From Paenibacillus pabuli (GTDB lineage Bacteria > Bacillota > Bacilli > Paenibacillales > Paenibacillaceae), in NCBI RefSeq assembly GCF_039831995.1, contig NZ_JBDOIO010000001.1:62001-126000 (forward strand): 64,000 nt of DNA, given 5' to 3'. Both the position numbers and the translations under genes were made by a program. Position 1 is the first letter of the stretch. The number at the start of each line of letters is the position of its first letter. Under the pieces are notes generated by a model, which saw only the letters and a program-made list of their open reading frames with translations, was not told where the DNA came from and did not search any database. Below, in pieces: positions 1-64,000 of this stretch.

Positions 1-88
1 ACATTGGTATTTCGGTCATTTTCATAAAGATATCAGAGTAACGGATAAAGATACACTATTATTCAATAAGGTTGTACGTGTAATATAA
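1..88 (+). CDS. Metallophosphoesterase, C-terminal end (5' partial)
   Basis: An open frame enters from the left edge (first full codon at 2) and stops at 86-88, giving 28 residues. It contains W-Y-F-G-H-F-H, the last metal-binding motif (GHxH) of calcineurin-like phosphoesterases, followed by a short hydrophobic strand. Such enzymes hydrolyse phosphodiesters or phosphomonoesters with two bound metals. The class follows from the motif and its position near the C-terminus. The substrate cannot be told from this fragment. Confidence 0.6.
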   Translation, partial: HWYFGHFHKDIRVTDKDTLLFNKVVRVI

Positions 89-111
89 AATTACGCAAAG
101 GAGGGAATTAC

Positions 112-489
112 ATGCAAAAATCACAAGTATACGTTGCATACTCTAGTGAGTTCAGTAAAAGTAGTGTAGCAACGCTTGTAAGTTTACTCGGCAGTCACGA
201 AGGACTCGGACAATACAATTTCTTCGGATATGACAATAGTGAAATATCATCCTATGATAGGATTAGTTTATCACCTTTTGTGGTAGCTGAGGTCTCACAT
301 GTGAGCATGGGCGTGGGAATTGAACTAGGCTGGGCAGATGCGATAGGTAAAAGAATATTCGCATTCTACAGGTCGGATGTAGATATTCCACAGTCCGTAA
401 CTCATTTGAGAAATGTTAAGTTGATACCTTACTCAGATGTGGCAGAAATACCTAAACTATTATCCCAATCGGTATATACTGTTAAGTAA
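112..489 (+). CDS. DNPH1/nucleoside 2-deoxyribosyltransferase-like protein
   Basis: This 125-residue protein fits the nucleoside 2-deoxyribosyltransferase fold. Residues about 56-76 read V-V-A-E-V-S, then S-x-G-V-G-x-E-L-G-W-A, which is the signature of DNPH1 (2'-deoxynucleoside 5'-monophosphate N-glycosidase); the glutamate in E-L-G is the usual nucleophile. Known relatives cleave the base from dNMPs or swap bases, so a role in nucleotide turnover is likely. ATG start behind AAAGGAGGG. The N-terminal half is divergent, and the substrate is unknown. Confidence 0.6.
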   Translation: MQKSQVYVAYSSEFSKSSVATLVSLLGSHEGLGQYNFFGYDNSEISSYDRISLSPFVVAEVSHVSMGVGIELGWADAIGKRIFAFYRSDVDIPQSVTHLRNVKLIPYSDVAEIPKLLSQSVYTVK

Positions 490-509
490 AATAAGGGAGG
501 TTCTTCGAA

Positions 510-950
510 TTGAACGACGGTGTCAGGTTCCTCAAGGTTTACAACAGTAATAGCGGTAAACGGCATGTAATTGATGTTTGGAATACAGAACGCCATGAAA
601 CACTTTGCGGATTGCTGTATTGGAATTATCAGTTTCAGACACCCTTTTATAACTTCGAAGAACCTACTGAACTTCTGGATATAGCTGAAGTCGATTGTAG
701 TAATTGCGGGTACATTATTTCAAGGAACGCTGACCAGTTCATTTACGAAAGTCCTGAGACTAGGGCATTATTTGAGACAATTCCAGAGGATTTTGTATTT
801 GATTTCAAAACTCCTCTTCATGATAGAATTACACTTCAAATACAGTATCCCGAATTGATGAATGCTTTGTACTGGGTAGCATTGCCAAGAGAGAATAAGA
901 TTTTTGTTATGCCATATCATGGCAAGAATTACATGATTGATGTTAATTGA
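510..950 (+). CDS. Hypothetical protein with one CxxC
   Basis: 146 residues, TTG start behind AAGGGAGG. It contains one C-x-x-C pair (D-C-S-N-C-G-Y, about residue 63) in an otherwise acidic, aromatic-rich sequence. I do not recognise a family. A single CxxC could be half of a metal site completed by a partner or by other residues. It sits 20 bases after the DNPH1-like gene and is probably co-transcribed with it. Confidence 0.7.
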   Translation: MNDGVRFLKVYNSNSGKRHVIDVWNTERHETLCGLLYWNYQFQTPFYNFEEPTELLDIAEVDCSNCGYIISRNADQFIYESPETRALFETIPEDFVFDFKTPLHDRITLQIQYPELMNALYWVALPRENKIFVMPYHGKNYMIDVN

Positions 951-1029
951 CAATTTTCACTATCCTAAAATAATCCTTTTCATTAATTGGGGTAGAGAGA
1001 AAAATAATATATAATTGGAGGAATCGTAA

Positions 1030-1494
1030 ATGGCAGCAGTTGATAAGGTATCAGTGATTGAGGAAATGATCATTTCCGCTGTAAATAACGGGGAGAACGT
1101 TCTTGTCGTGGATGAGTCCGATACTGAGGTATTCGAAAATCCTGAATCCTTGGAACTGATCAGCAAGAAACTAGAATTCGCAGGCATCGAATTTACTTAT
1201 GCCAACGGTGAACTCCATCTTGATGCTCACGATGAAGAAGGCGATGAAGACTTCGACGAGGATGAAGACGAAGAGTACGATTCAGACGAAGATTCAGATG
1301 ATGAAGACTCTGACGATGAAGAATCCGATGACGAAGAGTATGATGAGGACGATTCCGATGAAGATTCAGATGATGACGATTTTGACGAAGACAACCCTGG
1401 CGATGATGAGGATGAAGACTCTGACGAGGATGAATCCGATGAGGACGATTCGGATGAAGAATCTGACGAAGACGACTATAATAGCCAAATTTAA
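1030..1494 (+). CDS. Extremely acidic Asp/Glu/Ser-tail protein
   Basis: 154 residues. The first ~68 look like a small folded domain with ordinary composition. The rest (about 70-154) is almost wholly D, E and S in degenerate DSDE/DDSDE repeats, with very high negative charge. ATG start behind TTGGAGG; a hairpin terminator follows at 1514. Acidic tails of this kind occur in DNA mimics, histone-like chaperones and ssDNA-binding protein tails. Which applies here is unknown. DNA repeats in the tail (GATTCAGATGAAG-like units) could make its length variable. Confidence 0.8.
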   Translation: MAAVDKVSVIEEMIISAVNNGENVLVVDESDTEVFENPESLELISKKLEFAGIEFTYANGELHLDAHDEEGDEDFDEDEDEEYDSDEDSDDEDSDDEESDDEEYDEDDSDEDSDDDDFDEDNPGDDEDEDSDEDESDEDDSDEESDEDDYNSQI

Positions 1495-1513
1495 TATAGC
1501 ATAAATTTAACTA

Positions 1514-1547
1514 CCCCTTAGGATTGAATAACTTTAATTCTAAGGGG
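1514..1547 (+). terminator. Hairpin terminator after the acidic-tail gene
   Basis: CCCCTTAG pairs with CTAAGGGG across an 18-base AT-rich loop, followed by TTAAATTCTTT. It lies 20 bases after the stop codon. Confidence 0.7.
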
Positions 1548-1671
1548 TTAAATTCTTTCTCAAAATATTCTCAATATTAGATCGTAAGTATTAACTTTAG
1601 GTAGCTCAATAAAGCTTATAAATAAGTATATAATAGAAGAAAATATATTTACATATACGGAGGTTATATCA

Positions 1672-2256
1672 ATGCAATCTAATTTTGAAAATCATATCGC
1701 ATATATCGGAGAAGGTAAACCTAGATTTTCTGGTCGTTACGACAAATTCGGAGAATGGCTGTACGTAGGCGACCGTGTTGTTTATACCGATCATAATCCT
1801 AATCAACACGGTATATCTAATGGTCTTGGAATTTTGTACGCAACTATAGTACGAGAATCAATAGATGAATTGGATGCGCGCGGAAATGTCACAGGTAGAA
1901 AATCTTATGCATTTCGTCTGCAACGGGATGACTTGTGTGAGGTAGGTTTAAATACTGTCGCTTCCCATGATCTAACTTTGATTAGGTACTCAGCTGATAG
2001 AGAAAAAGCATATTTTGACAGTATATATCAGGTACTTAATGTGGTTAATCCTGGAGATTGCATAGAAGTACAGTATCATAATCGATTCAATGGACAGTCA
2101 GCATCCAGTACCTATATTTACGAAACATACGCTACGGTGGATGGTGTTATTATTCTCAACTTACTGACCGAACACACTGATGAAGTAGTTTTCCATATCA
2201 GTGGTGAAACGTTAAAAAGTTCTAACTATTCTGTCAAAAGTATCAAACTCGTTTAA
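1672..2256 (+). CDS. Hypothetical protein, two small beta-rich halves
   Basis: 194 residues, ATG behind TACGGAGG. The N-terminal half contains G-D-R-V-V-Y-T-D, an SH3-like opening strand. The C-terminal half (about 118-194) starts V-N-P-G-D-C-I-E-V and resembles the protein encoded next at 2280 (N-x-G-D, N-R, then a hydrophobic V-I-x-L strand), so the two look paralogous. A TATAAT box at 1629-1634 lies upstream but has no good -35. Function unknown. Confidence 0.75.
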   Translation: MQSNFENHIAYIGEGKPRFSGRYDKFGEWLYVGDRVVYTDHNPNQHGISNGLGILYATIVRESIDELDARGNVTGRKSYAFRLQRDDLCEVGLNTVASHDLTLIRYSADREKAYFDSIYQVLNVVNPGDCIEVQYHNRFNGQSASSTYIYETYATVDGVIILNLLTEHTDEVVFHISGETLKSSNYSVKSIKLV

Positions 2257-2279
2257 TAACAATCATAGGAGGACTTAAC

Positions 2280-2585
2280 ATGACTCAAGTATTTGACAAT
2301 GTTGTAAATGAAATGCTTGTATCGCTGGAAAATTTGAATCAGGGTGATAAGGTTGCTTATGAGATATATAATAGAGAACTGGATAAATTCCATATATTTA
2401 CTGGTGTTCTGAACAATTACCATCACAACCATGAATATGAATGTATTGTTGTAATACTCACAAAAGATGACGGAACACAATGGGAGTACACTGTGACTGA
2501 GAATCCAAACTACTATTCTCCATTTATTCTGACTCAGATTTGCAAACTCGGGGGTGAGTTGATTGGGAGCCGAACAGCAGAATAA
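2280..2585 (+). CDS. Hypothetical SH3-like small protein
   Basis: 101 residues, ATG behind AGGAGG. The pattern L-N-Q-G-D-K-V-A-Y near residue 20, with a later V-V-I-L-T strand, matches the C-terminal half of the preceding protein, suggesting a duplicated small barrel. Its 3' end overlaps the next gene by 23 bases. No function recognised. Confidence 0.75.
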   Translation: MTQVFDNVVNEMLVSLENLNQGDKVAYEIYNRELDKFHIFTGVLNNYHHNHEYECIVVILTKDDGTQWEYTVTENPNYYSPFILTQICKLGGELIGSRTAE

Positions 2586-3027
2586 TGAAATCGAAGAATT
2601 CCTGATGGTATACATGGGAATTCGGTTAGATAGTAAAGGTAGAAAGACATACTATTGGTTACCTGTAGATAGTGCTGACGAGTACAACGATGCTAAAGGT
2701 TACGATAGTTCTGTCGTAATGGCAGCAGTCGGCGGAGTGTACAAGTTTTACAGTCCGAAGGGTGAGACTAATAAAATTTATGTTGAGGGAGTTAACGCAC
2801 CTCAATATTCACAGCGGTATCATGATACTGATAGAATTAAACGTTGGGCAATTGCTGATGAAGAAGCCAAGCAACGTTTGAATGTTAAATCGGTTAATAG
2901 AAAGTCAGCTAAGGTTGAACCTCTCGATGACATTTTAAGTACGATTCGAGATGTGTCAAGAAGTTTAACCGCTGCTGAACGTCGAGCATTCCACTCAAAA
3001 ATATCGGAAGCTATTTTTGATAGATAG
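2563..3027 (+). CDS. Hypothetical protein with helical C-terminus
   Basis: 154 residues from a TTG start 6 bases after CGGGGTGAG. An internal ATG at 2605 lacks a site of its own. It has a mixed N-terminal part and an amphipathic helical, charged C-terminus (about 105-154: I-R-D-V-S-R-S-L, A-A-E-R-R-A). It overlaps the previous gene, implying translational coupling. Family unknown. Confidence 0.65.
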   Translation: MGAEQQNNEIEEFLMVYMGIRLDSKGRKTYYWLPVDSADEYNDAKGYDSSVVMAAVGGVYKFYSPKGETNKIYVEGVNAPQYSQRYHDTDRIKRWAIADEEAKQRLNVKSVNRKSAKVEPLDDILSTIRDVSRSLTAAERRAFHSKISEAIFDR

Positions 3028-3037
3028 GGGAATTATT

Positions 3038-3388
3038 ATGAATTTAACTGAAATAAAATCTCTACCTGCTGGAATTGATATCGATTTTTACGTGCATAAT
3101 GCTGTATACAACGAGCATACGGAGTTCGAAGATTTCCTACTTCATCATGAGTCGGGAATCTTCAATTATAGCACGAACACTGAATACATTAACATCGCCT
3201 TACGTGATATACACGAAATCGATCCTTCCAGTGAGGATAGGATCAAGAAGACAGCTGCACAGTACTTTAGTGAGTTAGATACTGAACATCATAATATCGG
3301 AATAGCTGATAAACAATCATTGCACTTAGCTAGAATTATTCTTATTGCACAATATATTAATAACAACGAAAATAATGAGGGGGAATAA
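3038..3388 (+). CDS. Hypothetical protein, member 1 of a local three-copy family
   Basis: 116 residues from the ATG at 3038, preceded by TAGGGG; the frame is open upstream but without a ribosome binding site. Features shared with the proteins at 3391 and 4533 are a D-x-Y-V near the N-terminus, G-I-F-N-Y-S-T-N in the middle and a hydrophobic helix near the C-terminus. Probably all-helical. Function unknown. Confidence 0.7.
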   Translation: MNLTEIKSLPAGIDIDFYVHNAVYNEHTEFEDFLLHHESGIFNYSTNTEYINIALRDIHEIDPSSEDRIKKTAAQYFSELDTEHHNIGIADKQSLHLARIILIAQYINNNENNEGE

Positions 3389-3390
3389 TA

Positions 3391-3762
3391 GTGACAGCAC
3401 CTACACAATTATATATGCCTGATATACTGAAATTGCAGGCAGATTTTAAAACCGACTATTACGTGGCATGGCACTTATTTAGTGATCTTATAAATGATGA
3501 AAATAGTAAACAATCATTTATTCACGCATACTCAACCGGACTGTTCCGATTTTCAACTAATACCAAAGACTGCAATTCTATGTTAGAAGCATTCTTCATG
3601 GACGGCAGATTCAGACGCGAAGCATATAGTCAAGCTATGTATGACTATTTGGATCTCAGCGATATTAGGGATATCGAGACTGTAGCAACTACTGTGGCAC
3701 AGCTAACAAATTTGGATCAATGTAAATTGGTGTTGATGGTAATGAATGGACTATATGTATAA
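3391..3762 (+). CDS. Hypothetical protein, member 2 of a local three-copy family
   Basis: 123 residues, GTG start behind GAGGGGG, two bases after the preceding stop. It shares T-D-Y-x-V-A, S-T-G-x-F-R-F-S and the C-terminal L-T-N-L-D-Q-C-K-L-V-L-M-x-x-x-G-L-Y with the protein at 4533. The C-terminal block is the strongest match. Likely a tandem duplication that diverged. No known domain. Confidence 0.75.
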   Translation: MTAPTQLYMPDILKLQADFKTDYYVAWHLFSDLINDENSKQSFIHAYSTGLFRFSTNTKDCNSMLEAFFMDGRFRREAYSQAMYDYLDLSDIRDIETVATTVAQLTNLDQCKLVLMVMNGLYV

Positions 3763-3810
3763 AGTCCAATTACATCAAGAATAGCAGCTGAGTGAAAAGG
3801 AGAAATTAAC

Positions 3811-4251
3811 ATGACAAACTCTTATGTCGAGATGAAACGTGAAATCAGCGAAGAAATCAACAATTTTCCTTCGTTTTATGCCTTCGATACCGAACAATTT
3901 GAGGAAGGTTTAGTGCAGCTAGGGCTGAAGCGGACTGACGAAGATAAAGTCAAGTCAATTGGGATGGGTGGTTTTGTTCGTAAAGAAGATCACGGAGCCT
4001 ATTATGAAATGCATATCAATATTGCTAGACGTAAAAAGATGGCAATTGACGCAGATACTACTGGCGAAGGGTTCATTTATGAAATGTTTTACTATGAATT
4101 GGCAAACCATGAATACGGTTATACTCAGGATGTAAGTCACACTTTGGATGCGTTGAATTTTACATTTGAGGAAATCGAAGCTGATCCGCGATTGAAGCAT
4201 GGACTTGAATTGGCAAAAGCTGCTGTAAATTCCGCTGAAAGGTTCTATTGA
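3811..4251 (+). CDS. Conserved phage/bacterial protein of unknown function
   Basis: 146 residues, ATG behind AAAAGGAG. It contains F-Y-A-F-D-T-E-Q-F-E-E-G, G-G-F-x-R-K, and then E-M-F-Y-Y-E-L-A-N-H-E-Y-G-Y-T plus L-D-A-L-N. I recall this pattern from a widespread phage/bacterial family annotated only as a domain of unknown function. The N-H-E-Y motif is not a classical zinc site. The stop overlaps the region of the next start (ATG at 4253). Confidence 0.75.
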   Translation: MTNSYVEMKREISEEINNFPSFYAFDTEQFEEGLVQLGLKRTDEDKVKSIGMGGFVRKEDHGAYYEMHINIARRKKMAIDADTTGEGFIYEMFYYELANHEYGYTQDVSHTLDALNFTFEEIEADPRLKHGLELAKAAVNSAERFY

Positions 4252-4252
4252 T

Positions 4253-4519
4253 ATGAGTGCATCTTATGAGGAAGCTAAAGCACATCGTCAGATGCTAGAA
4301 GATTGGAATAAGGAACAATCCGCTAAATTGAAGGAATTTGAACAGTACGGTTTATCCCCAATTGGTGGAATTCCTGATCATGTCCGTGCGATGCCCGAGT
4401 GGAAAGAAGCTAAACGTAATTACGATGCATCTTTCCGGGAACTGAGAAACTATAATTCATGGTTTGTCAAAACTTATAAAAAGGAATATGCCGCGGATAG
4501 AAAACGGAGATTCGGATAG
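4253..4519 (+). CDS. Small helical hypothetical protein
   Basis: 88 residues, highly charged, probably two long helices (E-E-A-K-A-H-R-Q and K-E-A-K-R-N-Y). The ATG lies one base after the previous stop, so it is translationally coupled. Basic C-terminus (R-K-R-R-F-G). Function unknown. Confidence 0.7.
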   Translation: MSASYEEAKAHRQMLEDWNKEQSAKLKEFEQYGLSPIGGIPDHVRAMPEWKEAKRNYDASFRELRNYNSWFVKTYKKEYAADRKRRFG

Positions 4520-4532
4520 GAGTGATCGGACA

Positions 4533-4922
4533 TTGAGTAACTCAGCTGGATTTAGGAAAGCAAACGAGTTATCTTACGTAGAGATTCTTAATCTAGAGGC
4601 AGGTATATTTACTGATTATATGGTAGCGCTTGCTATACTACCTCAGATTATGTATGACAACATCGCTAACGAGGATTTCATTCTAATGTACAATAGTGGA
4701 ACCTATCGATATTCCGAAAATATCAGACAATCTAGTCACTTGTTGAAGGAACTCTTTGAAGTTCGTGATGGCGCACGTAGAGAATTCATGCGAGTTGTAC
4801 AACGTTATCTTAATCTGGATAACAGTATTTCTGACTCCGATCTAAATAGCACAATTAAACAGCTAACCGCATTGGATCACTGTAAATTGCTTTTGATGTG
4901 GTATCGTGGAATTTATAAATAA
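4533..4922 (+). CDS. Hypothetical protein, member 3 of a local three-copy family
   Basis: 129 residues from the TTG at 4533, placed 9 bases after ATAGGAGTG; the frame is open upstream to 4464 but overlaps the previous gene. It matches the protein at 3391 in T-D-Y-M-V-A-L, S-G-T-Y-R-Y-S and L-T-A-L-D-H-C-K-L-L-L-M-x-x-x-G-I-Y. Function unknown. Confidence 0.75.
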   Translation: MSNSAGFRKANELSYVEILNLEAGIFTDYMVALAILPQIMYDNIANEDFILMYNSGTYRYSENIRQSSHLLKELFEVRDGARREFMRVVQRYLNLDNSISDSDLNSTIKQLTALDHCKLLLMWYRGIYK

Positions 4923-4941
4923 TTGAAATGAGGTAATCATC

Positions 4942-5133
4942 TTGTCAGGACTTAAACTTGATATTTACAGAACAACTTATGGAGTTTCGCAAACACCTTG
5001 CATTATGTTCGATTATAATGACGGTGGCGAAACTCCAATTATTGAAATTGAATATGGTAATATACCTGTAGGTGTACTTGAAATGATCAAGAATGCAAGT
5101 GACCGTGGATATAATATCAATTATGTATTATAA
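4942..5133 (+). CDS. Small hypothetical protein
   Basis: 63 residues, TTG start behind ATGAGGTAATC. It contains F-D-Y-N-D-G-G-E-T-P and a predicted beta then helix pattern. No family recognised. It is part of the same close-packed run of genes. Confidence 0.6.
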   Translation: MSGLKLDIYRTTYGVSQTPCIMFDYNDGGETPIIEIEYGNIPVGVLEMIKNASDRGYNINYVL

Positions 5134-5161
5134 AATCCGATGAAAAGTTGAGGTGTTATCG

Positions 5162-5503
5162 GTGGCAGAGTTGTACCAAGTCCTTGTATCGGATAGTCCT
5201 CTAGTTATTAGTGTTCCATTGCAAGATGATCCAGAGTTTTCTGAGGTTGCTATAATTATTGATAAATATGCTGGATTATTGACTAATGTGGAAATAAAAT
5301 TTACGCGAGTACATGCGTATAGCTTTACCTTTTATTTTAGGTTAAGTGCACTATACTTATTAGAGAACTTGGTACACGAGGAAGTTATCTCGCTGAACTT
5401 GGGTGAACTACTTGTTGAAGCAAGGAAATTATACTCAGCTTATACTGCGGGTGAAATTTCTGTTACCGATGCAATTAACAATAACATCATGATTATAACG
5501 TAA
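5162..5503 (+). CDS. Hypothetical protein
   Basis: 113 residues from the GTG at 5162, 8 bases after TTGAGG. A GTG at 5153 is in frame but lies inside the ribosome binding site. Alternating strands then helices (E-L-L-V-E-A-R-K). No motif recognised. Confidence 0.65.
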   Translation: MAELYQVLVSDSPLVISVPLQDDPEFSEVAIIIDKYAGLLTNVEIKFTRVHAYSFTFYFRLSALYLLENLVHEEVISLNLGELLVEARKLYSAYTAGEISVTDAINNNIMIIT

Positions 5504-5515
5504 GGACTGGTAATT

Positions 5516-5983
5516 ATGGGACGAGTTGAACTTGAATACGCAATGAAAGACTGGTTGAATGATGTTTTACGCATATGGGACATTGTTGTAATAGATACTG
5601 ATGATATCGATTTAGGTAGTTATCAGTATGATGAAGAGATTCACTATATTTCAATGAACCTGCTCAATATAATTCACTTAGCTGATAAATATTCGACAAC
5701 ACCCTTGGGATTAGCACATGCTGTAATGTCGCATGAATTGGGACATTATGTTCATTATAAATATTATAATGGTATAGATATGGGACGGACTGAGGAACGT
5801 GCCACTGATGAAATGGTAAAAACTAAACACCAATTAAATCTCGAAATACGTGCATATAATCATGGTAAGGAATTCATCTCAGATGTGTATTCACACGTTT
5901 ACGAAGAACTTAATATTCAAAATATAAACTATTACCGGAGAAAATTGGGAATGACTGAAATTTTAAAGGAGTGTCATACATGA
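5516..5983 (+). CDS. HExxH zinc metallopeptidase-like protein
   Basis: 155 residues. The sequence S-H-E-L-G-H-Y-V-H-Y (about residues 77-86) is a full HExxH zinc motif. It sits in a helix preceded by a hydrophobic strand, as in IrrE/ImmA-type and other minigluzincin peptidases. A glutamate-rich helix (E-E-R-A-T-D-E, about 102) could supply the third ligand. Small HExxH proteins in phages often cleave repressors or other regulators. The target is unknown, and catalysis is inferred from the motif only. It overlaps the next start by four bases. Confidence 0.6.
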   Translation: MGRVELEYAMKDWLNDVLRIWDIVVIDTDDIDLGSYQYDEEIHYISMNLLNIIHLADKYSTTPLGLAHAVMSHELGHYVHYKYYNGIDMGRTEERATDEMVKTKHQLNLEIRAYNHGKEFISDVYSHVYEELNIQNINYYRRKLGMTEILKECHT

Positions 5984-6165
5984 AAAAACTATTATTACGT
6001 TCAGTTGGAGACGACTTCTGGGGACGAATGGTCTTCCAGAGTGTTGAAAACGGTGCTTTTTATAAGCGTTATCCCCGCGATACAGCCTATTACACTGCTG
6101 AGAGTTTTGAGGGTGAACCTGAGTATCCGTTAAGACCTGAAATTGTTATCGAAATTGTCGAATAA
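5980..6165 (+). CDS. Small hypothetical protein
   Basis: 61 residues from the ATG at 5980, 9 bases after AAAGGAG. It overlaps the stop of the metallopeptidase-like gene (ATGA-type coupling). Contains G-D-D-F-W-G-R and an acidic, proline-containing C-terminus. Function unknown. Confidence 0.65.
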   Translation: MKKLLLRSVGDDFWGRMVFQSVENGAFYKRYPRDTAYYTAESFEGEPEYPLRPEIVIEIVE

Positions 6166-6176
6166 ATACCTCCATA

Positions 6177-6224
6177 TATCGTTTTAATTAAGTAATGATG
6201 ATGTATAAGTTAATTAAAACGATA
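6177..6224. repeat. Perfect 15-bp inverted repeat before a zinc-finger gene
   Basis: TATCGTTTTAATTAA at 6177-6191 is the exact reverse complement of 6210-6224, with an 18-base spacer. There is no U-tract after it. The ribosome binding site TGGGGGTAAT of the next gene starts five bases downstream. It could be an operator for a dimeric regulator or an RNA hairpin. Confidence 0.8.
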
Positions 6225-6240
6225 AATTGGGGGTAATTGT

Positions 6241-6552
6241 TTGAAGAGATTAATCGCATCAAAAAAGTTACACACTAATTGTAGGTGGTGCGACAAAAAT
6301 ATTCTCAAAGGTGAGATTTATTATCGTCACCGAGTATTCAACAAGTATGACGATGAAATTGTAGCTTATTCTTATAACGAATGTGCTAAATGCCGTTATG
6401 AGATCGATGAACGGATTAAGCGCCGAGTTGGATTAAAGGATCGTTGTCATCATCCGAAAGAGATGCAACGTACTGAATATGACTATATACCTGGTGAATG
6501 TGTCATGGAACCTCAATATGATATATGCTTGGTCTGCAATCTCAAGTATTGA
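6241..6552 (+). CDS. Zinc-finger-like small protein (copy 1)
   Basis: 103 residues, TTG start. C-R-W-C-D (about 15-18) and C-A-K-C-R-Y (about 48-51) form two CxxC pairs; a third cysteine cluster (C-H-H and C-L-V-C-N) lies near the C-terminus. K-G-E-I-Y-Y-R after the first pair matches the K-G-E-K-A-H-S of the protein at 6667, so the two are paralogs. The layout resembles small treble-clef or PARP-type fingers. Likely nucleic-acid or protein binding. Confidence 0.7.
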   Translation: MKRLIASKKLHTNCRWCDKNILKGEIYYRHRVFNKYDDEIVAYSYNECAKCRYEIDERIKRRVGLKDRCHHPKEMQRTEYDYIPGECVMEPQYDICLVCNLKY

Positions 6553-6599
6553 TGTCACTTACATATGTAAAAAATTATTAAAAATGGGTTGAATTAGCT

Positions 6600-6629
6600 T
6601 TGACGTTGTGATTAGGCTAACGATATGTA
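6600..6629 (+). promoter_or_regulatory. Possible promoter
   Basis: TTGACG at 6600-6605 is followed after 18 bases by TATGTA (6624-6629). The -35 is good and the -10 weak. The intergenic stretch 6553-6666 holds no open frame of note. Confidence 0.3.
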
Positions 6630-6666
6630 CTAAAAATATGGTAAAATATAAGAGGAGGAAAATAGG

Positions 6667-6978
6667 ATGACCTATTTTTATCGAAACACTCTGGTAACAG
6701 TTAGAAAGAACCACATATGCGAAGGATGTCTCCGTCAAATTGAAAAGGGTGAAAAAGCTCATTCAATCGCAGGTAATACTACCGATTTTTACAGTTACTA
6801 CTTTTGTTTAGAGTGTGAAGAATTTGCCGATAAGCATCCGGGATATTGTTTTGACGATCAAGATGGATCATTTACTCCGGGCGATGTATTGAGTGGCCGA
6901 CGTGAATATGAGAGACATCAGCAAGAGGAAGCTGCAAGGAGGGAAACTGAACTTGAAGCTAATACTTCCGGATCATAA
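6667..6978 (+). CDS. Zinc-finger-like small protein (copy 2)
   Basis: 103 residues, ATG behind AGAGGAGG. C-E-G-C-L (about 18-21) and C-L-E-C-E-E (about 46-49) form the metal site, followed by a charged helical tail. Paralog of the protein at 6241. The tail coding sequence contains the ribosome binding site of the next gene. Confidence 0.7.
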   Translation: MTYFYRNTLVTVRKNHICEGCLRQIEKGEKAHSIAGNTTDFYSYYFCLECEEFADKHPGYCFDDQDGSFTPGDVLSGRREYERHQQEEAARRETELEANTSGS

Positions 6979-7174
6979 CGCTGACGAATATCGGAGCCGA
7001 GAAGGTCTCCATGTAGTTATAGACAAAAGTCATGACAGAAATATTGGATATTATGCAGTTGTGCACAATAAGTATGGGTATCAGGTCTCAGATACACAGT
7101 ACGCATACCGCAAACGTGAGTTAACCAATCTAACTGTAGACGATTTTACAATCTCGGATGCTGACGGCGAATAA
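6953..7174 (+). CDS. Small hypothetical protein
   Basis: 73 residues from the TTG at 6953, which follows AAGGAGGG at 6937-6944. An earlier in-frame GTG (6893) has no ribosome binding site and lies deep in the previous gene. Beta-rich sequence with a D-x-S-H-D-R-N segment. It overlaps the previous gene by 26 bases. Function unknown. Confidence 0.55.
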   Translation: MKLILPDHNADEYRSREGLHVVIDKSHDRNIGYYAVVHNKYGYQVSDTQYAYRKRELTNLTVDDFTISDADGE

Positions 7175-7207
7175 ACCAAAATGAATATCATTTAAGGGGT
7201 GTTTCTA

Positions 7208-8416
7208 TTGCCGGAAATTTCTGATGAAGAACTTATCAAAATGGTACGCGAAAATAAGATAAGTAGCGCTAAAGGTAGAAAACAAATCTATGAAGCACGA
7301 GCTGTCAATACAGGTCGTGCTTCTTCTGCGAGTAAAAGTAAATCTAAAGGTAAAGGTGTCCTCTCCAAACTATTTGGACGAGGTAAAACGACTAAGAAGA
7401 AAGCTAAACCTAAGGCTAAGCCGAAATCTAAGTCGAATGAAATTGGATTCTTGGAAACCTTATTTGGAGCACCACCTCCACAGAAGAAACGGACTGTGAA
7501 AAAGCGTAAGCCTGTTGAGACTGATAATGATGTGGAATATGAAACTGAGAGAAAGACTTCAACTAGGGCAAAAAGTAGTACGACACGTACGAAGGCAACT
7601 AAGAGTACCTCAACTACTACTAAGAAAGCTACAACTAAAAACACAACAAAAGCTGCAACTAAAAACACAACAAAAGCTGCAACTAAAAGTGTGGCTAAAG
7701 CTAAACCCGCTACACGTAAACCTGCTACTAGTACGCGAACTACGACTAAAAGTACAACTACTAAGCCAGCTAAGGGTAAACCTGTTAAAAAGTCATCCGC
7801 TAATACTATAGACACGGATAACTTACAGACTAACACTCGTGAGCGGGAAAGATTACAGAAGTTATTTAATAGTAAGATCGACCAGGAAACTACGGGAGAA
7901 ATTTATGGTAAACCCCATTCAAAAATATTATTAGTACCTCGGAGTGAGGTAACTAAACTTGATATTACGAACGCACTAACTTTCTTTAAAAATTGGGAGA
8001 AGTTTCCCGCTGAAGCACGGCAGGAATTACGTATTCAGTTTCCTAATCATGACGAATTAGCTTTCCCTTCATGGGCATGTACTGAGGTTCGTAAGTATAT
8101 GAGCAAACTGGTACGAAAATGCAAACACATCCTCTATTTTATTCATCCAGACCAGTTAGTTGATATTGTTTCATCTGTAATTGTAATCCAATCATTCTCT
8201 ACAGGCGAACATATGGATGGAATCGACTATACAAAAAAGAAAACTGGATTTATGGCTAGGGTTGACGACATTAACAGGATAATTTCATCAGATCAACTTG
8301 AGGATTTACTTGGCGCTGTAGGAGACTTTGGATTAACTGTCAAGGACCAGAAAGGTGCCAAAAAAGTTAATGATGAGTTGTTGAGGTTATTCTTCGGCGA
8401 TGATGTCAAGTACTAG
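7208..8416 (+). CDS. Lysine/alanine/threonine-rich H1-like protein with folded C-terminal domain
   Basis: 402 residues from the TTG at 7208 behind TAAGGGGTG. After a short start, residues ~35-195 are very basic and low-complexity (K-A-K-P-K, T-K-K-A-T-T-K repeats), like histone-H1 or HU-tail extensions. Residues ~200-402 form an ordinary folded domain rich in helices. Two exact copies of a 24-base unit lie inside the basic part (7626-7684). The basic tail suggests binding to DNA or RNA. The C-terminal domain is not recognised. Confidence 0.75.
   Translation: MPEISDEELIKMVRENKISSAKGRKQIYEARAVNTGRASSASKSKSKGKGVLSKLFGRGKTTKKKAKPKAKPKSKSNEIGFLETLFGAPPPQKKRTVKKRKPVETDNDVEYETERKTSTRAKSSTTRTKATKSTSTTTKKATTKNTTKAATKNTTKAATKSVAKAKPATRKPATSTRTTTKSTTTKPAKGKPVKKSSANTIDTDNLQTNTRERERLQKLFNSKIDQETTGEIYGKPHSKILLVPRSEVTKLDITNALTFFKNWEKFPAEARQELRIQFPNHDELAFPSWACTEVRKYMSKLVRKCKHILYFIHPDQLVDIVSSVIVIQSFSTGEHMDGIDYTKKKTGFMARVDDINRIISSDQLEDLLGAVGDFGLTVKDQKGAKKVNDELLRLFFGDDVKY
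7626..7684 (+). repeat. 24-bp tandem repeat inside the H1-like gene
   Basis: Two near-perfect tandem copies of a unit containing ACAACAAAAGCTGCAACT encode repeated K-N-T-T-K-A-A-T blocks. Slippage here would change tail length by 8 residues per unit. Confidence 0.7.
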
Positions 8417-8428
8417 GGAGGTTTAAAT

Positions 8429-8875
8429 CTGAGACTATTAGCGGACGCTCGATTATCATATCAATATGAAGCCGAGAATTATAATCTACCTACTTTCGAG
8501 GATGCGATACTTTACGCCAAGAATGGGACAGCGAATAAAGGTACGAAAGCTGCTTTAATATATGCTTTTAATAGTGCATTTTGTAATTATTTCGTGGAGA
8601 CTATAAGTAGTATATATCCAGGAGAGTCGATTCCTGTTATCTACGACGGTCAATCTGAAATCATTTCTTATAACTACGATAAGTGTTTTGCAAGTAATTA
8701 TCAAATGTCCTATTTCGATACGAGCGGAAATGAAATCAGCCACTCTTACATCTTATACTTACCTTTTAAATCTATCCTAGATCCTGAAGAATTAGCCAGT
8801 TTCTGTGAAGATAAGCGATTTAAATTGGTGGAATACATCGACTACTTCTATAAGTACAAAATTCATCGTATTTGA
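8429..8875 (+). CDS. Hypothetical protein, CTG start
   Basis: 148 residues if translation starts at the CTG at 8429, 8 bases after AGGGAGG. The same frame continues uninterrupted for 55 codons before the first ATG (8594), which has no ribosome binding site, so the CTG is favoured. The first residues would read M-R-L-L-A-D-A-R. Sequence rich in aromatic residues. No family recognised. Stop at 8873-8875, 21 bases before the next gene, which also appears to start with CTG. Confidence 0.6.
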   Translation: MRLLADARLSYQYEAENYNLPTFEDAILYAKNGTANKGTKAALIYAFNSAFCNYFVETISSIYPGESIPVIYDGQSEIISYNYDKCFASNYQMSYFDTSGNEISHSYILYLPFKSILDPEELASFCEDKRFKLVEYIDYFYKYKIHRI

Positions 8876-8896
8876 ATAAAGAGAGGAGGAAATCAT

Positions 8897-9409
8897 CTGG
8901 AATATCAAACTTTTATCGACAGACTGAATGTAAACTATGACCAATTTTACGTAGACAACGAAATGACATATACAACTGAAGGTTTATTTCAGGACTTATA
9001 TAACTATATAAATAAGTATATGGATGAGGTAACCCTGTCTGAGTTCGAGGATATACTAGGTGTCGCCTTGGGCACAGTTATTATGGACATTTACTGGGAA
9101 TCTCTGGGCACACACATAGTAAACTATGGTGATAGTAGAGTCGCGTTCAATATGAGTACCTTCGGTAATGAGGAACAGTCTATTCTATGGAATTCAGACT
9201 TGTCTAACTATTCCACATATTTAAAAGCTAAGGTTGGCTACGAAGGATTAAATCCTGAGTTCGAGTATGTTTATTCTGTCAATTTTATCATATATCAACT
9301 TTTGAACGAGGATTACGTTCACGAATTTATTGCAGACCATCTTAAACGAATACGGGATAGTGTGGATGAATTTAAGACACTTAATCAGAAACAGACTGTT
9401 TTCATATAA
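8897..9409 (+). CDS. Hypothetical protein, CTG start
   Basis: 170 residues from the CTG at 8897, 7 bases after AGAGGAGG. The frame is open through 22 codons before the first ATG (8963), which lacks a Shine-Dalgarno sequence. Acidic, aromatic-rich. Same length as the following protein and possibly distantly related to it. Function unknown. Confidence 0.6.
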   Translation: MEYQTFIDRLNVNYDQFYVDNEMTYTTEGLFQDLYNYINKYMDEVTLSEFEDILGVALGTVIMDIYWESLGTHIVNYGDSRVAFNMSTFGNEEQSILWNSDLSNYSTYLKAKVGYEGLNPEFEYVYSVNFIIYQLLNEDYVHEFIADHLKRIRDSVDEFKTLNQKQTVFI

Positions 9410-9437
9410 ATTTTATATAATAATGGAGGAAACAATC

Positions 9438-9950
9438 ATGACTTACGAAAACTTTATTAATCACGCAGATAGCAACTATCTTTATAATCTCGAACGAGGT
9501 GGTATGGACTTCAGTTTGAATCCACCTACAACAATTGCAGGGGCATTTCAAACTTTATCGACAACTGGAGATTCACCCTGGGAAGCTGTTATCCGACGCA
9601 GTGCAGAAGCTGGATTGCAGCGGGCTTTGAGCGGGATGCACGACTCATTTTTAACAGCGCATGTACAGAATAACAGTATGATCGAGTTCGATCACTCTAT
9701 CATCAACTCTGAAATTATCCCTACAGGTTCTGATGCTGTTTATCGTTTCCATGGAACACTTGGTGTACGACTTGCTTGGCAGTATAGTTTCCTGTATGAG
9801 TTCTCAGGTGAACTCGCTATTAGTGACCTGTTTGATGTTAATAATGTCAATCAGTTTATTTCAACACAATATCAGGCATTTAGATCAAACCTTTCCTATA
9901 TTGCTGATACACAACCTCAAGTAGCACAGGCACTTTTCGCTTCCGTTTAA
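9438..9950 (+). CDS. Hypothetical protein
   Basis: 170 residues from the ATG at 9438 behind AATGGAGG; the frame is open upstream but inside the previous gene. Contains F-S-L-N-P-P-T-T and a repeated small-residue helix (R-S-A-E-A-G-L-Q-R-A). Ends in a short operon closed by the terminator at 9956. No domain recognised. Confidence 0.7.
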   Translation: MTYENFINHADSNYLYNLERGGMDFSLNPPTTIAGAFQTLSTTGDSPWEAVIRRSAEAGLQRALSGMHDSFLTAHVQNNSMIEFDHSIINSEIIPTGSDAVYRFHGTLGVRLAWQYSFLYEFSGELAISDLFDVNNVNQFISTQYQAFRSNLSYIADTQPQVAQALFASV

Positions 9951-9955
9951 CAAAA

Positions 9956-9995
9956 ATTAACCCTATCTTATTTGCGGATAGGGTTAATATATTTT
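9956..9995 (+). terminator. Hairpin terminator
   Basis: ATTAACCCTATC (9956-9967) pairs perfectly with GATAGGGTTAAT (9976-9987), followed by ATATTTT. Confidence 0.8.
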
Positions 9996-10020
9996 AACAA
10001 TATAAAGAGGTGACATATTT

Positions 10021-10494
10021 ATGGGATTGGATACTACGCTCCACTTAGTCCAGATAACTCCGAGTGAAGTAATATTTTCTCAAGATTTACAGGGAAATTA
10101 CGCACTGCCACACAGATTTAGGGGTTCTTTTAGCTATTGGTCGCCTTACACAGATGAAGATGATGCAAATATGTGGGGATGGTCGATGGTATATTTTGAT
10201 GATGGGAAAATTCCCGAGATACAACAGGTATTTGAGTTGATAGCTCAAGAGGGACCTAAAAATAAGTTACACTGGAATATAGTTGAACGTATCGGAAAGC
10301 AGTTTAGTAAAGACAATATGTATGATTTCAGTTGGGCATTCGTCACGCTTGACGAGTTCAAAAATCGTGCTGAGCGTTATGAATTGGGATTCGTTCCGTT
10401 CTGGGAAAATATCGAAGAATATATTAAAGAGCATGAAAAGTCGGACAGTACTTGGTTGATATTGGTCCGACAAGATCAGCCTAATATGAGGTGA
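10021..10494 (+). CDS. Hypothetical protein
   Basis: 157 residues, ATG behind AAAGAGGTG. Tryptophan-rich (M-W-G-W-S-M-V-Y, F-S-W-A-F). It reads like a small alpha/beta protein without known catalytic motifs. It lies alone between a terminator and a 90-base spacer. Confidence 0.7.
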   Translation: MGLDTTLHLVQITPSEVIFSQDLQGNYALPHRFRGSFSYWSPYTDEDDANMWGWSMVYFDDGKIPEIQQVFELIAQEGPKNKLHWNIVERIGKQFSKDNMYDFSWAFVTLDEFKNRAERYELGFVPFWENIEEYIKEHEKSDSTWLILVRQDQPNMR

Positions 10495-10584
10495 ATATAT
10501 TATTTATCTATAATATATCGTTAGCATTAAAGTGTTGGTGAAAATAAGGTGTAATTATTCTGGAATAATTTAGGGAGGTATACC

Positions 10585-11361
10585 ATGAGGTGTAACTATC
10601 AGATAAGTATGGACGACATCTCGGAATATAACGACACCCAGAGAAATATTAAACTCTTAAACGAGTTATTATCTGCGAGATTAGAGATAATTTCGGGTAT
10701 CATCTACGGTAATTACGAGGACAAAGTAAATATTTTCGTCGTCGTGTATAATCATACAAGTTCTGCGTTAATTGAGGAATGTACACGAGAAATTAGAGAA
10801 ACTGTACCTGAAATTGAGGTTGTGATTTCACGACTTATTGATTGTCATGATCCATCAATAGTATCACCACGGCTTATTTATGGTTTGGTAAATCATGGTG
10901 TTGAGATTAGCGATTTTGGATCGGACTACTTTCTGATTCAATCTCCTGATGCTTATGATGTTGTAAAGTACAATAACGATACGATTAAACAGGTCAGATT
11001 AGAAATAGCCCAGTTGATGCAAAATCAGGGGACGGGAATACAGCAAATTTACAGCAAATTGCGCTATATTTTAGGTACCGCATTATCCTCGTTAATGATT
11101 ATGCGTGATCTTAATGAGACACGTACCTCGAGAGATAATTTTTGGCATGAATTATTCAGTTCTGAACAGGTATCAGCTGCAAGTAATACACACTTTCACT
11201 ATCTAAATAGCATCAATTACGAAGGAACAGAATTTAATAGCAAGCTCTACTTGACAGAAGATATTCAAAAAACTGAACTAGCTATACGTGAGATTTATGA
11301 TATTCTAAATATCCACACTAATGAATCTTACGGCATATCGTTCAGTATCGATGGGCAATAG
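10585..11361 (+). CDS. Degenerate nucleotidyltransferase-fold protein (tentative)
   Basis: 258 residues, ATG behind AGGGAGG. About residues 37-55 (I-I-S-G-I-I-Y-G-N, then D-K-V-N-I-F-V-V-V) line up with the G-S-x-A-R-G ... S-D-x-D-h-h-V-V core of minimal nucleotidyltransferases, but the catalytic aspartates are lost. A later G-L-V-N-H-G-V-E-I matches the strand ending many such domains, and the C-terminal half is helical. I infer a decayed, probably non-catalytic nucleotidyltransferase. The match is weak and other folds are possible. Confidence 0.35.
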   Translation: MRCNYQISMDDISEYNDTQRNIKLLNELLSARLEIISGIIYGNYEDKVNIFVVVYNHTSSALIEECTREIRETVPEIEVVISRLIDCHDPSIVSPRLIYGLVNHGVEISDFGSDYFLIQSPDAYDVVKYNNDTIKQVRLEIAQLMQNQGTGIQQIYSKLRYILGTALSSLMIMRDLNETRTSRDNFWHELFSSEQVSAASNTHFHYLNSINYEGTEFNSKLYLTEDIQKTELAIREIYDILNIHTNESYGISFSIDGQ

Positions 11362-11668
11362 TTTTAAGTTTATTACACTCTCTATAGCTACTAGTTCAGT
11401 CTCATTATTTCTGTCATTATTAATATCTAGACTTGCAGGATTACCTACATATACTTCAGTCAAGGTAACTTTGACTTTTTCAGTTATTATGTTCCTGACT
11501 GTAGTATTGGGATATGTTCAACATAAATTAGATTTTAAGGTCTTCCCTAAGTGGTTGATACGATATTCAGTATTATTTACCGCAGGAGTCTTAATTCCTG
11601 GAACTTTCCTTGCACTTACTGCTGCATTGTTCCTGGGTATCTTCTTTTTGTTAGAATATATCAATTAA
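11351..11668 (+). CDS. Small integral membrane protein
   Basis: 105 residues from the ATG at 11351, which overlaps the previous stop (ATGGGCAATAG). No Shine-Dalgarno sequence is visible, so translation probably depends on coupling; an in-frame ATG at 11321 also lacks one. Three or four hydrophobic segments cover most of the chain. Function unknown. Confidence 0.6.
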   Translation: MGNSFKFITLSIATSSVSLFLSLLISRLAGLPTYTSVKVTLTFSVIMFLTVVLGYVQHKLDFKVFPKWLIRYSVLFTAGVLIPGTFLALTAALFLGIFFLLEYIN

Positions 11669-11687
11669 TTATATTTGGAGGTACATC

Positions 11688-12578
11688 ATGCCAGAATTAC
11701 CAGAGGTTGAATCAGTAGTCCGCAGCTTGAGACCAAACATTGAAGGTAAGATTATTGAAGAGGTTGACGTAGTACTCCACGATCTCACTCCGCAAGGTGG
11801 AGTCTATTTTAAGGAAATGATCGAAGGTAGTATGATCACTGGTATCGATCGCCGAGGAAAGTACATTATCATTGACTTGCTTGATGGTGATAACAATGAA
11901 CTTAAATTGATTTGTCACTTGCGAATGACTGGCAAATTAATTTACAAAGAAGGTGGAACTGCTGAGTTGGGTTCCAATCTTAGATATGCATTTATTCATA
12001 TTAAACTTGATACTGGTTGGCTATTCTTCTGTGAAGTGCGAAAATTCGGATACATGGAAGTATTTACTGCTGAGGAAATGGAAACATCTACATCTATTTC
12101 CAAACTCGGACCTGAGCCTTTCTCTGAAGATTTTGATGAATTCGTCAAACGTTTCCGGACGAAGAAAAAATACAGCGGTTCATTTATTAAAAGTAGTCTC
12201 CTCGATCAGGAACTGATTGCAGGTATTGGAAATATTTACGCAGATGAAACTTTGCATGCTTCTGGAATCCATCCTTCGACTTATGGATACATGATTACCG
12301 ATGAGGATTTGCGAAATATTTGGAATAATACGCGGAAGATTATGGAACGTAGTATTGCGGCAGGCGGAACTTCAATTTCCGATTACGAGGATGGTAACGG
12401 TAATCGTGGAACATTCGCAGAACAGCTTAAAGTTTACGGTAGGACTGAGTGTGGTACTTGCGGTAACGAGTTACAAGCATTCAATCTTAAGGGTCGTATG
12501 ACTAGAAGTTGTTTAAATTGTCAACCAGTAAGAAAGGATCAGCAAATTGAAAAACCACAAGGAGAAGTTACAGTTTAA
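11688..12578 (+). CDS. mutM: Formamidopyrimidine-DNA glycosylase (Fpg/MutM)
   Basis: 296 residues, slightly longer than typical Fpg (~270). It starts M-P-E-L-P-E-V-E: Pro2 is the Schiff-base nucleophile and Glu3 the general acid. A helix-two-turns-helix region follows (about 170-215, with N-I-Y-A-D-E), then the C-terminal zinc finger C-G-T-C ... C-L-N-C (about 259-280). The enzyme excises 8-oxoguanine and formamidopyrimidines and cuts the backbone. All key residues are present, so it should be active. ATG behind TTTGGAGG. A Nudix hydrolase at 24057 could complete an oxidised-guanine defence. Overlaps the next gene by 32 bases. Confidence 0.95.
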   Translation: MPELPEVESVVRSLRPNIEGKIIEEVDVVLHDLTPQGGVYFKEMIEGSMITGIDRRGKYIIIDLLDGDNNELKLICHLRMTGKLIYKEGGTAELGSNLRYAFIHIKLDTGWLFFCEVRKFGYMEVFTAEEMETSTSISKLGPEPFSEDFDEFVKRFRTKKKYSGSFIKSSLLDQELIAGIGNIYADETLHASGIHPSTYGYMITDEDLRNIWNNTRKIMERSIAAGGTSISDYEDGNGNRGTFAEQLKVYGRTECGTCGNELQAFNLKGRMTRSCLNCQPVRKDQQIEKPQGEVTV

Positions 12579-12936
12579 TACTGAAACTTACGATTTCGAA
12601 CTATCCCATTATGCAGTAGACTGCTTCACACGCTACGATGAGTTAACTGCTGAATCATTTGCAGAAGTCTATGGTAATCTCGAAGATTATCTTTTCGTTG
12701 CAAGTCTCTCGTACATGGATGTACAAGAATTAACATCACGGTATACATGTAATATTTACCTCGATGGAAATACGGACGAGTTTAAAGTATATTACCGAGT
12801 TGAGAGATTGTACGCTGAACTTGGAATTTACGAACCTGAACTTGAGCAACAAGTAAGTTCATATCTTATTTTCGAGCGTAGATTTGATATGATTAGTGTG
12901 ATGTTGGATGTACTTCGTGGAAATCACGTTTTATAG
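12547..12936 (+). CDS. Hypothetical protein
   Basis: 129 residues from a TTG 8 bases after AAAGGA, inside the end of mutM. Mixed alpha/beta, acidic. No motif recognised. Convergent with the SASP gene; the two share a bidirectional terminator. Confidence 0.65.
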   Translation: MKNHKEKLQFNTETYDFELSHYAVDCFTRYDELTAESFAEVYGNLEDYLFVASLSYMDVQELTSRYTCNIYLDGNTDEFKVYYRVERLYAELGIYEPELEQQVSSYLIFERRFDMISVMLDVLRGNHVL

Positions 12937-12941
12937 CACAG

Positions 12942-12972
12942 AAAAGCCGTCTGATTATAGACGGCTTTTTTA
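12942..12972. terminator. Bidirectional terminator between convergent genes
   Basis: AAAAGCCGTCT pairs with AGACGGCTTTT around a 6-base loop. An A-run on one side and a T-run on the other make it usable from both strands. Confidence 0.85.
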
Positions 12973-13194
12973 TTAGCGAGTACGGCCTGCCAGTTGTTGT
13001 TCAGCTATTTCTACGAGACGTTTTGTGATATAGCCTCCGATGGATCCGTTTTCGTAGGATGTCATGTTACCTTGGTAACCATCTGCTGGAAGTTGAATTC
13101 CCAGTTCTTGTGCTACCTCGAATTTCAGTTGCTCGATTGCGTTTCTAGCTTGAGGAACTACCAAGTTATTGCTTGATGATCTGTTTTGTGCCAT
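12973..13194 (-). CDS. Alpha/beta-type small acid-soluble spore protein (SASP)
   Basis: 73 residues on the minus strand, ATG at 13194-13192 with AAAGGAGGAA just upstream; the open frame extends further 5' but without a start signal. It has the family landmarks: N-N-L-V-V-P-Q-A, the GPR-protease-like segment F-E-V-A-Q-E-L-G, and the C-terminal block [12 protein letters not shown]. Such proteins coat spore DNA, hold it in an A-like form and protect it from UV and chemicals. It is the only clear minus-strand gene here, so it has its own control. Upstream, AATACTA (minus strand, ~13224-13230) with CACATA 18 bases before it loosely resembles a forespore sigma-F/G promoter. Confidence 0.93.
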
Positions 13195-13223
13195 GTTGTT
13201 TTCCTCCTTTATTAGATTAAAGT

Positions 13224-13254
13224 TAGTATTTACTTGAGCGAATATGATTATGTG
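13224..13254 (-). promoter_or_regulatory. Possible forespore-type promoter of the SASP gene
   Basis: Reading the minus strand, CACATA is followed after 18 bases by AATACTA, close to the sigma-F/G consensus (G-x-A-T-A and CATAmTA). The start point would fall ~20 bases before the ribosome binding site. The match is imperfect. Confidence 0.3.
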
Positions 13255-13350
13255 ATGCAATTTATGGAAAAATACAAAATTTACGTTAAACAATGTACCT
13301 CATAGGTAGTCGCATACAATTCTAAAGTAACCTACATGTATCCTAATTAT

Positions 13351-13378
13351 TTGATCATTAACAAAGATAAGTTATAAT
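13351..13378 (+). promoter_or_regulatory. Sigma-A-type promoter upstream of the ssDNA-binding protein gene
   Basis: TTGATC (13351-13356), 16-base spacer, TATAAT (13373-13378). It would give a leader of over 200 bases before 13619. The 424-base stretch 13195-13618 otherwise holds only short unsupported frames. Confidence 0.55.
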
Positions 13379-13618
13379 TAAAAAGAATTAACTAAAATGA
13401 TGGTATCGAAGTGAAAAAGAACTTTGGCATAAAAATATGACTGATTCTATGAAATATTAAAAGAACTGGGGTCTATACTTTGTCTATTTAAATAGGTGGT
13501 GTAAGGAAAATTAAATAAGAATGTTTGAGGATAATAAACATGATTATGAGATTTTCTTTATAACTACAATATCCACAATTTCTACACTATTCCACAATTA
13601 CCTAGGAGGAAACTAATC

Positions 13619-14719
13619 ATGGCAGTAATGAAATCGAGAGAATCAAGAAATCTCACAGGGTCCAAGTTGACAATTCCGTATTTTAATCCACAAGCAGGTA
13701 AAGAGTACCGTATCCTGTTCACACCTTTCGAGGATGACAGAACAAATGCTATTGTACTGGCTGAACGTGTTCACTCTGTACAAACAAGTAAAGATCGCGG
13801 TGAATCTGTACGTTGCTTGAACGGATACAAAAAGACTATGGACGAAGAAAGTGATATCCTTGAACTCGATCCATCTACAGGTAATCCAAAAAATGACGGT
13901 TCTTGCCCTTACTGCAAATACTGGGAAGATCTGAGCCGTAACTTGTTCGGTCCTGAGTACGAGAAATGGAAAGAAGAAAATCCACAGGCTACTGATGAAG
14001 AGTGCATGATCAAATGGTCTGAGTTCTCTAAACTTTCCCCGGTAGCAAAAGCTAAAATTACTCGTTACTATCCTGCAGGCGTTATCGAACTTGATGCTCG
14101 TGGTGGTGCAGCTTCCACAACTCCAGAAGGCAAACCGAAATATGATATTCAACTGGTTCGTATCACTGATAACCAATTCGAGAAAAAGTTGGACAGCGCG
14201 GCTGACGGTTACCGTAAAGTAGAGGTACAGTCTGGTGCCGAAGAAACTGACGGTCTTGCGTCACGTGAATTCAGCTTCAAATATCCAAATACCAAGGACC
14301 GTATGAAAATGGCTCTTGATATGACAATTAACACAGCTCAATATCCGATTCTTGCTGACGTGCAAGATGACATTTTCTCTAACGTATGGGGAATCGATCT
14401 TGAGAAAGTCGATGGTGAAATTTCATCCTTCGTACCACGTTCCATTGACAGTGCGCTCTTGTCTCTGCAACCGCACATGACACGTATGAAAGAATTGTTT
14501 GTACGCTTCGGTGTTGATCCTTCTGCGATTCAACTGGGTAATGTACCAAGTATCTCCAGTGAAGAAGTAGACAAGCTGATCGGCGTAACTAGTTCCGGTA
14601 CTGAAAGCAACACTGCTTCCGAAACTAAAGGCCAGGAAGATCCATTCGCTAAAACTGAAGGTGAAGGCGTACAGCACTCCGATAAAATCTCCGCTGAAGA
14701 AATCGCTGATATCATCTAA
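13619..14719 (+). CDS. gp32-like single-stranded DNA-binding protein (putative)
   Basis: 366 residues, ATG behind CTAGGAGG. The basic N-terminus (K-S-R-E-S-R-N-L) is followed by beta-rich sequence with a C-P-Y-C-K-Y metal-binding-like pair (about 96) in the position where T4 gp32 carries its zinc site. Later come an OB-like region (Y-Y-P-A-G-V-I-E-L-D) and an acidic tail, as in phage ssDNA-binding proteins, where the tail recruits partners. It heads the recombination/clamp operon, which supports the call. The family assignment rests on layout and context more than clear identity. Confidence 0.6.
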   Translation: MAVMKSRESRNLTGSKLTIPYFNPQAGKEYRILFTPFEDDRTNAIVLAERVHSVQTSKDRGESVRCLNGYKKTMDEESDILELDPSTGNPKNDGSCPYCKYWEDLSRNLFGPEYEKWKEENPQATDEECMIKWSEFSKLSPVAKAKITRYYPAGVIELDARGGAASTTPEGKPKYDIQLVRITDNQFEKKLDSAADGYRKVEVQSGAEETDGLASREFSFKYPNTKDRMKMALDMTINTAQYPILADVQDDIFSNVWGIDLEKVDGEISSFVPRSIDSALLSLQPHMTRMKELFVRFGVDPSAIQLGNVPSISSEEVDKLIGVTSSGTESNTASETKGQEDPFAKTEGEGVQHSDKISAEEIADII

Positions 14720-14736
14720 TCAGCATCCCCTCTATA

Positions 14737-14772
14737 TAAAACCGTTTGAGTCGCCAGGCTCAGACGGTTTTT
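14737..14772 (+). terminator. Terminator after the ssDNA-binding protein gene
   Basis: AAAACCGTTTGAG pairs with CTCAGACGGTTTT (one wobble) around TCGCCAGG, then TTTTT. The following ~220 bases to 14994 contain no gene; they are purine-rich (AAAGAGAGATAAC..GAGGAAGGG) with no assignable signal. Confidence 0.8.
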
Positions 14773-14994
14773 TAATTGGAAAATTCTGAATTTACATGAA
14801 AATATCTATACCTTATCGGTCTCTACTTTATCTCTTAGTAGTCAAAAACATTAAAGAGAGATAACAAAGAGGAAGGGATGAGGAAGACATAAGTGTAAAT
14901 TTCACTATACATCTTAGTTGATAACTATCTTGAGACTTTATTTATATAGTCTAAAAATATCCTATTATTCATTATAGGTGTAAGGAGAAATGAT

Positions 14995-16179
14995 ATGTTC
15001 CGATATTTAATTATCAGAAACTTCCAATCTATCAAGGAACTTATACTACGTGACCTTGATTATGGAGCAATTGCCCTCAAAGGTGAGAACGAAATTGGTA
15101 AAGGTTCATTCAGAAAGTCTATTGAAGCACTATTTACTGATATAGCCGCTGTGCATATGAAATATAATTTGCGTCATGGAGCATCGTCTATTTACATCGA
15201 AGCTGGTTTGATGACAGGTAATGTTGTAAAACGTTCCTTCGGTGCTGAGAAATATTCGTATATGTTTGACGAAAATGGTACATTGATTGCGGATGACATG
15301 GTAAAAATCCGTGAACACTTTAATCTATATTACGATGAACAAAGTAAGCAATTACTTAATATTCGTCGACCTGAAGATCCTCTTATTGGTGTATACACTT
15401 CACCGATGCAGAACTTTAAAATTATTCAGCAAGCTTTGGGAACTCAAGTGTTGACTCAAGATGTGGCACGGGCTAAGGCTGATATGTTAGAACTTGAAAA
15501 GTCTGTAAAAGATAAATCATCTCAAATTTTGGAGTTGCGTAACGATTTACGTAATATTCCAGATATCACTATTGACACTTCGGAAGCTGAACGAGAGTTC
15601 GAAGCAGAAATGGACATTCTGGATAAGATGGAGCAGGCTATCGAGTTGCTGACCGACCTCGAAAATGCTGATGTCCCTGACGTACCGGAAATTGATATTT
15701 ACGATTGGGAACAGGAATTGCAGATAATCGAGAAAATGGAACAAGTTTTACAGATGGAAACTGAACTCCAACCTCTTGATCAGACTGCGACACGCTTAAC
15801 ATCATATCTCCAAGGTATGGATGTAGTAATTGGTGAACTCGAGCAGGAAATTCAAATTCTCGAAACTATCGAACAATTACAAGGTCAAGTTGCATCTTTG
15901 GAACGCTTAGAGGAATCCAATTCCGAACTTACTGCAACTGTTAAAGAACTCTCAGAAATTGTTCAGGAAGCTGAATTGTTGTTGGAGATTGATCAACATA
16001 TCTGTACATTCCAGGACATCCGGAAAATTTCCGCTAAATATAAAGAACTTCACGCTGAACATGCCGCTATTGGTGAGCGACGTGAAACTTTGATGAAAAC
16101 TAATAAATTCTGTCCGGTTGTGGCGGAAACTAACAGTTGCCCGTTCAGTGTTGATGTTTCCCAACTTGTTCGGATTTAA
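14995..16179 (+). CDS. Rad50/SbcC-like ATPase, N-terminal half
   Basis: 394 residues. The N-terminus has the SMC/Rad50 lobe layout: F-R-Y-L-I-I-R-N-F-Q-S-I, then a Walker A region G-E-N-E-I-G-K-G-S (residues 30-38) in which the usual GKS/GKT reads GKG-S. Long coiled-coil-like sequence follows (~165-360), ending in C-P-V-V-A-E-T-N-S-C-P (373-383), recalling cysteine zinc-hook or apex segments. No signature or Walker B motif is present; those occur in the separate gene at 18667. The pair probably assembles into one ATPase acting with the nuclease encoded next, in DNA end processing and recombination like T4 gp46/gp47. Confidence 0.75.
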   Translation: MFRYLIIRNFQSIKELILRDLDYGAIALKGENEIGKGSFRKSIEALFTDIAAVHMKYNLRHGASSIYIEAGLMTGNVVKRSFGAEKYSYMFDENGTLIADDMVKIREHFNLYYDEQSKQLLNIRRPEDPLIGVYTSPMQNFKIIQQALGTQVLTQDVARAKADMLELEKSVKDKSSQILELRNDLRNIPDITIDTSEAEREFEAEMDILDKMEQAIELLTDLENADVPDVPEIDIYDWEQELQIIEKMEQVLQMETELQPLDQTATRLTSYLQGMDVVIGELEQEIQILETIEQLQGQVASLERLEESNSELTATVKELSEIVQEAELLLEIDQHICTFQDIRKISAKYKELHAEHAAIGERRETLMKTNKFCPVVAETNSCPFSVDVSQLVRI

Positions 16180-16192
16180 TAGGAGGTAAGCA

Positions 16193-17170
16193 ATGAGTAG
16201 AATAGCTGTTATTCCTGACTTGGAATTATACGACCGCGAGATTGGTCATACACGTGGATACTCTGATGAATCACTCAAAAACTTGGATGATATTATCGAC
16301 AAGATTATTGAGAATAACTTTGATATGGCGTTATTTGCCGGAGACTTGGTTTACAACCCTTTCAGGTCTGAAACTTACCGAGCACAGGTATATCGTCGGT
16401 TTATGAGATTGAATAACTATCTTTCGTCAAAAATGCCCGATGGGGTTAAAATTGTACGACTTGATGGTGAGACTGAAGTGGTAAATAACACTATTTTCGC
16501 TGTGCAAGGCAACCACGATAAATCACCCAATAAGGAAACTTTCTTTAAGTTCCTTTTGGATACCGGTATGATCTATACCCCGATCGAAATGTACGATGAT
16601 AAATGGAGCATCAATTTACTCCACTACCAAAAGGATGCTAAAGCCGCAATTGAACAATCATATGCACGCGGACGTGACTCGAGTAAGTATAATATTGATG
16701 CAATGCATCTCGAATTGGACGGTGCAGGTATCATCAATGCCTTCGGTGAATTGACATCCTACGGATGGAATTTGTTGAAAGCCGATCTCACTATCGCAGC
16801 TCATTTACACAACGCTAACGAGTTGGTTGAGCATGAACGTAGTGATGGAACTAAGTTTAGGCTCTCCGTACCTGGTAGTATCGGACGGACTAAACTGAAC
16901 ATGTCTACTCAACGCGACTTCGCTCAGTTTGTTACGGTTAACTTGTTGACACGTGAAGAAAAACACGAAGCTATTGAGTTGAAAAATTGGCAGGAGTTCT
17001 TTGATCTTGGATCATCGATCAGAACACAGCGTCTCGAGAAATCATTGGGATCCTATTCCAAGGATTTGGAAATTCATCACTTCAAGTCTTTCGACCCGAA
17101 GGAAATGTTGAATTCTATGGGATTGCCGCAGGATGTACTGGAAACAGCTTTGTCCTATATTAGCCAGTAA
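16193..17170 (+). CDS. Mre11/SbcD-like nuclease (gp47-like)
   Basis: 325 residues, ATG behind AGGAGG. It carries metallophosphoesterase motifs in Mre11 order: P-D-L-E (residue 9; the usual DxH reads D-x-E), G-D-L-V (50-51), G-N-H-D-K (106-109), a central histidine region (M-H-L, ~172) and A-H-L-H (204-206). The C-terminal part would be the capping/Rad50-binding domain. It is expected to be the nuclease partner of the split Rad50-like ATPase around it. The altered first motif could change metal use or activity. Confidence 0.8.
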   Translation: MSRIAVIPDLELYDREIGHTRGYSDESLKNLDDIIDKIIENNFDMALFAGDLVYNPFRSETYRAQVYRRFMRLNNYLSSKMPDGVKIVRLDGETEVVNNTIFAVQGNHDKSPNKETFFKFLLDTGMIYTPIEMYDDKWSINLLHYQKDAKAAIEQSYARGRDSSKYNIDAMHLELDGAGIINAFGELTSYGWNLLKADLTIAAHLHNANELVEHERSDGTKFRLSVPGSIGRTKLNMSTQRDFAQFVTVNLLTREEKHEAIELKNWQEFFDLGSSIRTQRLEKSLGSYSKDLEIHHFKSFDPKEMLNSMGLPQDVLETALSYISQ

Positions 17171-17239
17171 TATCTCACTACTATCTCTAATTGGTCAATT
17201 TAATTAAATAATATGAGGAAATGGAAAGGAGATTTACCA

Positions 17240-17506
17240 ATGTCTAATATTCGCGATGAATATCAAGAAGTCTCTGCACTGTACAAAAAGGCTGAAACTC
17301 AGCTGAACGACGTTATGGCTGAGATTCGGGTAAAACGTCCAATGGTAGATAAAATTAAGGCTGAACTCGCGGCTAAAGGGGTTCACTTTGATAAACTGGA
17401 GGACTTGCAAGCTATCTTCAACTTGCGTTCAGGAGAGTTTACACGGAAGGTGCAGAATGCACGATCGCAACTGAGTAAATTTACAAATAACCCTCCGGGT
17501 ATCTAA
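17240..17506 (+). CDS. Small coiled-coil protein in the recombination operon
   Basis: 88 residues from the ATG at 17240 behind AAAGGAG; a shorter leader frame begins at 17213. Heptad-like charged helices with a conserved-looking V-K-R-P-M-V-D-K. Lies between the nuclease and the clamp genes. May be an accessory factor. Family unknown. Confidence 0.65.
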   Translation: MSNIRDEYQEVSALYKKAETQLNDVMAEIRVKRPMVDKIKAELAAKGVHFDKLEDLQAIFNLRSGEFTRKVQNARSQLSKFTNNPPGI

Positions 17507-17567
17507 GTAATTATACTTATCTATTAACTTATACTATAATATACGATTTAAGGAGCGATTTATCTCA

Positions 17568-18665
17568 ATGCCGATACTTACAGTTAAACGTGATGAACTT
17601 AAAAAAGGTATGCAAAAAACTTCTAAAATTGCCGGATCATCCTCCAACTTGGATAACATGCGGGCATACTACTTTGTAGTCAAAGACGGTACAATGACCC
17701 TGGCTTCCTCTGACTTAAAACTGACCTTGTTCGCTAAAGTAGCAGCTGTTGTAGAAGAAGATCTTCCTGTATTTGCAGTAGACTCTAAACGTCTCGACGA
17801 ACTGGTAAAACTGTCAGAAGATGAAATCTCATTTGAGCCGGTTGGTGGCGAAGTTAAGATTCAAACTGGTAGTTATAAGACTTCTTGGGCAATGAAGAGT
17901 ACGGAAATGTTTGAACATGACGTTTCCGAAGGCGAATGGACTGAGGAATGGAATGCGAGTGAGTTCCGTTTTGCCATTGATTCCTTACTTTCAGTGTCCG
18001 ATAAAACTCATGTTATCAATGACAGTGACAACAATATTTACTTTGATAAATTGCGTGGTTTCTGCTTCGACGGGGCGAACTTGGCTATTGTTCCTTTCCA
18101 AACTAAAGAACAGTTTGTAATCAGCAATAGTATCGGTAAGCAGTTGCGACTCCTTGCTGAGAGCGGCAAGATGAAAGTTAAGCGTATTAACGGTGATTCC
18201 ATTGTCGTTATCGAAACTGAAACTGACTTATTTTCCTTCCGTGATCCAATTTATGAGCAAGGTTATGATATTGATAACATCATCTCAAACTTGGAAGAAC
18301 AGGCTGTCCTGGCAATGACGAAAGAACCGCTATTGCGTTCACTTAAACGTATGGCATTGACTGGTGAGGACGATTTGGAAGCTGAATTGGTTATCGATTC
18401 CCCAAGTTCTGCATTGCTTTCACTTAAGACTTACGTCAAAGGTGAGCAATCTGTAGATGAATTGAAAATCAGTCGGGCTAAGGCTACAGCGCTTAATAAA
18501 ATCAGTTTCGGTTGTAACCTGAATGACTTTATTATGTTGGCTAGCTCCGTACCTTCCGATATTGTCCGTGTACACTTCTTTAATTCTCGACAAGCTGGTA
18601 CCTTGCTGAGCGTACAAGATGAAAGTAAACGCTTTGTAGGCTACTTATCCTACGAGGAAGCTTAA
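17568..18665 (+). CDS. DnaN-like DNA sliding clamp (putative)
   Basis: 365 residues, the length of bacterial beta clamps (~366). The first third matches the style of clamp domain I: T-L-A-S-S-D-L-K-L-T-L-F, then V-F-A-V-D-S-K-R-L-D-E-L-V-K, then V-K-I-Q-T-G-S-Y-K. Repeated strand/helix units continue through the chain, compatible with three clamp domains. A sliding clamp tethers polymerase and repair factors to DNA. Its position between recombination genes suits a replisome role. Its stop is one base before the start of the next gene. Confidence 0.65.
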   Translation: MPILTVKRDELKKGMQKTSKIAGSSSNLDNMRAYYFVVKDGTMTLASSDLKLTLFAKVAAVVEEDLPVFAVDSKRLDELVKLSEDEISFEPVGGEVKIQTGSYKTSWAMKSTEMFEHDVSEGEWTEEWNASEFRFAIDSLLSVSDKTHVINDSDNNIYFDKLRGFCFDGANLAIVPFQTKEQFVISNSIGKQLRLLAESGKMKVKRINGDSIVVIETETDLFSFRDPIYEQGYDIDNIISNLEEQAVLAMTKEPLLRSLKRMALTGEDDLEAELVIDSPSSALLSLKTYVKGEQSVDELKISRAKATALNKISFGCNLNDFIMLASSVPSDIVRVHFFNSRQAGTLLSVQDESKRFVGYLSYEEA

Positions 18666-18666
18666 T

Positions 18667-19380
18667 ATGGGATTTCGCGAAGAGTACAAAGAATTCCAAC
18701 GGGACCTTGACAAAATCAAGGCCCGTCGGGAAGTCTATGACGAGAGCCGGGCTACCACTACTTTACGTATAGCTAAGCTTGATGAGTTGATTGAAGTTGA
18801 AAGTGCCGAATTAAACGTACTTCGCGAGTCACACAAGGCTTTGCAAAAAGTCCTTGGAGCGATTAACGACAATGGTCGCGAAGGTATGGAAGACACTATC
18901 AATAAGGCTCTTAAAGTCGCTGTACCTAAACGCAATTACCAAGTAAGTATTACAGATTATGAGCACGCTAGAAATGGTTGGTGTACGGATATCTCGTTCG
19001 TTTCAAGTCAAATGGGTAAGGACTTGGATCCACGACATCAATCAGGTGAAGCAGCTAAGCAAACTCTATCTGTATCATTAATTTTCTCTTATATTGCATT
19101 TGCTGGACGTACTCATTTCATCTTCTTCGATGAGTCATTCGGTGGAGTTTACGGTAACAATACCAGAAACATTGGTAAGGTTATTCAGACTCTTGCCTCG
19201 ATTAACAAATTCCAAGTCTTCTTAATTAACCAAGATCCTAGCATGTTTGATGTTCCTGGAATGCGGATTATCGAATTGGACTTGGCTGATACTGACGAAG
19301 GTTTGAAAGTAGTTAATGACTATATTGTCGAAAATGAAACTGGAGATATCGAAGAAATTGAAGCGGTAGGAATTATCTAA
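18667..19380 (+). CDS. Rad50/SbcC-like ATPase, C-terminal half
   Basis: 237 residues. The N-terminal ~75 residues are coiled-coil-like. Then come the ABC signature-like S-G-E-A-A-K-Q (126-132), Walker B H-F-I-F-F-D-E (150-156) with the catalytic Glu, and a D-loop-like S-F-G-G-V-Y-G segment. There is no Walker A. This complements the N-terminal half encoded at 14995, so the ATPase is split into two polypeptides separated by three genes. Start ATG overlaps the clamp stop region. Same expected role: DNA end processing with the Mre11-like nuclease. Confidence 0.78.
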   Translation: MGFREEYKEFQRDLDKIKARREVYDESRATTTLRIAKLDELIEVESAELNVLRESHKALQKVLGAINDNGREGMEDTINKALKVAVPKRNYQVSITDYEHARNGWCTDISFVSSQMGKDLDPRHQSGEAAKQTLSVSLIFSYIAFAGRTHFIFFDESFGGVYGNNTRNIGKVIQTLASINKFQVFLINQDPSMFDVPGMRIIELDLADTDEGLKVVNDYIVENETGDIEEIEAVGII

Positions 19381-19384
19381 CGCT

Positions 19385-19505
19385 CGAATATCTCAAATCT
19401 CAACTTAATCTCAAGTGTGAAAGTTTTGGGATAAAAGTGAGATTTACCTTAAAATTCAGGGATTTTGGGAAGACGAAGAGTAGTCTCATTTTTATCTCAA
19501 ATTGA
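19385..19505. repeat. Cluster of TCTCA repeats
   Basis: ATCTCAA-like units occur three times in ~30 bases (19387-19414), with further direct and inverted copies to ~19505 (GTGAGATT, TAGTCTCATT, ATCTCAAATTGAG). The stretch 19381-19657 has no supported gene. It may be an operator array or a binding site cluster. Confidence 0.45.
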
Positions 19506-19506
19506 G

Positions 19507-19544
19507 TCTTGCGTTGCTCGGATACATCTAGGAGTAACGCAAGA
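19507..19544 (+). terminator. Strong hairpin, probable terminator
   Basis: TCTTGCGTTGCTC (19507-19519) pairs with GAGTAACGCAAGA (19532-19544) over a 12-base loop, followed by TTATTACTTTTAT. It closes the recombination operon or attenuates the next gene. Confidence 0.6.
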
Positions 19545-19657
19545 TTATTACTTTTATGGTCAATTTAAGAAATATACCGACTATAATGTAATTAAGCGTG
19601 AAACTCGTTCTCTAAGGAACGATTATTGCTTTCATTCACTGGGGGTTGATTATTTAT

Positions 19658-20314
19658 ATGGAACAGGCATCGATAAAATCCCTTGTGCGACTCGTAATGG
19701 GTGCGCAGGATTTTGAAGAATTTTCACTACATCTACGCACACGGGGTGCTTCTGAGGAAGGAATACAGCCTTTGTGGGAACATTATATGTTTCTACTCAA
19801 GTCTTCATTTCTTAGTCCTTGGGTAAGCGATTGTTTGATGCAACTGGCAAAGTTAGATGAGACTGCACGTAAGTACGAGTTCACTACTTCTAAAGTAAGA
19901 ACTGATGTCTATCGAACTAGTCAGGCATATTCAAACTATTTTCCTTTTGATATTTTTGAACTGGCTTTCACTGGTGGAATCACCGAAGACGTACTGACAG
20001 ATAACAAAAAAATCATGGATCGTCTCTGGAAAAAATACAAACCTGTCGTGGAGTCTGCTAAATTAGCAGATGTTTTTGCTGTTGATATCATGGAATTTAT
20101 TGATAGACCAGAAAAGCACACTATTTCAGACGAAGAATTCGATGAGTTGCGTGCAGTATTAAGTCGACTCAGTAAAGAACACTTGCGAACACTTTTGGAG
20201 TTAACTGATTCCCAAAGTCTCCGTTATGGATTATACCTATTGACTGGTACTTCACTGGACGAAGTTGATGGTAAGAGATCATCGCTATTGAAGGACGCTG
20301 TTGGACTTAATTAG
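19658..20314 (+). CDS. Hypothetical helical protein
   Basis: 218 residues from the ATG at 19658, 12 bases after GGGGG; a TTG at 19646 is an alternative. Mostly helical, with clusters W-K-K-Y-K-P and E-F-D-E-L-R. No known domain. Directly precedes the diguanylate cyclase gene, 12 bases apart. Confidence 0.65.
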   Translation: MEQASIKSLVRLVMGAQDFEEFSLHLRTRGASEEGIQPLWEHYMFLLKSSFLSPWVSDCLMQLAKLDETARKYEFTTSKVRTDVYRTSQAYSNYFPFDIFELAFTGGITEDVLTDNKKIMDRLWKKYKPVVESAKLADVFAVDIMEFIDRPEKHTISDEEFDELRAVLSRLSKEHLRTLLELTDSQSLRYGLYLLTGTSLDEVDGKRSSLLKDAVGLN

Positions 20315-20326
20315 GAGGTTAGCTTG

Positions 20327-21454
20327 ATGGAGTCGATTTCTTGGCAGATTTACTTTATGCTAGCATCATGTTTCAACCTTATCATTGTATTTTACATGTT
20401 ATTGAGACTTTATGCGACTCGGTCGAATAAATCTTATATTCAATTCTCTGGATATGTGTTATTCAACTTCCTCATGTACTGTGGAATGTTTTATGTCATT
20501 AATAGCATGGAAAATACTCCTTCATTATCTGAAGGTTATGTATCACTTATATTTTCATCATGGTCATTAATTTCATTTGTGTTAATGAATGCCGGAATTT
20601 ACCGACTGTATAAGGCATTTACTTTTGAAGCACAGATGACTACATACTTAGCAATCGCCTTTGTAGTTATCTTTTCCTTAATATCCTTAATGTTTAGTCC
20701 GCGCGTCTATGCTTCAATTTTCATCTTTTTTGATATTGTGGCGTTGGTACTCTCGATGTTATTGGTCCGACGTTTCGTGGAGCAGAAAGTTAAATTTACA
20801 TTTAGCTTAATCGGAATCTGGTCCTTGACAATTCTTTTCAGCCTTGATACACTATTCCAGATTGATCAGATCATCACGACATCGATTTATGGATTAACAT
20901 TTATTGGATATAGTATTTTCTTTATTATCATTTTTGAGCGATCTATTGAGTTGATGCAGCTTGTATACCATTCATCTATCACTGATGGCTTAACCGGACT
21001 ATATAACCGGAAATATTTTTACAGCTTCTTGGAACGTGAAATTAAAATTAACAGCAATGTTGGAGCAATCTTCACGGATATTGATAATTTTAAGAAGCTC
21101 AATGATACGCAAGGTCACCAAAAAGGTGATGAAGCCCTTCGACATGTAGCTAAGATTGCCAAGGAAGTATCTGACGGAATCGGTATAGCTGGTCGTTATG
21201 GTGGTGAGGAAATTGTCCTAATTATCCTTGGTGGCAATATTAAAGAACTGGCTGAACTTTTACGGGCGCGGATTGAAAAAGAAGCTGGGGTCACGGTAAG
21301 CGTCGGATATCATACATATGCACCTGGAACTTCCCCTGGGGACTTCCTTAAACAGTCCGATATCGCTATGTATCATTCGAAACAAAATGGTAAAAACCGG
21401 GTCACCGGATATAAGGAGTTATCTCCGGAGCAACTTGCTCTCATGGCTAAATAA
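20327..21454 (+). CDS. Membrane-bound GGDEF diguanylate cyclase
   Basis: 375 residues from the ATG at 20327 behind AGGAGG (a TTG three bases earlier is possible). Residues ~1-205 hold about seven hydrophobic segments. The C-terminal GGDEF domain has D-G-L-T-G-L-Y-N-R-K, F-T-D-I-D-N-F-K-K-L-N-D and the active-site loop R-Y-G-G-E-E-I (292-296), which is catalytically competent. No RxxD inhibitory site precedes the loop, so product feedback is not expected. It makes the second messenger c-di-GMP, which controls motility and surface growth in hosts. No EAL or HD-GYP domain is attached. Confidence 0.92.
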   Translation: MESISWQIYFMLASCFNLIIVFYMLLRLYATRSNKSYIQFSGYVLFNFLMYCGMFYVINSMENTPSLSEGYVSLIFSSWSLISFVLMNAGIYRLYKAFTFEAQMTTYLAIAFVVIFSLISLMFSPRVYASIFIFFDIVALVLSMLLVRRFVEQKVKFTFSLIGIWSLTILFSLDTLFQIDQIITTSIYGLTFIGYSIFFIIIFERSIELMQLVYHSSITDGLTGLYNRKYFYSFLEREIKINSNVGAIFTDIDNFKKLNDTQGHQKGDEALRHVAKIAKEVSDGIGIAGRYGGEEIVLIILGGNIKELAELLRARIEKEAGVTVSVGYHTYAPGTSPGDFLKQSDIAMYHSKQNGKNRVTGYKELSPEQLALMAK

Positions 21455-21484
21455 CCAGTCTGATTTCAGACTGGTTAATTATTT
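21453..21484 (+). terminator. Terminator overlapping the GGDEF stop codon
   Basis: AACCAGTCTGA pairs with TCAGACTGGTT across a two-base loop, then AATTATTTT. Confidence 0.8.
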
Positions 21485-21512
21485 TATATGGGTAAATTTG
21501 AGGAGGTATAGT

Positions 21513-21890
21513 ATGTACGTTCCAAAACAAATTCTTATCGAGCAATCTGGAAAAATCCCTTATGGCACTTATGGTAATGTAGAGGAATTTCAGGCTGTTA
21601 AAAATTACCGCGCTGAGAACTTCAAACTAAGTGGTGAAGATACAACACTGGCTTATCGGAGCCGAACCACGAATATTGAATGTTTTGAGTACGAGGATAG
21701 GTACTACGCATTCGTATATAGTTCCTCAGGATTTACTTACCATCACTACGCAATCATGGTCGGACTAGCTGAGCAGTTGTATGAGTTTCTGACTCGTGAT
21801 TGTTCGGAATATGGAATAGATGTTGATGAGGTAGCAAGTGATTTCCGAGAATTGGGTCTACATGATCCTGATTGGAATGGAATCTTATAA
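21513..21890 (+). CDS. Hypothetical protein
   Basis: 125 residues from the ATG at 21513 behind GAGGAGG. Alpha/beta composition with Y-R-S-R-T-T-N and an acidic C-terminal helix. No recognised motif. Confidence 0.7.
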   Translation: MYVPKQILIEQSGKIPYGTYGNVEEFQAVKNYRAENFKLSGEDTTLAYRSRTTNIECFEYEDRYYAFVYSSSGFTYHHYAIMVGLAEQLYEFLTRDCSEYGIDVDEVASDFRELGLHDPDWNGIL

Positions 21891-21902
21891 AGGAGGAACA
21901 AA

Positions 21903-22265
21903 ATGTATCATACATTTCAGGTAGTACGAAATTGTGAGGATTACGACGGAAATATGATTCCTAACGAACTTTACAGTGTACAGGAACATCCAATCAACAA
22001 GGATTTGTTTTATGTGAATTTTGGTGGACAGGATGAAGCATTATATCCACGTAGTGAGTTCGATTTTCTCATTACTACTGAATTAATTTATCGGCAATAT
22101 TTTGGGGATATTCAGCTACCTATCATTAGCAAGAACTATAATGGTCAGAGTTTTACTTTTATTAATCCAGATAGTCAGCAGCAACTAGCTTACATGGCCG
22201 ACGTTACTGTGATTCCATTGGAAGAAGCTTACCGGATTAATTGTGGAACTGTAATTAAACTTTAA
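21903..22265 (+). CDS. Hypothetical protein
   Basis: 120 residues, ATG behind AAAGGAGG. Beta-rich, small-domain character (F-Y-V-N-F-G-G-Q-D-E-A). Followed by a 196-base gap containing a TCGTAAACA element at ~22274 and small hairpins (CTTGAGTT..AACTCGAG) but no gene. Confidence 0.65.
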   Translation: MYHTFQVVRNCEDYDGNMIPNELYSVQEHPINKDLFYVNFGGQDEALYPRSEFDFLITTELIYRQYFGDIQLPIISKNYNGQSFTFINPDSQQQLAYMADVTVIPLEEAYRINCGTVIKL

Positions 22266-22461
22266 TTGAGTCCTTAATGTGTCGTAAACAGTTAATAGAT
22301 GATGAAATACTTGAGTTATGATATAAACTCGAGTTAATAGGAAGACTAAAAATGTGTAAGGGGTGGTAATCATACCATTTTAACACTCAATAAATCATCT
22401 AGTTTCGGCACAGTTATCACACTTCAGGACTCAGCATAATATAACTAGGGGGAAATAATAA

Positions 22462-23079
22462 ATGTACGAGAATGAAAATGTTTTATATTTGTCGGAATAT
22501 ACTGATTTGGTGGACAAGTCGTTCATGAATATGGAAGCGTTGAACCTGTTCTATAGCTGTCAGCGCGGTTCCGAGGTTGACTTCAGTAATGTGAATATTG
22601 ACCATTATCAGGTTATTCCTTTGGCTGAATTGTTGGAATCATTCGACTTGAATCCTATCAATCTAACATACCCTAACGATATTTTACTGTTGACTGCGTT
22701 GCATTTGGTACGTGAGCCGAAAATCAGCTATGACGAATTTATTGATGCATTCCATGTTCGTTTCCCAGTAGGGACTGTATGTATCAAGGATACATTGTTC
22801 TGTATTGACAATCCGCGTGTCGGAAAAACTACAAACGTATTGGTAATTGAGGAAATTCGCCCATTGAGTGTGCGGGTTCGTCGTTATCATGCTAGTGCGT
22901 TTGATCCGGATGTTTACTACGGCCGTGGAGGTCCGAATGCTACTTCAAATTACATTATCGAGAATTTGGATATGAATAGTCTTTATCATAAAAATCCATT
23001 TCTCCGTCATGCTATTAATCAGCAAGAAGTTGATGCACTCGATTACTTCTTCCCTGAAGGTAGCATTATCATCCAATAA
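22462..23079 (+). CDS. Hypothetical protein
   Basis: 205 residues, ATG behind AGGGGG. Contains P-V-G-T-V-C-I-K-D-T and V-R-V-R-R-Y-H, suggesting a beta-barrel-like middle. No known family. Confidence 0.7.
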   Translation: MYENENVLYLSEYTDLVDKSFMNMEALNLFYSCQRGSEVDFSNVNIDHYQVIPLAELLESFDLNPINLTYPNDILLLTALHLVREPKISYDEFIDAFHVRFPVGTVCIKDTLFCIDNPRVGKTTNVLVIEEIRPLSVRVRRYHASAFDPDVYYGRGGPNATSNYIIENLDMNSLYHKNPFLRHAINQQEVDALDYFFPEGSIIIQ

Positions 23080-23102
23080 CTCAATCACGGGGAGGTTACA
23101 GT

Positions 23103-23402
23103 ATGAAAGATCGTATTTTAGTACTGCAGGACTTCTTCGAGAGAAATACCGGAAGGCCTTTGATGATATACCAGGGCGATTATTCTAGTGGTTATTCTAT
23201 GTATGCCGGTGATGAAACTGTACAGATGACCACTATCCGTAATAACGAACTCCGAGTTAAGGTAAAAGAATCAGAAGATATCAATATCTTTGAGGAAAAG
23301 CTTATCTCCAACTTGGAGGTCAATGACGAGCGTGTACGTGTCACTTTTTACGGTTACGAAAGTCGCTATGTTGAATATCATTCACGGGCAATGTATAAAT
23401 AA
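23103..23402 (+). CDS. Small hypothetical protein
   Basis: 99 residues, ATG behind GGGGAGG. Beta-rich with G-D-Y-S-S-G-Y-S. Ends at the terminator at 23407. Function unknown. Confidence 0.65.
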   Translation: MKDRILVLQDFFERNTGRPLMIYQGDYSSGYSMYAGDETVQMTTIRNNELRVKVKESEDINIFEEKLISNLEVNDERVRVTFYGYESRYVEYHSRAMYK

Positions 23403-23406
23403 AATT

Positions 23407-23438
23407 AAAAGACCGTCAGTATATCTGGCGGTCTTTTT
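23407..23438 (+). terminator. Hairpin terminator
   Basis: AAAAGACCGTCAG pairs with CTGGCGGTCTTTT (one wobble) around TATAT, then a T-run. Confidence 0.85.
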
Positions 23439-23521
23439 ACATATCAACTTAGGTGCTAAACTATTATATTGAAAGTGATAAAATAAGTTAGGTTATCCTT
23501 AGTAAACGGAGGTATTTTAAT

Positions 23522-23971
23522 ATGGACTTAGACAAGGAAGACCTGATCCAGAAGTATAGAGGGCGCTTAAAATCGAGTATGAAGTTCGTAATTTTAGTAT
23601 TATCTATAGTTATTTTTAGTATCATTGCTGTTAATATCCATTTCTTTTATTTACTCTGGTCAAACACTTCGGACAGCGACTACTTGAAGATTAGAAACGG
23701 GTTAACAATGATTTACGGAATTTCCTTTGTATTACCTTTCATAATACTGCCTTTCAAGAAAATTAACAAGTATGTAAGGTACGCACTATTTTTACCAGCA
23801 CTTTTTGAATTTTCAATTATCGCAAATATTTATCTTGTATCTCAGGGCGACGCAGTTGAGAACCTGATCACTTACTCACTTATTGCAATTATCTTGATAG
23901 TAATTATATTTGCAGCTTACAACGCATACAAATTAAGTGAACTCGCTGAGGTTCCAGTTAAAAATAATTAA
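23522..23971 (+). CDS. Four-helix membrane protein
   Basis: 149 residues, ATG. The charged N-terminus (D-L-D-K-E-D) is followed by four hydrophobic segments at about 20-45, 60-80, 87-107 and 115-135. No known transporter or enzyme motif. Confidence 0.7.
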   Translation: MDLDKEDLIQKYRGRLKSSMKFVILVLSIVIFSIIAVNIHFFYLLWSNTSDSDYLKIRNGLTMIYGISFVLPFIILPFKKINKYVRYALFLPALFEFSIIANIYLVSQGDAVENLITYSLIAIILIVIIFAAYNAYKLSELAEVPVKNN

Positions 23972-24056
23972 CGGAAATGATACTCTTTTTAGATCCATAC
24001 ACATTCTCGAACAGTATTAAAAGAGAGAAAAAGAAAATAAAATAGAGGTTCTAATT

Positions 24057-24446
24057 ATGGATAATGTTCATGTTTCAGTTGGTGCTATCATTCACGACAA
24101 TAAAATATTACTTGTAAAAACTCGAAGTTCCAGCGGATATTGGACGCTACCTGGAGGTAAAGTTGAGCCAGGTGAGACACTATTCGAAGCAGTCATCCGG
24201 GAAATTTATGAAGAAACTGGACTTGTTGTTGAATCTTACGCGCATCTGAGTTGTCGTACACGTAAACTCCATTACAAGACCTACTTTGTAAACTATTTCC
24301 TTTGTTCTCCTGTATGCGATGTATCACAATTGAGAGACATTAACGACGAAGTGTTCAGTATTTCATGGTTCCCGTTGGAAGATATCAATTCAATTGAGTT
24401 CTCTTCTCTGGAAGATTATAATATCTTGTCAAGTATTTGTGCTTAA
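24057..24446 (+). CDS. Nudix hydrolase (MutT-like)
   Basis: 129 residues. The full Nudix box G-x5-E-x7-R-E-x2-E-E-x-G-L is present (about residues 37-59: G-G-K-V-E-P-G-E-T ... R-E-I-Y-E-E-T-G-L), preceded by W-T-L-P-G-G. It hydrolyses nucleoside diphosphates linked to another moiety; MutT-type members remove 8-oxo-dGTP. With Fpg at 11688 it could form an oxidised-guanine clean-up pair, but the substrate is inferred. Confidence 0.9.
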   Translation: MDNVHVSVGAIIHDNKILLVKTRSSSGYWTLPGGKVEPGETLFEAVIREIYEETGLVVESYAHLSCRTRKLHYKTYFVNYFLCSPVCDVSQLRDINDEVFSISWFPLEDINSIEFSSLEDYNILSSICA

Positions 24447-24690
24447 TATAGACGGTTGGTCTTTCCGTAGCTTAGGCTAAAAGACCTTTAATATGTACCT
24501 CCTGGTGGGTAATGTTGAGTTTGATTCTCAACGGGTAAGCTCTTGATTCTTCATTTGTTGGCACAAGTCAAGTGGTTGTGGGCTAACTGCTTGATAGTCT
24601 ATTATAGACTCTCCTTTCTGTAAGGGAAGATAGCCTACCCTGCGGATTTAATCCCCATCCGTGCCACTTACGGCGAAGGGGATTTTTATT
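24447..24690 (+). ncRNA. Structured non-coding region with tRNA-like parts
   Basis: There is no gene between 24446 and 24717. The stretch is dense in hairpins: GGTCTTT..AAAGACC enclosing TAGC/GCTA (24458-24487), a T-arm-like GTTGAG-TTTGATT-CTCAAC (24514-24532), AGTCTA-TTA-TAGACT (24596-24610), and a long-range GGCAC..GTGCC closing pair (24560-24665). It ends in the terminator at 24649. Parts resemble a class II tRNA that has drifted (variable-arm-like CCTT..AAGG, TTA in the anticodon-like loop). This could be a regulatory RNA or decayed tRNA genes. Confidence 0.4.
24649..24688 (+). terminator. Terminator of the structured non-coding region
   Basis: AATCCCC (24650-24656) pairs with GGGGATT (24678-24684), with an inner CCGT/ACGG stem, followed by TTTATT. 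Confidence 0.7.
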
Positions 24691-24716
24691 ATGTCTATAT
24701 TAAAAGGAGAATTGTT

Positions 24717-25037
24717 ATGAACGATGTAGAAATTAGGCAACGTATAAAGGAACTAAATTTACAGCAAGAGAAAGCATTTACAGAGACAGAGAACTACGAT
24801 GAATTTATGCGAAAGTCAGAGCAGATAACTAAAGAGTTCCGGCTAATTCGCAGTAAATGTATACATAAAATAGATTTTGACAATAGGAAAACGGGAGATT
24901 TAGCCAGCTGTAATGTATGTGATGAATTCTTCTGGGTATGTTTACAGTCACCTACATATACATGTCAGTATGACATTAAAACTGATCCTCACCGCGATGA
25001 GTGTATTTACTGTCATCAACCTTTGGAACGAAAGTAA
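24717..25037 (+). CDS. Hypothetical protein with two CxxC pairs
   Basis: 106 residues, ATG behind AAAAGGAG. Helical first half (E-I-R-Q-R-I-K-E-L). The second half holds C-N-V-C-D-E (about 67) and C-I-Y-C-H-Q (about 98), a likely zinc site. Role unknown. Confidence 0.7.
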   Translation: MNDVEIRQRIKELNLQQEKAFTETENYDEFMRKSEQITKEFRLIRSKCIHKIDFDNRKTGDLASCNVCDEFFWVCLQSPTYTCQYDIKTDPHRDECIYCHQPLERK

Positions 25038-25130
25038 AAATTAAGTAATGGTTAACTCCTTTAATCATCCTTTATATTAATAGATATGTAAAGATAAGGA
25101 ATATAAGATTACTGAAGGGTGTTGAGTTAT

Positions 25131-25634
25131 ATGATCGATCCTCAACAATTAACTAAAGCAGAAAGCGAACGCCTACAAGAGGTTTACGAAAAAGGGGAAC
25201 TAGACTTTATCGGGGATATTGACGTTTTCCTATTACGTTTAGGGGCGTTTAATTCTAAGAATTCCGGAAATCTTCGTTTATTTGGTATAATCAGTGTGAT
25301 GCCTGCGCTCCCAACTGGCGTATTCTTTAATTCTGATGGTACTATCAGAAAACGTTGGTATGACGGATCATTATCTGACGCTGTACGTTTTAAGGATGTC
25401 CTTTGGCAAAAAGGGCAGATGTACACTTATATCGAACTGCACGAGAGATTTGAAGCTAAGTTGTTAGACTTCAGATTCGATGTCGATGGTGAAGGCTACG
25501 CTGAATTTAAGTTCGAAATAACTGCCCAATATGACAGCAAAGGGTTCGATATCGGGCAGATACTTAATGTAACATGCGATCACGATTACTACGGTACAGG
25601 TTATTGTCCTTGGCAGGCATTTAATAAATACTAA
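25131..25634 (+). CDS. Hypothetical protein
   Basis: 167 residues from the ATG at 25131; earlier in-frame GTG/TTG codons at 25119/25122 sit within the GAAGGG ribosome binding region. Helix then beta-rich part (F-D-V-D-G-E-G-Y-A-E-F). No motif recognised. Lies just before the NADAR gene. Confidence 0.65.
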   Translation: MIDPQQLTKAESERLQEVYEKGELDFIGDIDVFLLRLGAFNSKNSGNLRLFGIISVMPALPTGVFFNSDGTIRKRWYDGSLSDAVRFKDVLWQKGQMYTYIELHERFEAKLLDFRFDVDGEGYAEFKFEITAQYDSKGFDIGQILNVTCDHDYYGTGYCPWQAFNKY

Positions 25635-25650
25635 TTTAGAGGTGACTAAA

Positions 25651-26145
25651 ATGGAAAAGTATACTTTCTTCTGGGGAAAACAGGATGTATTTTCACAGTG
25701 GCACCCGGCAGTGTTTGTGCACGAAGGTGAAGAATTTACCTGCGCGGAACAGGCAATGATGTACCGAAAAGCTATATTGTTCGGTGATACCGCTGTAGCA
25801 CAGGAACTTTTGACAGTATCACATCCTAGCGCACACAAACAGCTTGGACGTAAAGTTCGGAACTTTGATGACAAAGTTTGGAATAAACATCGCGAACAGA
25901 TTGTATATGATATCAACCTTGATAAATTTACACAAAATCCTAAAATGTTGGCCGCATTAATGCAAACTAAGGGTACCAAATTGGCTGAAGCATCTCCTTA
26001 CGATAAAATCTGGGGTATTGGATTCAAGTCAAGTGACCCTCGTGCTAAGGACTCCGCTAAATGGACAGGATTGAATTTACTGGGAAAAGCGCTAACTCGG
26101 CTTCGTGATAATCTTGAAAATTCAGCTAGCGCAGAAGCTAATTAA
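25651..26145 (+). CDS. NADAR (YbiA-like) domain protein
   Basis: 164 residues from the ATG at 25651 behind AGAGGTG. It covers a whole NADAR domain: F-F-W-G near the start, C-A-E-Q-A-M-M-Y-R-K-A, H-K-Q-L-G-R-K-V, W-x-K-H-R-E-Q-I-V, A-S-P-Y-D-K-I-W-G-I-G and the final G-L-N-L-L-G-K-A-L. NADAR proteins are N-glycosidases acting on ADP-ribose conjugates or riboflavin intermediates; some remove ADP-ribose from guanine bases and pair with DarT-type toxins. In a phage it could reverse host ADP-ribosylation or modify NAD metabolism. That role is inference. Confidence 0.9.
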   Translation: MEKYTFFWGKQDVFSQWHPAVFVHEGEEFTCAEQAMMYRKAILFGDTAVAQELLTVSHPSAHKQLGRKVRNFDDKVWNKHREQIVYDINLDKFTQNPKMLAALMQTKGTKLAEASPYDKIWGIGFKSSDPRAKDSAKWTGLNLLGKALTRLRDNLENSASAEAN

Positions 26146-26210
26146 CCGTGCGCAAATGTATCCCTTACATTTTGATGTATGGGAAGAATTTGCAGCAAGC
26201 TATAGATAAG

Positions 26211-26240
26211 ATAGACATCCGACAGGGTGTCTATTTTAAA
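26211..26240 (+). terminator. Terminator after the NADAR gene
   Basis: ATAGACATCC pairs with GGGTGTCTAT over GACA, then TTTTAAATTT. It lies inside a longer open frame beginning at 26148, which argues for the later ATG start at 26256. Confidence 0.7.
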
Positions 26241-26255
26241 TTTCAGGAGGTTTCT

Positions 26256-26573
26256 ATGGAAAAGTACTGGAGCACTCGTGAAGGTGAAAGTATCCTTATC
26301 AGTAGTATGACAGACCAACATTTAATTAATTCATATCTAATGATGATCCGCAGAGCACCAGAGATCAAAGCTGAAGATATCCTTGCATGTTATGGTGCAG
26401 CTGCAAGTGGCGATATGGCATCATATTACGGTGATCAAGATGCAGAAAACATCCGGAGAACAGATGATATTACATATTTACGAAACAATCTTCATCCATT
26501 CAATGATATTGAGGATGCTTTGATATTACGCGGTATTGATATAGAACAGCTGATTAAAGGTAATCATTCGTGA
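26256..26573 (+). CDS. Hypothetical helical protein
   Basis: 105 residues from the ATG at 26256 behind CAGGAGG. A GTG at 26148 is in frame, but a terminator separates it. Helical, with E-D-I-L-A-C-Y-G-A-A. No family recognised. Confidence 0.7.
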   Translation: MEKYWSTREGESILISSMTDQHLINSYLMMIRRAPEIKAEDILACYGAAASGDMASYYGDQDAENIRRTDDITYLRNNLHPFNDIEDALILRGIDIEQLIKGNHS

Positions 26574-26599
26574 TTACCTTTTGTTGTGTCTTTTGAAAA

Positions 26600-26623
26600 T
26601 CGTAATAATTATTAGGGAGTGAA
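26600..26623 (+). promoter_or_regulatory. TCGTAATAA element 1
   Basis: TCGTAATAATTATTAGGGAGTGAA shares its first 12 bases and the AG-T/G-rich end with elements at 28942, 41692 and 61433. It stands upstream of the leader peptide and chemoreceptor. Candidate phage promoter. Confidence 0.5.
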
Positions 26624-26681
26624 TATAGGATATTTCTGGCAGAAGATTAGTCAGAATCATTCAATTTGAGTTCCTTAATGG

Positions 26682-26734
26682 CTTGACTTTCTAGTTTAGA
26701 GTGCGAATTTCGTTCTCTAAGCTTAAGAGTCGAG
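26682..26734 (+). promoter_or_regulatory. Long hairpin covering the leader-peptide ribosome binding site
   Basis: GACTTTCTAGTTTAGAG (26685-26701) pairs with CTCTAAGCTTAAGAGTC (26715-26731) with 13 Watson-Crick pairs, two wobbles and two mismatches. The outer pairs can reach into CGAGGGGG, the ribosome binding site of the leader gene, so it may gate translation. Confidence 0.55.
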
Positions 26735-26745
26735 GGGGAATTAGT

Positions 26746-26826
26746 ATGGTTAACGTCAATTTAAAGGGTAACACTCGGGGAATCATTGATACTATGCTCC
26801 TCGAACTGGGGGTAAAATCTATATGA
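26746..26826 (+). CDS. 26-residue leader peptide coupled to the chemoreceptor gene
   Basis: Short frame from ATG 26746, 7 bases after GAGGGGG, ending in TGA at 26824-26826. It overlaps the chemoreceptor ATG as ATGA. It encodes [11 protein letters not shown] followed by an amphipathic helix. The site quality and overlap suggest a real leader peptide that couples translation to the chemoreceptor. Confidence 0.5.
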
Positions 26827-28625
26827 AAAGATTAACCTCAAGTTTAAGCCGAAGTTTAACGGCTAGAATTGTATCATTTGTGCTGGCTTTTGTTGTACTG
26901 ACAGTATCAGCGGCTACATGGCTAACTTATACCACGCTGAAGGACGTAGAGTTGAGTAAACTTCGTGATATCCATAAATCTATGGCACTCAGTGTTAACT
27001 TGTATGCTAAAGAGATTAAGGCTATTATCGATGATGTCGAAGCTAAGGATCTTTATGGTAAACCTGATAGTCCGGAGTTTAAGGAGTATATGGCTAACGA
27101 TCCGAACTATATCAAGGTTTACACTTTACTTAGTGAATTAGGTAAGCAGGAGTACATAGGTAGACCTTACTTGCTATACCCTGATGTGGTTGAGTCTAAT
27201 GGAAAGCCTGCAACTATCTTTGTAGCTACTGGAAATCAACTAGCTGAATATGAAATGACTGGACAATCAGCATTTGAGTTACCTCAGATCTTTGTTGACT
27301 TGATGAACGACGTACAGAAAAACGGTAAGGATTATTTGGGAGAAACTCCTGATTATGACGACGGCGATGGTATCTGGATGTCAACTATGACTCAAGTCCT
27401 GGATGAAGATGGTAACTATATCGCAGATTTCAGTATTGACTTTAGCTACGAGTTCATTCATGATGAACTACGGGGTATTCTGTGGAAATCATTAGGACTC
27501 GGTGCAATTCTCGCATTAATTGAAGGGATTTTACTTGTACTCTTGGTACGTAAAATTTTGGCACCTCTCCAAGGTATCAAGGAGTTGACTCAGCGCGCAG
27601 CAGTTGGGGATTTAACTGTTGAATTACCTGAGGATCGTAACGATGAATTCGGTGAACTCTCTAAAAACTTCAATGAAATGTCACGAGGAATGCGGACACT
27701 TATCAGTGAAATTCATAGTAACAGTGCTAAAGTACTTGATGTATCTAGCAAGGTTAAGCTTGAAACATTGGTATTGGTCCGTGCATCTGATGAAAATCAG
27801 GAGAACATGCAAAATATTACTGATGGTGCTGTAGAACAAAAAGTCAGTCTTACCGAAGCTAACCGTTCTACTCAAGAAATGGCTAGTGCTATTCAGAAAA
27901 TCGCAGAAAGCAGTTCACATCTTGCTGATAACAGTAGCTATGTTGCTAGTGAAACTGATATTATTCAGAGTCATATGAATAGTAGTCGCGAAGCTATCAA
28001 TAAAGTTCACTCTTCTATTCAAGACAGCCATGATGGATTGCAGCAAGTTATTGAAAATACCAAAGATATTGTTAATATCGTGGATCGAATTAAGGAAATT
28101 GCGGAGCAAACAAACTTGTTATCATTAAATGCAAGTATTGAAGCTGCACGCGCCGGTGAACATGGTCGAGGTTTCGCAGTAGTTGCTGGAGAAATACGGA
28201 AACTTGCTGAGCATTCCAAAACTGCGTCTAACGATATCGTAGACATCTTGCAACGTGTAAGTGGATCAGTTGACATTTTACAGGCAGCTGCGGCTCAAAG
28301 TAATACAGACCTTGGTGAAAGTGTTACAACAATTGAGCAGGCAACTGAATCTGTCAATAACATCATTAGTCAAATTCGTGAGGTTAATAGTCAGGTCCAG
28401 GAAGTATCTGCTGCAACTGAAGAATTGTCAGCCGGGTCTGAACAAATTGCAGGAACTGTACAGCAATTACACGGTATCTCAAATAAAGCCGAGGAATCAT
28501 CTGTTAAGGCTTATACCAATTCTCAGGCTCAATCAAACACTGTAAAACAACTATCAGTATTGGCTGAACAACTTCAAAAGGAAACTGAACTCGTAGTTGA
28601 AGAAATCAACAAATTCAAAGTGTAA
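26823..28625 (+). CDS. Methyl-accepting chemotaxis protein
   Basis: 600 residues. Transmembrane helix 1 (~14-36), an extracellular sensor of ~180 residues of unknown ligand, transmembrane helix 2 (~222-244), a HAMP domain (~245-300: [19 protein letters not shown]), and a full cytoplasmic signalling domain. The hairpin tip [21 protein letters not shown] (~425) is intact and should bind host CheW/CheA. Such receptors steer swimming by modulating CheA. ATG behind GGGGGTAAAATCT and coupled to the leader peptide. Complete and apparently functional, very unusual on a phage. Confidence 0.96.
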
Positions 28626-28629
28626 TACC

Positions 28630-28660
28630 TAGCCCAGGGACTAAGGTCTCTGGGTATTTA
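28630..28660 (+). terminator. Terminator after the chemoreceptor gene
   Basis: CCCAGGGAC pairs with GTCTCTGGG around TAAG, followed by TATTTATAT. Confidence 0.7.
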
Positions 28661-28684
28661 TATGACGTCAAATTGGACTAACTA

Positions 28685-28713
28685 TTGCATTTACTATCAA
28701 AATATGTTATAAT
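28685..28713 (+). promoter_or_regulatory. Sigma-A-type promoter of a non-coding RNA
   Basis: TTGCAT (28685-28690), 17-base spacer, TATAAT (28708-28713). It points into a region without a gene that ends in a terminator. Confidence 0.7.
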
Positions 28714-28719
28714 AAGGAA

Positions 28720-28905
28720 AGTAATAAATCTTAGATAAAGGTAATAAGTGTGTCCAAGTTTGTTCTCAATTTAATCGATTGCGACAACTTCCACAGCACA
28801 TTTGATTAATCTTTAGCTCGGATGGATTACCACTTTCGTGCTTATGTTAAGCTGCGAAATTCTCCCATTTATAGAGGACCAACGTTGTGTGCGTTGGTTC
28901 TTTTT
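28720..28905 (+). ncRNA. Promoter- and terminator-bounded non-coding RNA candidate (~185 nt)
   Basis: Between the promoter at 28685 and a terminator (ACCAACG-TTGTGTG-CGTTGGT then TTCTTTTTCTTT, ~28878-28910) lies about 185 bases with no credible gene; the best frame is a 19-codon GTG peptide at ~28749. The interior has a D-arm-like TTTAGCTCGGATGGATTA. It may be a regulatory RNA or a strongly altered tRNA-like RNA. Confidence 0.5.
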
Positions 28906-28941
28906 CTTTGTACAGTTAAATAATACGCAGTCCATAATACA

Positions 28942-28965
28942 TCGTAATAAATAATGGATATGAAG
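28942..28965 (+). promoter_or_regulatory. TCGTAATAA element 2
   Basis: TCGTAATAAATAATGGATATGAAG, 67 bases before the nucleotidyltransferase start. Same core as the elements at 26600, 41692 and 61433. Confidence 0.55.
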
Positions 28966-29008
28966 TAGATGGTATAAAAAATAGATTATAATATGGGAGA
29001 GTTGTCTG

Positions 29009-29797
29009 ATGGAAGAATTGAGATACGAATCGGAAGAGGAAATGGTACAATCTACATTTGAGAAAAGTCAATATAAAAAGGATATGGACTTCATCTCTAT
29101 TTTGAAGGTTTTACCTGATTTAGTACCTAGTGCAGAATTTAATCAGTTTATTGAAGAAATTCTCTCCGTCGTTACAGAGAATGATTTCAAATTTCCAGAA
29201 CTAACTGCGCGCATTTCTAATAGTCCTAAACTGTCAAAAAGATACCCAGTTTACTATAAACGTTTCTCTTTTAACGTTGAAAACCTATTGAAAATTAAAG
29301 AATCTTTACACTCCGACTATGAGAATTATCAGGATAACATCAAAAAAGTACGTAAAATCTTGTTGATTTTGGCGCTTAACCGATACTTCACTGAGAATTT
29401 TGCTGAATATGTGCGAGATAAGATTTGTGAAACAAGTTGGTACCAATCTAACTTAGTGCAGGCTGACGTTTTCGAGATTCTGAATGAAGTAAGCAGAGAT
29501 TTCCAATTCTCCTTAGGGCTATTCGGAAGTTTTGCTCGGGGTGATAATGATATGACAAGCGATGTAGACATTGTTATTTTCGCAAAAAATAAAAATAAAG
29601 AGAAATACTTTGAAACTCTGCTTAGAGCATTGAAAGCCGTATTACATAGCAGACTCGGCAGACCTGTTCAGCTTGTTCTACAGAGTCGTGCTAACAACAA
29701 AATTTTAAGTGTAATTTACGAGGATATGATTGTCTTTGGGCCTCCTCACCATATGGAAATTAAAACCAAAGATTTCTTCTTCGGTTATAATAAATAA
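29009..29797 (+). CDS. Nucleotidyltransferase-domain protein, active-looking
   Basis: 262 residues, ATG behind GGGAGAG. A helical N-terminal region (~1-165) precedes a minimal nucleotidyltransferase domain: L-F-G-S-F-A-R-G (~172), then S-D-V-D-I-V-I-F with both catalytic aspartates, and a third acidic strand region later. The enzyme should transfer a nucleotide to protein or RNA, or make a nucleotide product. It heads a three-gene set in which the third protein (30831) is its catalytically decayed paralog. Terminator at 29803. Confidence 0.8.
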   Translation: MEELRYESEEEMVQSTFEKSQYKKDMDFISILKVLPDLVPSAEFNQFIEEILSVVTENDFKFPELTARISNSPKLSKRYPVYYKRFSFNVENLLKIKESLHSDYENYQDNIKKVRKILLILALNRYFTENFAEYVRDKICETSWYQSNLVQADVFEILNEVSRDFQFSLGLFGSFARGDNDMTSDVDIVIFAKNKNKEKYFETLLRALKAVLHSRLGRPVQLVLQSRANNKILSVIYEDMIVFGPPHHMEIKTKDFFFGYNK

Positions 29798-29802
29798 ACT
29801 CT

Positions 29803-29832
29803 ATCCCTCAGATTAAATCTGGGGGATTTTTA
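29803..29832 (+). terminator. Hairpin terminator
   Basis: ATCCCTCAGAT pairs with ATCTGGGGGAT (one wobble) around TAA, then TTTTAATAT. Confidence 0.8.
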
Positions 29833-29914
29833 ATATATCTATAATTAATCCATTTTAATAAGTAGTATGTAGTAATGGATGGAAATATAAAAATAAATAA
29901 TATGAGGTGTCCTT

Positions 29915-30778
29915 ATGTATAATGTAGTCATTAATCTGGATTCTGAGGAAGCAGCTAATTTCGTTAAAGAGCATATCGAGAAAAGTTTACCTTTACTTAA
30001 AGGGGTAGTATCGATATACAAGCAACCTGAAGTCACATCTTTAGATAAAGTTATCGAATCCGTAAAAAATGGTAACTATTCCGGAAAAATTTCAGTAGTA
30101 GCAAAAGATAACATCGAAATCACTGAACATTCTGAATATAAAGTTAAGGTGCAAGGGTATCACGAAGAACTCGATAAACTATTTTATATCAAAGATAAAA
30201 GTACGCGTACATTCAGAGAGCGATTGAGAATTATTTCTAAGGACATCGTGAATCACCTGATGGATATGAGTATGCATTTTACAGATGGACTGACAACTTA
30301 CATAACAAACTCTCTCGATTTTAACTCAGAACTCTCACAGGAAAACGGAGTTGAAATGTACCATGAGGTCATTTCAATTGTTAATTCCTTTGAGAATTTC
30401 TGCGATAAGTATTACTTAGAATCGTCTAAAATTTCACGTATCAACAATGTTTTGGAGTACTTGAAGTCGGATATGGAACATTATTCTAGACTTAATGCTT
30501 CTGAGATTGATGAAAGTCTCTACGTAGGTGGTCCCGAATATACAGGTAAACACTACTCTTTAATATACAAGCATCTTAAGAGTCAGGTACCTTTGCTTAT
30601 CGACGAGTTAGAGAATTTCGGGCCAATTAAAGACAAAGAATTAGTTTACGACATGAAATTCTTACGTAATACATTTTCTAATAGCTTCGAGGGCGACTAC
30701 CTTAAGTTTCACGGTCAACTAGATAGCCTTATCAACTTTGCTGAAAAATTGGTGTCTGAATACAATCGTAATAAATAG
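29915..30778 (+). CDS. Hypothetical helical protein between the nucleotidyltransferase paralogs
   Basis: 287 residues, ATG behind TATGAGGTG. A short alpha/beta N-terminus (V-V-I-N-L-D-S-E-E-A) and a mainly helical remainder (H-L-M-D-M-S-M-H-F, L-K-S-Q-V-P-L-L). No recognised domain. Its N-terminal region has no GS..DxD motif. The position suggests a partner of the flanking nucleotidyltransferase-like proteins. A TAATAAGTAGTATG segment upstream (29856) loosely resembles the TCGTAATAA element. Confidence 0.65.
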   Translation: MYNVVINLDSEEAANFVKEHIEKSLPLLKGVVSIYKQPEVTSLDKVIESVKNGNYSGKISVVAKDNIEITEHSEYKVKVQGYHEELDKLFYIKDKSTRTFRERLRIISKDIVNHLMDMSMHFTDGLTTYITNSLDFNSELSQENGVEMYHEVISIVNSFENFCDKYYLESSKISRINNVLEYLKSDMEHYSRLNASEIDESLYVGGPEYTGKHYSLIYKHLKSQVPLLIDELENFGPIKDKELVYDMKFLRNTFSNSFEGDYLKFHGQLDSLINFAEKLVSEYNRNK

Positions 30779-30830
30779 GTTGCAAGTATAAATACTTAAT
30801 AAAAACTGAATATATAAGGGAGAATTGCAC

Positions 30831-31682
30831 ATGGAATCAAAGGAAACGGTTGGATTTGATTCATTAATTTCTGGGCATGACAGACTTGAGGAAAGAAGGA
30901 AACTCAAGAAAGAGAAGGAATTAAAAGGGCTACACCTAATGCTCAGACTACGGCAAATTTCTGAGTTTATGTCTGACGACGAGGTTCTGGATACTTGTGA
31001 TAAAGTCTCTGAATTTATCGATGGTGCTTTTTTCTTCACTCGTGAGAATTATTCCCACGTGACAGACTCAAGAGGAATACGTAACCTTGATGAAACAGCG
31101 CGTAGAATTAATAATCTCAAAAATAGAGTAGATATCTATAAAAATATGAGGATATCTGCCGATAGTGTAGATGATAAACTGATTACACTTTCGAGAGAAG
31201 TTCTCAGATGTATCGGAACTATTGTAACATATAGATATGACGTATACAGCGACATGTTCATCGAAAAAGTCACTGAGTGTATTCGTAAATGTAATTGGTA
31301 TACCGAAGAACTCGACCAACTCGAAGTAGTGAAGGCTGTATATACTGTTTCAAAAGCTGGAAACTTTAGTATGGTTTTGATTAATTCTGACGATTACCAT
31401 AAAAATAGCGAAGTATCACTTGTTGTTTTTGGCAAAGATAAGGGTCACTATGAACTTAAAATCAAGCCTTTTATTCGGGAATACCAAAAAACATTATACC
31501 GCACTATTGGACGACCTGTAAAAATAATACCATCAGGATACATCGGTAAGGTTGTAGATAAAGACAGTGCGTTTATCACATTCACACGGCAAATTTACAT
31601 GTTCAATGGGTCACCAAAAGAGTGCAGCATTGATTCATACAAAAATTACAAGGAATTTGTACTTAAGTCGCTGTATAGATAG
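30831..31682 (+). CDS. Decayed nucleotidyltransferase paralog
   Basis: 283 residues from the ATG at 30831 behind AAGGGAGA. It aligns over its length with the protein at 29009: V-R/S-x-V-L-R, I-R-K-C-N-W-Y against K-I-C-E-T-S-W-Y, then a domain ending T-I-G-R-P-V-K-I-I against R-L-G-R-P-V-Q-L-V. The catalytic block G-S-x-A-R-G...S-D-V-D is replaced by N-S-D-D-Y-H...S-E-V-S-L-V-V, removing the aspartates. It is therefore probably non-catalytic, perhaps regulatory or a binding partner. Confidence 0.7.
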   Translation: MESKETVGFDSLISGHDRLEERRKLKKEKELKGLHLMLRLRQISEFMSDDEVLDTCDKVSEFIDGAFFFTRENYSHVTDSRGIRNLDETARRINNLKNRVDIYKNMRISADSVDDKLITLSREVLRCIGTIVTYRYDVYSDMFIEKVTECIRKCNWYTEELDQLEVVKAVYTVSKAGNFSMVLINSDDYHKNSEVSLVVFGKDKGHYELKIKPFIREYQKTLYRTIGRPVKIIPSGYIGKVVDKDSAFITFTRQIYMFNGSPKECSIDSYKNYKEFVLKSLYR

Positions 31683-31725
31683 TATTTTTAATAAATATTA
31701 AAATAAATATCGCTGGAGGACAAAT

Positions 31726-32031
31726 ATGAACTACGGATATAAAAAAGACAAGCACTGGGAAGACTTCTGGTCAACTGTTGAAAGATCTAATCGATCGAAA
31801 AGTAATGAAATAACACCTGAACATTTCGATTTTAGTACGATTGTTTCCGTGGTAACGGGTGATGGTACCGAGTACATTCGGGGTTATTGGGGCATGAACT
31901 GGGATGGGATTCAGACAGAATCTATTTACATGACTCCTCTTTTAGACGATGGACCTACTATAGAGGTAAAAATATCCGATATTGTTGAGATTAAGCATGC
32001 TCATGTGCAGAAATTCGTAAGTAAAAAATAA
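31726..32031 (+). CDS. Small hypothetical protein
   Basis: 101 residues, ATG behind CTGGAGG. Contains Y-W-G-M-N-W-D-G and a beta-rich C-terminus resembling an SH3-like barrel. No family recognised. Confidence 0.65.
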   Translation: MNYGYKKDKHWEDFWSTVERSNRSKSNEITPEHFDFSTIVSVVTGDGTEYIRGYWGMNWDGIQTESIYMTPLLDDGPTIEVKISDIVEIKHAHVQKFVSKK

Positions 32032-32052
32032 ACTATAGTCAAACAAACATTT

Positions 32053-32084
32053 TAGGGCTACTGAATCCTCGGTAGCCCTATTTT
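32053..32084 (+). terminator. Hairpin terminator
   Basis: AGGGCTAC pairs with GTAGCCCT over TGAATCCTCG, then ATTTTAG. Confidence 0.75.
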
Positions 32085-32122
32085 AGTATGATATAGAATC
32101 AAAATACATTGGAGGAATAATT

Positions 32123-32731
32123 ATGGAACTACGATTACTTGTTTATGAGATTGAGGAAAACGGTAAGATCCAATATAATTGGCGACCATATATGACGGAA
32201 AATGGTGTCGAAAATCCCACTAAAGTACTAGACAATATTTTAGGTGATAACACTAAGGTAAGAACTGTTTTTGATACAAAAGCATATACGACTATGACTG
32301 ACTCCATATATACAACTGATCCTGATTTTGATGTAGATGATGATGGGGACGGTGCAACCTATGGGACTGTTCTCCTATATGTAACTCCTTTTCATGACGT
32401 GAGTGCATATGGTATGTATTATAACGAAGGTAAATTTACGAATTATGTTGATTTTGATCCTGCTAGTCTATCTGATTATATCGTTGATGATAGTTTCTTA
32501 ACTTTCATTAAGACTAATCACGCTGGTTTCGATGCTGTAGGTGAGGTGGCAGTGGAATCTACAATTGCCTATTTCGTTAAAGATACTATCGACGAAACTT
32601 ATGAAGCACTGAAAGAGGACTTTTCCACTATCACTAATTATTTGAATTTATTTCCTGAGGAACACAGAGAAAACTACAGATACCTCTTGGCTATCGCAGC
32701 TAAACTTGGATTCCTTCGGGATTTGAGATAG
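32123..32731 (+). CDS. Hypothetical acidic protein
   Basis: 202 residues, ATG behind TTGGAGG. The middle has D-F-D-V-D-D-D-G-D-G, an acidic turn that could bind calcium but is not a canonical EF-hand. The C-terminus is helical. Function unknown. Confidence 0.65.
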   Translation: MELRLLVYEIEENGKIQYNWRPYMTENGVENPTKVLDNILGDNTKVRTVFDTKAYTTMTDSIYTTDPDFDVDDDGDGATYGTVLLYVTPFHDVSAYGMYYNEGKFTNYVDFDPASLSDYIVDDSFLTFIKTNHAGFDAVGEVAVESTIAYFVKDTIDETYEALKEDFSTITNYLNLFPEEHRENYRYLLAIAAKLGFLRDLR

Positions 32732-32829
32732 TATAAAAATAAATAATCTATTACTTGTAACATTTAGCCTATCTTATAACTACTGCCGATGTAATATTAA
32801 ATTAAAATTACAGTATAGGGGGTTTTATT

Positions 32830-33384
32830 CTGAGAATATTTTTTGACGCGGATGACGTACTTGTTGAAGCTACATTACCTGCCATTGCACGTTATAACGA
32901 AGAATACAATGAAAATTTAACTATGTCAGATATACGGGATTTTAACATGGTTGATTGTGTGCGTCCAGGAACAAGTATTGAAAAATATTATAACGAACCG
33001 GGATTTTACAGAACGTTCTTACCTCGACCTGGAATGCAGGAGTGTATTAGTAAACTATTCCATGAGGGTCATGAAATATTTATCGCAACCTCCTCTCCTA
33101 TAACCGGAATACTTGACAAGATTGAATGCTATGAGGAACATTTCCCAGAATTCTCCTGGAGTCTCGGTAATATAATACCTATCACTAGTAAACACGTTTT
33201 ATATGGTGATTTGATTGTCGATGACAAAATGGACAATATTTTAGAATCATCTTGTAGGCATAAGTTCCTTATGGATGCTCCTTGGAATCAAGACTTCACT
33301 TATGATGGAGTACTATATACTCGAGTTTACGGTGCAAATGACGTATACAATGGAATTCAATCTTTAATTTTAAGTGTAACTTAA
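32830..33384 (+). CDS. 5'(3')-deoxyribonucleotidase-like HAD phosphatase, CTG start
   Basis: 184 residues if it starts at the CTG at 32830, seven bases after AGGGGG. The first residues then read M-R-I-F-F-D-A-D-D-V-L-V, the HAD motif I (nucleophile Asp6, acid Asp8). This motif lies upstream of the first ATG (32923), which forces the earlier start. Motif II is I-F-I-A-T-S-S, and D-L-I-V-D-D-K-M fits motif IV. C-terminal layout matches the 5'(3')-deoxyribonucleotidase group, which dephosphorylates dNMPs. Likely nucleotide metabolism; exact substrate inferred. Confidence 0.75.
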   Translation: MRIFFDADDVLVEATLPAIARYNEEYNENLTMSDIRDFNMVDCVRPGTSIEKYYNEPGFYRTFLPRPGMQECISKLFHEGHEIFIATSSPITGILDKIECYEEHFPEFSWSLGNIIPITSKHVLYGDLIVDDKMDNILESSCRHKFLMDAPWNQDFTYDGVLYTRVYGANDVYNGIQSLILSVT

Positions 33385-33420
33385 CCTTACACCCAAATAT
33401 AAATTTACGGAGGTTCCTAG

Positions 33421-33801
33421 ATGTCAGCTATAAATTATACTTACCCAGATGTTATGGACTATTCTCTCGATAACACTGCCAATTATAACTACACTTTCAA
33501 TTACATGGCAATTGCGAAATTTATCTCTGAAGTACGAATGATAACTAACCCTTATGAGTATGCTATGTGTTCTTTTAAATTGTTCAGGCTGTTGAAAGAC
33601 TGTGCGGGTCACGACAGAATTTACGAAACTAATGCTGAATATATAGGTAAGCTTGAAACACAATACGTTAATATTAATAACTACCTCAGTGGGTTGGAAC
33701 AGATGGATACTGAGTATAAGCATCGTAGTGAATCAATTATCATGGAACTGGATGCATTTTTACGTCAAATATACAATATTAATCCCTTAGTATTGGGATA
33801 A
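33421..33801 (+). CDS. Hypothetical helical protein
   Basis: 126 residues, ATG behind ACGGAGG. All-helical appearance (F-K-L-F-R-L-L-K-D-C, S-I-I-M-E-L-D-A-F-L). No family recognised. Followed by a tRNA-like region. Confidence 0.65.
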   Translation: MSAINYTYPDVMDYSLDNTANYNYTFNYMAIAKFISEVRMITNPYEYAMCSFKLFRLLKDCAGHDRIYETNAEYIGKLETQYVNINNYLSGLEQMDTEYKHRSESIIMELDAFLRQIYNINPLVLG

Positions 33802-33843
33802 TAAAATAAATTTATCTATTATAAGTCTTTTTAAATAAGTGTT

Positions 33844-33938
33844 AGTGGATAGCAGTGGTATAGATTATTTAAGTGATTCTAGACACTCATTTAATTAGTT
33901 TATACATGGTGCTAGGGTTCGAATCCCGATATCCACTA
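33844..33938 (+). tRNA. Irregular tRNA-like sequence 1
   Basis: The acceptor-type stem GTGGATA (33845-33851) pairs perfectly with TATCCAC (33930-33936). Before the 3' strand sits the T-arm-like GGG-TTCGAAT-CCC. The middle is not a normal cloverleaf: 33859-33904 can fold as one long AT-rich hairpin ending in an 8-base loop ATTCTAGA between AGTG and CACT. Either a decayed tRNA or a tRNA-like RNA; the amino acid cannot be assigned. Confidence 0.4.
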
Positions 33939-33939
33939 C

Positions 33940-34042
33940 AGGGGTTAAACGGTTCGGAGTTTGATACTCTGGTGGTTCGATTCCACCTACGGATAAGCGG
34001 TCTTAGCAGATCGTAGTGCGGGTTCAAATCCCGTAACCCCTA
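33940..34042 (+). tRNA. Irregular tRNA-like sequence 2, with a second T-arm inside
   Basis: AGGGGTT (33940-33946) pairs perfectly with AACCCCT (34035-34041). The 3' half is tRNA-like: anticodon-type arm CGGTC-TTAGCA-GATCG (six-base loop), variable TAGT, and canonical T-arm GCGGG-TTCAAAT-CCCGT. The 5' part is ~51 bases instead of ~20 and contains GGAG..CTC and a second T-arm GGTGG-TTCGATT-CCACC (33971-33987). It looks like two tRNA genes merged or one with an insertion. Confidence 0.4.
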
Positions 34043-34051
34043 TTACAACTT

Positions 34052-34111
34052 GTCTGTAGCTCATATGATGAGTAAAATCCATGATTTTAAGGGTCATAAC
34101 CTCTACAGGTA
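34052..34111 (+). tRNA. Miniature cloverleaf, tRNA-like (CAU loop)
   Basis: Sixty bases fold as a compact cloverleaf. The acceptor stem is GTCTGTA/TACAGGT with two outer wobbles. The arms are CTCAT-ATG-ATGAG, then TAAAA-TCCATGA-TTTTA with a 7-base loop and CAT in the anticodon position, then GGG-TCATAAC-CTC. The base before CAT is C instead of the usual U33, and the T-loop lacks TTCRA. Too small for a standard tRNA; may be a mimic or relic. Confidence 0.4.
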
Positions 34112-34136
34112 TCTAATATTGTTGGGAGGAAAGTGA

Positions 34137-34946
34137 ATGACGGTACAGGTAACGAAAGAAGTAGTACATCTTGGCATCGGTAATTATCCAGCGGATTATA
34201 AGTTGAATTATACCGGTGATCTTGCACTTGCAACTACAGCATACATTATTGTACATGGTGCTATGGGTAATTCTGAAACAACAAATGGATTAGCGCAGCA
34301 ATTGGCGCAGAACTATGAAAATCAGCCTGTTTTTCAGCTGGACCTGGTGAATCACGGCACATCATCATCGGAAATTTACGAAAGTGATATCGACAGTTAC
34401 GCAGGATATGTGACTGAATTTGTTACAACATTGCGTGATCAGCGGGTCATTGGGGATGATGTAGTTTTGATCGGTCACTCAATGGGCGGTTCTGTAGTAT
34501 CTACAGCAGTACTGAATGGATTGAATGTATCACGATTGGTACTTGTAAGTACACGTCCTGACTTTACTGATTTCGGTGCATTTTTGGGTACGCCTGTTGA
34601 ACAGGTTCCAGTATTATTTGAGCAGCTTATGACGGCTGAGTTTTCTACTGGATTGACTGAAGAACAGTCTCAGTACTTTATTTCTCAAATTCCAGCTATG
34701 TCTGTGCAGCCGCTTGCGGGTAAATATGACATTTTCGCGCTTTCCAACTTCAATATCCGTGATAAATTGCATCAAATCAATGTACCTCTTACGTTGATTA
34801 CCGGCGATTCCGATACAACTGTTCCTCTGGAATCTGCCTTGGAGTATTCGCGCGGAGTCTCCGGATTTGCCGAAGAGTTCATTATTGAAGGTGGAACTCA
34901 CACAGCGGTGATCAAAAACAGCGAACTCGTAGCATCATATATTTAA
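34137..34946 (+). CDS. Alpha/beta hydrolase
   Basis: 269 residues, ATG behind GGGAGG. Alpha/beta-hydrolase fold: oxyanion region V-H-G-A-M-G-N (~40), nucleophile elbow G-H-S-M-G-G (Ser115), acid G-D-S-D-T-T-V-P (Asp226) and G-G-T-H-T-A (His255). All triad residues are present. Family members hydrolyse esters, lactones or similar bonds. No signal peptide, so cytoplasmic. Substrate unknown; quorum-signal or small-ester hydrolysis is only a guess. Confidence 0.85.
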   Translation: MTVQVTKEVVHLGIGNYPADYKLNYTGDLALATTAYIIVHGAMGNSETTNGLAQQLAQNYENQPVFQLDLVNHGTSSSEIYESDIDSYAGYVTEFVTTLRDQRVIGDDVVLIGHSMGGSVVSTAVLNGLNVSRLVLVSTRPDFTDFGAFLGTPVEQVPVLFEQLMTAEFSTGLTEEQSQYFISQIPAMSVQPLAGKYDIFALSNFNIRDKLHQINVPLTLITGDSDTTVPLESALEYSRGVSGFAEEFIIEGGTHTAVIKNSELVASYI

Positions 34947-34954
34947 TTAAATTT

Positions 34955-34991
34955 ACGCTTATCGGGTTCAATTTACCTGATAAGCGTTTTT
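34955..34991 (+). terminator. Terminator after the hydrolase gene
   Basis: ACGCTTATCGGGT pairs with ACCTGATAAGCGT (one wobble), then TTTTTC. Confidence 0.85.
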
Positions 34992-35061
34992 CAATTTAAG
35001 ATAGAGTACATACGGTTTGGTTGCGGAAGGAATAAGAATAAATGATTAAGGAGGTAGTTAG

Positions 35062-35424
35062 ATGCAAGCTATCCGTTTAAATGATTTAACTAATTTGAGG
35101 TATAATGACGATTATACTATTCGATCAATAGTTGAGAGACTTTCGCAATATTCTGTGATTCACAATGTAATACTGTTTGGATCACGTGCACGAGGAACAC
35201 ATCGAGACGATTCAGATACGGATGTAATGATTATTACTGAGACAGATATTCCTTTTGATGAAGAATTATGGTCATTTTTTGAGGCTATCAACGAAAGAAA
35301 CGGCACGGACGTAAGGATTTCACCTATAAGTGTTGCCGAGTGGAATAATCCAACTTATGAAGAATCTATTGAAATTAGACAGAACATTTACAATGAAGGT
35401 ATCATTATTGCGGATTACATTTAA
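35062..35424 (+). CDS. Minimal nucleotidyltransferase (MNT-type)
   Basis: 120 residues, ATG behind AAGGAGG. A single nucleotidyltransferase domain: L-F-G-S-R-A-R-G-T (~40), D-S-D-T-D-V-M-I with both catalytic aspartates, a third candidate acid in D-V-R-I, and the closing Y-N-E-G-I-I-I. Minimal nucleotidyltransferases often pair with HEPN toxins and act by adding AMP. No HEPN gene follows here. Unrelated in architecture to the larger protein at 29009. Confidence 0.85.
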   Translation: MQAIRLNDLTNLRYNDDYTIRSIVERLSQYSVIHNVILFGSRARGTHRDDSDTDVMIITETDIPFDEELWSFFEAINERNGTDVRISPISVAEWNNPTYEESIEIRQNIYNEGIIIADYI

Positions 35425-35501
35425 ACTCACGTGGAGAAATCAAGTGAGTAGTTATAACTAATACGGAAGAACCAATATTAAAAGTGAGGTGGACAGATTT
35501 G

Positions 35502-35975
35502 ATGGATAGAGATCAAGAAGGGTATTATGATAATCTGGTAGCGTCGTTAGGATTTAGTGATGTGGAACAGTACAACTATGATTTGATTAAAAATGGTTTA
35601 GCTTATGACGAAGATATTCAGCGATCAGATAGACCTTGGGATAAAGTATGGGGACCGAAATTTTTCGAACTTAACCCTACAGGAATAACTTTCGAGGACG
35701 CCCCGCTTAGCACTTTCATAGTTGTTATATCGCCAATTTTAGGGTCAGTATACTCTGGTGTTTTTGGCACTAAAATTGGTAGAGGATCAATCTTCATCAA
35801 ACTATCCGAAGAACTCATTTATTTAGTTGACGGTTGGTACTGGGGATCTGATTATTTTGGGCCAACACGCACAAGTGGGCAGCGTGGGTATTTTAATGTA
35901 TATTCGCATAGACTTAAAAGATCACTTCAAGACGGAAAAGATGTTAAAATGCTGGCAGACATCATTAACCCTTAG
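35502..35975 (+). CDS. Hypothetical protein
   Basis: 157 residues from the ATG at 35502, nine bases after AGGTGG (TTG 35499 is an alternative). Contains W-D-K-V-W-G-P-K and a small hydrophobic block I-V-V-I-S-P-I-L-G. No known family. A CCCTTAGCA/TGCTGAGGG hairpin covers its stop and lies just before tRNA-Met. Confidence 0.65.
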   Translation: MDRDQEGYYDNLVASLGFSDVEQYNYDLIKNGLAYDEDIQRSDRPWDKVWGPKFFELNPTGITFEDAPLSTFIVVISPILGSVYSGVFGTKIGRGSIFIKLSEELIYLVDGWYWGSDYFGPTRTSGQRGYFNVYSHRLKRSLQDGKDVKMLADIINP

Positions 35976-35999
35976 CATATTTGCTGAGGGTCATACTAC

Positions 36000-36073
36000 G
36001 GGTCCATAGCTCAGTTGGTTAGAGCGTCGAGCTCATAACTCGGTGGTCGGGGGTTCGAGTCCCTCTGGACCCA
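36000..36073 (+). tRNA. tRNA-Met (CAU)
   Basis: Complete cloverleaf: acceptor GGGTCCA/TGGACCC, D-arm GCTC..GAGC, anticodon arm TCGAG-CTCATAA-CTCGG (anticodon CAT), T-arm GGGGG-TTCGAGT-CCCTC, discriminator A. CCA is not encoded. G1-C72 pairs, so it is not an initiator; an Ile-type CAU decoder after modification cannot be excluded. The 167 bases after it (36074-36240) hold no gene. Confidence 0.92.
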
Positions 36074-36240
36074 TTAAAATAATTATCTACTACATTAATT
36101 CTCAGTAATATCTTTTACTAGTCATTAATAGTATATATCAGAGAAGAAATCAGATATAGGTACAACTTACCCAACTAATTATTTCAAAAAGCTATCTAAA
36201 TTTGATTATACCTCTAGACAAAATAATTGGGGGTTTAACT

Positions 36241-36420
36241 ATGGTTATAACAGGACACTACGTACGGGCTTCATATTACTCTTATGTAGGCAGTATGATC
36301 AATATTGTATTTCATGACGGAAGTTCCGTATACGCTTTGGTAACTGAAATCACTTTTAGTGAGATATGTACGAACATGGGTAATTTCAGCTTTAATGACA
36401 TCAGTCACATTGATTTGTAA
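36241..36420 (+). CDS. Small hypothetical protein
   Basis: 59 residues from the ATG at 36241 behind TTGGGGG; an upstream in-frame ATG (36202) has no ribosome binding site. Beta-rich, perhaps an SH3-like barrel (N-I-V-F-H-D-G-S). Function unknown. Confidence 0.6.
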   Translation: MVITGHYVRASYYSYVGSMINIVFHDGSSVYALVTEITFSEICTNMGNFSFNDISHIDL

Positions 36421-36447
36421 TTCATACGTTGGAGAGGGTTTGATGTC

Positions 36448-36672
36448 ATGGAGATATTAATTAAGTTACTGGCAGTAGTATTTGTCATTGCCTTAGTGGG
36501 ATTTAATTATATTCGAGCGATGGATGATATTGCATACATTAGTCCCTCACCTAAGTATTCAGAAGAGCGTAGCCTTAAAAATATCAAGTATTTGAAAATT
36601 ACTTATACATCTATCTTCATCGTTTTTGTATTATCTTTAGTAAGCTATCTTATTTTAGATATACTCATGTAG
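36448..36672 (+). CDS. Small membrane protein, two helices
   Basis: 74 residues, ATG at 36448 nine bases after GGAGAGGG. Hydrophobic segments at ~4-24 and ~50-72 separated by a charged loop. Unknown function. Confidence 0.65.
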   Translation: MEILIKLLAVVFVIALVGFNYIRAMDDIAYISPSPKYSEERSLKNIKYLKITYTSIFIVFVLSLVSYLILDILM

Positions 36673-36683
36673 GAGGTATTAAC

Positions 36684-36887
36684 GTGAGCAAGGTATATAC
36701 AGTTATGACAGCTACTGCACGTGAGAGTGATATTTATAATAGATATCGCGCCGGGGAACAGTTCAAAGTTTACGATGATAACGGTACACTATTCATCGAA
36801 GCAAGACTCTCGGGTAAAATTGCAATAGCTAGTCGTGACAACTTTGGTACAATCCAATATTTTGGAACTGATTTTGATATAGATTAG
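36684..36887 (+). CDS. Small hypothetical protein
   Basis: 67 residues, GTG start behind AGGAGG. Alpha/beta with Y-N-R-Y-R-A-G-E-Q-F. Ends at the terminator at 36889. Confidence 0.6.
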   Translation: MSKVYTVMTATARESDIYNRYRAGEQFKVYDDNGTLFIEARLSGKIAIASRDNFGTIQYFGTDFDID

Positions 36888-36888
36888 T

Positions 36889-36918
36889 AAAGACCTCCAT
36901 TATAGGGGGTCTTTTTAT
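36889..36918 (+). terminator. Hairpin terminator
   Basis: AAAGACCTCC pairs with GGGGGTCTTT around ATTATA, then TTATTT. Confidence 0.8.
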
Positions 36919-37002
36919 TTGTACATTTTTAATCATCGAGCGGAATTCTAGCGTGTTCAGTATAGGTTAAGGTAATTAATGTTGTATCTAGGAGGTGAAC
37001 GT

Positions 37003-37308
37003 ATGAATTATATTGATTTTAAGATGCTACTGATAGATTTGCATGAATACCATAATAGAGGTGTTCTATACACAATCACTCTATATGACGGATGCGGATT
37101 TAATGGTCATACTCGATGTTCGATTAATGAATATTATTTAATCACTGAAAATATTGGGTATATCTCGTTCATGACTCCTGTTGATACTGCATACTCGTTT
37201 AACATCCGATTAGATGAAACCGAAGGTATCACGGTGAGTGGAACCGTTGAAAAGTTAATTATCAAATACTCTGATGGAAGCATTTGCTCTATCGTCGCTG
37301 AAGTATAA
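37003..37308 (+). CDS. Hypothetical beta-rich protein
   Basis: 101 residues from the ATG at 37003 behind AGGAGGTG. Contains Y-D-G-C-G-F-N-G-H. No family recognised. Confidence 0.65.
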   Translation: MNYIDFKMLLIDLHEYHNRGVLYTITLYDGCGFNGHTRCSINEYYLITENIGYISFMTPVDTAYSFNIRLDETEGITVSGTVEKLIIKYSDGSICSIVAEV

Positions 37309-37333
37309 TCAACATTGTAATGGAGTTGTTGAA

Positions 37334-37513
37334 ATGAGGAGAATTGACGAAGTTAGAAGTAAAAAGATGCGGAATGTTAAAATGGTCGAAGTAATCGATA
37401 AAAAGCGAATTAAAGTTATCTTTAACAACAATCAGGAGATCGTACTTAAAGCTGAACCTGAAGATTTCGGGTATGACTCTGCTATCTATATAGAAGAAGA
37501 CAACATTCAATAA
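37334..37513 (+). CDS. Small basic hypothetical protein
   Basis: 59 residues from the ATG at 37334 behind TGGAG. K-K-R-I-K-V-I-F-N-N-N-Q-E-I-V-L is typical of a small beta-barrel strand pair. Possibly nucleic-acid binding. Function unknown. Confidence 0.55.
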   Translation: MRRIDEVRSKKMRNVKMVEVIDKKRIKVIFNNNQEIVLKAEPEDFGYDSAIYIEEDNIQ

Positions 37514-37540
37514 CAATCAAAATTTACAGGCAGGTATGAT

Positions 37541-38602
37541 ATGAAAAAACGTAAAAAACTATGGATCACTACTGGGATTTTGGCAGTGGTCGTAACATTG
37601 GGAATGTATTTTACATACCCACTTCGTGTAACACTAGCAGGTACTTTACTTACAACTCAACACCCTCAGTACGCTTGGGTAACCTTAATTGGTCAGGATA
37701 AAATTAATGAACTCAGAAATAAGTCGTTAAAACCGATAGTTGTTAATACATTGATCATGGCACCTATCCGGAAACCTTTAACTGAAGAAATGATTACATC
37801 AGCTATCCCAGTTCCTGAAGTTAAAGAGGATCTGAAGACTCATTATGTCGAATTCGAGCGTAACTTCTCACCTACCCATTATTTCAAAGGACGCTTAGTC
37901 ACAGTAAACGATGCAACTAAGGTGAGACTGGTTCCGGCTACGATACATGATAAAGGTACAAAACGTGAACGTGGCGAATGGCTTGAGGAAATCGTAAAAA
38001 CTAATAATGCGATTGTGGCATTGAATGCTAGCGGATTCAGTGATCCTGGCGGAAAGAGTTGGGCATCACACCCAATGGGATTAGTTATCATTGATGGAGA
38101 AGTAATTCAGGATTATGATGTAAACGCCAACTCAACTGCACTAGGTATCACATATGACGGACGATTGATCACGGGTAAATTTACATCAGAGGAACTGCTT
38201 AATTTCGGTGTACGTGACGCTGTTAGTTTTAAGCCACAGTTGATTGTGGATGGTAAATCGCTATTTCCTGATGAAAGTTCTGAGTGGGGTTATCAACCAC
38301 GTAGTGCTGTCGGTCAAACTGAAGATGGATCAATTGTCTTAATTCAGATTGACGGGCGTAAAGCAGAGTCAATCGGGGCATCGATGAAAGACATGGCGGA
38401 CATTTTACTGGAGTACGGAGTAGTTAATGCTATGGCAATGGATGGTGGTACCTCCGCCTTCTTAAGTTATAATGGTGAAACTAAAACTGTATCTCCGGTC
38501 AGTGATAAACGCGGCAGATTTTTACCTAACGCTTGGGTCGTAGTACCTGACGAAGATGAGAAAGTGGACATGGCTTACGCTGATAAAGTAGATATTAAGT
38601 GA
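37541..38602 (+). CDS. Phosphodiester glycosidase (NAGPA-type) with membrane anchor
   Basis: 353 residues. The N-terminal K-K-R-K-K plus one hydrophobic segment (~8-27) is a signal anchor. Residues ~110-340 match the phosphodiester glycosidase domain: A-L-N-A-S-G-F (~168), P-M-G-L-V-I-I-D-G-E, P-R-S-A-V-G, I-D-G-R-K and the late A-M-D-G-G-T-S-A-F. Family members cleave sugar-phosphate diesters, including cell-wall polymer or exopolysaccharide linkages. The enzyme would act outside the membrane. On a phage it may remodel the host wall or slime. Start ATG with a weak site (CAGGCAGG). Confidence 0.88.
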   Translation: MKKRKKLWITTGILAVVVTLGMYFTYPLRVTLAGTLLTTQHPQYAWVTLIGQDKINELRNKSLKPIVVNTLIMAPIRKPLTEEMITSAIPVPEVKEDLKTHYVEFERNFSPTHYFKGRLVTVNDATKVRLVPATIHDKGTKRERGEWLEEIVKTNNAIVALNASGFSDPGGKSWASHPMGLVIIDGEVIQDYDVNANSTALGITYDGRLITGKFTSEELLNFGVRDAVSFKPQLIVDGKSLFPDESSEWGYQPRSAVGQTEDGSIVLIQIDGRKAESIGASMKDMADILLEYGVVNAMAMDGGTSAFLSYNGETKTVSPVSDKRGRFLPNAWVVVPDEDEKVDMAYADKVDIK

Positions 38603-38667
38603 TGGTTGAGGTATGAGATTAGTACTCGTTTAATCACTTCATATAACTTTTAATTGGAGGAATCTGA

Positions 38668-39123
38668 ATGTCTGATTATGCATTGATGCAGTGCAGTTCT
38701 TGTAAACGCGTAGGTACGGTAAGTAAATTCAACTTACAGTTCAGTAAGGAATGTCAAGCTTGTTTTAAACGTGACCTAATCTACGTAACTGAAAATTCAA
38801 CTGAGATCGACTTCTCCTATAACCATGATTTAAGTGTTGATAACTCTGATAATCCTTTTGATGCATTTGTTAATGTATACAGGGTAACACGACATTATGG
38901 TGGACCTGAAGAAGGTGGTTGGTGGTACAATAACTACCGCTGTGTCGAAACTGTTAAGTCGAACTTATTTTTAGCTAAAACTGTATTAGAGCAACTAGAA
39001 GAAAAGTACAGTGAGCATGCACACGGTGATATTTATTCTGTAAACGGTGGACAGGAATTTGTTGTTGCAGTCGAAGTTTTGGAAGCTCAAGGCGAAGATA
39101 CGTCCCGACCATACTACGAATAA
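38668..39123 (+). CDS. Zinc-ribbon-headed phage protein of unknown function
   Basis: 151 residues, ATG behind TTGGAGG. The N-terminus has C-S-S-C-K (~9-12) and C-Q-A-C-F (~30-33), a zinc ribbon. The C-terminal part contains H-Y-G-G-P-E-E-G-G-W-W-Y-N and ends R-P-Y-Y-E, a pattern I recall from uncharacterised proteins of large phages. Function unknown. Confidence 0.75.
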   Translation: MSDYALMQCSSCKRVGTVSKFNLQFSKECQACFKRDLIYVTENSTEIDFSYNHDLSVDNSDNPFDAFVNVYRVTRHYGGPEEGGWWYNNYRCVETVKSNLFLAKTVLEQLEEKYSEHAHGDIYSVNGGQEFVVAVEVLEAQGEDTSRPYYE

Positions 39124-39141
39124 TCGAGGTAGGTGACTATT

Positions 39142-39564
39142 TTGACAGGTGCAGCTACACTAATACTTTATTCTATTATATCCATAATTACCACGACTAT
39201 AATCTCAATTTACATGTGTATTTACACCTGTTTCCGTAGTGTGGCGATAGCAACTAAGACTGATGAGAAAGCCAGTTTGGCTAAACATCTTAAGGATAAC
39301 TCGCAGCACTTAGTATTCACGTTAGCCTTCGGAGTGATTCAGGTCACTGGTATACTGTTCAGTTCAAATATTTATTTTACATTGGTCTTAGCTACACTGG
39401 CAGTACTTCCGATATTGTTCATCATAAAAGGTCTTAATATCATTGATAAAATACGTGTAGGATTCCAGGAGATATTTACATTTCAAGGTAGAATTCCGCT
39501 ATATATGTATATTTTAATTTTTAACTACTATATCATCAATATCTTGAATATCTCTACCTTATAG
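39142..39564 (+). CDS. Membrane protein, about four helices
   Basis: 140 residues from the TTG at 39142 following AGGTAGGTG (GTG 39133 is inside the site). Hydrophobic helices at ~4-28, ~58-75, ~80-97 and ~118-135. No signature motif. Confidence 0.65.
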   Translation: MTGAATLILYSIISIITTTIISIYMCIYTCFRSVAIATKTDEKASLAKHLKDNSQHLVFTLAFGVIQVTGILFSSNIYFTLVLATLAVLPILFIIKGLNIIDKIRVGFQEIFTFQGRIPLYMYILIFNYYIINILNISTL

Positions 39565-39587
39565 AACCCCTTATGGGTTCTTTTTTA
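39564..39587 (+). terminator. Terminator before the RNR gene
   Basis: GAACCC pairs with GGGTTC, then TTTTTT. The 120 bases to 39708 hold no gene, and no cobalamin riboswitch could be recognised. Confidence 0.8.
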
Positions 39588-39707
39588 TGCGGCGGGATAG
39601 ATAAATTGTTGGCAGAATTTAACTTTCACTGTTAACAATATTTGGACGGTGGCATTAAGGTTGGATGAGGTAGTTCCTCACATAATATGTAAAGAAGGTG
39701 CTTTGAT

Positions 39708-41645
39708 TTGGGAGAATCGCAGCTAGTAAAATTAGAGGGTTTAAGTGAGAAAATTTTCCTTGACCGCTATGCGTTGAAAGACGCTGATGTAAATAATGTA
39801 AAAGTCGGAGATACTATTTTAGTTCTGGTAAAGGACGATCCTCAGTATCCAACTAAGGAAGTCGGTCTTGTGACTGAGCGTTCCGGTGTTAATTTGAAGG
39901 TTGAATTACGTAGCGGTGAGACGATTGATACTGTAACTGATAAAATTACTCTGACTGTTGAAAATTCGCCTTCTGAGATGTGGGATCGATTGGCAGGAGC
40001 AATGGCATCCGTCGAGAAGACTCCGGAATTACAGGAAGAATGGCGAGGTAAATTCCGGAATTTGTTGGACGATTGGAAATTGGTACCTGGTGGACGGATT
40101 GCCGCAGGTGCTGATGCGAATGACGAACTAACATTATTTAACTGTTATGTTATTCCAAGTCCTAAAGATTCACGTGGCGGTATTATGCAAACATTGTCCG
40201 AAATGACTGAGATTATGTCACGTGGTGGCGGAGTTGGTATTAATATTTCATCACTACGACCGCATAGATCTATTGTACGTGGAGTAAACGGATCATCTAG
40301 TGGTTCTGTCTCCTGGGGCGGATTATTCAGCTACACGACTGGATTGATTGAACAGGGTGGTTCACGTCGTGGGGCATTGATGTTGATGATTCATGACTGG
40401 CACCCTGATGTTGAACAGTTCATCACAGTCAAGCAACAATCTGGGCTAATCACTAATGCTAACCTTTCGGTATGTGTCTCCAACGACTTCATGAAAGCTG
40501 TCAAAGAAGACTTGGATTGGGAACTGGTATTCCCTGATACCTCCGTTGAAAATTATGATGAGTTGTGGGATGGGGACTTGGCCAAATGGAAAGCAGCAGG
40601 AAGGAGCGTAATCCATTATCGGACAGTTAAGGCACGCTACCTGTGGAATCAAATTATCGAATCGGCTTGGAAATCAGCTGAACCTGGCGTAGTCTTCATG
40701 GAATATTACAATGAAATGAGTAACTCTTGGTACTTTAATCCAATTATTTGTACTAACCCATGTGGCGAGCAAGGTTTGCCAGCTTGGGGAGTATGTAACT
40801 TATCCGCGTTGAACCTATCTAAATTTTACGATGAGACACGTGAGGATGTCGACTGGGATTCTCTTTCCGAGTCTGTACGTTATGCGGTACGTTTCTTGGA
40901 TAACGTAATTACTAAAACACCTTACCATTTCGAAGAGAATCGGATTAATCAGACTTCTGAGCGACGTGTAGGTTTGGGAACAATGGGATTGGCAGAACTT
41001 TTGATCAAATTGAAAGTCCGTTACGGTTCGCCGGAATCCTTAGATTTCTTGGATAAGTTGTATGGATTCATTGCTGCTGAAGCTTATCTTGAATCATCGG
41101 CACTTGCGGCAGAAAAAGGATCATTTGACCAATTTGATGCAGATAAGTTGTTGCAAAGTGGCTTCCTCAAGAATATGGTAGCAACCTATCCTGAGGTTGG
41201 TGAAGCTATCCGAGCGCAAGGTTTACGTAATGTTACAGTATTGACTCAGGCTCCGACTGGATCAACTGGTACAATGGTCGGAACATCTACCGGTATCGAA
41301 CCCTACTTTGCATTTAAGTATTTCCGTCAAAGTCGATTAGGCTATGACATGCAGTATGTACCAATTGCACAGGATTGGTTGGACGCGCATACTGGCGAAG
41401 AATTACCTGAATATTTCGTGACCGCGATGCAACTTTCTGCAAAAGATCATGTGCGTACTCAAGCAGCTATTCAACGTTGGGTTGATAGTTCTATTTCAAA
41501 AACTGCCAATGCACCTAAGGATTTTACAGTCGAGGAGACTCGTGAACTCTATGAATTGGCTTTCGACCTCGGTTGTAAAGGTGTAACAATCTATCGTGAC
41601 GGTTGCCGTGATGTACAAGTACTTTCGACAGAAGATAAATCCTAA
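39708..41645 (+). CDS. nrdJ: Class II (adenosylcobalamin-dependent) ribonucleotide reductase
   Basis: 645 residues, TTG start. Active-site residues are in class II order: N-C-Y-V (Cys146), N-P-C-G-E (Asn350, thiyl Cys352, Glu354) and G-V-C-N-L (Cys363). The 11-residue Cys352-Cys363 spacing and the late P-T-G-S-T-G-T and C-K-G-V-T-I-Y-R-D-G are typical. It reduces ribonucleotides to deoxyribonucleotides using a B12 radical, independent of oxygen. Residues ~30-85 form a small barrel insert seen in one NrdJ branch. Single-gene enzyme supplying dNTP precursors. Confidence 0.93.
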   Translation: MGESQLVKLEGLSEKIFLDRYALKDADVNNVKVGDTILVLVKDDPQYPTKEVGLVTERSGVNLKVELRSGETIDTVTDKITLTVENSPSEMWDRLAGAMASVEKTPELQEEWRGKFRNLLDDWKLVPGGRIAAGADANDELTLFNCYVIPSPKDSRGGIMQTLSEMTEIMSRGGGVGINISSLRPHRSIVRGVNGSSSGSVSWGGLFSYTTGLIEQGGSRRGALMLMIHDWHPDVEQFITVKQQSGLITNANLSVCVSNDFMKAVKEDLDWELVFPDTSVENYDELWDGDLAKWKAAGRSVIHYRTVKARYLWNQIIESAWKSAEPGVVFMEYYNEMSNSWYFNPIICTNPCGEQGLPAWGVCNLSALNLSKFYDETREDVDWDSLSESVRYAVRFLDNVITKTPYHFEENRINQTSERRVGLGTMGLAELLIKLKVRYGSPESLDFLDKLYGFIAAEAYLESSALAAEKGSFDQFDADKLLQSGFLKNMVATYPEVGEAIRAQGLRNVTVLTQAPTGSTGTMVGTSTGIEPYFAFKYFRQSRLGYDMQYVPIAQDWLDAHTGEELPEYFVTAMQLSAKDHVRTQAAIQRWVDSSISKTANAPKDFTVEETRELYELAFDLGCKGVTIYRDGCRDVQVLSTEDKS

Positions 41646-41652
41646 GTTTACT

Positions 41653-41676
41653 AAGAGACCTACGGGTCTCTTTTTT
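41653..41676 (+). terminator. Terminator after the RNR gene
   Basis: AAGAGACC pairs with GGTCTCTT around TACG, then TTTTATT. Confidence 0.85.
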
Positions 41677-41691
41677 ATTGTCTATAAATAA

Positions 41692-41715
41692 TCGTAATAA
41701 ATAGGTAGTATGGAG
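41692..41715 (+). promoter_or_regulatory. TCGTAATAA element 3
   Basis: TCGTAATAAATAGGTAGTATGGAG, 67 bases before the start at 41759. Nearly the same as the element at 61433 over both halves. Confidence 0.6.
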
Positions 41716-41758
41716 AATAAATGGAAGCGAATAATAACAGTGATTGGGGGATGATTTC

Positions 41759-41929
41759 GTGTGCGATATCTGCGCTAGTGGGGATACTCCGGTACGTTAC
41801 AAATATGTAAACGTAGCTCAGGTGACTAACAACAGAGCACATCGTAAAAAGAGATTACATAAAAAGTGGGGCAAGCGCTACGGGTATAACACAAAGATGG
41901 TTCTCGCAAAAATTAAAGTTGAATCTTGA
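41759..41929 (+). CDS. Small basic CxxC protein
   Basis: 56 residues from the GTG at 41759, eight bases after GGGGGATG. M-C-D-I-C-A at the start, then a lysine/arginine-rich tail (R-K-K-R-L-H-K-K-W). Probably nucleic-acid binding. It follows the RNR gene but has its own upstream element, so it is likely transcribed separately. Confidence 0.6.
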   Translation: MCDICASGDTPVRYKYVNVAQVTNNRAHRKKRLHKKWGKRYGYNTKMVLAKIKVES

Positions 41930-41966
41930 TAGTTGCCACATAAAATTATAAAGGGGTTACAACAAT

Positions 41967-42557
41967 ATGAGTAATCAATTACCTTACTTCCGAGCAGTTC
42001 CGGGTACAACACGTGAATTAATTTTACCTGATACAGGTAAAGGATTTATCTATAAAAAGTATACATTGCACTCGGTTGTACGACCTGATAAAGATTATAG
42101 AGTTACCGAAGAGTGTACAGGTTACGGTTGTGTTCTATGTAAGACAGCTTATGACGATTACGACAATCTTGTCAAAGAGTTGGACGAATGGAAATTAGAG
42201 GCCGGACCTGGTGTTGGAGAGACCGAAATGGAGAACGAATATCATGTACGTGCCAATAAACTTCCTGTATCTCGACCACGTATACAGTACCAGGTATTAG
42301 CTGTAGATGCAAAGATAAAGACTCCACTAATTTGGAAGCTAACAGAAACTGCATTTGAGGATAAATTTTACCCTGCATTTATTAAAGCACTCCGTGGAAG
42401 TCAAAGGTGGGCAACTTTGAGTGTTCGAATCCCTCATGGAAATATGCCATTTGTCGTAAAAGACATGATTGTTATGAAAGCACCTTTTAATTGTGATTTA
42501 ACTGAAGAAGAACAAAATACTATTCTAAAAAAGATTTCAGATCACGTATTTCACTAA
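41967..42557 (+). CDS. Possible second zinc-containing ssDNA-binding-like protein
   Basis: 196 residues, ATG behind AAAGGGG. G-Y-G-C-V-L-C-K-T-A-Y-D-D (~51) followed by a charged helix and then R-P-R-I-Q-Y-Q-V-L-A-V-D-A parallels the C-P-Y-C-K-Y-W ... K-I-T-R-Y-Y-P-A-G-V-I layout of the ssDNA-binding candidate at 13619. This suggests an OB-fold protein with a zinc site, but similarity is limited and the assignment is tentative. Confidence 0.4.
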   Translation: MSNQLPYFRAVPGTTRELILPDTGKGFIYKKYTLHSVVRPDKDYRVTEECTGYGCVLCKTAYDDYDNLVKELDEWKLEAGPGVGETEMENEYHVRANKLPVSRPRIQYQVLAVDAKIKTPLIWKLTETAFEDKFYPAFIKALRGSQRWATLSVRIPHGNMPFVVKDMIVMKAPFNCDLTEEEQNTILKKISDHVFH

Positions 42558-42576
42558 GTTGAAGGGGCTAAACGAC

Positions 42577-43161
42577 ATGACAGAAATAGAAATGTTCCTT
42601 AATAGGAAGTTAGCTATCCAATGTGAAACTGAAGATGAGGCCATCGAATTGTTTAGATGGCTTGTACATAAAGGTATTATTTGGCGGACAGGTGATCCAT
42701 TAACCGAGACAAACTGGGATTATCAGTACAAGGAAAAGACTGCATACTCGTTAATCACAGGTGGACTCTCATTTTACGACGCTGAGATATTGAAGCAAGA
42801 GATAGAGGTTGTCAGATATGTGGACATTCCTAAGGATCAGCTATTTATTGAGATTGAATCCCTTGAGGATACTATATCATTTGATACGCTTTCGGCTAAG
42901 TATGCAATACACTGTCGCACAAAGAATGAGAGTGTTGAACTCTTCAAATTCCTGGGACAGCTTGATGTCAGGCAATCTGCAAGTTGTAGAAGATGTGACG
43001 AAGATGACACTCTATGGGATCACTTCTTCCGTGAGAACACCGTGTATGTTGTGGCCAATAAAAGTAAACTCTACTGTATGGAACTGAGTTTGGCTCAAAG
43101 ATTCGGGTACAAAATAATAGATGTGAGCGACTTCTCAATGGAACATCCAATTAAGTCCTAA
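42577..43161 (+). CDS. Hypothetical protein with internal duplication
   Basis: 194 residues from the ATG at 42577 behind GAAGGGG. Two halves repeat the same pattern: K-L-A-I-Q-C-E-T-E-D-E-A-I-E-L-F-R-W-L (from ~11) and K-Y-A-I-H-C-R-T-K-N-E-S-V-E-L-F-K-F-L (from ~108), each followed by a W-D-Y or W-D-H stretch and closing strands. The second copy also has C-R-R-C. Function unknown. Confidence 0.75.
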   Translation: MTEIEMFLNRKLAIQCETEDEAIELFRWLVHKGIIWRTGDPLTETNWDYQYKEKTAYSLITGGLSFYDAEILKQEIEVVRYVDIPKDQLFIEIESLEDTISFDTLSAKYAIHCRTKNESVELFKFLGQLDVRQSASCRRCDEDDTLWDHFFRENTVYVVANKSKLYCMELSLAQRFGYKIIDVSDFSMEHPIKS

Positions 43162-43172
43162 ATTGTATCAAT

Positions 43173-43215
43173 AAAAGACCCTCATTGAACGTATTGTTCT
43201 GTGAGGGTCTTTTTA
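43173..43215 (+). terminator. Hairpin terminator
   Basis: AAAAGACCCTCA pairs perfectly with TGAGGGTCTTTT, then T-run. Confidence 0.9.
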
Positions 43216-43292
43216 AATCATAAAATAATCGCTATGATTAAGTTAAGAAGATTGAAAAAGGAATGAAAATATGATATGATAGAAGGTGTTGT

Positions 43293-44054
43293 ATGATTAG
43301 CGTGGCAGAAAGACCTACTAAAGATCGGATAACAACTGAAGATGAACTTGATTTAATTTACAAAGTAAAATCCGGTGATGACGACGCATTTAATAAGCTG
43401 GTTAAGGCTCATATCGGATCTATAACTAAAGTCTGCAAAAGTGTAAGAACTTTACACGGTACAGACTACAACGATAAAATGCAGATTGCACTTTTAACAT
43501 TTTACGAAACTATTATCAATTTCGATCCGGATTCTGGTAACCGTTTGATGGCTTATTCTTATAGTAACATTAAATTCAAGTTGTTGAATTATAATCGGGA
43601 CACTGCAAGGTTAGTAAGACTTAGCCGACCACAGATAAATGCACTAAATAAGTTTGGGGTAGCTTATGAAGAAGCGTGTAAGCAATTTAATCGTGACGTT
43701 TCTTTTCAGGAAGTTTCTGATATCACTGGGATTGATTACAACGACTACATAACAGCCTCAAGTTTAAATAGTCCGGACCATTTAGACAGGGTTATGGCTA
43801 GCAGTGAACGAGAAACTGCTACACTTGCGGACATGATCCCTGGAGTTTACGACGAGTATGCTGATTTCGATCTCTATGATGCTATCGCGAGTTTGAAACC
43901 GCTCGAGAAACAGGTTATAGTTCTTACTTATTTTGAGAATAAGACTCAGAGAGAAATTGCGGAGATAACGGGATACAGTCAAATGCATATCTGCCGAGTA
44001 AAGAATAAAACTCTACTCCTTCTTAAGACTCGTCTCGAAGGTAAAGGGTTTTAA
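43293..44054 (+). CDS. RNA polymerase sigma-70-family factor
   Basis: 253 residues, ATG behind GAAGGTG. Region 2 lies at ~30-110 (D-D-A-F-N-K-L-V, F-D-P-D-S-G-N-R-L-M-A-Y-S-Y, promoter-melting part N-Y-N-R-D-T). A region-3-like middle follows, then region 4 at ~195-245 with the helix-turn-helix Q-R-E-I-A-E-I-T-G-Y-S-Q-M-H-I-C-R-V. It would redirect host RNA polymerase to phage promoters. The repeated TCGTAATAA elements in this window are candidate targets. The next gene is a DNA-binding protein. Confidence 0.88.
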   Translation: MISVAERPTKDRITTEDELDLIYKVKSGDDDAFNKLVKAHIGSITKVCKSVRTLHGTDYNDKMQIALLTFYETIINFDPDSGNRLMAYSYSNIKFKLLNYNRDTARLVRLSRPQINALNKFGVAYEEACKQFNRDVSFQEVSDITGIDYNDYITASSLNSPDHLDRVMASSERETATLADMIPGVYDEYADFDLYDAIASLKPLEKQVIVLTYFENKTQREIAEITGYSQMHICRVKNKTLLLLKTRLEGKGF

Positions 44055-44098
44055 GGGAGTATTCACTATACATAAATCTGATTTAAGGAGAATGCCAC

Positions 44099-44779
44099 TT
44101 GGAGAATAATGAAACTGGTAACGAGTTATCTGACTTAGACAAGACTGGGACTGAAAGTGAAGAATCATCTACGTCTGATGAAAACAGTGACACAGATAAA
44201 AGCTCTAAGATGGAAAGAATTTACGCAGCATTTGACGAAGGTATTGATATTAAAGACATCGCTGAAGAATTTGGACTACGTGTCTCGACTTTACGGACAT
44301 ACAAGACAAATTGGAAGAACAAGCGTGAGCCTAAGCAGCTTAATCACTTAGGAATACCTAAAATCATACCTGTCAAACGTGACAAGGGCAAGTCTGGTAT
44401 AGTGGAAACTATAGATACCGGTGAACCTAAGAAAGAACCTGTAATTAACGAAGTAAAAGAGCCAGTTGCAGGTGTAAGTGAAACACCTCCGGTAGTTGAG
44501 GACAAACCTGTAACGGAAAAACGTACAGAATTTCCTAAGCATCGGGATTTAAGTAAAAATACGATTATGTTGGTCGATATTTACTTAAACTGTGGAACTA
44601 TCCTTAAAGAATGTGCTATATTCGATGATAAGAAGAACGAACCACTTTCCAGGTTTGATGATGTTATTGAAAAATTCAACTCTAAGCCATATATAACATA
44701 TATCAAATATCGTAATCGAAACTTGATTGGTGAACTACCTCTGAGTGCTGTGGAAAGATATAATATCATTAAAGCTTAA
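44099..44779 (+). CDS. Helix-turn-helix protein with acidic N-terminus
   Basis: 226 residues, TTG start 8 bases after AAGGAG. An acidic Ser/Asp/Glu N-terminus (~1-37), a helix-turn-helix (~42-75: I-K-D-I-A-E-E-F-G-L-R-V-S-T-L-R-T-Y), a Lys/Pro/Glu/Val-rich linker (~90-145) and a small C-terminal domain. The layout suggests a DNA-binding regulator or replication-related protein. It follows the sigma factor by 44 bases and is probably in the same operon. Confidence 0.7.
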   Translation: MENNETGNELSDLDKTGTESEESSTSDENSDTDKSSKMERIYAAFDEGIDIKDIAEEFGLRVSTLRTYKTNWKNKREPKQLNHLGIPKIIPVKRDKGKSGIVETIDTGEPKKEPVINEVKEPVAGVSETPPVVEDKPVTEKRTEFPKHRDLSKNTIMLVDIYLNCGTILKECAIFDDKKNEPLSRFDDVIEKFNSKPYITYIKYRNRNLIGELPLSAVERYNIIKA

Positions 44780-44787
44780 ATTCAAAA

Positions 44788-44815
44788 TAGTTCCTCCTAT
44801 GGAGGGACTTTTTTA
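44788..44815 (+). terminator. Terminator after the HTH gene
   Basis: AGTTCCTCC pairs with GGAGGGACT around TAT, then TTTTTAT. Confidence 0.85.
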
Positions 44816-44889
44816 TTTCTTTAATACATCTACTGAAGTATAACAGGTAGGATAAAACAGATATAGTTGAGCAATTACGGAGGTTCGTA

Positions 44890-45105
44890 ATGTTATATGC
44901 AGGTGTATTCGAATTTTTAAAGACGGCAAGTAATCCTAATACGATGACCAATTTTGTTAGAAGCCTTGACGGTAAAAGTGCTAGTGTATTTTTTGATCTT
45001 GTCGCGATGTCGGACAGCGTCAATGCCGAAAGATGGATTGACATTTATAATCAGGAAGCTATCAAAGGTAGTTTAAATGCCTCTATACAGAATCCTTTAA
45101 ATTAA
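44890..45105 (+). CDS. Small hypothetical protein
   Basis: 71 residues, ATG behind ACGGAGG. Helical (F-E-F-L-K-T-A, S-V-F-F-D-L-V-A-M). Function unknown. Confidence 0.65.
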   Translation: MLYAGVFEFLKTASNPNTMTNFVRSLDGKSASVFFDLVAMSDSVNAERWIDIYNQEAIKGSLNASIQNPLN

Positions 45106-45148
45106 TATGGTAGTTAAGGTAAATTTAGTGAAAGTGGGGAATGTACAT

Positions 45149-45634
45149 ATGCGTAGGAATGTATGTGTAGGTGATACTCATTTATCTCAGCGTTTCGAAA
45201 CTTTTGGGTACCGAAAGGATAAACTACCTGAGTATATTGGGAACTTTCGCAAAAATTTTCCTGAGTTTCGTGATAGATTAGTCGAAATTTATACTGAACT
45301 TGATCAACGTGAAGTGTATTATTTTAATAGATTTTACAGTAACAGTTTTCATATCTATCTCGTTCAGGATACCGTTGTCGAGTGTGCGGATATTTTCAGG
45401 AAGATCATTCCTGAGTTAGGGTTAAATCCCTCATATATGCAGATTCTCAGCGAAGGAACCGGGAAGGACTTTGTACCTTCACATAATCAAAGATGGACAT
45501 ATGAGACACGTCCTATCGTCGAAGCTATGATGCATACCAAGGCTATACTTCGAACTCTCCTTGGAATTGATATCGATAAAATTAAAGATCCTCAGCTAAT
45601 TCATCTGTTGTATCCTCTATACCCTATTAGCTGA
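45149..45634 (+). CDS. Hypothetical protein
   Basis: 161 residues from the ATG at 45149, eight bases after GTGGGGA. An in-frame ATG at 45107, one base after the previous stop, would add 14 residues by coupling. N-terminal R-R-N-V-C-V-G-D-T-H, then a helical body. No known family. Confidence 0.65.
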   Translation: MRRNVCVGDTHLSQRFETFGYRKDKLPEYIGNFRKNFPEFRDRLVEIYTELDQREVYYFNRFYSNSFHIYLVQDTVVECADIFRKIIPELGLNPSYMQILSEGTGKDFVPSHNQRWTYETRPIVEAMMHTKAILRTLLGIDIDKIKDPQLIHLLYPLYPIS

Positions 45635-45649
45635 TTAGGAGGAAATTAA

Positions 45650-45940
45650 ATGAGACTTACGTACGAAGAACTACGCGAAGATGATCCTTATACGGGACGA
45701 GAAGAATATCGTGCAGGATACCTACGTCTAGTATGTAAAGACGAGCAGGAGTTTTACAGTGCCTGGGATAAGATTAAATCTATCGAAGGTGTTATATGGA
45801 GTGGGTGTCCTGATGAAAGTACTGGCGAGTATAGCGATATTATTGTCGAGGTTAAAAGAACACCAGCTATGACAATTGCAGATGTCAAAGAATGGATTAA
45901 ATATTATCGGGAACAGGTTAAAATTGCATTTAATTCATAA
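45650..45940 (+). CDS. Small hypothetical protein
   Basis: 96 residues, ATG behind TTAGGAGG. Alpha/beta pattern (G-Y-L-R-L-V-C-K-D, then D-I-I-V-E-V-K-R) resembling a ferredoxin-like fold. Function unknown. Confidence 0.65.
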   Translation: MRLTYEELREDDPYTGREEYRAGYLRLVCKDEQEFYSAWDKIKSIEGVIWSGCPDESTGEYSDIIVEVKRTPAMTIADVKEWIKYYREQVKIAFNS

Positions 45941-45970
45941 AGACCTCGCTGAAACGGCGTGGTCTTTAGT
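45940..45970 (+). terminator. Hairpin terminator
   Basis: AAAGACC-T-CGC pairs with GCG-T-GGTCTTT with one T-T mismatch, then TAGTAGTTT. Confidence 0.6.
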
Positions 45971-46002
45971 AGTTTACATGTAATATGGGAGGTAGTCATT
46001 TA

Positions 46003-46212
46003 ATGAGAGATTACATTTGTTTTGATGAAAATCATCAGTATATACGACCAGGCGATAGGGTTCAGTTCATCGACTCCTATGGAAACTATGTATATGGAAC
46101 TGCTACTGGCGACTCTGAAGATGAAGATACACTTATTGTTAGGCTTGACAATGGAAAAACTATCGAGTTCGAGATTGATGAAGACGGTTTCTGCTTTCAA
46201 GTCACGAAATAG
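46003..46212 (+). CDS. Small hypothetical barrel-like protein
   Basis: 69 residues from the ATG at 46003 behind GGGAGG. P-G-D-R-V-Q-F-I-D-S-Y-G-N-Y-V-Y-G-T-A suggests an SH3/KOW-like barrel. Acidic. Function unknown. Confidence 0.65.
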   Translation: MRDYICFDENHQYIRPGDRVQFIDSYGNYVYGTATGDSEDEDTLIVRLDNGKTIEFEIDEDGFCFQVTK

Positions 46213-46253
46213 ACGCACTTTGATATACAACAATAAAAATTAGGAGGTTAATT

Positions 46254-46466
46254 ATGAATATTGGATCCGAAAGTTCTGGTATCGCTATTAATGGTCATGT
46301 GGGCACATGGTACGTTATTGATCGTTCCAATTATAGAGGTGTAAAGGTATTCCTGCTTGAGAGCGAAGTTTATGGCGAAGACGCGGCACACATTATCGTC
46401 ACTGCTGACGGGCAGATAGTTGCTGAAGACGTATATAACGGATTCTTGGATCTCGAATACGAATAA
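46254..46466 (+). CDS. Small conserved-looking hypothetical protein
   Basis: 70 residues, ATG behind TTAGGAGG. N-G-H-V-G-T-W-Y-V-I-D, E-x-E-V-Y-G-E-D-A-A-H-I-I-V and V-Y-N-G-F-L-D-L are well formed and recall small Firmicutes/phage proteins seen without a function. Beta-rich. Confidence 0.7.
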   Translation: MNIGSESSGIAINGHVGTWYVIDRSNYRGVKVFLLESEVYGEDAAHIIVTADGQIVAEDVYNGFLDLEYE

Positions 46467-46513
46467 GAAAAATCCATACATTTAATATCTATTATACACG
46501 GAGGGTAAACCTT

Positions 46514-46867
46514 ATGCATATTGATGTGATTCGTGATTCAATGATAACTGCTGTAGAGGATATATCAATCTCTGAGCATTTCGACAAAATTGTATTACTT
46601 GACATCGTTGAAAACATAGTTGATTACTTCAGAAAAGGTGAACATCTACCTCAGTTTTTTGAGTTTTGGGGCGATAGTTGGAGTGCACCTGGTGTTGCAC
46701 TCACATACGAGCCTGACAGTGTGGCATTGGATATAGCACACCATTACGCGTATACTAAAGGTGTTGGTCACGGGTACACTGAGGTTTTAACTATGCAACC
46801 TGTTGATCTCGAAAGATTTCTTGAAAACTTTCACGAGTTCATCCAGGTACACGTGATATTGCTGTAG
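46514..46867 (+). CDS. Hypothetical protein
   Basis: 117 residues, ATG behind ACGGAGG. Helical ends around an aromatic middle (F-F-E-F-W-G-D-S-W). No family recognised. Confidence 0.65.
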   Translation: MHIDVIRDSMITAVEDISISEHFDKIVLLDIVENIVDYFRKGEHLPQFFEFWGDSWSAPGVALTYEPDSVALDIAHHYAYTKGVGHGYTEVLTMQPVDLERFLENFHEFIQVHVILL

Positions 46868-46876
46868 CAACTTGGT

Positions 46877-46905
46877 TTGATTTATTGTACCATCTGTGGT
46901 ATAAT
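46877..46905 (+). promoter_or_regulatory. Strong sigma-A-type promoter
   Basis: TTGATT (46877-46882), 17-base spacer, TATAAT (46900-46905) with a TG two bases before it. It drives the small gene at 46942. Confidence 0.75.
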
Positions 46906-46941
46906 AAGGAAGTAAAATTATAGCTAAAAGGAGTAACGGAT

Positions 46942-47079
46942 ATGTCTACATATATTAATATTAACGCTATCACAACTGAACGTCCCGAATTTAACGCTCC
47001 GGAATCCCTTCCGACTGAGCGTTTTTCTCGTGAACTTAAGTTGAATACGTTTAATATTAATCATAAACGAATGACATGA
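46942..47079 (+). CDS. 45-residue protein with its own promoter and terminator
   Basis: ATG at 46942 behind AAAGGAG. The frame encodes M-S-T-Y-I-N-I-N-A-I-T-T-E-R-P-E-F then L-P-T-E-R-F-S-R-E-L-K, with two T-E-R-containing stretches, ending at 47079. It stands alone between a near-consensus promoter (46877) and a strong terminator (47110), so it is probably highly expressed early. Basic/polar, no transmembrane segment. Candidate host-takeover peptide; function unknown. Confidence 0.65.
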   Translation: MSTYININAITTERPEFNAPESLPTERFSRELKLNTFNINHKRMT

Positions 47080-47109
47080 CGTATTTCCTTGGATTATATA
47101 GGAACTAAC

Positions 47110-47143
47110 GACCGTCCCTCGTAATGAGGGGCGGTTTTTTATT
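47110..47143 (+). terminator. Strong terminator
   Basis: ACCGTCCCTC pairs with GAGGGGCGGT (one wobble) around GTAAT, then TTTTT. Confidence 0.9.
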
Positions 47144-47173
47144 TGCAAATTTCGATTATAGGTGGTGATCGGT

Positions 47174-47248
47174 ATGGAACCGGGTCCTGAGATCAAAATA
47201 AAAAGTATTTTACGAAAAAACTGCGAATATCGCGGTCTTCTTAAGTGA
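47174..47248 (+). CDS. Possible 24-residue peptide
   Basis: Short frame from ATG 47174 behind AGGTGGTGA, ending TGA at 47248. Basic (K-I-K-S-I-L-R-K-N-C). Supported only by the ribosome binding site. The rest of 47080-47449 holds the terminator at 47110 and the promoter at 47293 and no other gene. Confidence 0.3.
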   Translation: MEPGPEIKIKSILRKNCEYRGLLK

Positions 47249-47292
47249 TGTCATAAACTGTCGCAAAATAAATAAAAAGTCGAAAATAGTTG

Positions 47293-47321
47293 TTGACTTA
47301 AAGGTGTAAGGATGATAAGAT
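47293..47321 (+). promoter_or_regulatory. Sigma-A-type promoter
   Basis: TTGACT (47293-47298), 17-base spacer, TAAGAT (47316-47321). It gives a ~120-base leader before the gene at 47450. Confidence 0.65.
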
Positions 47322-47449
47322 ATAAGTGTAAGGAAGATGATACCAAATAAGGAAAGAAATACAATATCTTATAAGGATCCTCTTAGTTGTCAGTTTAACG
47401 TCCGATGGATTAAGGTTGAGCATTATAAACAATTCATTGGAGGTATATA

Positions 47450-47836
47450 ATGAGTGAGACTGGATATAAACAACCTTACCTGATATTCATCGAAGAGACG
47501 CCTGTTTACGTGCATGAGAAAGCAGGACTCCGTAGATGGTTCAGTGATAATCATTTAGAGTACAACGGTGAGAATCTTTTAAGATATCGATATGAGAATA
47601 TTCCGGCTAGTGATAGCGAAATACAATTGGTATCTACCGGGCTATTTAAGCTAACTTTGAAAGACATGACACATTCTGCTGTTATCAGTTCTTCACGTTT
47701 AGGTCATGAGGATTTAATATTCTTTTCTGCTTTCAATGGTCAGTATCCCTTCTATAGTGATTCTTATCATGTTAGCGGCAGTTTAAATGACGAAATATTT
47801 TCAGCTGCAGTTTGCTTAGTCAATATTGTACTTTGA
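47450..47836 (+). CDS. Hypothetical protein
   Basis: 128 residues, ATG behind TTGGAGG. Beta-rich. Contains S-S-R-L-G-H-E-D-L-I-F-F-S-A-F-N-G. No family recognised. Has its own promoter. Confidence 0.65.
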   Translation: MSETGYKQPYLIFIEETPVYVHEKAGLRRWFSDNHLEYNGENLLRYRYENIPASDSEIQLVSTGLFKLTLKDMTHSAVISSSRLGHEDLIFFSAFNGQYPFYSDSYHVSGSLNDEIFSAAVCLVNIVL

Positions 47837-47901
47837 TCCAATTATCCCTCTATAGTTGTCATTTTTAATTCTTTTGGATTAAAAATAAAGGAGGGAAATA
47901 T

Positions 47902-48153
47902 ATGAATGTCACGTTTCAAATCAACAACTATCCTAATCTCGTGTTTGATATCATTTTTAAAGAGGTACCTGTACCTGATCAGGATACGTGCATCAGAATT
48001 AATGAGAGACTCCATGACTATAATTGGAATCTGATCGGAACTTTCGATGTAGTTTATTTCGGAGACATTGATTTTGAAATTTATCATATTGATGGTAACA
48101 ATGTGTATATGAATGCTGTAAGTTCCGAAGTTCATATGTACGACCAGATTTAG
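47902..48153 (+). CDS. Small hypothetical protein
   Basis: 83 residues, ATG behind AAAGGAGGG. Alternating beta strands (V-V-Y-F-G-D-I-D-F-E-I-Y). Function unknown. Confidence 0.65.
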   Translation: MNVTFQINNYPNLVFDIIFKEVPVPDQDTCIRINERLHDYNWNLIGTFDVVYFGDIDFEIYHIDGNNVYMNAVSSEVHMYDQI

Positions 48154-48268
48154 CGATACTAAGATGGACTTTCTATTATATGTTTTAATTTATCCAATTT
48201 CTATCTAGCAAACTAGGTAGGGACAGGATATAACTGAATAAATTAATGATATAATAGGAGGTTCATTT

Positions 48269-48760
48269 ATGGAAGTACGCGACGAATTTATCGAAGAATT
48301 TGGACAAAAAGTATTTGAAGATATATTTTACAATATTTACGGAGACCAATCTGACGATTACATAACAATCTTCTCTCGTCGTTATTCTGATCGGATTAAC
48401 TCTAGTGGTCATGGTGTATTTCAGTGGCAAGGCAAAGAGGTATCGTTTACTTACCAAGATGGTGATTGGAACGGATCAGAAATCACTGATTATTCTTATG
48501 GGGAACTTGTAATTCCTCAGCCGACTAAGACAATTACAATTTTTGTTTTGGATGAACAGCGTGTACTTAATGAGGGTCACAATCTTGAATTCATGCGGGA
48601 TAAGTTTGAGAATTTACGTGAAGAAATTGGAAAGAAAGAACGTGAATACTCCTATGATAGGTATCATCAGCCTGGACAGTATATTGAGCAGCATTATAGA
48701 AACTGGCTGTATGAAAATTATTTAACTACCACTACTAAAACTATTGAAGTCGATTATTAA
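48269..48760 (+). CDS. Hypothetical protein
   Basis: 163 residues, ATG behind ATAGGAGG. Acidic N-terminal helix, a beta-rich middle (F-Q-W-Q-G-K-E-V-S-F) and a charged helical C-terminus (F-E-N-L-R-E-E-I-G-K-K-E-R-E). Unknown family. Confidence 0.7.
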   Translation: MEVRDEFIEEFGQKVFEDIFYNIYGDQSDDYITIFSRRYSDRINSSGHGVFQWQGKEVSFTYQDGDWNGSEITDYSYGELVIPQPTKTITIFVLDEQRVLNEGHNLEFMRDKFENLREEIGKKEREYSYDRYHQPGQYIEQHYRNWLYENYLTTTTKTIEVDY

Positions 48761-48774
48761 GTGAGGTGAATATC

Positions 48775-49116
48775 ATGGAAAATGGAAATCTGGTAACACT
48801 ACGTAAGATTGAAAACTACTTTTACATCTGTAAGTATAAAAAGTACAATTGGGTGTTATCTGAAAATGAGGACTTTTATTGTCTTATTCGTAAGGAGAGC
48901 ACGTTAACACGGAGTACTTTTAATAGGGAAACTGGAAAATACGATTTCCAATTCTCCGCTGAAGGTTTCGAAGTAATGTCTATACTGGATATCGAGCATA
49001 TAGTATATGACGGAGATATTCCTTGCATAACACAGGAAAGTTTGCTTAAAGGTATACTAATCGTCGATGGAGAGGTATTACCTGAGAAAGCTATTAATTT
49101 TATACTTCATTTTTAA
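48775..49116 (+). CDS. Hypothetical protein, paralog pair member 1
   Basis: 113 residues from the ATG at 48775 behind GTGAGGTG. It shares W-V-L-S-x-x-x-D-F-Y-x-L, an I-x-D-I-x-H region and K-G-I-L-I-V-D-x-x-x-L-P with the next protein, so the two arose by tandem duplication. Function unknown. Confidence 0.7.
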   Translation: MENGNLVTLRKIENYFYICKYKKYNWVLSENEDFYCLIRKESTLTRSTFNRETGKYDFQFSAEGFEVMSILDIEHIVYDGDIPCITQESLLKGILIVDGEVLPEKAINFILHF

Positions 49117-49133
49117 TATGGGGGATGCATAAA

Positions 49134-49484
49134 TTGGATATCAATTATTTAATACCTATAGACCATATTGCGGAAGCATACGGAATTTACACTGAAACTC
49201 CCGTTAAGTGGTTACTTTCAGATGACAGAGATTTCTATATTCTTGTGCCTTTCGATAATAAATATAGCAAAATACTGTTCGATTATGGGATCGACGATTT
49301 TATTCTCGAATTAACCGAAGGAATCGACGAAATTTACTCAGTGCTTTGGTTCGATCAGTTAATCTGCTATAAAGACATCGTTGGAATAACATCTGACAAC
49401 ATTAAAAAAGGTATATTTATGGTAAACAGTCAAGAAACACCGGTAGCTTTGATTAGATCAATTTTAACAAATCAGTTTACTTAA
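49134..49484 (+). CDS. Hypothetical protein, paralog pair member 2
   Basis: 116 residues from the TTG at 49134, eight bases after GGGGGA (ATG 49125 overlaps the site). It matches the preceding protein in W-L-L-S-D-D-R-D-F-Y-I-L and K-K-G-I-F-M-V-N and the final hydrophobic helix. Followed by the tRNA-Glu array. Confidence 0.7.
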   Translation: MDINYLIPIDHIAEAYGIYTETPVKWLLSDDRDFYILVPFDNKYSKILFDYGIDDFILELTEGIDEIYSVLWFDQLICYKDIVGITSDNIKKGIFMVNSQETPVALIRSILTNQFT

Positions 49485-49551
49485 ACTTGAAGGTGGTGGC
49501 CCTTATGGAGGGTATTGAGGAGAAATACAACTATACATTAATTTCATACAC

Positions 49552-49623
49552 GGCCCCATCGACAATGGGTTAAGTCGCCAACCTTTCAAGTTGGAGTAGA
49601 GAGTTCGAGTCTCTCTGGGGTCA
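49552..49623 (+). tRNA. tRNA-Glu (UUC), copy 1
   Basis: Acceptor GGCCCCA/TGGGGTC (one wobble), anticodon arm CCAAC-CTTTCAA-GTTGG with anticodon TTC, T-arm GAGAG-TTCGAGT-CTCTC, discriminator A. The acceptor start GGCCC is like bacterial tRNA-Glu. CCA not encoded. Confidence 0.9.
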
Positions 49624-49626
49624 TAT

Positions 49627-49698
49627 CAGGTAGTAGACAAGCGGTTAAGTCCTACGACTTTCAATCGTATATCGCGGGTTCGAATCCCGTCTACCTGA
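49627..49698 (+). tRNA. tRNA with UUC anticodon, copy 2
   Basis: Acceptor CAGGTAG/CTACCTG perfect, D-arm GAC..GTC, anticodon arm TACGA-CTTTCAA-TCGTA (TTC), T-arm GCGGG-TTCGAAT-CCCGT, discriminator A. C1-G72 is unusual for Glu. Only four bases separate it from copy 1. Confidence 0.9.
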
Positions 49699-49705
49699 TA
49701 AACCT

Positions 49706-49778
49706 CAGGGGTTGGTCAAGTTGGTTAAGACATCAGCCTTTCAAGCTGAAAACGCGGGTTCGAGTCCCGTACTCCTGA
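49706..49778 (+). tRNA. tRNA with UUC anticodon, copy 3
   Basis: Acceptor CAGGGGT/ACTCCTG (one wobble), anticodon arm TCAGC-CTTTCAA-GCTGA (TTC), T-arm GCGGG-TTCGAGT-CCCGT, discriminator A. Different in every stem from copies 1 and 2, so not a recent duplicate. Confidence 0.9.
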
Positions 49779-49805
49779 TTAAAATAACAGTATGAGGTGT
49801 TACTT

Positions 49806-50204
49806 ATGGATACTCCGTATTCTGCTGCAGAATATATGGTTTATATGGAACAAGCTATAGCTAAATATAAATCCACAAAAAGAGAATATGAAGCGATTGA
49901 TTTGGTGTACATTATCGATAATTATCATACTCCGTTGCATACGCATGACCAGTTCTCACTTATCGTTACTTGCTTCGAACATGCATCTGCATCCTCGCTC
50001 GATGTATTATTTAACCGAGGCGTGGTAGGTATATCTGAAAACGAAGGGCATCGTCAAGAAGAATACGAATACCTTATTGAGAGAATTAATTCATTCTACG
50101 ATAAGTATTCAAGATCGCCTAAGGCGCCTTCACTTATCGCCATGCATGAAGGAGTTTCAGATGTACATCAAATTATTAATGAACAGTTCGGAATTAATGT
50201 ATAA
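49806..50204 (+). CDS. Hypothetical protein
   Basis: 132 residues from the ATG at 49806 behind ATGAGGTG. Helical (Y-M-V-Y-M-E-Q-A-I-A-K-Y) with several histidines (H-T-P-L-H-T-H-D). No known motif. Confidence 0.65.
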   Translation: MDTPYSAAEYMVYMEQAIAKYKSTKREYEAIDLVYIIDNYHTPLHTHDQFSLIVTCFEHASASSLDVLFNRGVVGISENEGHRQEEYEYLIERINSFYDKYSRSPKAPSLIAMHEGVSDVHQIINEQFGINV

Positions 50205-50238
50205 GAGATTGTGACTCATTGCAGAACGGAGGTAGAAT

Positions 50239-50547
50239 ATGAGCAGTTACTCTCCAGAATTTAATCATGTTGTTGATGCAATTAATGATAAAATTGCAAG
50301 GTATATTTATGCGGCATCTTACTGGTGGGCTATTCACCCTAATTTAATGGATACAGCTAGACAATACCAGGAGCGATTGTCTGAAGCTAGATTATACCTA
50401 GACGAAGCGAGATTAATGATATCATTATTGCCTCAGGGTGATGTTAAGGATTACGGTGTGACACATTCTATGGAAGAATTACGACGTGAAATATTGGTTC
50501 ATTTGGACCGAGTTGGATCACTTATGTCTGACCATCAGAAAAGATAA
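50239..50547 (+). CDS. Hypothetical helical protein
   Basis: 102 residues, ATG behind ACGGAGG. Entirely helical, with repeated E-A-R-L-Y-L-D-E-A-R-L-type heptads. Function unknown. Confidence 0.65.
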   Translation: MSSYSPEFNHVVDAINDKIARYIYAASYWWAIHPNLMDTARQYQERLSEARLYLDEARLMISLLPQGDVKDYGVTHSMEELRREILVHLDRVGSLMSDHQKR

Positions 50548-50556
50548 ATATATAAG

Positions 50557-50623
50557 TTATTGGAGAGTACCTGGGAAAGTCACTTTGATGAAAGTCTGCA
50601 TAACATCGATTACTCTCCAGTAA
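50557..50623 (+). ncRNA. Acceptor-stem-like hairpin element before tRNA-Pro
   Basis: TTATTGGAGAGTA (50557-50569) pairs with TACTCTCCAGTAA (50611-50623), 12 of 13 Watson-Crick plus a wobble. It encloses 41 bases with an inner ACTTT-GATG-AAAGT hairpin. The inner GGAGAGT/ACTCTCC plus A mimics a tRNA-Ser acceptor stem, but no cloverleaf follows. Confidence 0.5.
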
Positions 50624-50643
50624 CTAAATAATTTTAATAATGC

Positions 50644-50716
50644 AGGGGTATAGCTCAGATGGTAGAGCGCGTGCTTTGGGAGCATGAGGTCGCAGGTTCA
50701 AATCCTGTTACTCCTA
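50644..50716 (+). tRNA. tRNA-Pro (UGG)
   Basis: Acceptor AGGGGTA/TACTCCT (one wobble), D-arm GCTC..GAGC, anticodon arm CGTGC-TTTGGGA-GCATG (TGG), T-arm GCAGG-TTCAAAT-CCTGT, discriminator A. Confidence 0.92.
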
Positions 50717-50721
50717 TAATA

Positions 50722-50770
50722 TTAAACCCTATTCTATTGGAGATGCTCCAATTAGAGTGGGGTTTTTTAG
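50722..50770 (+). terminator. Terminator after tRNA-Pro
   Basis: AAACCC and TTGGAG pair with GGGTTT and CTCCAA around ATG, with a mispaired middle, then TTTT. Confidence 0.75.
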
Positions 50771-50869
50771 TCTTTAATTATTCGTAAACATTATAATACA
50801 GTGATTTAATGGTATTAGGATAATTGGACAGTCTTTAAATATGACAAAAAGCTGAAGGAGACTTAATTA

Positions 50870-51307
50870 ATGAGACTTAAATATTTACAAGCACTCTCAA
50901 ATATTTCGGATCATCTCGATAACATACTAAATGAATTTACAAATGATAGCACGTATGGTGCCAAGTTACTTCGGCACTGGGATATCGGACCAGATAATTT
51001 AGATGATATCAAAGAAGAAAAGGAAGCAATAAGATACCTGATCGGATGTCAGCATGGTGTTGTGCATCATGAAAACGCCACAAAACCTTCAGTAGAAGTG
51101 TTTAATCGACTATTTACACGAGAGTTACACTATCTTGGTAAAGTATACTCCTGCACTAAGTATAATTATCGGCATCATAACTCGGATCTTATTCAGAAGA
51201 GATACCTTGCATGCAATCATTATTTACACCAGGTATCTTTACCTGAGTGGTATGCTAAGCTGCCTGATGAAATTCTATCTCTAGATAATATGTACCCTAG
51301 TAGATAG
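50870..51307 (+). CDS. Hypothetical helical protein
   Basis: 145 residues, ATG behind GAAGGAG. Helical, histidine- and tyrosine-rich (C-Q-H-G-V-V-H-H-E, Y-N-Y-R-H-H). No family recognised. Confidence 0.65.
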   Translation: MRLKYLQALSNISDHLDNILNEFTNDSTYGAKLLRHWDIGPDNLDDIKEEKEAIRYLIGCQHGVVHHENATKPSVEVFNRLFTRELHYLGKVYSCTKYNYRHHNSDLIQKRYLACNHYLHQVSLPEWYAKLPDEILSLDNMYPSR

Positions 51308-51384
51308 GGTAACTATTCCTGGGGAAAACAGCTATCAATATAATTAAGTTAGGGTAGAAAATTAAATTTGGGAGTTGACTTGTA

Positions 51385-52281
51385 TTGCATAAAATTATTG
51401 ATAGATTCAATATTTATCCTGGTGGTAGTAATACTTCTATGAATAAGGATAATGAAATTTACTATACAGCTAAAATTGGTCAGGAACCGCCACCGGACTG
51501 GGATGTTCACCATTACCTCGGTGGATCAGTCTCTAGTTTTATGACGCAGGAATTGGACATTACTTCTGAGGTAGTTATCTTCGATAATCAGTGTATACGC
51601 GTAACACCTGTGGCACCTATTGAATTCTCTGAAATCATCGAGGGAACATCGAATAGTATCATTGGGCATCTATATTCACGTGGTATGGCTGAACATCTCA
51701 TTGATAATATACTCGTGGATCTTAAATTCAACTATGGATATCATTCGAATAAGTATGAAGACTGCGTTTTACTAACGTCATCTGGAAGTTCGCTACGTCT
51801 CGAATATAACGACTATACTAAATTCGATATGACTAAAATTGTTGATCATCCTGGATTTATTACACAGTATTTCGAACAGAATTACGGTGGAACTCAGACT
51901 TTGCAACACATCCTCGGAACAACTTCATTGAAGTTGGATCAGGATATGACAGATCCACTGCGCACTGTAATAACTCTCAATGATTTCAGCGAATCTATCA
52001 GACTTAACTCGAATAAAGTTGAGTTTAGGTTGAATAATTTGGATTGGTTAGCGGATGTCGAGTCTATCTTTGAAATGCTGGGTGTTGCAGCAGATTATAG
52101 TAAGCGTCCTTATAAGGAAGAGTTGGATCTATTGTTTGTAGGAAGGTTTGTTATTGATACTATATCTAACGTCGCCGCTCATAACTATAGAGATTATTCT
52201 CGTGTGCACGTAGTTAAATTTGAGGGAATCGACTTTCCTTTCGTTGTTCCCCAAGGATACACCGAAGGTTTAGACATCTAG
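51385..52281 (+). CDS. Hypothetical protein
   Basis: 298 residues, TTG start. Repeated beta/alpha pattern; no catalytic motif visible. Contains P-P-P-D-W-D-V-H-H-Y and L-E-Y-N-D-Y-T-K-F. One of the longest unassigned proteins of the window. Confidence 0.65.
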   Translation: MHKIIDRFNIYPGGSNTSMNKDNEIYYTAKIGQEPPPDWDVHHYLGGSVSSFMTQELDITSEVVIFDNQCIRVTPVAPIEFSEIIEGTSNSIIGHLYSRGMAEHLIDNILVDLKFNYGYHSNKYEDCVLLTSSGSSLRLEYNDYTKFDMTKIVDHPGFITQYFEQNYGGTQTLQHILGTTSLKLDQDMTDPLRTVITLNDFSESIRLNSNKVEFRLNNLDWLADVESIFEMLGVAADYSKRPYKEELDLLFVGRFVIDTISNVAAHNYRDYSRVHVVKFEGIDFPFVVPQGYTEGLDI

Positions 52282-52314
52282 TATTTCAACTGAAAATTAA
52301 CAAGGAGGATTACA

Positions 52315-52644
52315 ATGTTCGATACTTATGCAAAAATGTTCCAGGATAATGGACCCTTCACAGCAGGAGAAATTGTTTGGGTTAGTCAGATGTTCCCTGA
52401 TAATAACAGTATTCTCGTACGCAAGATTTACCATCCACATGTCTCATTGGAAATTCCTATGGACTACGCAATGCCGAATGAAGGTTACCGTGTACTGGAG
52501 AGTGAGTGGTTTGGGCTACCTGTTGGAACCGGTGTGCTTGAATTTTTGGAGAACGTCAATAACGAGGAAGTTGTAGTTGCTTATAAATTTAACGGGATAC
52601 CTGTCGCTTATTTTGACGGGGATAACTGGGTAAATTATGACTAA
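52315..52644 (+). CDS. Hypothetical protein
   Basis: 109 residues, ATG behind AAGGAGG. Beta-rich (G-E-I-V-W-V-S-Q-M-F-P). Overlaps the next start by eight bases. Confidence 0.65.
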   Translation: MFDTYAKMFQDNGPFTAGEIVWVSQMFPDNNSILVRKIYHPHVSLEIPMDYAMPNEGYRVLESEWFGLPVGTGVLEFLENVNNEEVVVAYKFNGIPVAYFDGDNWVNYD

Positions 52645-52864
52645 TAATACCGTTATTGTGGAAATCAACGTAGACTTAGGTATGGGATTAGTTTACACAC
52701 GGACTCCTGTTGCAATTGTTCCTTATCATGGTAATGTCCAAGCTGTACTTGACGCATTTTATGCCAATCGGAATACAAATCAATATGACAGCGATTACCC
52801 TCGGTATGAGACTTTTGAGGTTCCTGTTATTCAGGGGGCAAATAATGGACGACTCGTTTATTAA
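52637..52864 (+). CDS. Small hypothetical protein
   Basis: 75 residues; the ATG lies inside the end of the previous gene, so translation is coupled. Contains V-I-V-E-I-N-V-D-L-G-M-G. Overlaps the next gene by 20 bases. Confidence 0.55.
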   Translation: MTNNTVIVEINVDLGMGLVYTRTPVAIVPYHGNVQAVLDAFYANRNTNQYDSDYPRYETFEVPVIQGANNGRLVY

Positions 52865-53048
52865 AGAACAGTTAGCGAGAATTTTACTGGAAAATCCTGA
52901 GATTATGCAAGATGCTATTGCTCGGATGCTATCTCAAGGTGAGATAGAGATTGACATATTTAAGTACACTAGTTACGACTCTGATGTCATTAAACTCGAT
53001 ATCAGCGTAGGTAATCAGCAGGTATTTACTAAGCAATATGCAATATGA
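52845..53048 (+). CDS. Small acidic hypothetical protein
   Basis: 67 residues from the ATG at 52845, behind AGGGGG. The N-terminal helix I-K-E-Q-L-A-R-I-L-L-E-N-P-E-I is followed by strands. Function unknown. Confidence 0.55.
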   Translation: MDDSFIKEQLARILLENPEIMQDAIARMLSQGEIEIDIFKYTSYDSDVIKLDISVGNQQVFTKQYAI

Positions 53049-53075
53049 AAATAAGCCCCTCGGGGTTTATTTTTA
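53049..53075 (+). terminator. Hairpin terminator
   Basis: AAATAAGCCCC pairs with GGGGTTTATTT (one wobble) with a minimal loop, then TTATG. Confidence 0.75.
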
Positions 53076-53188
53076 TGTAAAAGTCTATATAATAAAAATG
53101 GGTGCATTTACCTAATTATTTTTAACTAAAATTAGCAATTTTATTAAAAAACCGGTTCTATAAGAGTCTACTTCATTATAGAAAAGTG

Positions 53189-53260
53189 AAAGGATAGGAT
53201 ATCCTTTGAGAATGCAATTTTAAGAAAGTTGCATTGTAAATAGAACTATCATAAGATAGT
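53189..53260 (+). promoter_or_regulatory. Three consecutive hairpins in the permease leader
   Basis: AAAGGATA-GGA-TATCCTTT (53189-53207), AATGCAATTTT-AAG-AAAGTTGCATT (53211-53235) and ACTATC-ATAA-GATAGT (53245-53260) follow one another within 72 bases. Downstream a five-codon frame at 53292 has the site AAGGAAAGGGG. The 285-base stretch 53076-53360 has no other gene. Likely a structured leader controlling the permease gene. Confidence 0.5.
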
Positions 53261-53360
53261 CTATTTAATTAAATGAGTATAAGGAAAGGGGATGTTTAAC
53301 GTGAAATGAGCGAGGGGTATCACAAAAAACTAAATAAATAAAAAAGTGAGGAAACTAACT

Positions 53361-54770
53361 GTGCAAGACACAACAATTAACGCATCTACTACAGGTACAA
53401 TTAGTAATTCAGTTGGTTACGAGCAACAGCTACGTCGTGACCAAAACCCATGGCAATTGGTACGTTTCGGATTGCTATGTATGTTGCCTATCGCACCTAC
53501 TCAGGTTTGGGCTTCCGCACATGCTGAAAGTTTTGGTATGTCAGCATTGGTTTATGTTATCGGAGCACTTGCGATGCTATTCACGGCACTTAGTTACAAG
53601 CACATGACTTCGGAGTTCCCTGTAGCAGGTTCTGCTTACTCCTATGTACAACGAGGAATGCATCCTTGGATCGGTTTCCTTGCCGGTTGGTTGATCATTA
53701 TGGACTATAGTATTATTCCAGGTATGTTGATTAAGTTCTCGACAACTTGGATGTCTGCTATCGTTCCTGAAGATACAGCCTCGATTCTAACCCCGATTAT
53801 GATCATCCTCTTTGCCGCTATTGTTACGACAATTGTTGCGGTTAACGGTAAGATCGCTAACTGGATCAATAACTTCTTTTTCTTCGGTCAACTTAGTTTG
53901 ATTGCATTGTTCCTGATTGCAGCATTCAAATTTGTAATCATTGATGGAAACGGTGTAGGACACTTCAGTTTGACTCCATTCTATAACCCGGATACATTTA
54001 CATTTGCTGGTATTGCTTCTGCAGCAACACTGGGTATGCTCGGTTTTATCGGTTTTGACAGTATTGCTACTCAATCCGAAGAAACTAAAAATGCACGTAA
54101 AGTTGTAGGACGTAGTGTAGTGTTGAGTTTGATTATCATTGCATTGCTGTTCTTGTCACAAGCTTACATGGCTTCACTTGTTCACCCTGCTTACACTGAC
54201 TTGGATATGGAATCTGGTATGGGTTACTTCGATGTAATTCGTGAAGCAGCTGGAGACTGGTTGTACTACGCATTCATCATCTTGGGTGTAATTTTCGTAG
54301 GTATTGCAAACGCAGTTCCAGTAATGTCCGCTATCTCTCGTGTATTGTTCGCAATGGGTCGTGACAACGCACTTCCATTCTCTAAATTCTTCAGCAAAGT
54401 TAACAGCAAATATCAAACTCCAATGAATGCAACTTTGTTCATCGGTACGCTCTCTGTAATTGTAGCATTTACTTTGTCTTTGGATTTCCTTTCCCGTTTG
54501 GTAAACTTCGGAGCTATGTCTACATACTTCCTTTTGAACATTGCAGTAATTGTGCACTTCTTGTTTAAAAAGAAAGACTTCAGCCTCAAAGGTATTCTCA
54601 ACTACGGATTGCTTCCACTTATCGGCGCAAGCGTCATCGGCTTCATCTTCTCTGGTTTCAACTCTGCTACTTGGACCGTTGGTCTGGTTTGGTTGGCAAT
54701 CGGTGTAGTTGTATTGCTTGTACGTATGCGTAAATTCAAAGAAGTCCCGCCTATCGCTGCAGATCTCTAA
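53361..54770 (+). CDS. APC-family amino-acid/polyamine permease
   Basis: 469 residues from the GTG at 53361 behind GTGAGG. About 12 transmembrane helices. The first has L-C-M-L-P-I-A-P in the substrate-binding unwound position. Helix 6 reads L-G-M-L-G-F-I-G-F-D-S-I-A-T-Q-S-E-E-T, like putrescine/amino-acid importers (PuuP-type), followed by N-A-R-K-V-V-G-R-S. It would import an amino acid or polyamine using an ion gradient. Full length and intact. Uses more C-ending codons (TTC, GTA/GTT mixed) than its neighbours, possibly a recent acquisition. Substrate inferred. Confidence 0.9.
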   Translation: MQDTTINASTTGTISNSVGYEQQLRRDQNPWQLVRFGLLCMLPIAPTQVWASAHAESFGMSALVYVIGALAMLFTALSYKHMTSEFPVAGSAYSYVQRGMHPWIGFLAGWLIIMDYSIIPGMLIKFSTTWMSAIVPEDTASILTPIMIILFAAIVTTIVAVNGKIANWINNFFFFGQLSLIALFLIAAFKFVIIDGNGVGHFSLTPFYNPDTFTFAGIASAATLGMLGFIGFDSIATQSEETKNARKVVGRSVVLSLIIIALLFLSQAYMASLVHPAYTDLDMESGMGYFDVIREAAGDWLYYAFIILGVIFVGIANAVPVMSAISRVLFAMGRDNALPFSKFFSKVNSKYQTPMNATLFIGTLSVIVAFTLSLDFLSRLVNFGAMSTYFLLNIAVIVHFLFKKKDFSLKGILNYGLLPLIGASVIGFIFSGFNSATWTVGLVWLAIGVVVLLVRMRKFKEVPPIAADL

Positions 54771-54787
54771 TATAATAAATAATTATT

Positions 54788-54821
54788 AGTGGGTGCAGAA
54801 ATTTATCTGCACCTACTTTAT
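54788..54821 (+). terminator. Hairpin between permease and dehydrogenase genes
   Basis: AGTGGGTGCAGA pairs with TCTGCACCTACT (one wobble) around AATTTA, then TTATAC. Weak U-tract, so partial readthrough is likely. Confidence 0.6.
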
Positions 54822-54847
54822 ACAAACCGTCTGGGAGGATGTTTAAA

Positions 54848-55606
54848 ATGGATTTGACTAATAAAATTGCAATTGTCGCGGGTTCTGGTAACCCTGAGGG
54901 TATCGGTTTCGCTACAGCTAAAACTTATGTGGAACACGGAGCAACAGTTATGATGATCGACATTTCAGCGGAAGTACATGAACTGGCAGAATCTCTTGGA
55001 GACAAAGCTAGAGCATTTACAGGTGACGTATCTCGTTTCCGTGATATGGAACTCATTATTGAAAAAATTATCGCTGATTACGGTCGCATCGATATTGTTG
55101 TTAATAACGCTGCAGTCAATATTCCCGGTGATAGTGTGGAAACACCTATGGAACGTTGGGAACTTCACTATAATGTAAACGTTAAATCTCAGTTTATCAT
55201 GAGTAAACTGGTTATTCCTCAGATGCGTAAGCAGGGTTACGGCAGTATTGTCAACATGGCTTCTGCCAACAGCTTCGTGGCTGAGAAACAGCTTTATGCA
55301 TATGTAGGAACAAAAGGTGCGGTACGTCAGCAAACTATGGCTGATGCTTTGGATAACGCCCCTTACGGAATTCGAATCAACTGTATCGGACCAGGTCTGG
55401 TAAACACTGGTTTCAATGACGAGCATCATGATAAGGTTGACGGTGGTATCGATGAAGTTATGAAACACATCAATGATATCCATCCTACAGGAAAACCGGT
55501 TACTGCACAAGAAGTAGCTAACATGGCGCTGTTCTTGGCTAGTGATCTTTCTACTGGATGTATTGGTGGATATTACGCAGTTGACGGCGGATTTGCAATC
55601 AAGTAA
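54848..55606 (+). CDS. Short-chain dehydrogenase/reductase
   Basis: 252 residues from the ATG at 54848 behind GGGAGG (an ATG at 54839 is too close to the site). Classical SDR: cofactor loop A-G-S-G-N-P-E-G-I-G, D-I-S after strand 2 (Asp38, favouring NAD(H)), N-N-A-A-V (~86), catalytic Ser139, Tyr152 and Lys156 (Y-V-G-T-K). The glycine motif has an unusual N-P-E insertion. It oxidises or reduces an alcohol/ketone, substrate unknown. It follows the permease, so the pair may import and convert one compound. Confidence 0.92.
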   Translation: MDLTNKIAIVAGSGNPEGIGFATAKTYVEHGATVMMIDISAEVHELAESLGDKARAFTGDVSRFRDMELIIEKIIADYGRIDIVVNNAAVNIPGDSVETPMERWELHYNVNVKSQFIMSKLVIPQMRKQGYGSIVNMASANSFVAEKQLYAYVGTKGAVRQQTMADALDNAPYGIRINCIGPGLVNTGFNDEHHDKVDGGIDEVMKHINDIHPTGKPVTAQEVANMALFLASDLSTGCIGGYYAVDGGFAIK

Positions 55607-55709
55607 ATTTACTTAGCGTAATGATAAAATAGCTGTCCCTTAGGTGTCGCATTCAATATGGAGTATAAGGAAGAAAGTAAGAATACACTATATTGGAGGA
55701 ATTTATTTT

Positions 55710-55958
55710 ATGAGCACTTACAAAAAGTATTTCGGGGTCAGCTATTCGTTCACGCTTTCAGTTTTCATTCTGTTTGTATCGGCAATAACCGCAGGTCTCG
55801 CATATGCGATGTATTTGCTTGAAGCTCCAATAACTCTACAGTTTACTCAGGATTACGTAATTGCCGGAATGTATGTAGTAGGTGCTGTATGGTACGTATA
55901 TTACGTAACTAAATCTTTCATGAGATTCAACACACCTGCTGATTCAACTGATATTTAA
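55710..55958 (+). CDS. Small membrane protein, two helices
   Basis: 82 residues from the ATG at 55710 behind TTGGAGG. Hydrophobic segments ~14-35 and ~48-67. Function unknown. Confidence 0.65.
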   Translation: MSTYKKYFGVSYSFTLSVFILFVSAITAGLAYAMYLLEAPITLQFTQDYVIAGMYVVGAVWYVYYVTKSFMRFNTPADSTDI

Positions 55959-55973
55959 TTCGATTTGATATAT

Positions 55974-56006
55974 AAATCAACCTCTGCCAAAGGAGGTTGA
56001 TTTTTT
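55974..56006 (+). terminator. Hairpin terminator
   Basis: AAATCAACCTC pairs perfectly with GAGGTTGATTT around TGCCAAAG, then TTTACTT. Confidence 0.9.
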
Positions 56007-56086
56007 ACTTAAAGGGTAAATTTAACTGAAGATAGGATCGAAAACTTCGCTTTTTAATTAAGCTAGTGTTCACGTCGTAATCTCAA

Positions 56087-56114
56087 TTGTAGTTTTTAAG
56101 AATACTTATATAAT
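56087..56114 (+). promoter_or_regulatory. Possible promoter of the lipoprotein gene
   Basis: TTGTAG (56087-56092), 16-base spacer, TATAAT (56109-56114). A TCGTAATC sequence lies just upstream (56075). Confidence 0.4.
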
Positions 56115-56133
56115 TTAACTGGAGGATATTGAT

Positions 56134-56781
56134 ATGAAATCAAAACGCTTTTATGTACCTTTCGCGGTTATGGCAACATCAATTTTACTACTTGTCGGCT
56201 GTTCCGAATCTAAATTGGCACCTTCTGAGAGTAATCAACCAATTAACAGTGTGACTTCTTCTAGTGATGATCATCATGCTAATGAGAAATCACATGATTT
56301 TACAATGCAACCTGAATTGTTGAAAAATGAATTTTTGAATGTACCTGTAACTATTGCTTCTTTTGATACTGATTCTAAATCTGTACACGAAGCAACCGGT
56401 ACATTCGTTGATTTGAAGGTGGACGAGGAATCTAGCGATTTTAAAGACGACGCAGGTCATATTATTCCTTATCTTGGTTTCAGTTTGGATAATGCTGGGG
56501 ACAATATCACAATTGAACCACAAAGTTCAGCTATCATTGCGGATAGTACGTTGGAAGATGTCTTAAAGGCTAATGAAGGTAAAACTCCTGAGGAATTGAC
56601 TAAGGGTTCCGACGAACTATTGGCAGTTATTATGTCAAATGATAATGTACCAATCTCAGCTTATAAATTCACTCAGCTTGAATATTTCAACACTGGTTTT
56701 GAGGAATCTAAAGGACTAGTACTAGATGGTAAGAAAGTACTGGTCTACAATCTGCAGTTTAAAGTTGTAACTGGATCATAA
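56134..56781 (+). CDS. Lipoprotein
   Basis: 215 residues, ATG behind CTGGAGG. Signal K-S-K-R, a hydrophobic stretch and lipobox L-L-V-G-C with Cys23 as the lipidated residue; a Ser/Asn/His-rich linker follows, then a beta-rich folded domain (~60-215). It would sit on the outer face of the membrane. Surface lipoproteins on phages can block superinfection, but no family match is evident. Confidence 0.75.
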   Translation: MKSKRFYVPFAVMATSILLLVGCSESKLAPSESNQPINSVTSSSDDHHANEKSHDFTMQPELLKNEFLNVPVTIASFDTDSKSVHEATGTFVDLKVDEESSDFKDDAGHIIPYLGFSLDNAGDNITIEPQSSAIIADSTLEDVLKANEGKTPEELTKGSDELLAVIMSNDNVPISAYKFTQLEYFNTGFEESKGLVLDGKKVLVYNLQFKVVTGS

Positions 56782-56782
56782 C

Positions 56783-57088
56783 ATGATTTTCTACCATGTA
56801 ACACAAGCTGAGAATTTACAGTTAATTTTAGACCTCGGAATACTACCACAACGTAGTAGAAAGTCACAAAAGTTAAGTAGAAAACCTGTGATATTCCTCT
56901 TTAAATCTGCAGGTGCAGTAACAGCTGCGCTAGAGAAATGGAAGAAGAAGCCTTCTTACTCTGATGATGTATTGGTAGTTCTCAAACTCGAATTACCCGA
57001 TAATTTCAATATACATCAAGAAAACTCCGAACTCTACACTACTAACTTTATCCCACCTCAATGTATTAAACATTTCCAATATGAATAA
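56783..57088 (+). CDS. ADP-ribosyltransferase-fold-like small protein (tentative)
   Basis: 101 residues, ATG one base after the lipoprotein stop. Starts I-F-Y-H-V-T-Q-A-E-N, then I-L-D-L-G-I-L-P, an R-K-P-V-I-F-L-F strand, and ends T-N-F-I-P-P-Q-C-I. This H-V-T ... I-L-x-x-G-L/I-x-P ... I-P-P-x-x-I layout is like compact ART/DUF4433-type domains. Activity cannot be judged. The presence of a NADAR protein elsewhere makes an ADP-ribose theme worth testing. Confidence 0.4.
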   Translation: MIFYHVTQAENLQLILDLGILPQRSRKSQKLSRKPVIFLFKSAGAVTAALEKWKKKPSYSDDVLVVLKLELPDNFNIHQENSELYTTNFIPPQCIKHFQYE

Positions 57089-57112
57089 TTTTGAATTTAG
57101 GAAGGTCGAACG

Positions 57113-57943
57113 ATGGTTAAAAACATCATCAATATAGTAACTATTATTATCGGATCAATTATTATTGGTTGCGCAATGAACTTATTTCTAGTACCTCACC
57201 ATTTGTTAAGTGGTGGTATTTCCGGATTAGCTCTGATTGCAGGATATTTTACACCTTTTTCAGTGAGTGCCGTATATTTCGCACTTAATTTACCTTTACT
57301 TGTAGCTGGGTGGTTCCTTGTTGGAAGAAGATTTATCATCTTCAGTATGACATCCGTATCGACAGTAACATTGGCAGTACAATTTATTCCAGTTAAAATG
57401 ATTGCAAGTGATCCGTTATTGTCTGCATTATATGCAGGGATACTGATCGGATTAGGTGCAGGCTTCTCGTTTAAAGCTGGTGGATCGAGTGGTGGTTTTG
57501 ATATTCTCGGTGCAATTATCAGTCGTTATCGAGATATCCCAATTGGTAACATTATTATCGCACTAAACGCTGTGGTTGTACTGGCAATCGGGTATATCAG
57601 AAATGATTGGAATATCGCGTTAGCTTCGGCAGTATGCATTTACGTAACTGGTAAGGTATTGAACTTCATTCATACTGAACATGAGAAGGTTACCGTTTAT
57701 ATTGTAACTCAGCGGATTCCTGAAATGACCGATGCATTATTCAAGTTACATATGCGAGGAATTACGCGAATCGATGCATCTGGTGCTTATTCCGGAGAAG
57801 AAAGAGATATGCTCATGACTGTCGTAACCAGATATGAACTGGTAGAGGTAAAGAATACTATCATTAAAACTGATCCGGCGGCCTTCGTAAACATCTCCCA
57901 AACTCTTGAGGTGCTGGGAAATTTCAGAAAAAGAATAGCTTAA
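57113..57943 (+). CDS. YitT-family membrane protein
   Basis: 276 residues, the normal family length. Five or six transmembrane segments with the conserved L-L-S-G-G-I-S-G-L-A and G-A-G-F-S-F-K-A-G-G-S-S-G-G-F-D motifs, then a cytoplasmic DUF2179 domain (~190-276: V-T-V-Y-I-V-T, M-L-M-T-V-V-T-R-Y-E-L). Widespread in Firmicutes; a transport or membrane role is suspected but not established. The C-terminal domain ends normally, so the copy is intact. Confidence 0.92.
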   Translation: MVKNIINIVTIIIGSIIIGCAMNLFLVPHHLLSGGISGLALIAGYFTPFSVSAVYFALNLPLLVAGWFLVGRRFIIFSMTSVSTVTLAVQFIPVKMIASDPLLSALYAGILIGLGAGFSFKAGGSSGGFDILGAIISRYRDIPIGNIIIALNAVVVLAIGYIRNDWNIALASAVCIYVTGKVLNFIHTEHEKVTVYIVTQRIPEMTDALFKLHMRGITRIDASGAYSGEERDMLMTVVTRYELVEVKNTIIKTDPAAFVNISQTLEVLGNFRKRIA

Positions 57944-57947
57944 TTTT

Positions 57948-57984
57948 AAAGGCATCCATCTAACACTGATTGGGTGCCTTTTAG
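57948..57984 (+). terminator. Terminator after the YitT-family gene
   Basis: AAAGGCATCCA pairs with TGGGTGCCTTT (one wobble), then TAGTTTATA. Confidence 0.8.
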
Positions 57985-58056
57985 TTTATAGATCAACAGA
58001 AGGTAAAATATATTATAATATAAGAGGAAATTATCATGTAGATGGGGTGTTATTGG

Positions 58057-58533
58057 TTGTTTAACAGACAAGATTCTATTTTTCCATTTTCTTCGGCTGA
58101 AGATAAACAGATTGTAGTGTTCAAGCAAATTATTAACGAATATATCGCTCAGGGTGACGATGTTCACTATGCAGATTTACGAAACAAAGACAGTAAATTC
58201 GCTGGCATAATGTGGCCTTGTGAATTATATTCAAACAATGAAGAAATGGAATATTTCTTTTATAGATTGTCGCGTTTGTGTAAGAATAGGCTGATGAAAA
58301 TAGATACATCAGGTGAGGTAAATTTCAATCGAACATTTTTTATCATTTCTGACTTATCACAAGCATCGTCTAATGTTATGAATAATATCAGTCATGTAAA
58401 AAGGACACTTCTACACACATTACGCAAAGTAAACGTTGTTCTTATTATACCTGATACGGACGATATTGTGAGTCAAGAATATCCGAAGTTAAGTGACTTG
58501 ATAGTGGAGTTTAAACGGCCGAATAGTTATTGA
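58057..58533 (+). CDS. Hypothetical protein
   Basis: 158 residues from the TTG at 58057 behind GATGGGGTG (an ATG at 58042 is in frame but has no site). The second half has a hydrophobic F-F-I-I-S-D-L-S-Q-A strand and V-V-L-I-I-P-D-T-D-D, vaguely like Walker B and sensor strands of P-loop motor ATPases, but no Walker A is present. TATAAT at 58014. Function unknown. Confidence 0.6.
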   Translation: MFNRQDSIFPFSSAEDKQIVVFKQIINEYIAQGDDVHYADLRNKDSKFAGIMWPCELYSNNEEMEYFFYRLSRLCKNRLMKIDTSGEVNFNRTFFIISDLSQASSNVMNNISHVKRTLLHTLRKVNVVLIIPDTDDIVSQEYPKLSDLIVEFKRPNSY

Positions 58534-58552
58534 AATTTAGGGGAGATTAATT

Positions 58553-58768
58553 ATGAGTAATACGCATACGTGGAAAGACTGTGGAGGAACTTATGATAAC
58601 GACTCATTTATTGAGTTCTTTATTGAATACGGATGGATACTGCGAAAATCAGACGATCATCAAATGAATGACAGATTTTACTTCATCAGTTATTGTCCTT
58701 ATTGTGGGAAACACCTGGAAATACCACATACACCTGATAATAGTGACAGCTACACTGTAGAAATCTGA
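58553..58768 (+). CDS. Small zinc-ribbon-like protein
   Basis: 71 residues, ATG behind TAGGGGAG. Y-C-P-Y-C-G-K (~48) plus an earlier D-C-G-G give a possible half zinc site. Function unknown. Confidence 0.6.
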   Translation: MSNTHTWKDCGGTYDNDSFIEFFIEYGWILRKSDDHQMNDRFYFISYCPYCGKHLEIPHTPDNSDSYTVEI

Positions 58769-58793
58769 TTAAACATTGGAAGAAGGTTTTAAC

Positions 58794-59123
58794 ATGTCGA
58801 GCGTATTTACGCACATAACTCTATTTGTACATGATGGTAAATTACTTGAATTTGATCTGCGACCTGGATTAGGTTCAGCTGAACTTATGGGACGACAATA
58901 CTCAGGACGGGTAGCAGCTAAGCATAATATCATAGCTGACGAGTTATTTTACGAAGTCTATGTAGTACCAGGATATTTACGAAAACCCACAGGTGCTCCG
59001 TTAAGTAACGACGAGTTTATTCGGTTGGCTTGTGGAATTGGACTTTTGATGGATTATGAACGTGAAGTTTATTATCCTCGATTGTATAAACGGATTCAGC
59101 AGGATTTCGAGCGTGTAATATAA
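58794..59123 (+). CDS. Hypothetical protein
   Basis: 109 residues from the ATG at 58794 behind GAAGAAGG. Alpha/beta with L-R-P-G-L-G-S-A-E-L and a helical C-terminus. Function unknown. Confidence 0.65.
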   Translation: MSSVFTHITLFVHDGKLLEFDLRPGLGSAELMGRQYSGRVAAKHNIIADELFYEVYVVPGYLRKPTGAPLSNDEFIRLACGIGLLMDYEREVYYPRLYKRIQQDFERVI

Positions 59124-59160
59124 AGAAAATTACTGAGAAATGCATATAGGAGGTGATTAC

Positions 59161-59340
59161 ATGGAAGGTGTTAAGGAGATTGGATTACGTTATTTGAGTG
59201 AACAGGACGCAGAAGAATTGCAGACAATCGTAACCACGATGGGTAGTTACGGCGTTGGTAATAAATCTATCCTGGATGCTGTACTTTCTCGATTTAAAAA
59301 TTGGGATCTAGTCGAAGAACTTCGAGGACTACTGGCATAA
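59161..59340 (+). CDS. Small helical protein
   Basis: 59 residues from the ATG at 59161 behind ATAGGAGGTG. Two or three helices. The terminator at 59326 overlaps its last codons. Confidence 0.6.
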   Translation: MEGVKEIGLRYLSEQDAEELQTIVTTMGSYGVGNKSILDAVLSRFKNWDLVEELRGLLA

Positions 59341-59357
59341 GCCGGTAGTTCTTTTTA
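59326..59357 (+). terminator. Terminator overlapping a stop codon
   Basis: GGACTACTGGC pairs with GCCGGTAGTTC (two wobbles) around ATAA, then TTTTTATTA. Confidence 0.8.
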
Positions 59358-59432
59358 TTATAACTATAATATGTCCATTAAATTAGGTGGTATATAAAGA
59401 TACATAAAATAAATCTATGTTAGGGGGTTAAT

Positions 59433-59876
59433 ATGAGCAAAGATACTTGGAAAATTAACTTGTCAGTCTGTGAGAAGATCATGGGATGGCGATGGATCGA
59501 AGGTACCCATTATGATGTAGACAGTAACGAACAATCAATGTGGCTACTGCCCTCTTCAATGGGTATTTCCGATGTTGGACCAGGTGAATGGACATTCTAT
59601 GATTTAGATTTACCTGTTAATCAACAATACTCCAAGTTAACAATTTTTGCAGTCCCTGGATATGCTGATGTAATGGGACGCGCCTGGGAAGTGATTAACT
59701 GGGCAGTTTCAAAAGGCACATATTTTATGGACAGTTTCGTGCAAAATCTAATGACGATGACTGAGACTGAAACTTATGGTGCAGATCGTGATTATCAGGC
59801 AATTGCCGAGTTATTCAGTAAAATGACTCCTCTAGCAATATGTAAAGCCGCTTTAAAAACTCTCGAAGAAAATTAA
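59433..59876 (+). CDS. Phage ABA-sandwich-domain protein
   Basis: 147 residues, ATG behind TAGGGGG. Starts with helix V-C-E-K-I-M-G-W, then M-G-R-A-W-E-V-I-N-W-A-V and the closing M-T-P-L-A-I-C-K-A-A-L-K-T, the layout of the phage ABA sandwich (BC1872-like) family common in Firmicutes phages. Its biochemical role is not known. Supports the phage origin of the region. Confidence 0.65.
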   Translation: MSKDTWKINLSVCEKIMGWRWIEGTHYDVDSNEQSMWLLPSSMGISDVGPGEWTFYDLDLPVNQQYSKLTIFAVPGYADVMGRAWEVINWAVSKGTYFMDSFVQNLMTMTETETYGADRDYQAIAELFSKMTPLAICKAALKTLEEN

Positions 59877-59902
59877 TTTTACGTTGAAATGGGGAAATAA
59901 TT

Positions 59903-60352
59903 ATGTTGGAACAGATTAGAGCGATCCGAAACACTGCTATTCGTAGTAAAGATAAAGAGGTTCTTACGTCGGCACGTGAAGTGTTGTCCGAAGTCGATAA
60001 TTTTCGGATTGAATTTAAGCGCGAGCCTAATGACGAAGATATGATTGAAATTGTTAATCGTCAACTGAAGATGACTAAAGAGTCTATCGATGAGATTGAA
60101 AAATCTAAATCGATTTCTGAAAATACCGCTACACGATTAGAAATGTTGAAACGACGCGTCGAGTTGTATACTGAGTGGTTGCCAGCTAAGCTTAATGAGG
60201 ATGAAATTCGGGATATCGTAACTAAGATTATCAACGACAACAATTTTACACGCAAGGATATGAAAGATTTCCGCCAATTGCTTAACCCTTTGGTTAAGGG
60301 TAAAGCTGACGGTAAACTCGTAACTGCAGTTGTCGATCAATATCTTAAGTAG
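59903..60352 (+). CDS. GatB/YqeY-domain protein
   Basis: 149 residues, ATG behind TGGGGAAA. Helical YqeY-type sequence: L-K-R-R-V-E-L-Y-T-E-W-L-P-A-K-L (the Y-L-P-x-x-L hallmark), then I-N-D-N-N-F and the final L-N-P-L-V-K-G-K-A-D-G-K-L-V. The domain also forms the tRNA-contacting tail of GatB, the Asp/Glu-tRNA amidotransferase subunit. Standalone YqeY proteins have no settled function. The phage also carries three UUC tRNAs, so a tRNA-related role is conceivable. Confidence 0.85.
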   Translation: MLEQIRAIRNTAIRSKDKEVLTSAREVLSEVDNFRIEFKREPNDEDMIEIVNRQLKMTKESIDEIEKSKSISENTATRLEMLKRRVELYTEWLPAKLNEDEIRDIVTKIINDNNFTRKDMKDFRQLLNPLVKGKADGKLVTAVVDQYLK

Positions 60353-60397
60353 TCTCTGAAAATAATTAAATATAAATACATCATAGGGGGATTTCTC

Positions 60398-61372
60398 ATG
60401 AGAAAAGGAATTTTCAAGTATGTACTGGTTGTCGTGTTGATTATGCAGGTGATGTTTGTCACCTCCGCTAGTGCTGATCCTGCGAAGGTGGTACTTAAAC
60501 CGGGAGAAACCTATGAGTTTGTCGTAACTGGTCAGACTTCTGCATACTACCATGTGGGATTCACGCCTACTCCGGCAACACGGGGACACTCCGTTGATAT
60601 CGTATCTTATGATAAATTTGGCAACATTATCGAAAAATTCGATAAAGTATCTAATGGTACTGGGTTCTTGGTTTATGCCGAGGGGCGTTCATCGATCACA
60701 AATACAGGTGAGGGTGATTATGCCATCAATTATCCTGACAATTATGTTAAGGGTCAAAAGACCGGAACAGCGCTTGTAGATGTAGAACAAAATGGTTCGG
60801 TCGATATCGAACCTGGCGAAACTTATCGTGTAGAGTACACTGCCGTTGATGAATCTCATACTATCGATGTTGTTATTAACAATCCTAACGGTTCTGAGAT
60901 TATCTATAGTGTTTATGCTAAAGAAAATACCTCATCCGGATCATCAGACGGTTATTTTCCAGTAGCTGTGCCGAATATGGGAAGTGCGGAATTTACTAAC
61001 AAAGGTGACGGAGTTGTTAACCTGCAGTATTACTCTCACTGGATCAAAGTTTCTAAGGTTGAGAAGTCAGTTGAATTGGTTGCTCCGGATAGTAAATATA
61101 CTGTCACTGCGCTTACGCAGGGCAATACAGTTAATGTTGAAAATATCGGTGGAATTATGACACAGTTCAATGTTGATTCTAAAGGTGCAGCATTTAAGGT
61201 AACTGTTTACGATACAGCTAATACTATTGTGACAGATACACGCGAATATCCTGCGGGTTCTGATGCTTCTGTAACTCTCTATGAGGGGAATCATGCAGTA
61301 GTAGAGAATATCGGTAATAATGATTCATCTATCGTTATTCGTGGACTCGATAGACGCATAGTACTTAAATAA
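60398..61372 (+). CDS. Secreted beta-repeat protein
   Basis: 324 residues, ATG behind TAGGGGG. Signal peptide M-R-K-G...T-S-A-S-A with likely cleavage before Asp (residue ~27). The mature part is built from about three beta-sandwich-like repeats, each opening with a P-G-E-T-Y-x-x-x-V-T or analogous strand (~34, ~146, ~235) and ending near a G-x-V/I-N-Y-type strand. It would be exported to the wall or medium. No catalytic motif. Possibly adhesion or shielding of the host surface. Confidence 0.75.
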   Translation: MRKGIFKYVLVVVLIMQVMFVTSASADPAKVVLKPGETYEFVVTGQTSAYYHVGFTPTPATRGHSVDIVSYDKFGNIIEKFDKVSNGTGFLVYAEGRSSITNTGEGDYAINYPDNYVKGQKTGTALVDVEQNGSVDIEPGETYRVEYTAVDESHTIDVVINNPNGSEIIYSVYAKENTSSGSSDGYFPVAVPNMGSAEFTNKGDGVVNLQYYSHWIKVSKVEKSVELVAPDSKYTVTALTQGNTVNVENIGGIMTQFNVDSKGAAFKVTVYDTANTIVTDTREYPAGSDASVTLYEGNHAVVENIGNNDSSIVIRGLDRRIVLK

Positions 61373-61381
61373 ACATATCAC

Positions 61382-61419
61382 AAAAAGCAGGGGGATTATT
61401 TTACCCCTGCTTTTTATTA
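61382..61419 (+). terminator. Terminator after the secreted protein gene
   Basis: AAAGCAGGGG pairs with CCCCTGCTTT around GATTATTTTA, then TTATTAT. Confidence 0.85.
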
Positions 61420-61432
61420 TTACAGGTTTCAG

Positions 61433-61456
61433 TCGTAATAATTAACTAGTATGGAA
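61433..61456 (+). promoter_or_regulatory. TCGTAATAA element 4
   Basis: TCGTAATAATTAACTAGTATGGAA, 54 bases before the VWA gene start. Shares both halves with the element at 41692. Confidence 0.6.
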
Positions 61457-61486
61457 TTTATAGTTTAATGTGAAGGAGAACTTGCC

Positions 61487-62104
61487 GTGACAATGAAGGG
61501 ACTTACTGAAATTGCGCTTGTTGTTGACGAAAGTGGTTCGATGGACAAACTAAAAATGCCAATAGTTCATGGGTTGAACTATATACTATCTCGGCAAAAG
61601 CATGAAAATGGTTCTGCAACCATGACTATTGTCAAGTTCAGCGATAATTTACGTTATTTAACTTACAATGAAAACGTAGAATCTATATTACCTTTCGATG
61701 ATAATAACTATTTCCCTATGGGAAATACGTTACTTTTGGACGGCATTGGCGACACTATAGACTCTATCGGGTGTAGGTTAGCAGACATTGAGGAGAATGG
61801 GCGACCTGAGCGAGTTGTAGTTGTTATCATCGCGGATGGCGAGGATAAACTGAGCAAGAACTACGATTACGAGAGTATCGCTAGTAAGATCGAATTACAG
61901 CGAAGTAAGTATTCTTGGGAGTTCATACTTATTGCTGTTGGACCTCTATCTATTATGGAAGCACGGAAACTTGGAATCCCAAAAGATCGGTCATATTGGG
62001 TAGATGCTACTAGTGAAGGAGTACTCAAGGCAACTGAAGCTATTAATCGGGCTTTGACTATGGTACGAAACGAAGGATCAATCGGTGAAAACTGGAAATT
62101 TTAA
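61487..62104 (+). CDS. VWA-domain protein
   Basis: 205 residues, GTG start eight bases after AAGGAG. A single von Willebrand A domain with an intact metal-ion site: D-E-S-G-S-M (Asp14, Ser16, Ser18), N-T-L-L-L-D-G (Thr) and I-I-A-D-G-E-D (Asp). No signal peptide, so cytoplasmic. Intracellular VWA proteins usually work with AAA+ ATPases or in metal-dependent assembly; no such partner is in the window. Confidence 0.9.
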   Translation: MTMKGLTEIALVVDESGSMDKLKMPIVHGLNYILSRQKHENGSATMTIVKFSDNLRYLTYNENVESILPFDDNNYFPMGNTLLLDGIGDTIDSIGCRLADIEENGRPERVVVVIIADGEDKLSKNYDYESIASKIELQRSKYSWEFILIAVGPLSIMEARKLGIPKDRSYWVDATSEGVLKATEAINRALTMVRNEGSIGENWKF

Positions 62105-62117
62105 TGTGATATTATAG

Positions 62118-62150
62118 TATCCTCTCTACTTATTGTAGGGAGGATTTTTT
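62118..62150 (+). terminator. Terminator after the VWA gene
   Basis: ATCCTCTCTAC pairs with GTAGGGAGGAT (one wobble) around TTATT, then TTTTTGT. Confidence 0.85.
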
Positions 62151-62228
62151 GTATTGGGCGTAAATGAAATCGTTGGGTGATCATTACCAATATAGATTGT
62201 TGGAGTAAAAAGAAAGTTGGAGGAAATA

Positions 62229-62906
62229 ATGTCAAAAGAGATTTTGAGAAAGATTTATCGTTATAACAGGTATTTTAAGAAACAACATGAGCGGATATTC
62301 GATATCCAAACTGGTGACATTCCGGTTATTGTTTCAGCTCCTCATGCAGTACCTGTTTTAAAGAAATCATACCAGAAACCTGGTGAGAGTTTTACAGGGG
62401 CTTTGGCTATGTATTTCAATGATGTGCTTAACGTACATTCGATTTATTCTCTGAATCTTGGCAGAAGAGATCCTAATCGAGATAGGAAGTGCATTTATAA
62501 GAAGACTCTCCTAGATCATACACTTCAGCACAATATTAAATACGTTATCGATTTACATGGCGCTACTAATTCTCACGGATTCGCCGTTGATTTAGGCACT
62601 AACCTATCACAAAGTATTGATCCCAATTTAGTTGGGGATATTATCCTCGCCCTTAACTATTTTAAGGTCACGCCTGTAACTGAGAATAGCGTATTTAAGG
62701 CTACACGTTCCTCGGTAATTACAAACTATATTTCAACTCTGGGCAGTGATGTCCAGGCAATTCAGCTTGAGATTAGTAAAGACTTCCGAGACCCCTTTCA
62801 CCAACCCGAAAAATTCCTCAATTTAATCGACGCATTACAAACAATCATTCTGATCATGGAGCGTGCAGCAAATGCCAAATCTCGAGTTAACTATCAAATC
62901 AACTAA
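62229..62906 (+). CDS. N-formylglutamate amidohydrolase-like protein
   Basis: 225 residues from the ATG at 62229 behind TTGGAGG. Family landmarks: P-V-I-V-S-A-P-H-A (metal ligand His ~39), a R-x-D-P-N-R-D-R segment, V-I-D-L-H-G-A (~114) and A-I-Q-L-E-I-S-K (~185). These zinc enzymes cut N-formyl or N-acyl glutamate or related amides. It overlaps the ATP-grasp gene by 35 bases, a pairing of amide-bond making and breaking activities. Substrate unknown. Confidence 0.8.
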   Translation: MSKEILRKIYRYNRYFKKQHERIFDIQTGDIPVIVSAPHAVPVLKKSYQKPGESFTGALAMYFNDVLNVHSIYSLNLGRRDPNRDRKCIYKKTLLDHTLQHNIKYVIDLHGATNSHGFAVDLGTNLSQSIDPNLVGDIILALNYFKVTPVTENSVFKATRSSVITNYISTLGSDVQAIQLEISKDFRDPFHQPEKFLNLIDALQTIILIMERAANAKSRVNYQIN

Positions 62907-63681
62907 AAAATTCCAAAGTCTTCTTCTTGAACTTGCACAAACAATGGGGTTTATGATTAAGATTCTCTCCGAAAATAGAATTTACCAGATAATTAACGAA
63001 GTTACTGGAAAATCTATTTTCCTATATAATGCCGATTTAGGCATGAACAGTTCATCTTCGCTATTGGCGGCTAAAGATAAAGCTGCTACTTATGGATTGA
63101 TGTCACACTATGGTGTACCTACTATCGAACATATCCAAATCGATACTGGACCTGATAGTGATTATATCTCCGAATGTACGAAGTATTTGCAGGACTGGGG
63201 AAAACTAGTATTGAAGGACAATGAAGGTACTCAGGGACGTAACGTATTCTTGGTTGAGGATCAGGAAAGTTTGCTGATTCATCTGGATGTACTGAAAAAA
63301 CGTGGTAAACGAATCTGTGTATCCAGATTTTACGATGCGGAGTTGGAAACACGTTGTATTGTATATAACGGTGAGGTTAGAATCGCTTTCTCGAAGTTAC
63401 GGACTAATTCATGGAAACACAATTTATCTCAGGGTGCAATGCCGATCCCGATTCAGTTGAATAGTCCTGAGTCCGCTGAAATCCAGCATATTGCCGTAAG
63501 TGCCGCAGCAGCGATTGGGATGCAGTTCTGCTCCATTGATATTATGGAGACAAGTTGTGGACCGAAAGTACTTGAAGTTAATGGTACTGTGCTGATGAAT
63601 CACTATACAAAATACAGCGAAGCACATAAAAATCAATCTCTTGATCTGTACCGAGAAATCTTCTCTGATATCTTGGAATAG
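62872..63681 (+). CDS. ATP-grasp (RimK-like) ligase
   Basis: 269 residues from the ATG at 62872, ten bases after GGAG; the gene starts inside the previous one. ATP-grasp hallmarks: L-V-L-K-D-N-E-G-T-Q-G-R-N-V (~110-125, ATP-binding lysine and glycine loop), a R-C-I-V-Y-N-G-E-V strand, and C-S-I-D-I-M-E ... L-E-V-N-G (~223-240), the metal-binding D-x-x and E-x-N residues. RimK-like members ligate glutamate or other amino acids to carboxylates. With the amidohydrolase-like neighbour it may build or trim an amino-acid modification. Confidence 0.85.
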   Translation: MPNLELTIKSTKKFQSLLLELAQTMGFMIKILSENRIYQIINEVTGKSIFLYNADLGMNSSSSLLAAKDKAATYGLMSHYGVPTIEHIQIDTGPDSDYISECTKYLQDWGKLVLKDNEGTQGRNVFLVEDQESLLIHLDVLKKRGKRICVSRFYDAELETRCIVYNGEVRIAFSKLRTNSWKHNLSQGAMPIPIQLNSPESAEIQHIAVSAAAAIGMQFCSIDIMETSCGPKVLEVNGTVLMNHYTKYSEAHKNQSLDLYREIFSDILE

Positions 63682-63689
63682 ATTTACAT

Positions 63690-63719
63690 GAACCACTCTA
63701 AACTGGGGTGGTTCTTTTA
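63690..63719 (+). terminator. Terminator after the ATP-grasp gene
   Basis: GAACCAC pairs with GTGGTTC, then TTTTAATTT. Confidence 0.75.
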
Positions 63720-63776
63720 ATTTGCAATACAATTAATTTAGAGGAAATTAAAATTTACATTGGAGGTATACGTATA

Positions 63777-64000
63777 ATGATTCATGAATTTCAGGGAATA
63801 AACGGAGTTACGTCACACTGTGATATAACGATAAACGGGAATGTAGTTATTTGTACGGAATTGATATCCAACCCCGGTACGAGTGTTACTAATATGGCTG
63901 AAGCTATTGCTGATATGGTTGTTGCGAGATATAATTTAGATCCGCATAAATTAATTTGGCTTGAAAATTATGAGAACAATCATAACAAGTTTTACGATAT
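63777..64000 (+). CDS. Hypothetical protein, 3' partial
   Basis: ATG at 63777 behind TTGGAGG; the frame is open to the window edge (74 codons). Contains C-T-E-L-I-S-N-P-G-T-S-V-T-N-M and L-D-P-H-K-L-I-W-L-E-N-Y, resembling small phage/bacterial proteins of unknown function. Confidence 0.65.
   Translation, partial: MIHEFQGINGVTSHCDITINGNVVICTELISNPGTSVTNMAEAIADMVVARYNLDPHKLIWLENYENNHNKFYD

Follow-up and report, generated by a model that had tools for sequence, protein, structure and literature searches.

What does a lone backward alpha/beta-type SASP gene do in a very large, nearly one-strand element of Paenibacillus pabuli? The stretch analysed here (the window, 64,000 nucleotides) covers positions 62001-126000 of C1, a contig of 320,510 bp that represents 4.6% of the assembled genome (6.95 Mb, five contigs). 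The first-pass annotation had described a phage genome whose SASP gene, possibly transcribed from a forespore-type promoter, would allow viral DNA to be coated and to survive in the host spore. An intact and conserved SASP gene, alone on the opposite strand and equipped with its own terminator-like hairpin, withstood the analysis; the phage carrier and the forespore promoter were not supported.

The SASP gene and its isolation on the minus strand

The gene and its surroundings are as follows (window coordinates, basis in brackets).
11688..12578, plus strand: Fpg/MutM-type DNA glycosylase (PF01149 and PF06831)
12547..12936, plus strand: convergent neighbour of the SASP gene, 129 aa, without assigned function (ORF)
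12942..12969, unstranded: hairpin of 11 perfect pairs, flanked on each side by A/T runs (fold)
12973..13194, minus strand: alpha/beta-type SASP gene, 73 aa (PF00269, PHROG 10367, conserved columns, SspC alignment)
13195..13618, unstranded: upstream region of the SASP gene up to the divergent gene, 424 bp
13203..13207, minus strand: ribosome-binding site GGAGG of the SASP gene (sequence)
13619..14719, plus strand: divergent neighbour of the SASP gene, 366 aa, without assigned function (ORF)
14995-17170, plus strand: SbcC/SbcD-like pair in our reading, following the 366-aa gene (metallophosphoesterase match)
17568-18665, plus strand: DnaN-like clamp (DNA_pol3_beta match)

The SASP ORF starts with ATG, and its product matched PF00269 over the full profile (1-59 of 59; E 1.3e-26; score 92.8 bits, cut-off 22) and PHROG 10367, a phage protein cluster without a named function (E 1.7e-24). 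The sole PDB sequence matching it at E 0.001 was SspC of entry 2z3x, which we take to be the SspC-DNA complex. Near-invariant positions were defined as columns conserved at ≥97.5% across 80 Paenibacillus-type SASP loci, and the protein retained 43 of these 46 positions, deviating by L20I, T62E, and Q71R. Both the FEVAQELG segment, presumably the one cut by the germination protease, and the C-terminal GGxITKRLV block were present, and together with the full PF00269 match this bears out the earlier description of a complete SASP with a protease-cleavage-like segment.

The nearest relatives of the protein were from Paenibacillus, the best named ones being 79-81% identical and metagenome proteins reaching 83%, and it shares 56 of 73 residues with one host chromosomal SASP. 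Elsewhere in the host genome there were five SASP-family matches. The host SASP locus on contig C3 was 94.5% identical over 2.6 kb to a locus of P. illinoisensis, the best among the 80 compared, and the two encoded proteins agree in 74 of 74 residues. The GC3 value was 0.351 for the element SASP gene, 0.340 for the genes of the element, and 0.467 for the host SASP gene. The overall GC content of the element SASP gene (0.441) is the highest among the 98 element genes of 55-95 aa (mean 0.374), perhaps owing to constraint on the protein or to the origin of the gene; because it is near that of the host SASP gene (0.458), full compositional adjustment to the element is unsupported.

As first noted, no other minus-strand gene occurs in the window, and this holds for the whole 320,510-bp contig, in which the SASP gene is the sole convincing minus-strand gene. 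The stricter first gene call gave 363 genes on C1, 362 on the plus strand and the SASP gene alone on the minus strand. The second call, a home-made one based on codon usage with a score threshold of 5, gave 467 genes, of which 464 lie on the plus strand and 3 on the minus strand; the two minus-strand genes besides the SASP gene (score 16.5) are marginal, with 30 and 39 aa and scores of 7.0 and 6.0, respectively. Fourteen minus-strand candidates exceeded the threshold in this call, 11 of which were lost to overlapping plus-strand genes.

The hairpin between the SASP gene and its convergent neighbour had a folding energy of -17.5 kcal/mol on the minus strand (z -5.4; 0 of 200 shuffles as good) and is likely a bidirectional terminator common to the two genes; it was absent from the output of a consensus terminator scan. 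On the other side, the SASP promoter should lie inside 13195..13618, a gap that shrinks to 326 bp when the plus-strand ORF of 31 aa at 13521-13616 from the second gene call counts as a gene. No match was obtained for the 129-aa neighbour in NCBIfam or for the 366-aa neighbour in Pfam and NCBIfam.

The carrier element and its relatives

A 412-aa ORF, its TTG preceded by a ribosome-site-like stretch, reads across the two ends of C1, and the contig is therefore probably a circle, as far as its sequence tells; no terminal repeat was found at the ends. The element encodes DNA polymerase A, DnaB, a clamp loader, topoisomerase II, and ribonucleotide reductase for replication. Its partition matches comprise a ParA-like protein (weak, E 2.5e-5), a ParB-like protein, and a 'partition protein' PHROG, and its ATPases comprise two of the FtsK/SpoIIIE type, one of the HerA/DUF87 type, and one of the T2SS/T4SS type.

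The phage-type replication set, the tRNAs within the window, and the existence of phage SASPs would all suit a jumbo phage or phage-plasmid with structural genes too divergent for recognition, in which the SASP guards trapped viral DNA in the spore. However, the terminase (PF03237), capsid (PF05065), and portal (PF04860) models had no match in the whole genome, while the same searches were positive in 6, 4, and 4 of 14 control genomes, respectively. The PHROG scan covered 40 of the 467 C1 proteins besides the SASP, a coverage that leaves the phage reading some room, but the structural labels among these 40 were weak or explained by common domains: the tape measure label fell on a coiled-coil protein (E 7e-4), the terminase large subunit label on the two FtsK ATPases, and the terminase small subunit label on the HNH part of the ParB-like protein. 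The HerA-like transfer-type ATPase was found at E 1e-5 in 10 plasmid records, all typed as non-mobilizable by MOB-suite, and in 0 phage records, and S-layer-homology proteins make up 2 of the 10 secreted candidates of C1; both points also argue against a phage, which we regard as quite improbable. A phage origin had likewise been rejected on a 5-kb megablast search against phages, which gave no match, and on the absence of the three hallmark families. Because these hallmarks are negative, the HerA-like ATPase occurs in plasmids, and a related plasmid shares the backbone as described below, C1 is probably a giant plasmid-like element with phage-like replication genes, not the virus proposed at first.

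The related plasmid is NZ_CP076292 of B. velezensis US1, a circle of 215,687 bp. At E 1e-4, 29 of the 467 C1 proteins matched it, largely in colinear order, with DNA ligase and ribonucleotide reductase among the out-of-order ones. The US1 plasmid resembles C1 in its backbone, in being a circular and nearly one-strand replicon (9 minus-strand genes among 265 CDS in the PLSDB table, the reverse SASP gene included), and in carrying the SASP gene reversed in the same order. In both elements, the reversed SASP gene is the only common gene between the DNA polymerase gene and the SbcC/SbcD-like pair, a pair whose match in US1 consists of an AAA ATPase and a metallophosphoesterase. The two elements differ in spacing, with about 1.6 kb from the polymerase gene to the following SASP gene in US1 but about 27 kb in C1, and in the protein itself, since the US1 SASP is of the Bacillus SspC type and 52% identical to the Paenibacillus-type SASP of C1. 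Contigs no longer than 231 kb carried matches of 94-100% to the US1 SASP and, by their size, perhaps belong to the same plasmid group; next came Bacillus SspC-type proteins of up to 89%. In a SASP tree of limited resolution, built on 74 columns, C1 stood beside Paenibacillus genome SASPs with moderate support (91/83), the Paenibacillus-type set that includes C1 and Paenibacillus plasmid SASPs was supported at 100/99, and US1 grouped with Bacillus SspC and SPbeta (99/94). The tree suggests that SASP genes may have been recruited twice into the same interval; the gene order would also allow one old locus that was replaced in sequence from the host genus.

An ATPase/FtsK module and a T2SS/T4SS-type ATPase are common to C1, a 143-kb B. 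subtilis plasmid, and a P. bovis plasmid. In a SASP search, neither the complete B. subtilis plasmid nor the 41.5 kb analysed of the P. bovis plasmid had a match better than E 0.28, and the P. bovis record was absent from the four Paenibacillus records among the SASP-matching plasmids; plasmids related to C1 but devoid of a SASP gene thus exist, which counts against the role proposed below. HerA alignment scans of genome and viral contigs returned 0 relatives of the element. Strong HerA matches were confined to the own genome. With that genome counted in each set, HerA matched at E 0.001 in one genome out of 295 in the family set, 7 of 398 in the class set, 5 of 75 in the genus set, and 8 of 398 in the phylum set; these sets overlap, and the matches beyond the own genome are partial (≤59 bits). 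Two genomes with such weak matches contain SASP genes, 0 of them on the HerA-matching contig. Among the HerA relatives in protein collections, the best was 52% identical and is encoded on a 192,709-bp contig.

Several other features of C1 were recorded. The tRNA genes are three tandem tRNA-Glu(TTC) genes at 49552-49779, tRNA-Pro at 50644, and tRNA-Met at 36000 of the window. A GGDEF diguanylate cyclase is encoded at 20327-21454 of the window, and the C-terminal part of the product of 29009-29797 resembles MntA-type antitoxin nucleotidyltransferases below the cut-off. GC skew is positive throughout, in 33 of 33 ten-kb steps of C1 and 22 of 22 of NZ_CP076292 (0.26-0.41 in the latter), and a skew without a switch would fit one-directional replication; in C1, third codon positions have no skew (-0.002 to -0.017), and noncoding DNA alone has 0.14-0.21.

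The SASP promoter region and the element-encoded sigma factors

Two further features bear on the expression of the SASP gene.
13246..13275, minus strand: weak forespore-promoter-like candidate GTATT-N18-CATAATC (10/12 consensus positions)
43293..44054, plus strand: divergent SigB/SigF/SigG-class sigma factor, 253 aa (TIGR02980, TIGR02885)

The forespore-type promoter envisaged at first did not emerge from the sequence. Scoring used what we take to be a generic sigma-G consensus, with which the 80 Paenibacillus loci agree, and the best match of 10/12 is at chance level: of 3000 stretches of 120 nt drawn at random from C1, 753 equalled or beat it, and it was reached by 154 of the 464 plus-gene upstream regions of C1 and in 218 of 500 shuffles. 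The position weight matrix (PWM) score of the -10 box was reached by 13% of 4000 random stretches. In 80 of 80 Paenibacillus loci, taken as the 80 best among 207, the SASP gene is preceded by CATAATA with a -35 box at 17/18, a canonical site that the element SASP gene lacks. The PWM, derived from 16 of the 80 loci after near-identical upstream regions had been removed, is too strict as a test, because the documented SPbeta promoter scores low on it and 25% of the null reach that score. On the generic consensus, SPbeta and IMG/VR contig L033 scored 12/12 and the host SASP gene 11, and among 14 SASP genes of mobile elements, 4 scored ≥11 and 10 scored ≤10. Altogether, a sigma-70 scan, the PWM, the generic consensus, and strand-asymmetric k-mers revealed no clear SASP promoter. 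In the plus-gene upstream regions of C1, the motifs AATTAAG (26 vs 4) and AGTATA (33 vs 10) are strand-biased and perhaps part of an element-specific promoter.

The 253-aa sigma factor scored 99.6 bits with TIGR02980 and 96.6 bits with TIGR02885 (spore_sigF), both below the curated cut-offs, and shares 25% identity across 224 aa with a host sigma factor of 256 aa, which we take to be SigF. It possibly regulates the element. An ECF-type sigma factor is also encoded (C1:138600-139112). These two factors and a SASP promoter that is not host-canonical would be expected if the SASP were made under a sigma factor of the element and coated or silenced DNA during growth or transfer. However, a k-mer search of C1 upstream regions found no promoter motif connecting sigma factor and SASP gene, and we consider such a use outside the spore very unlikely. 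According to one study, phage-encoded SigF/SigG-like factors altered host expression and lowered spore yield (PMC9429907).

SASPs on other mobile elements and the proposed role in the spore

SASPs on phages and plasmids are already known, and 57 phage records matched (E 0.01). Plasmid records with a SASP numbered 81 (E 1e-5), including 60 of Priestia and the four of Paenibacillus. SspC of SPbeta, 53% identical, is likewise a lone alpha/beta SASP of a mobile element, antisense to both neighbours, but SPbeta is a temperate phage and its sspC gene has a 12/12 forespore-promoter match and documented SigG control; transcription of this gene by forespore SigG is described in PMC8270828. Gp34.25 of SPO1 is a lone opposite-strand SASP inside a one-strand gene block, whereas its carrier and that of the CampHawk SASP are phages and the identity is 41%; the latter SASP is presumed in PMC3868849 to protect phage DNA. 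The Priestia megaterium and Paenibacillus SASPs are plasmid-borne like that of C1, but the HerA-like ATPase was not found on these plasmids, and in two of the Priestia plasmids examined the SASP gene is co-directional with both neighbours. On the Priestia aryabhattai plasmid NZ_CP129008, the SASP gene directly precedes spore germination receptor genes, and on contig L033 (5009-6207) a Paenibacillus-like SASP gene (68% identical) adjoins a reverse 283-aa ORF.

Across 18 mobile-element contexts, both neighbours were opposite to the SASP gene in 9, one in 7, and none in 2. This set was picked from the best matches (19 contexts, L138 dropped as it has no annotation and L033 judged from ORFs) and is descriptive only, and 3 of the 9 both-opposite cases represent one SPbeta-type context. 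The terms 'acid-soluble', 'ssp', and 'SASP' did not occur in the main text of a gut-phage sporulation-gene survey (PMC10294663), and a literature search, mainly outside subscription journals, listed no paper dealing with SASPs on US1-type plasmids.

We lean, by a modest degree, toward a role in which the intact Paenibacillus-type SASP of this giant plasmid is a forespore-expressed one-gene unit that helps the element pass through spore dormancy. The gene would form a backward unit between two plus-strand blocks, extending from its upstream intergenic region to the bidirectional hairpin, and this isolation would separate its expression from plus-strand transcription. Most likely switched on in the forespore, the protein would join the shared SASP pool and help coat the DNA of the element and the chromosome in the spore, and such coating would carry the element through dormancy. 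Forespore expression, DNA binding, and benefit are what we infer for this protein. With five further SASP-family matches in the host genome, the contribution of an additional copy may be small. Spore passage is still a reasonable inference for a plasmid, while the earlier version with a trapped virus was not supported.

Alternatively, a host-type SASP gene may have been captured by chance and, weakly or never expressed, kept by drift. The lack of a recognizable canonical promoter, the closest named relatives being ordinary Paenibacillus genes, and the overall GC content, still high for the element, agree with such a passenger. Yet the gene is intact and conserved with an element-like GC3 value, a reverse SASP gene occupies the same place in the gene order of the related US1 plasmid, and SASPs occur on many other elements, so that we consider a passenger unlikely. 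A recent capture in particular is disfavoured by conservation and GC3, though the overall GC content leaves room for it.

That two distant plasmids both have a reverse SASP gene in the same gene order, each of the type of its host genus, points to selection and not to chance. As a tentative and rather doubtful generalization, giant, nearly one-strand plasmids of spore-formers may keep a host-genus SASP as a shielded reverse unit at a fixed backbone place, here paired with a SigF/SigG-class sigma factor of the element, as a spore-passage module of a non-viral replicon. The question moves from a phage caught in a spore to the way in which giant plasmids survive sporulation. Should the SASP indeed be made in the forespore, large extrachromosomal molecules may have to contribute to the protection of spore DNA themselves.
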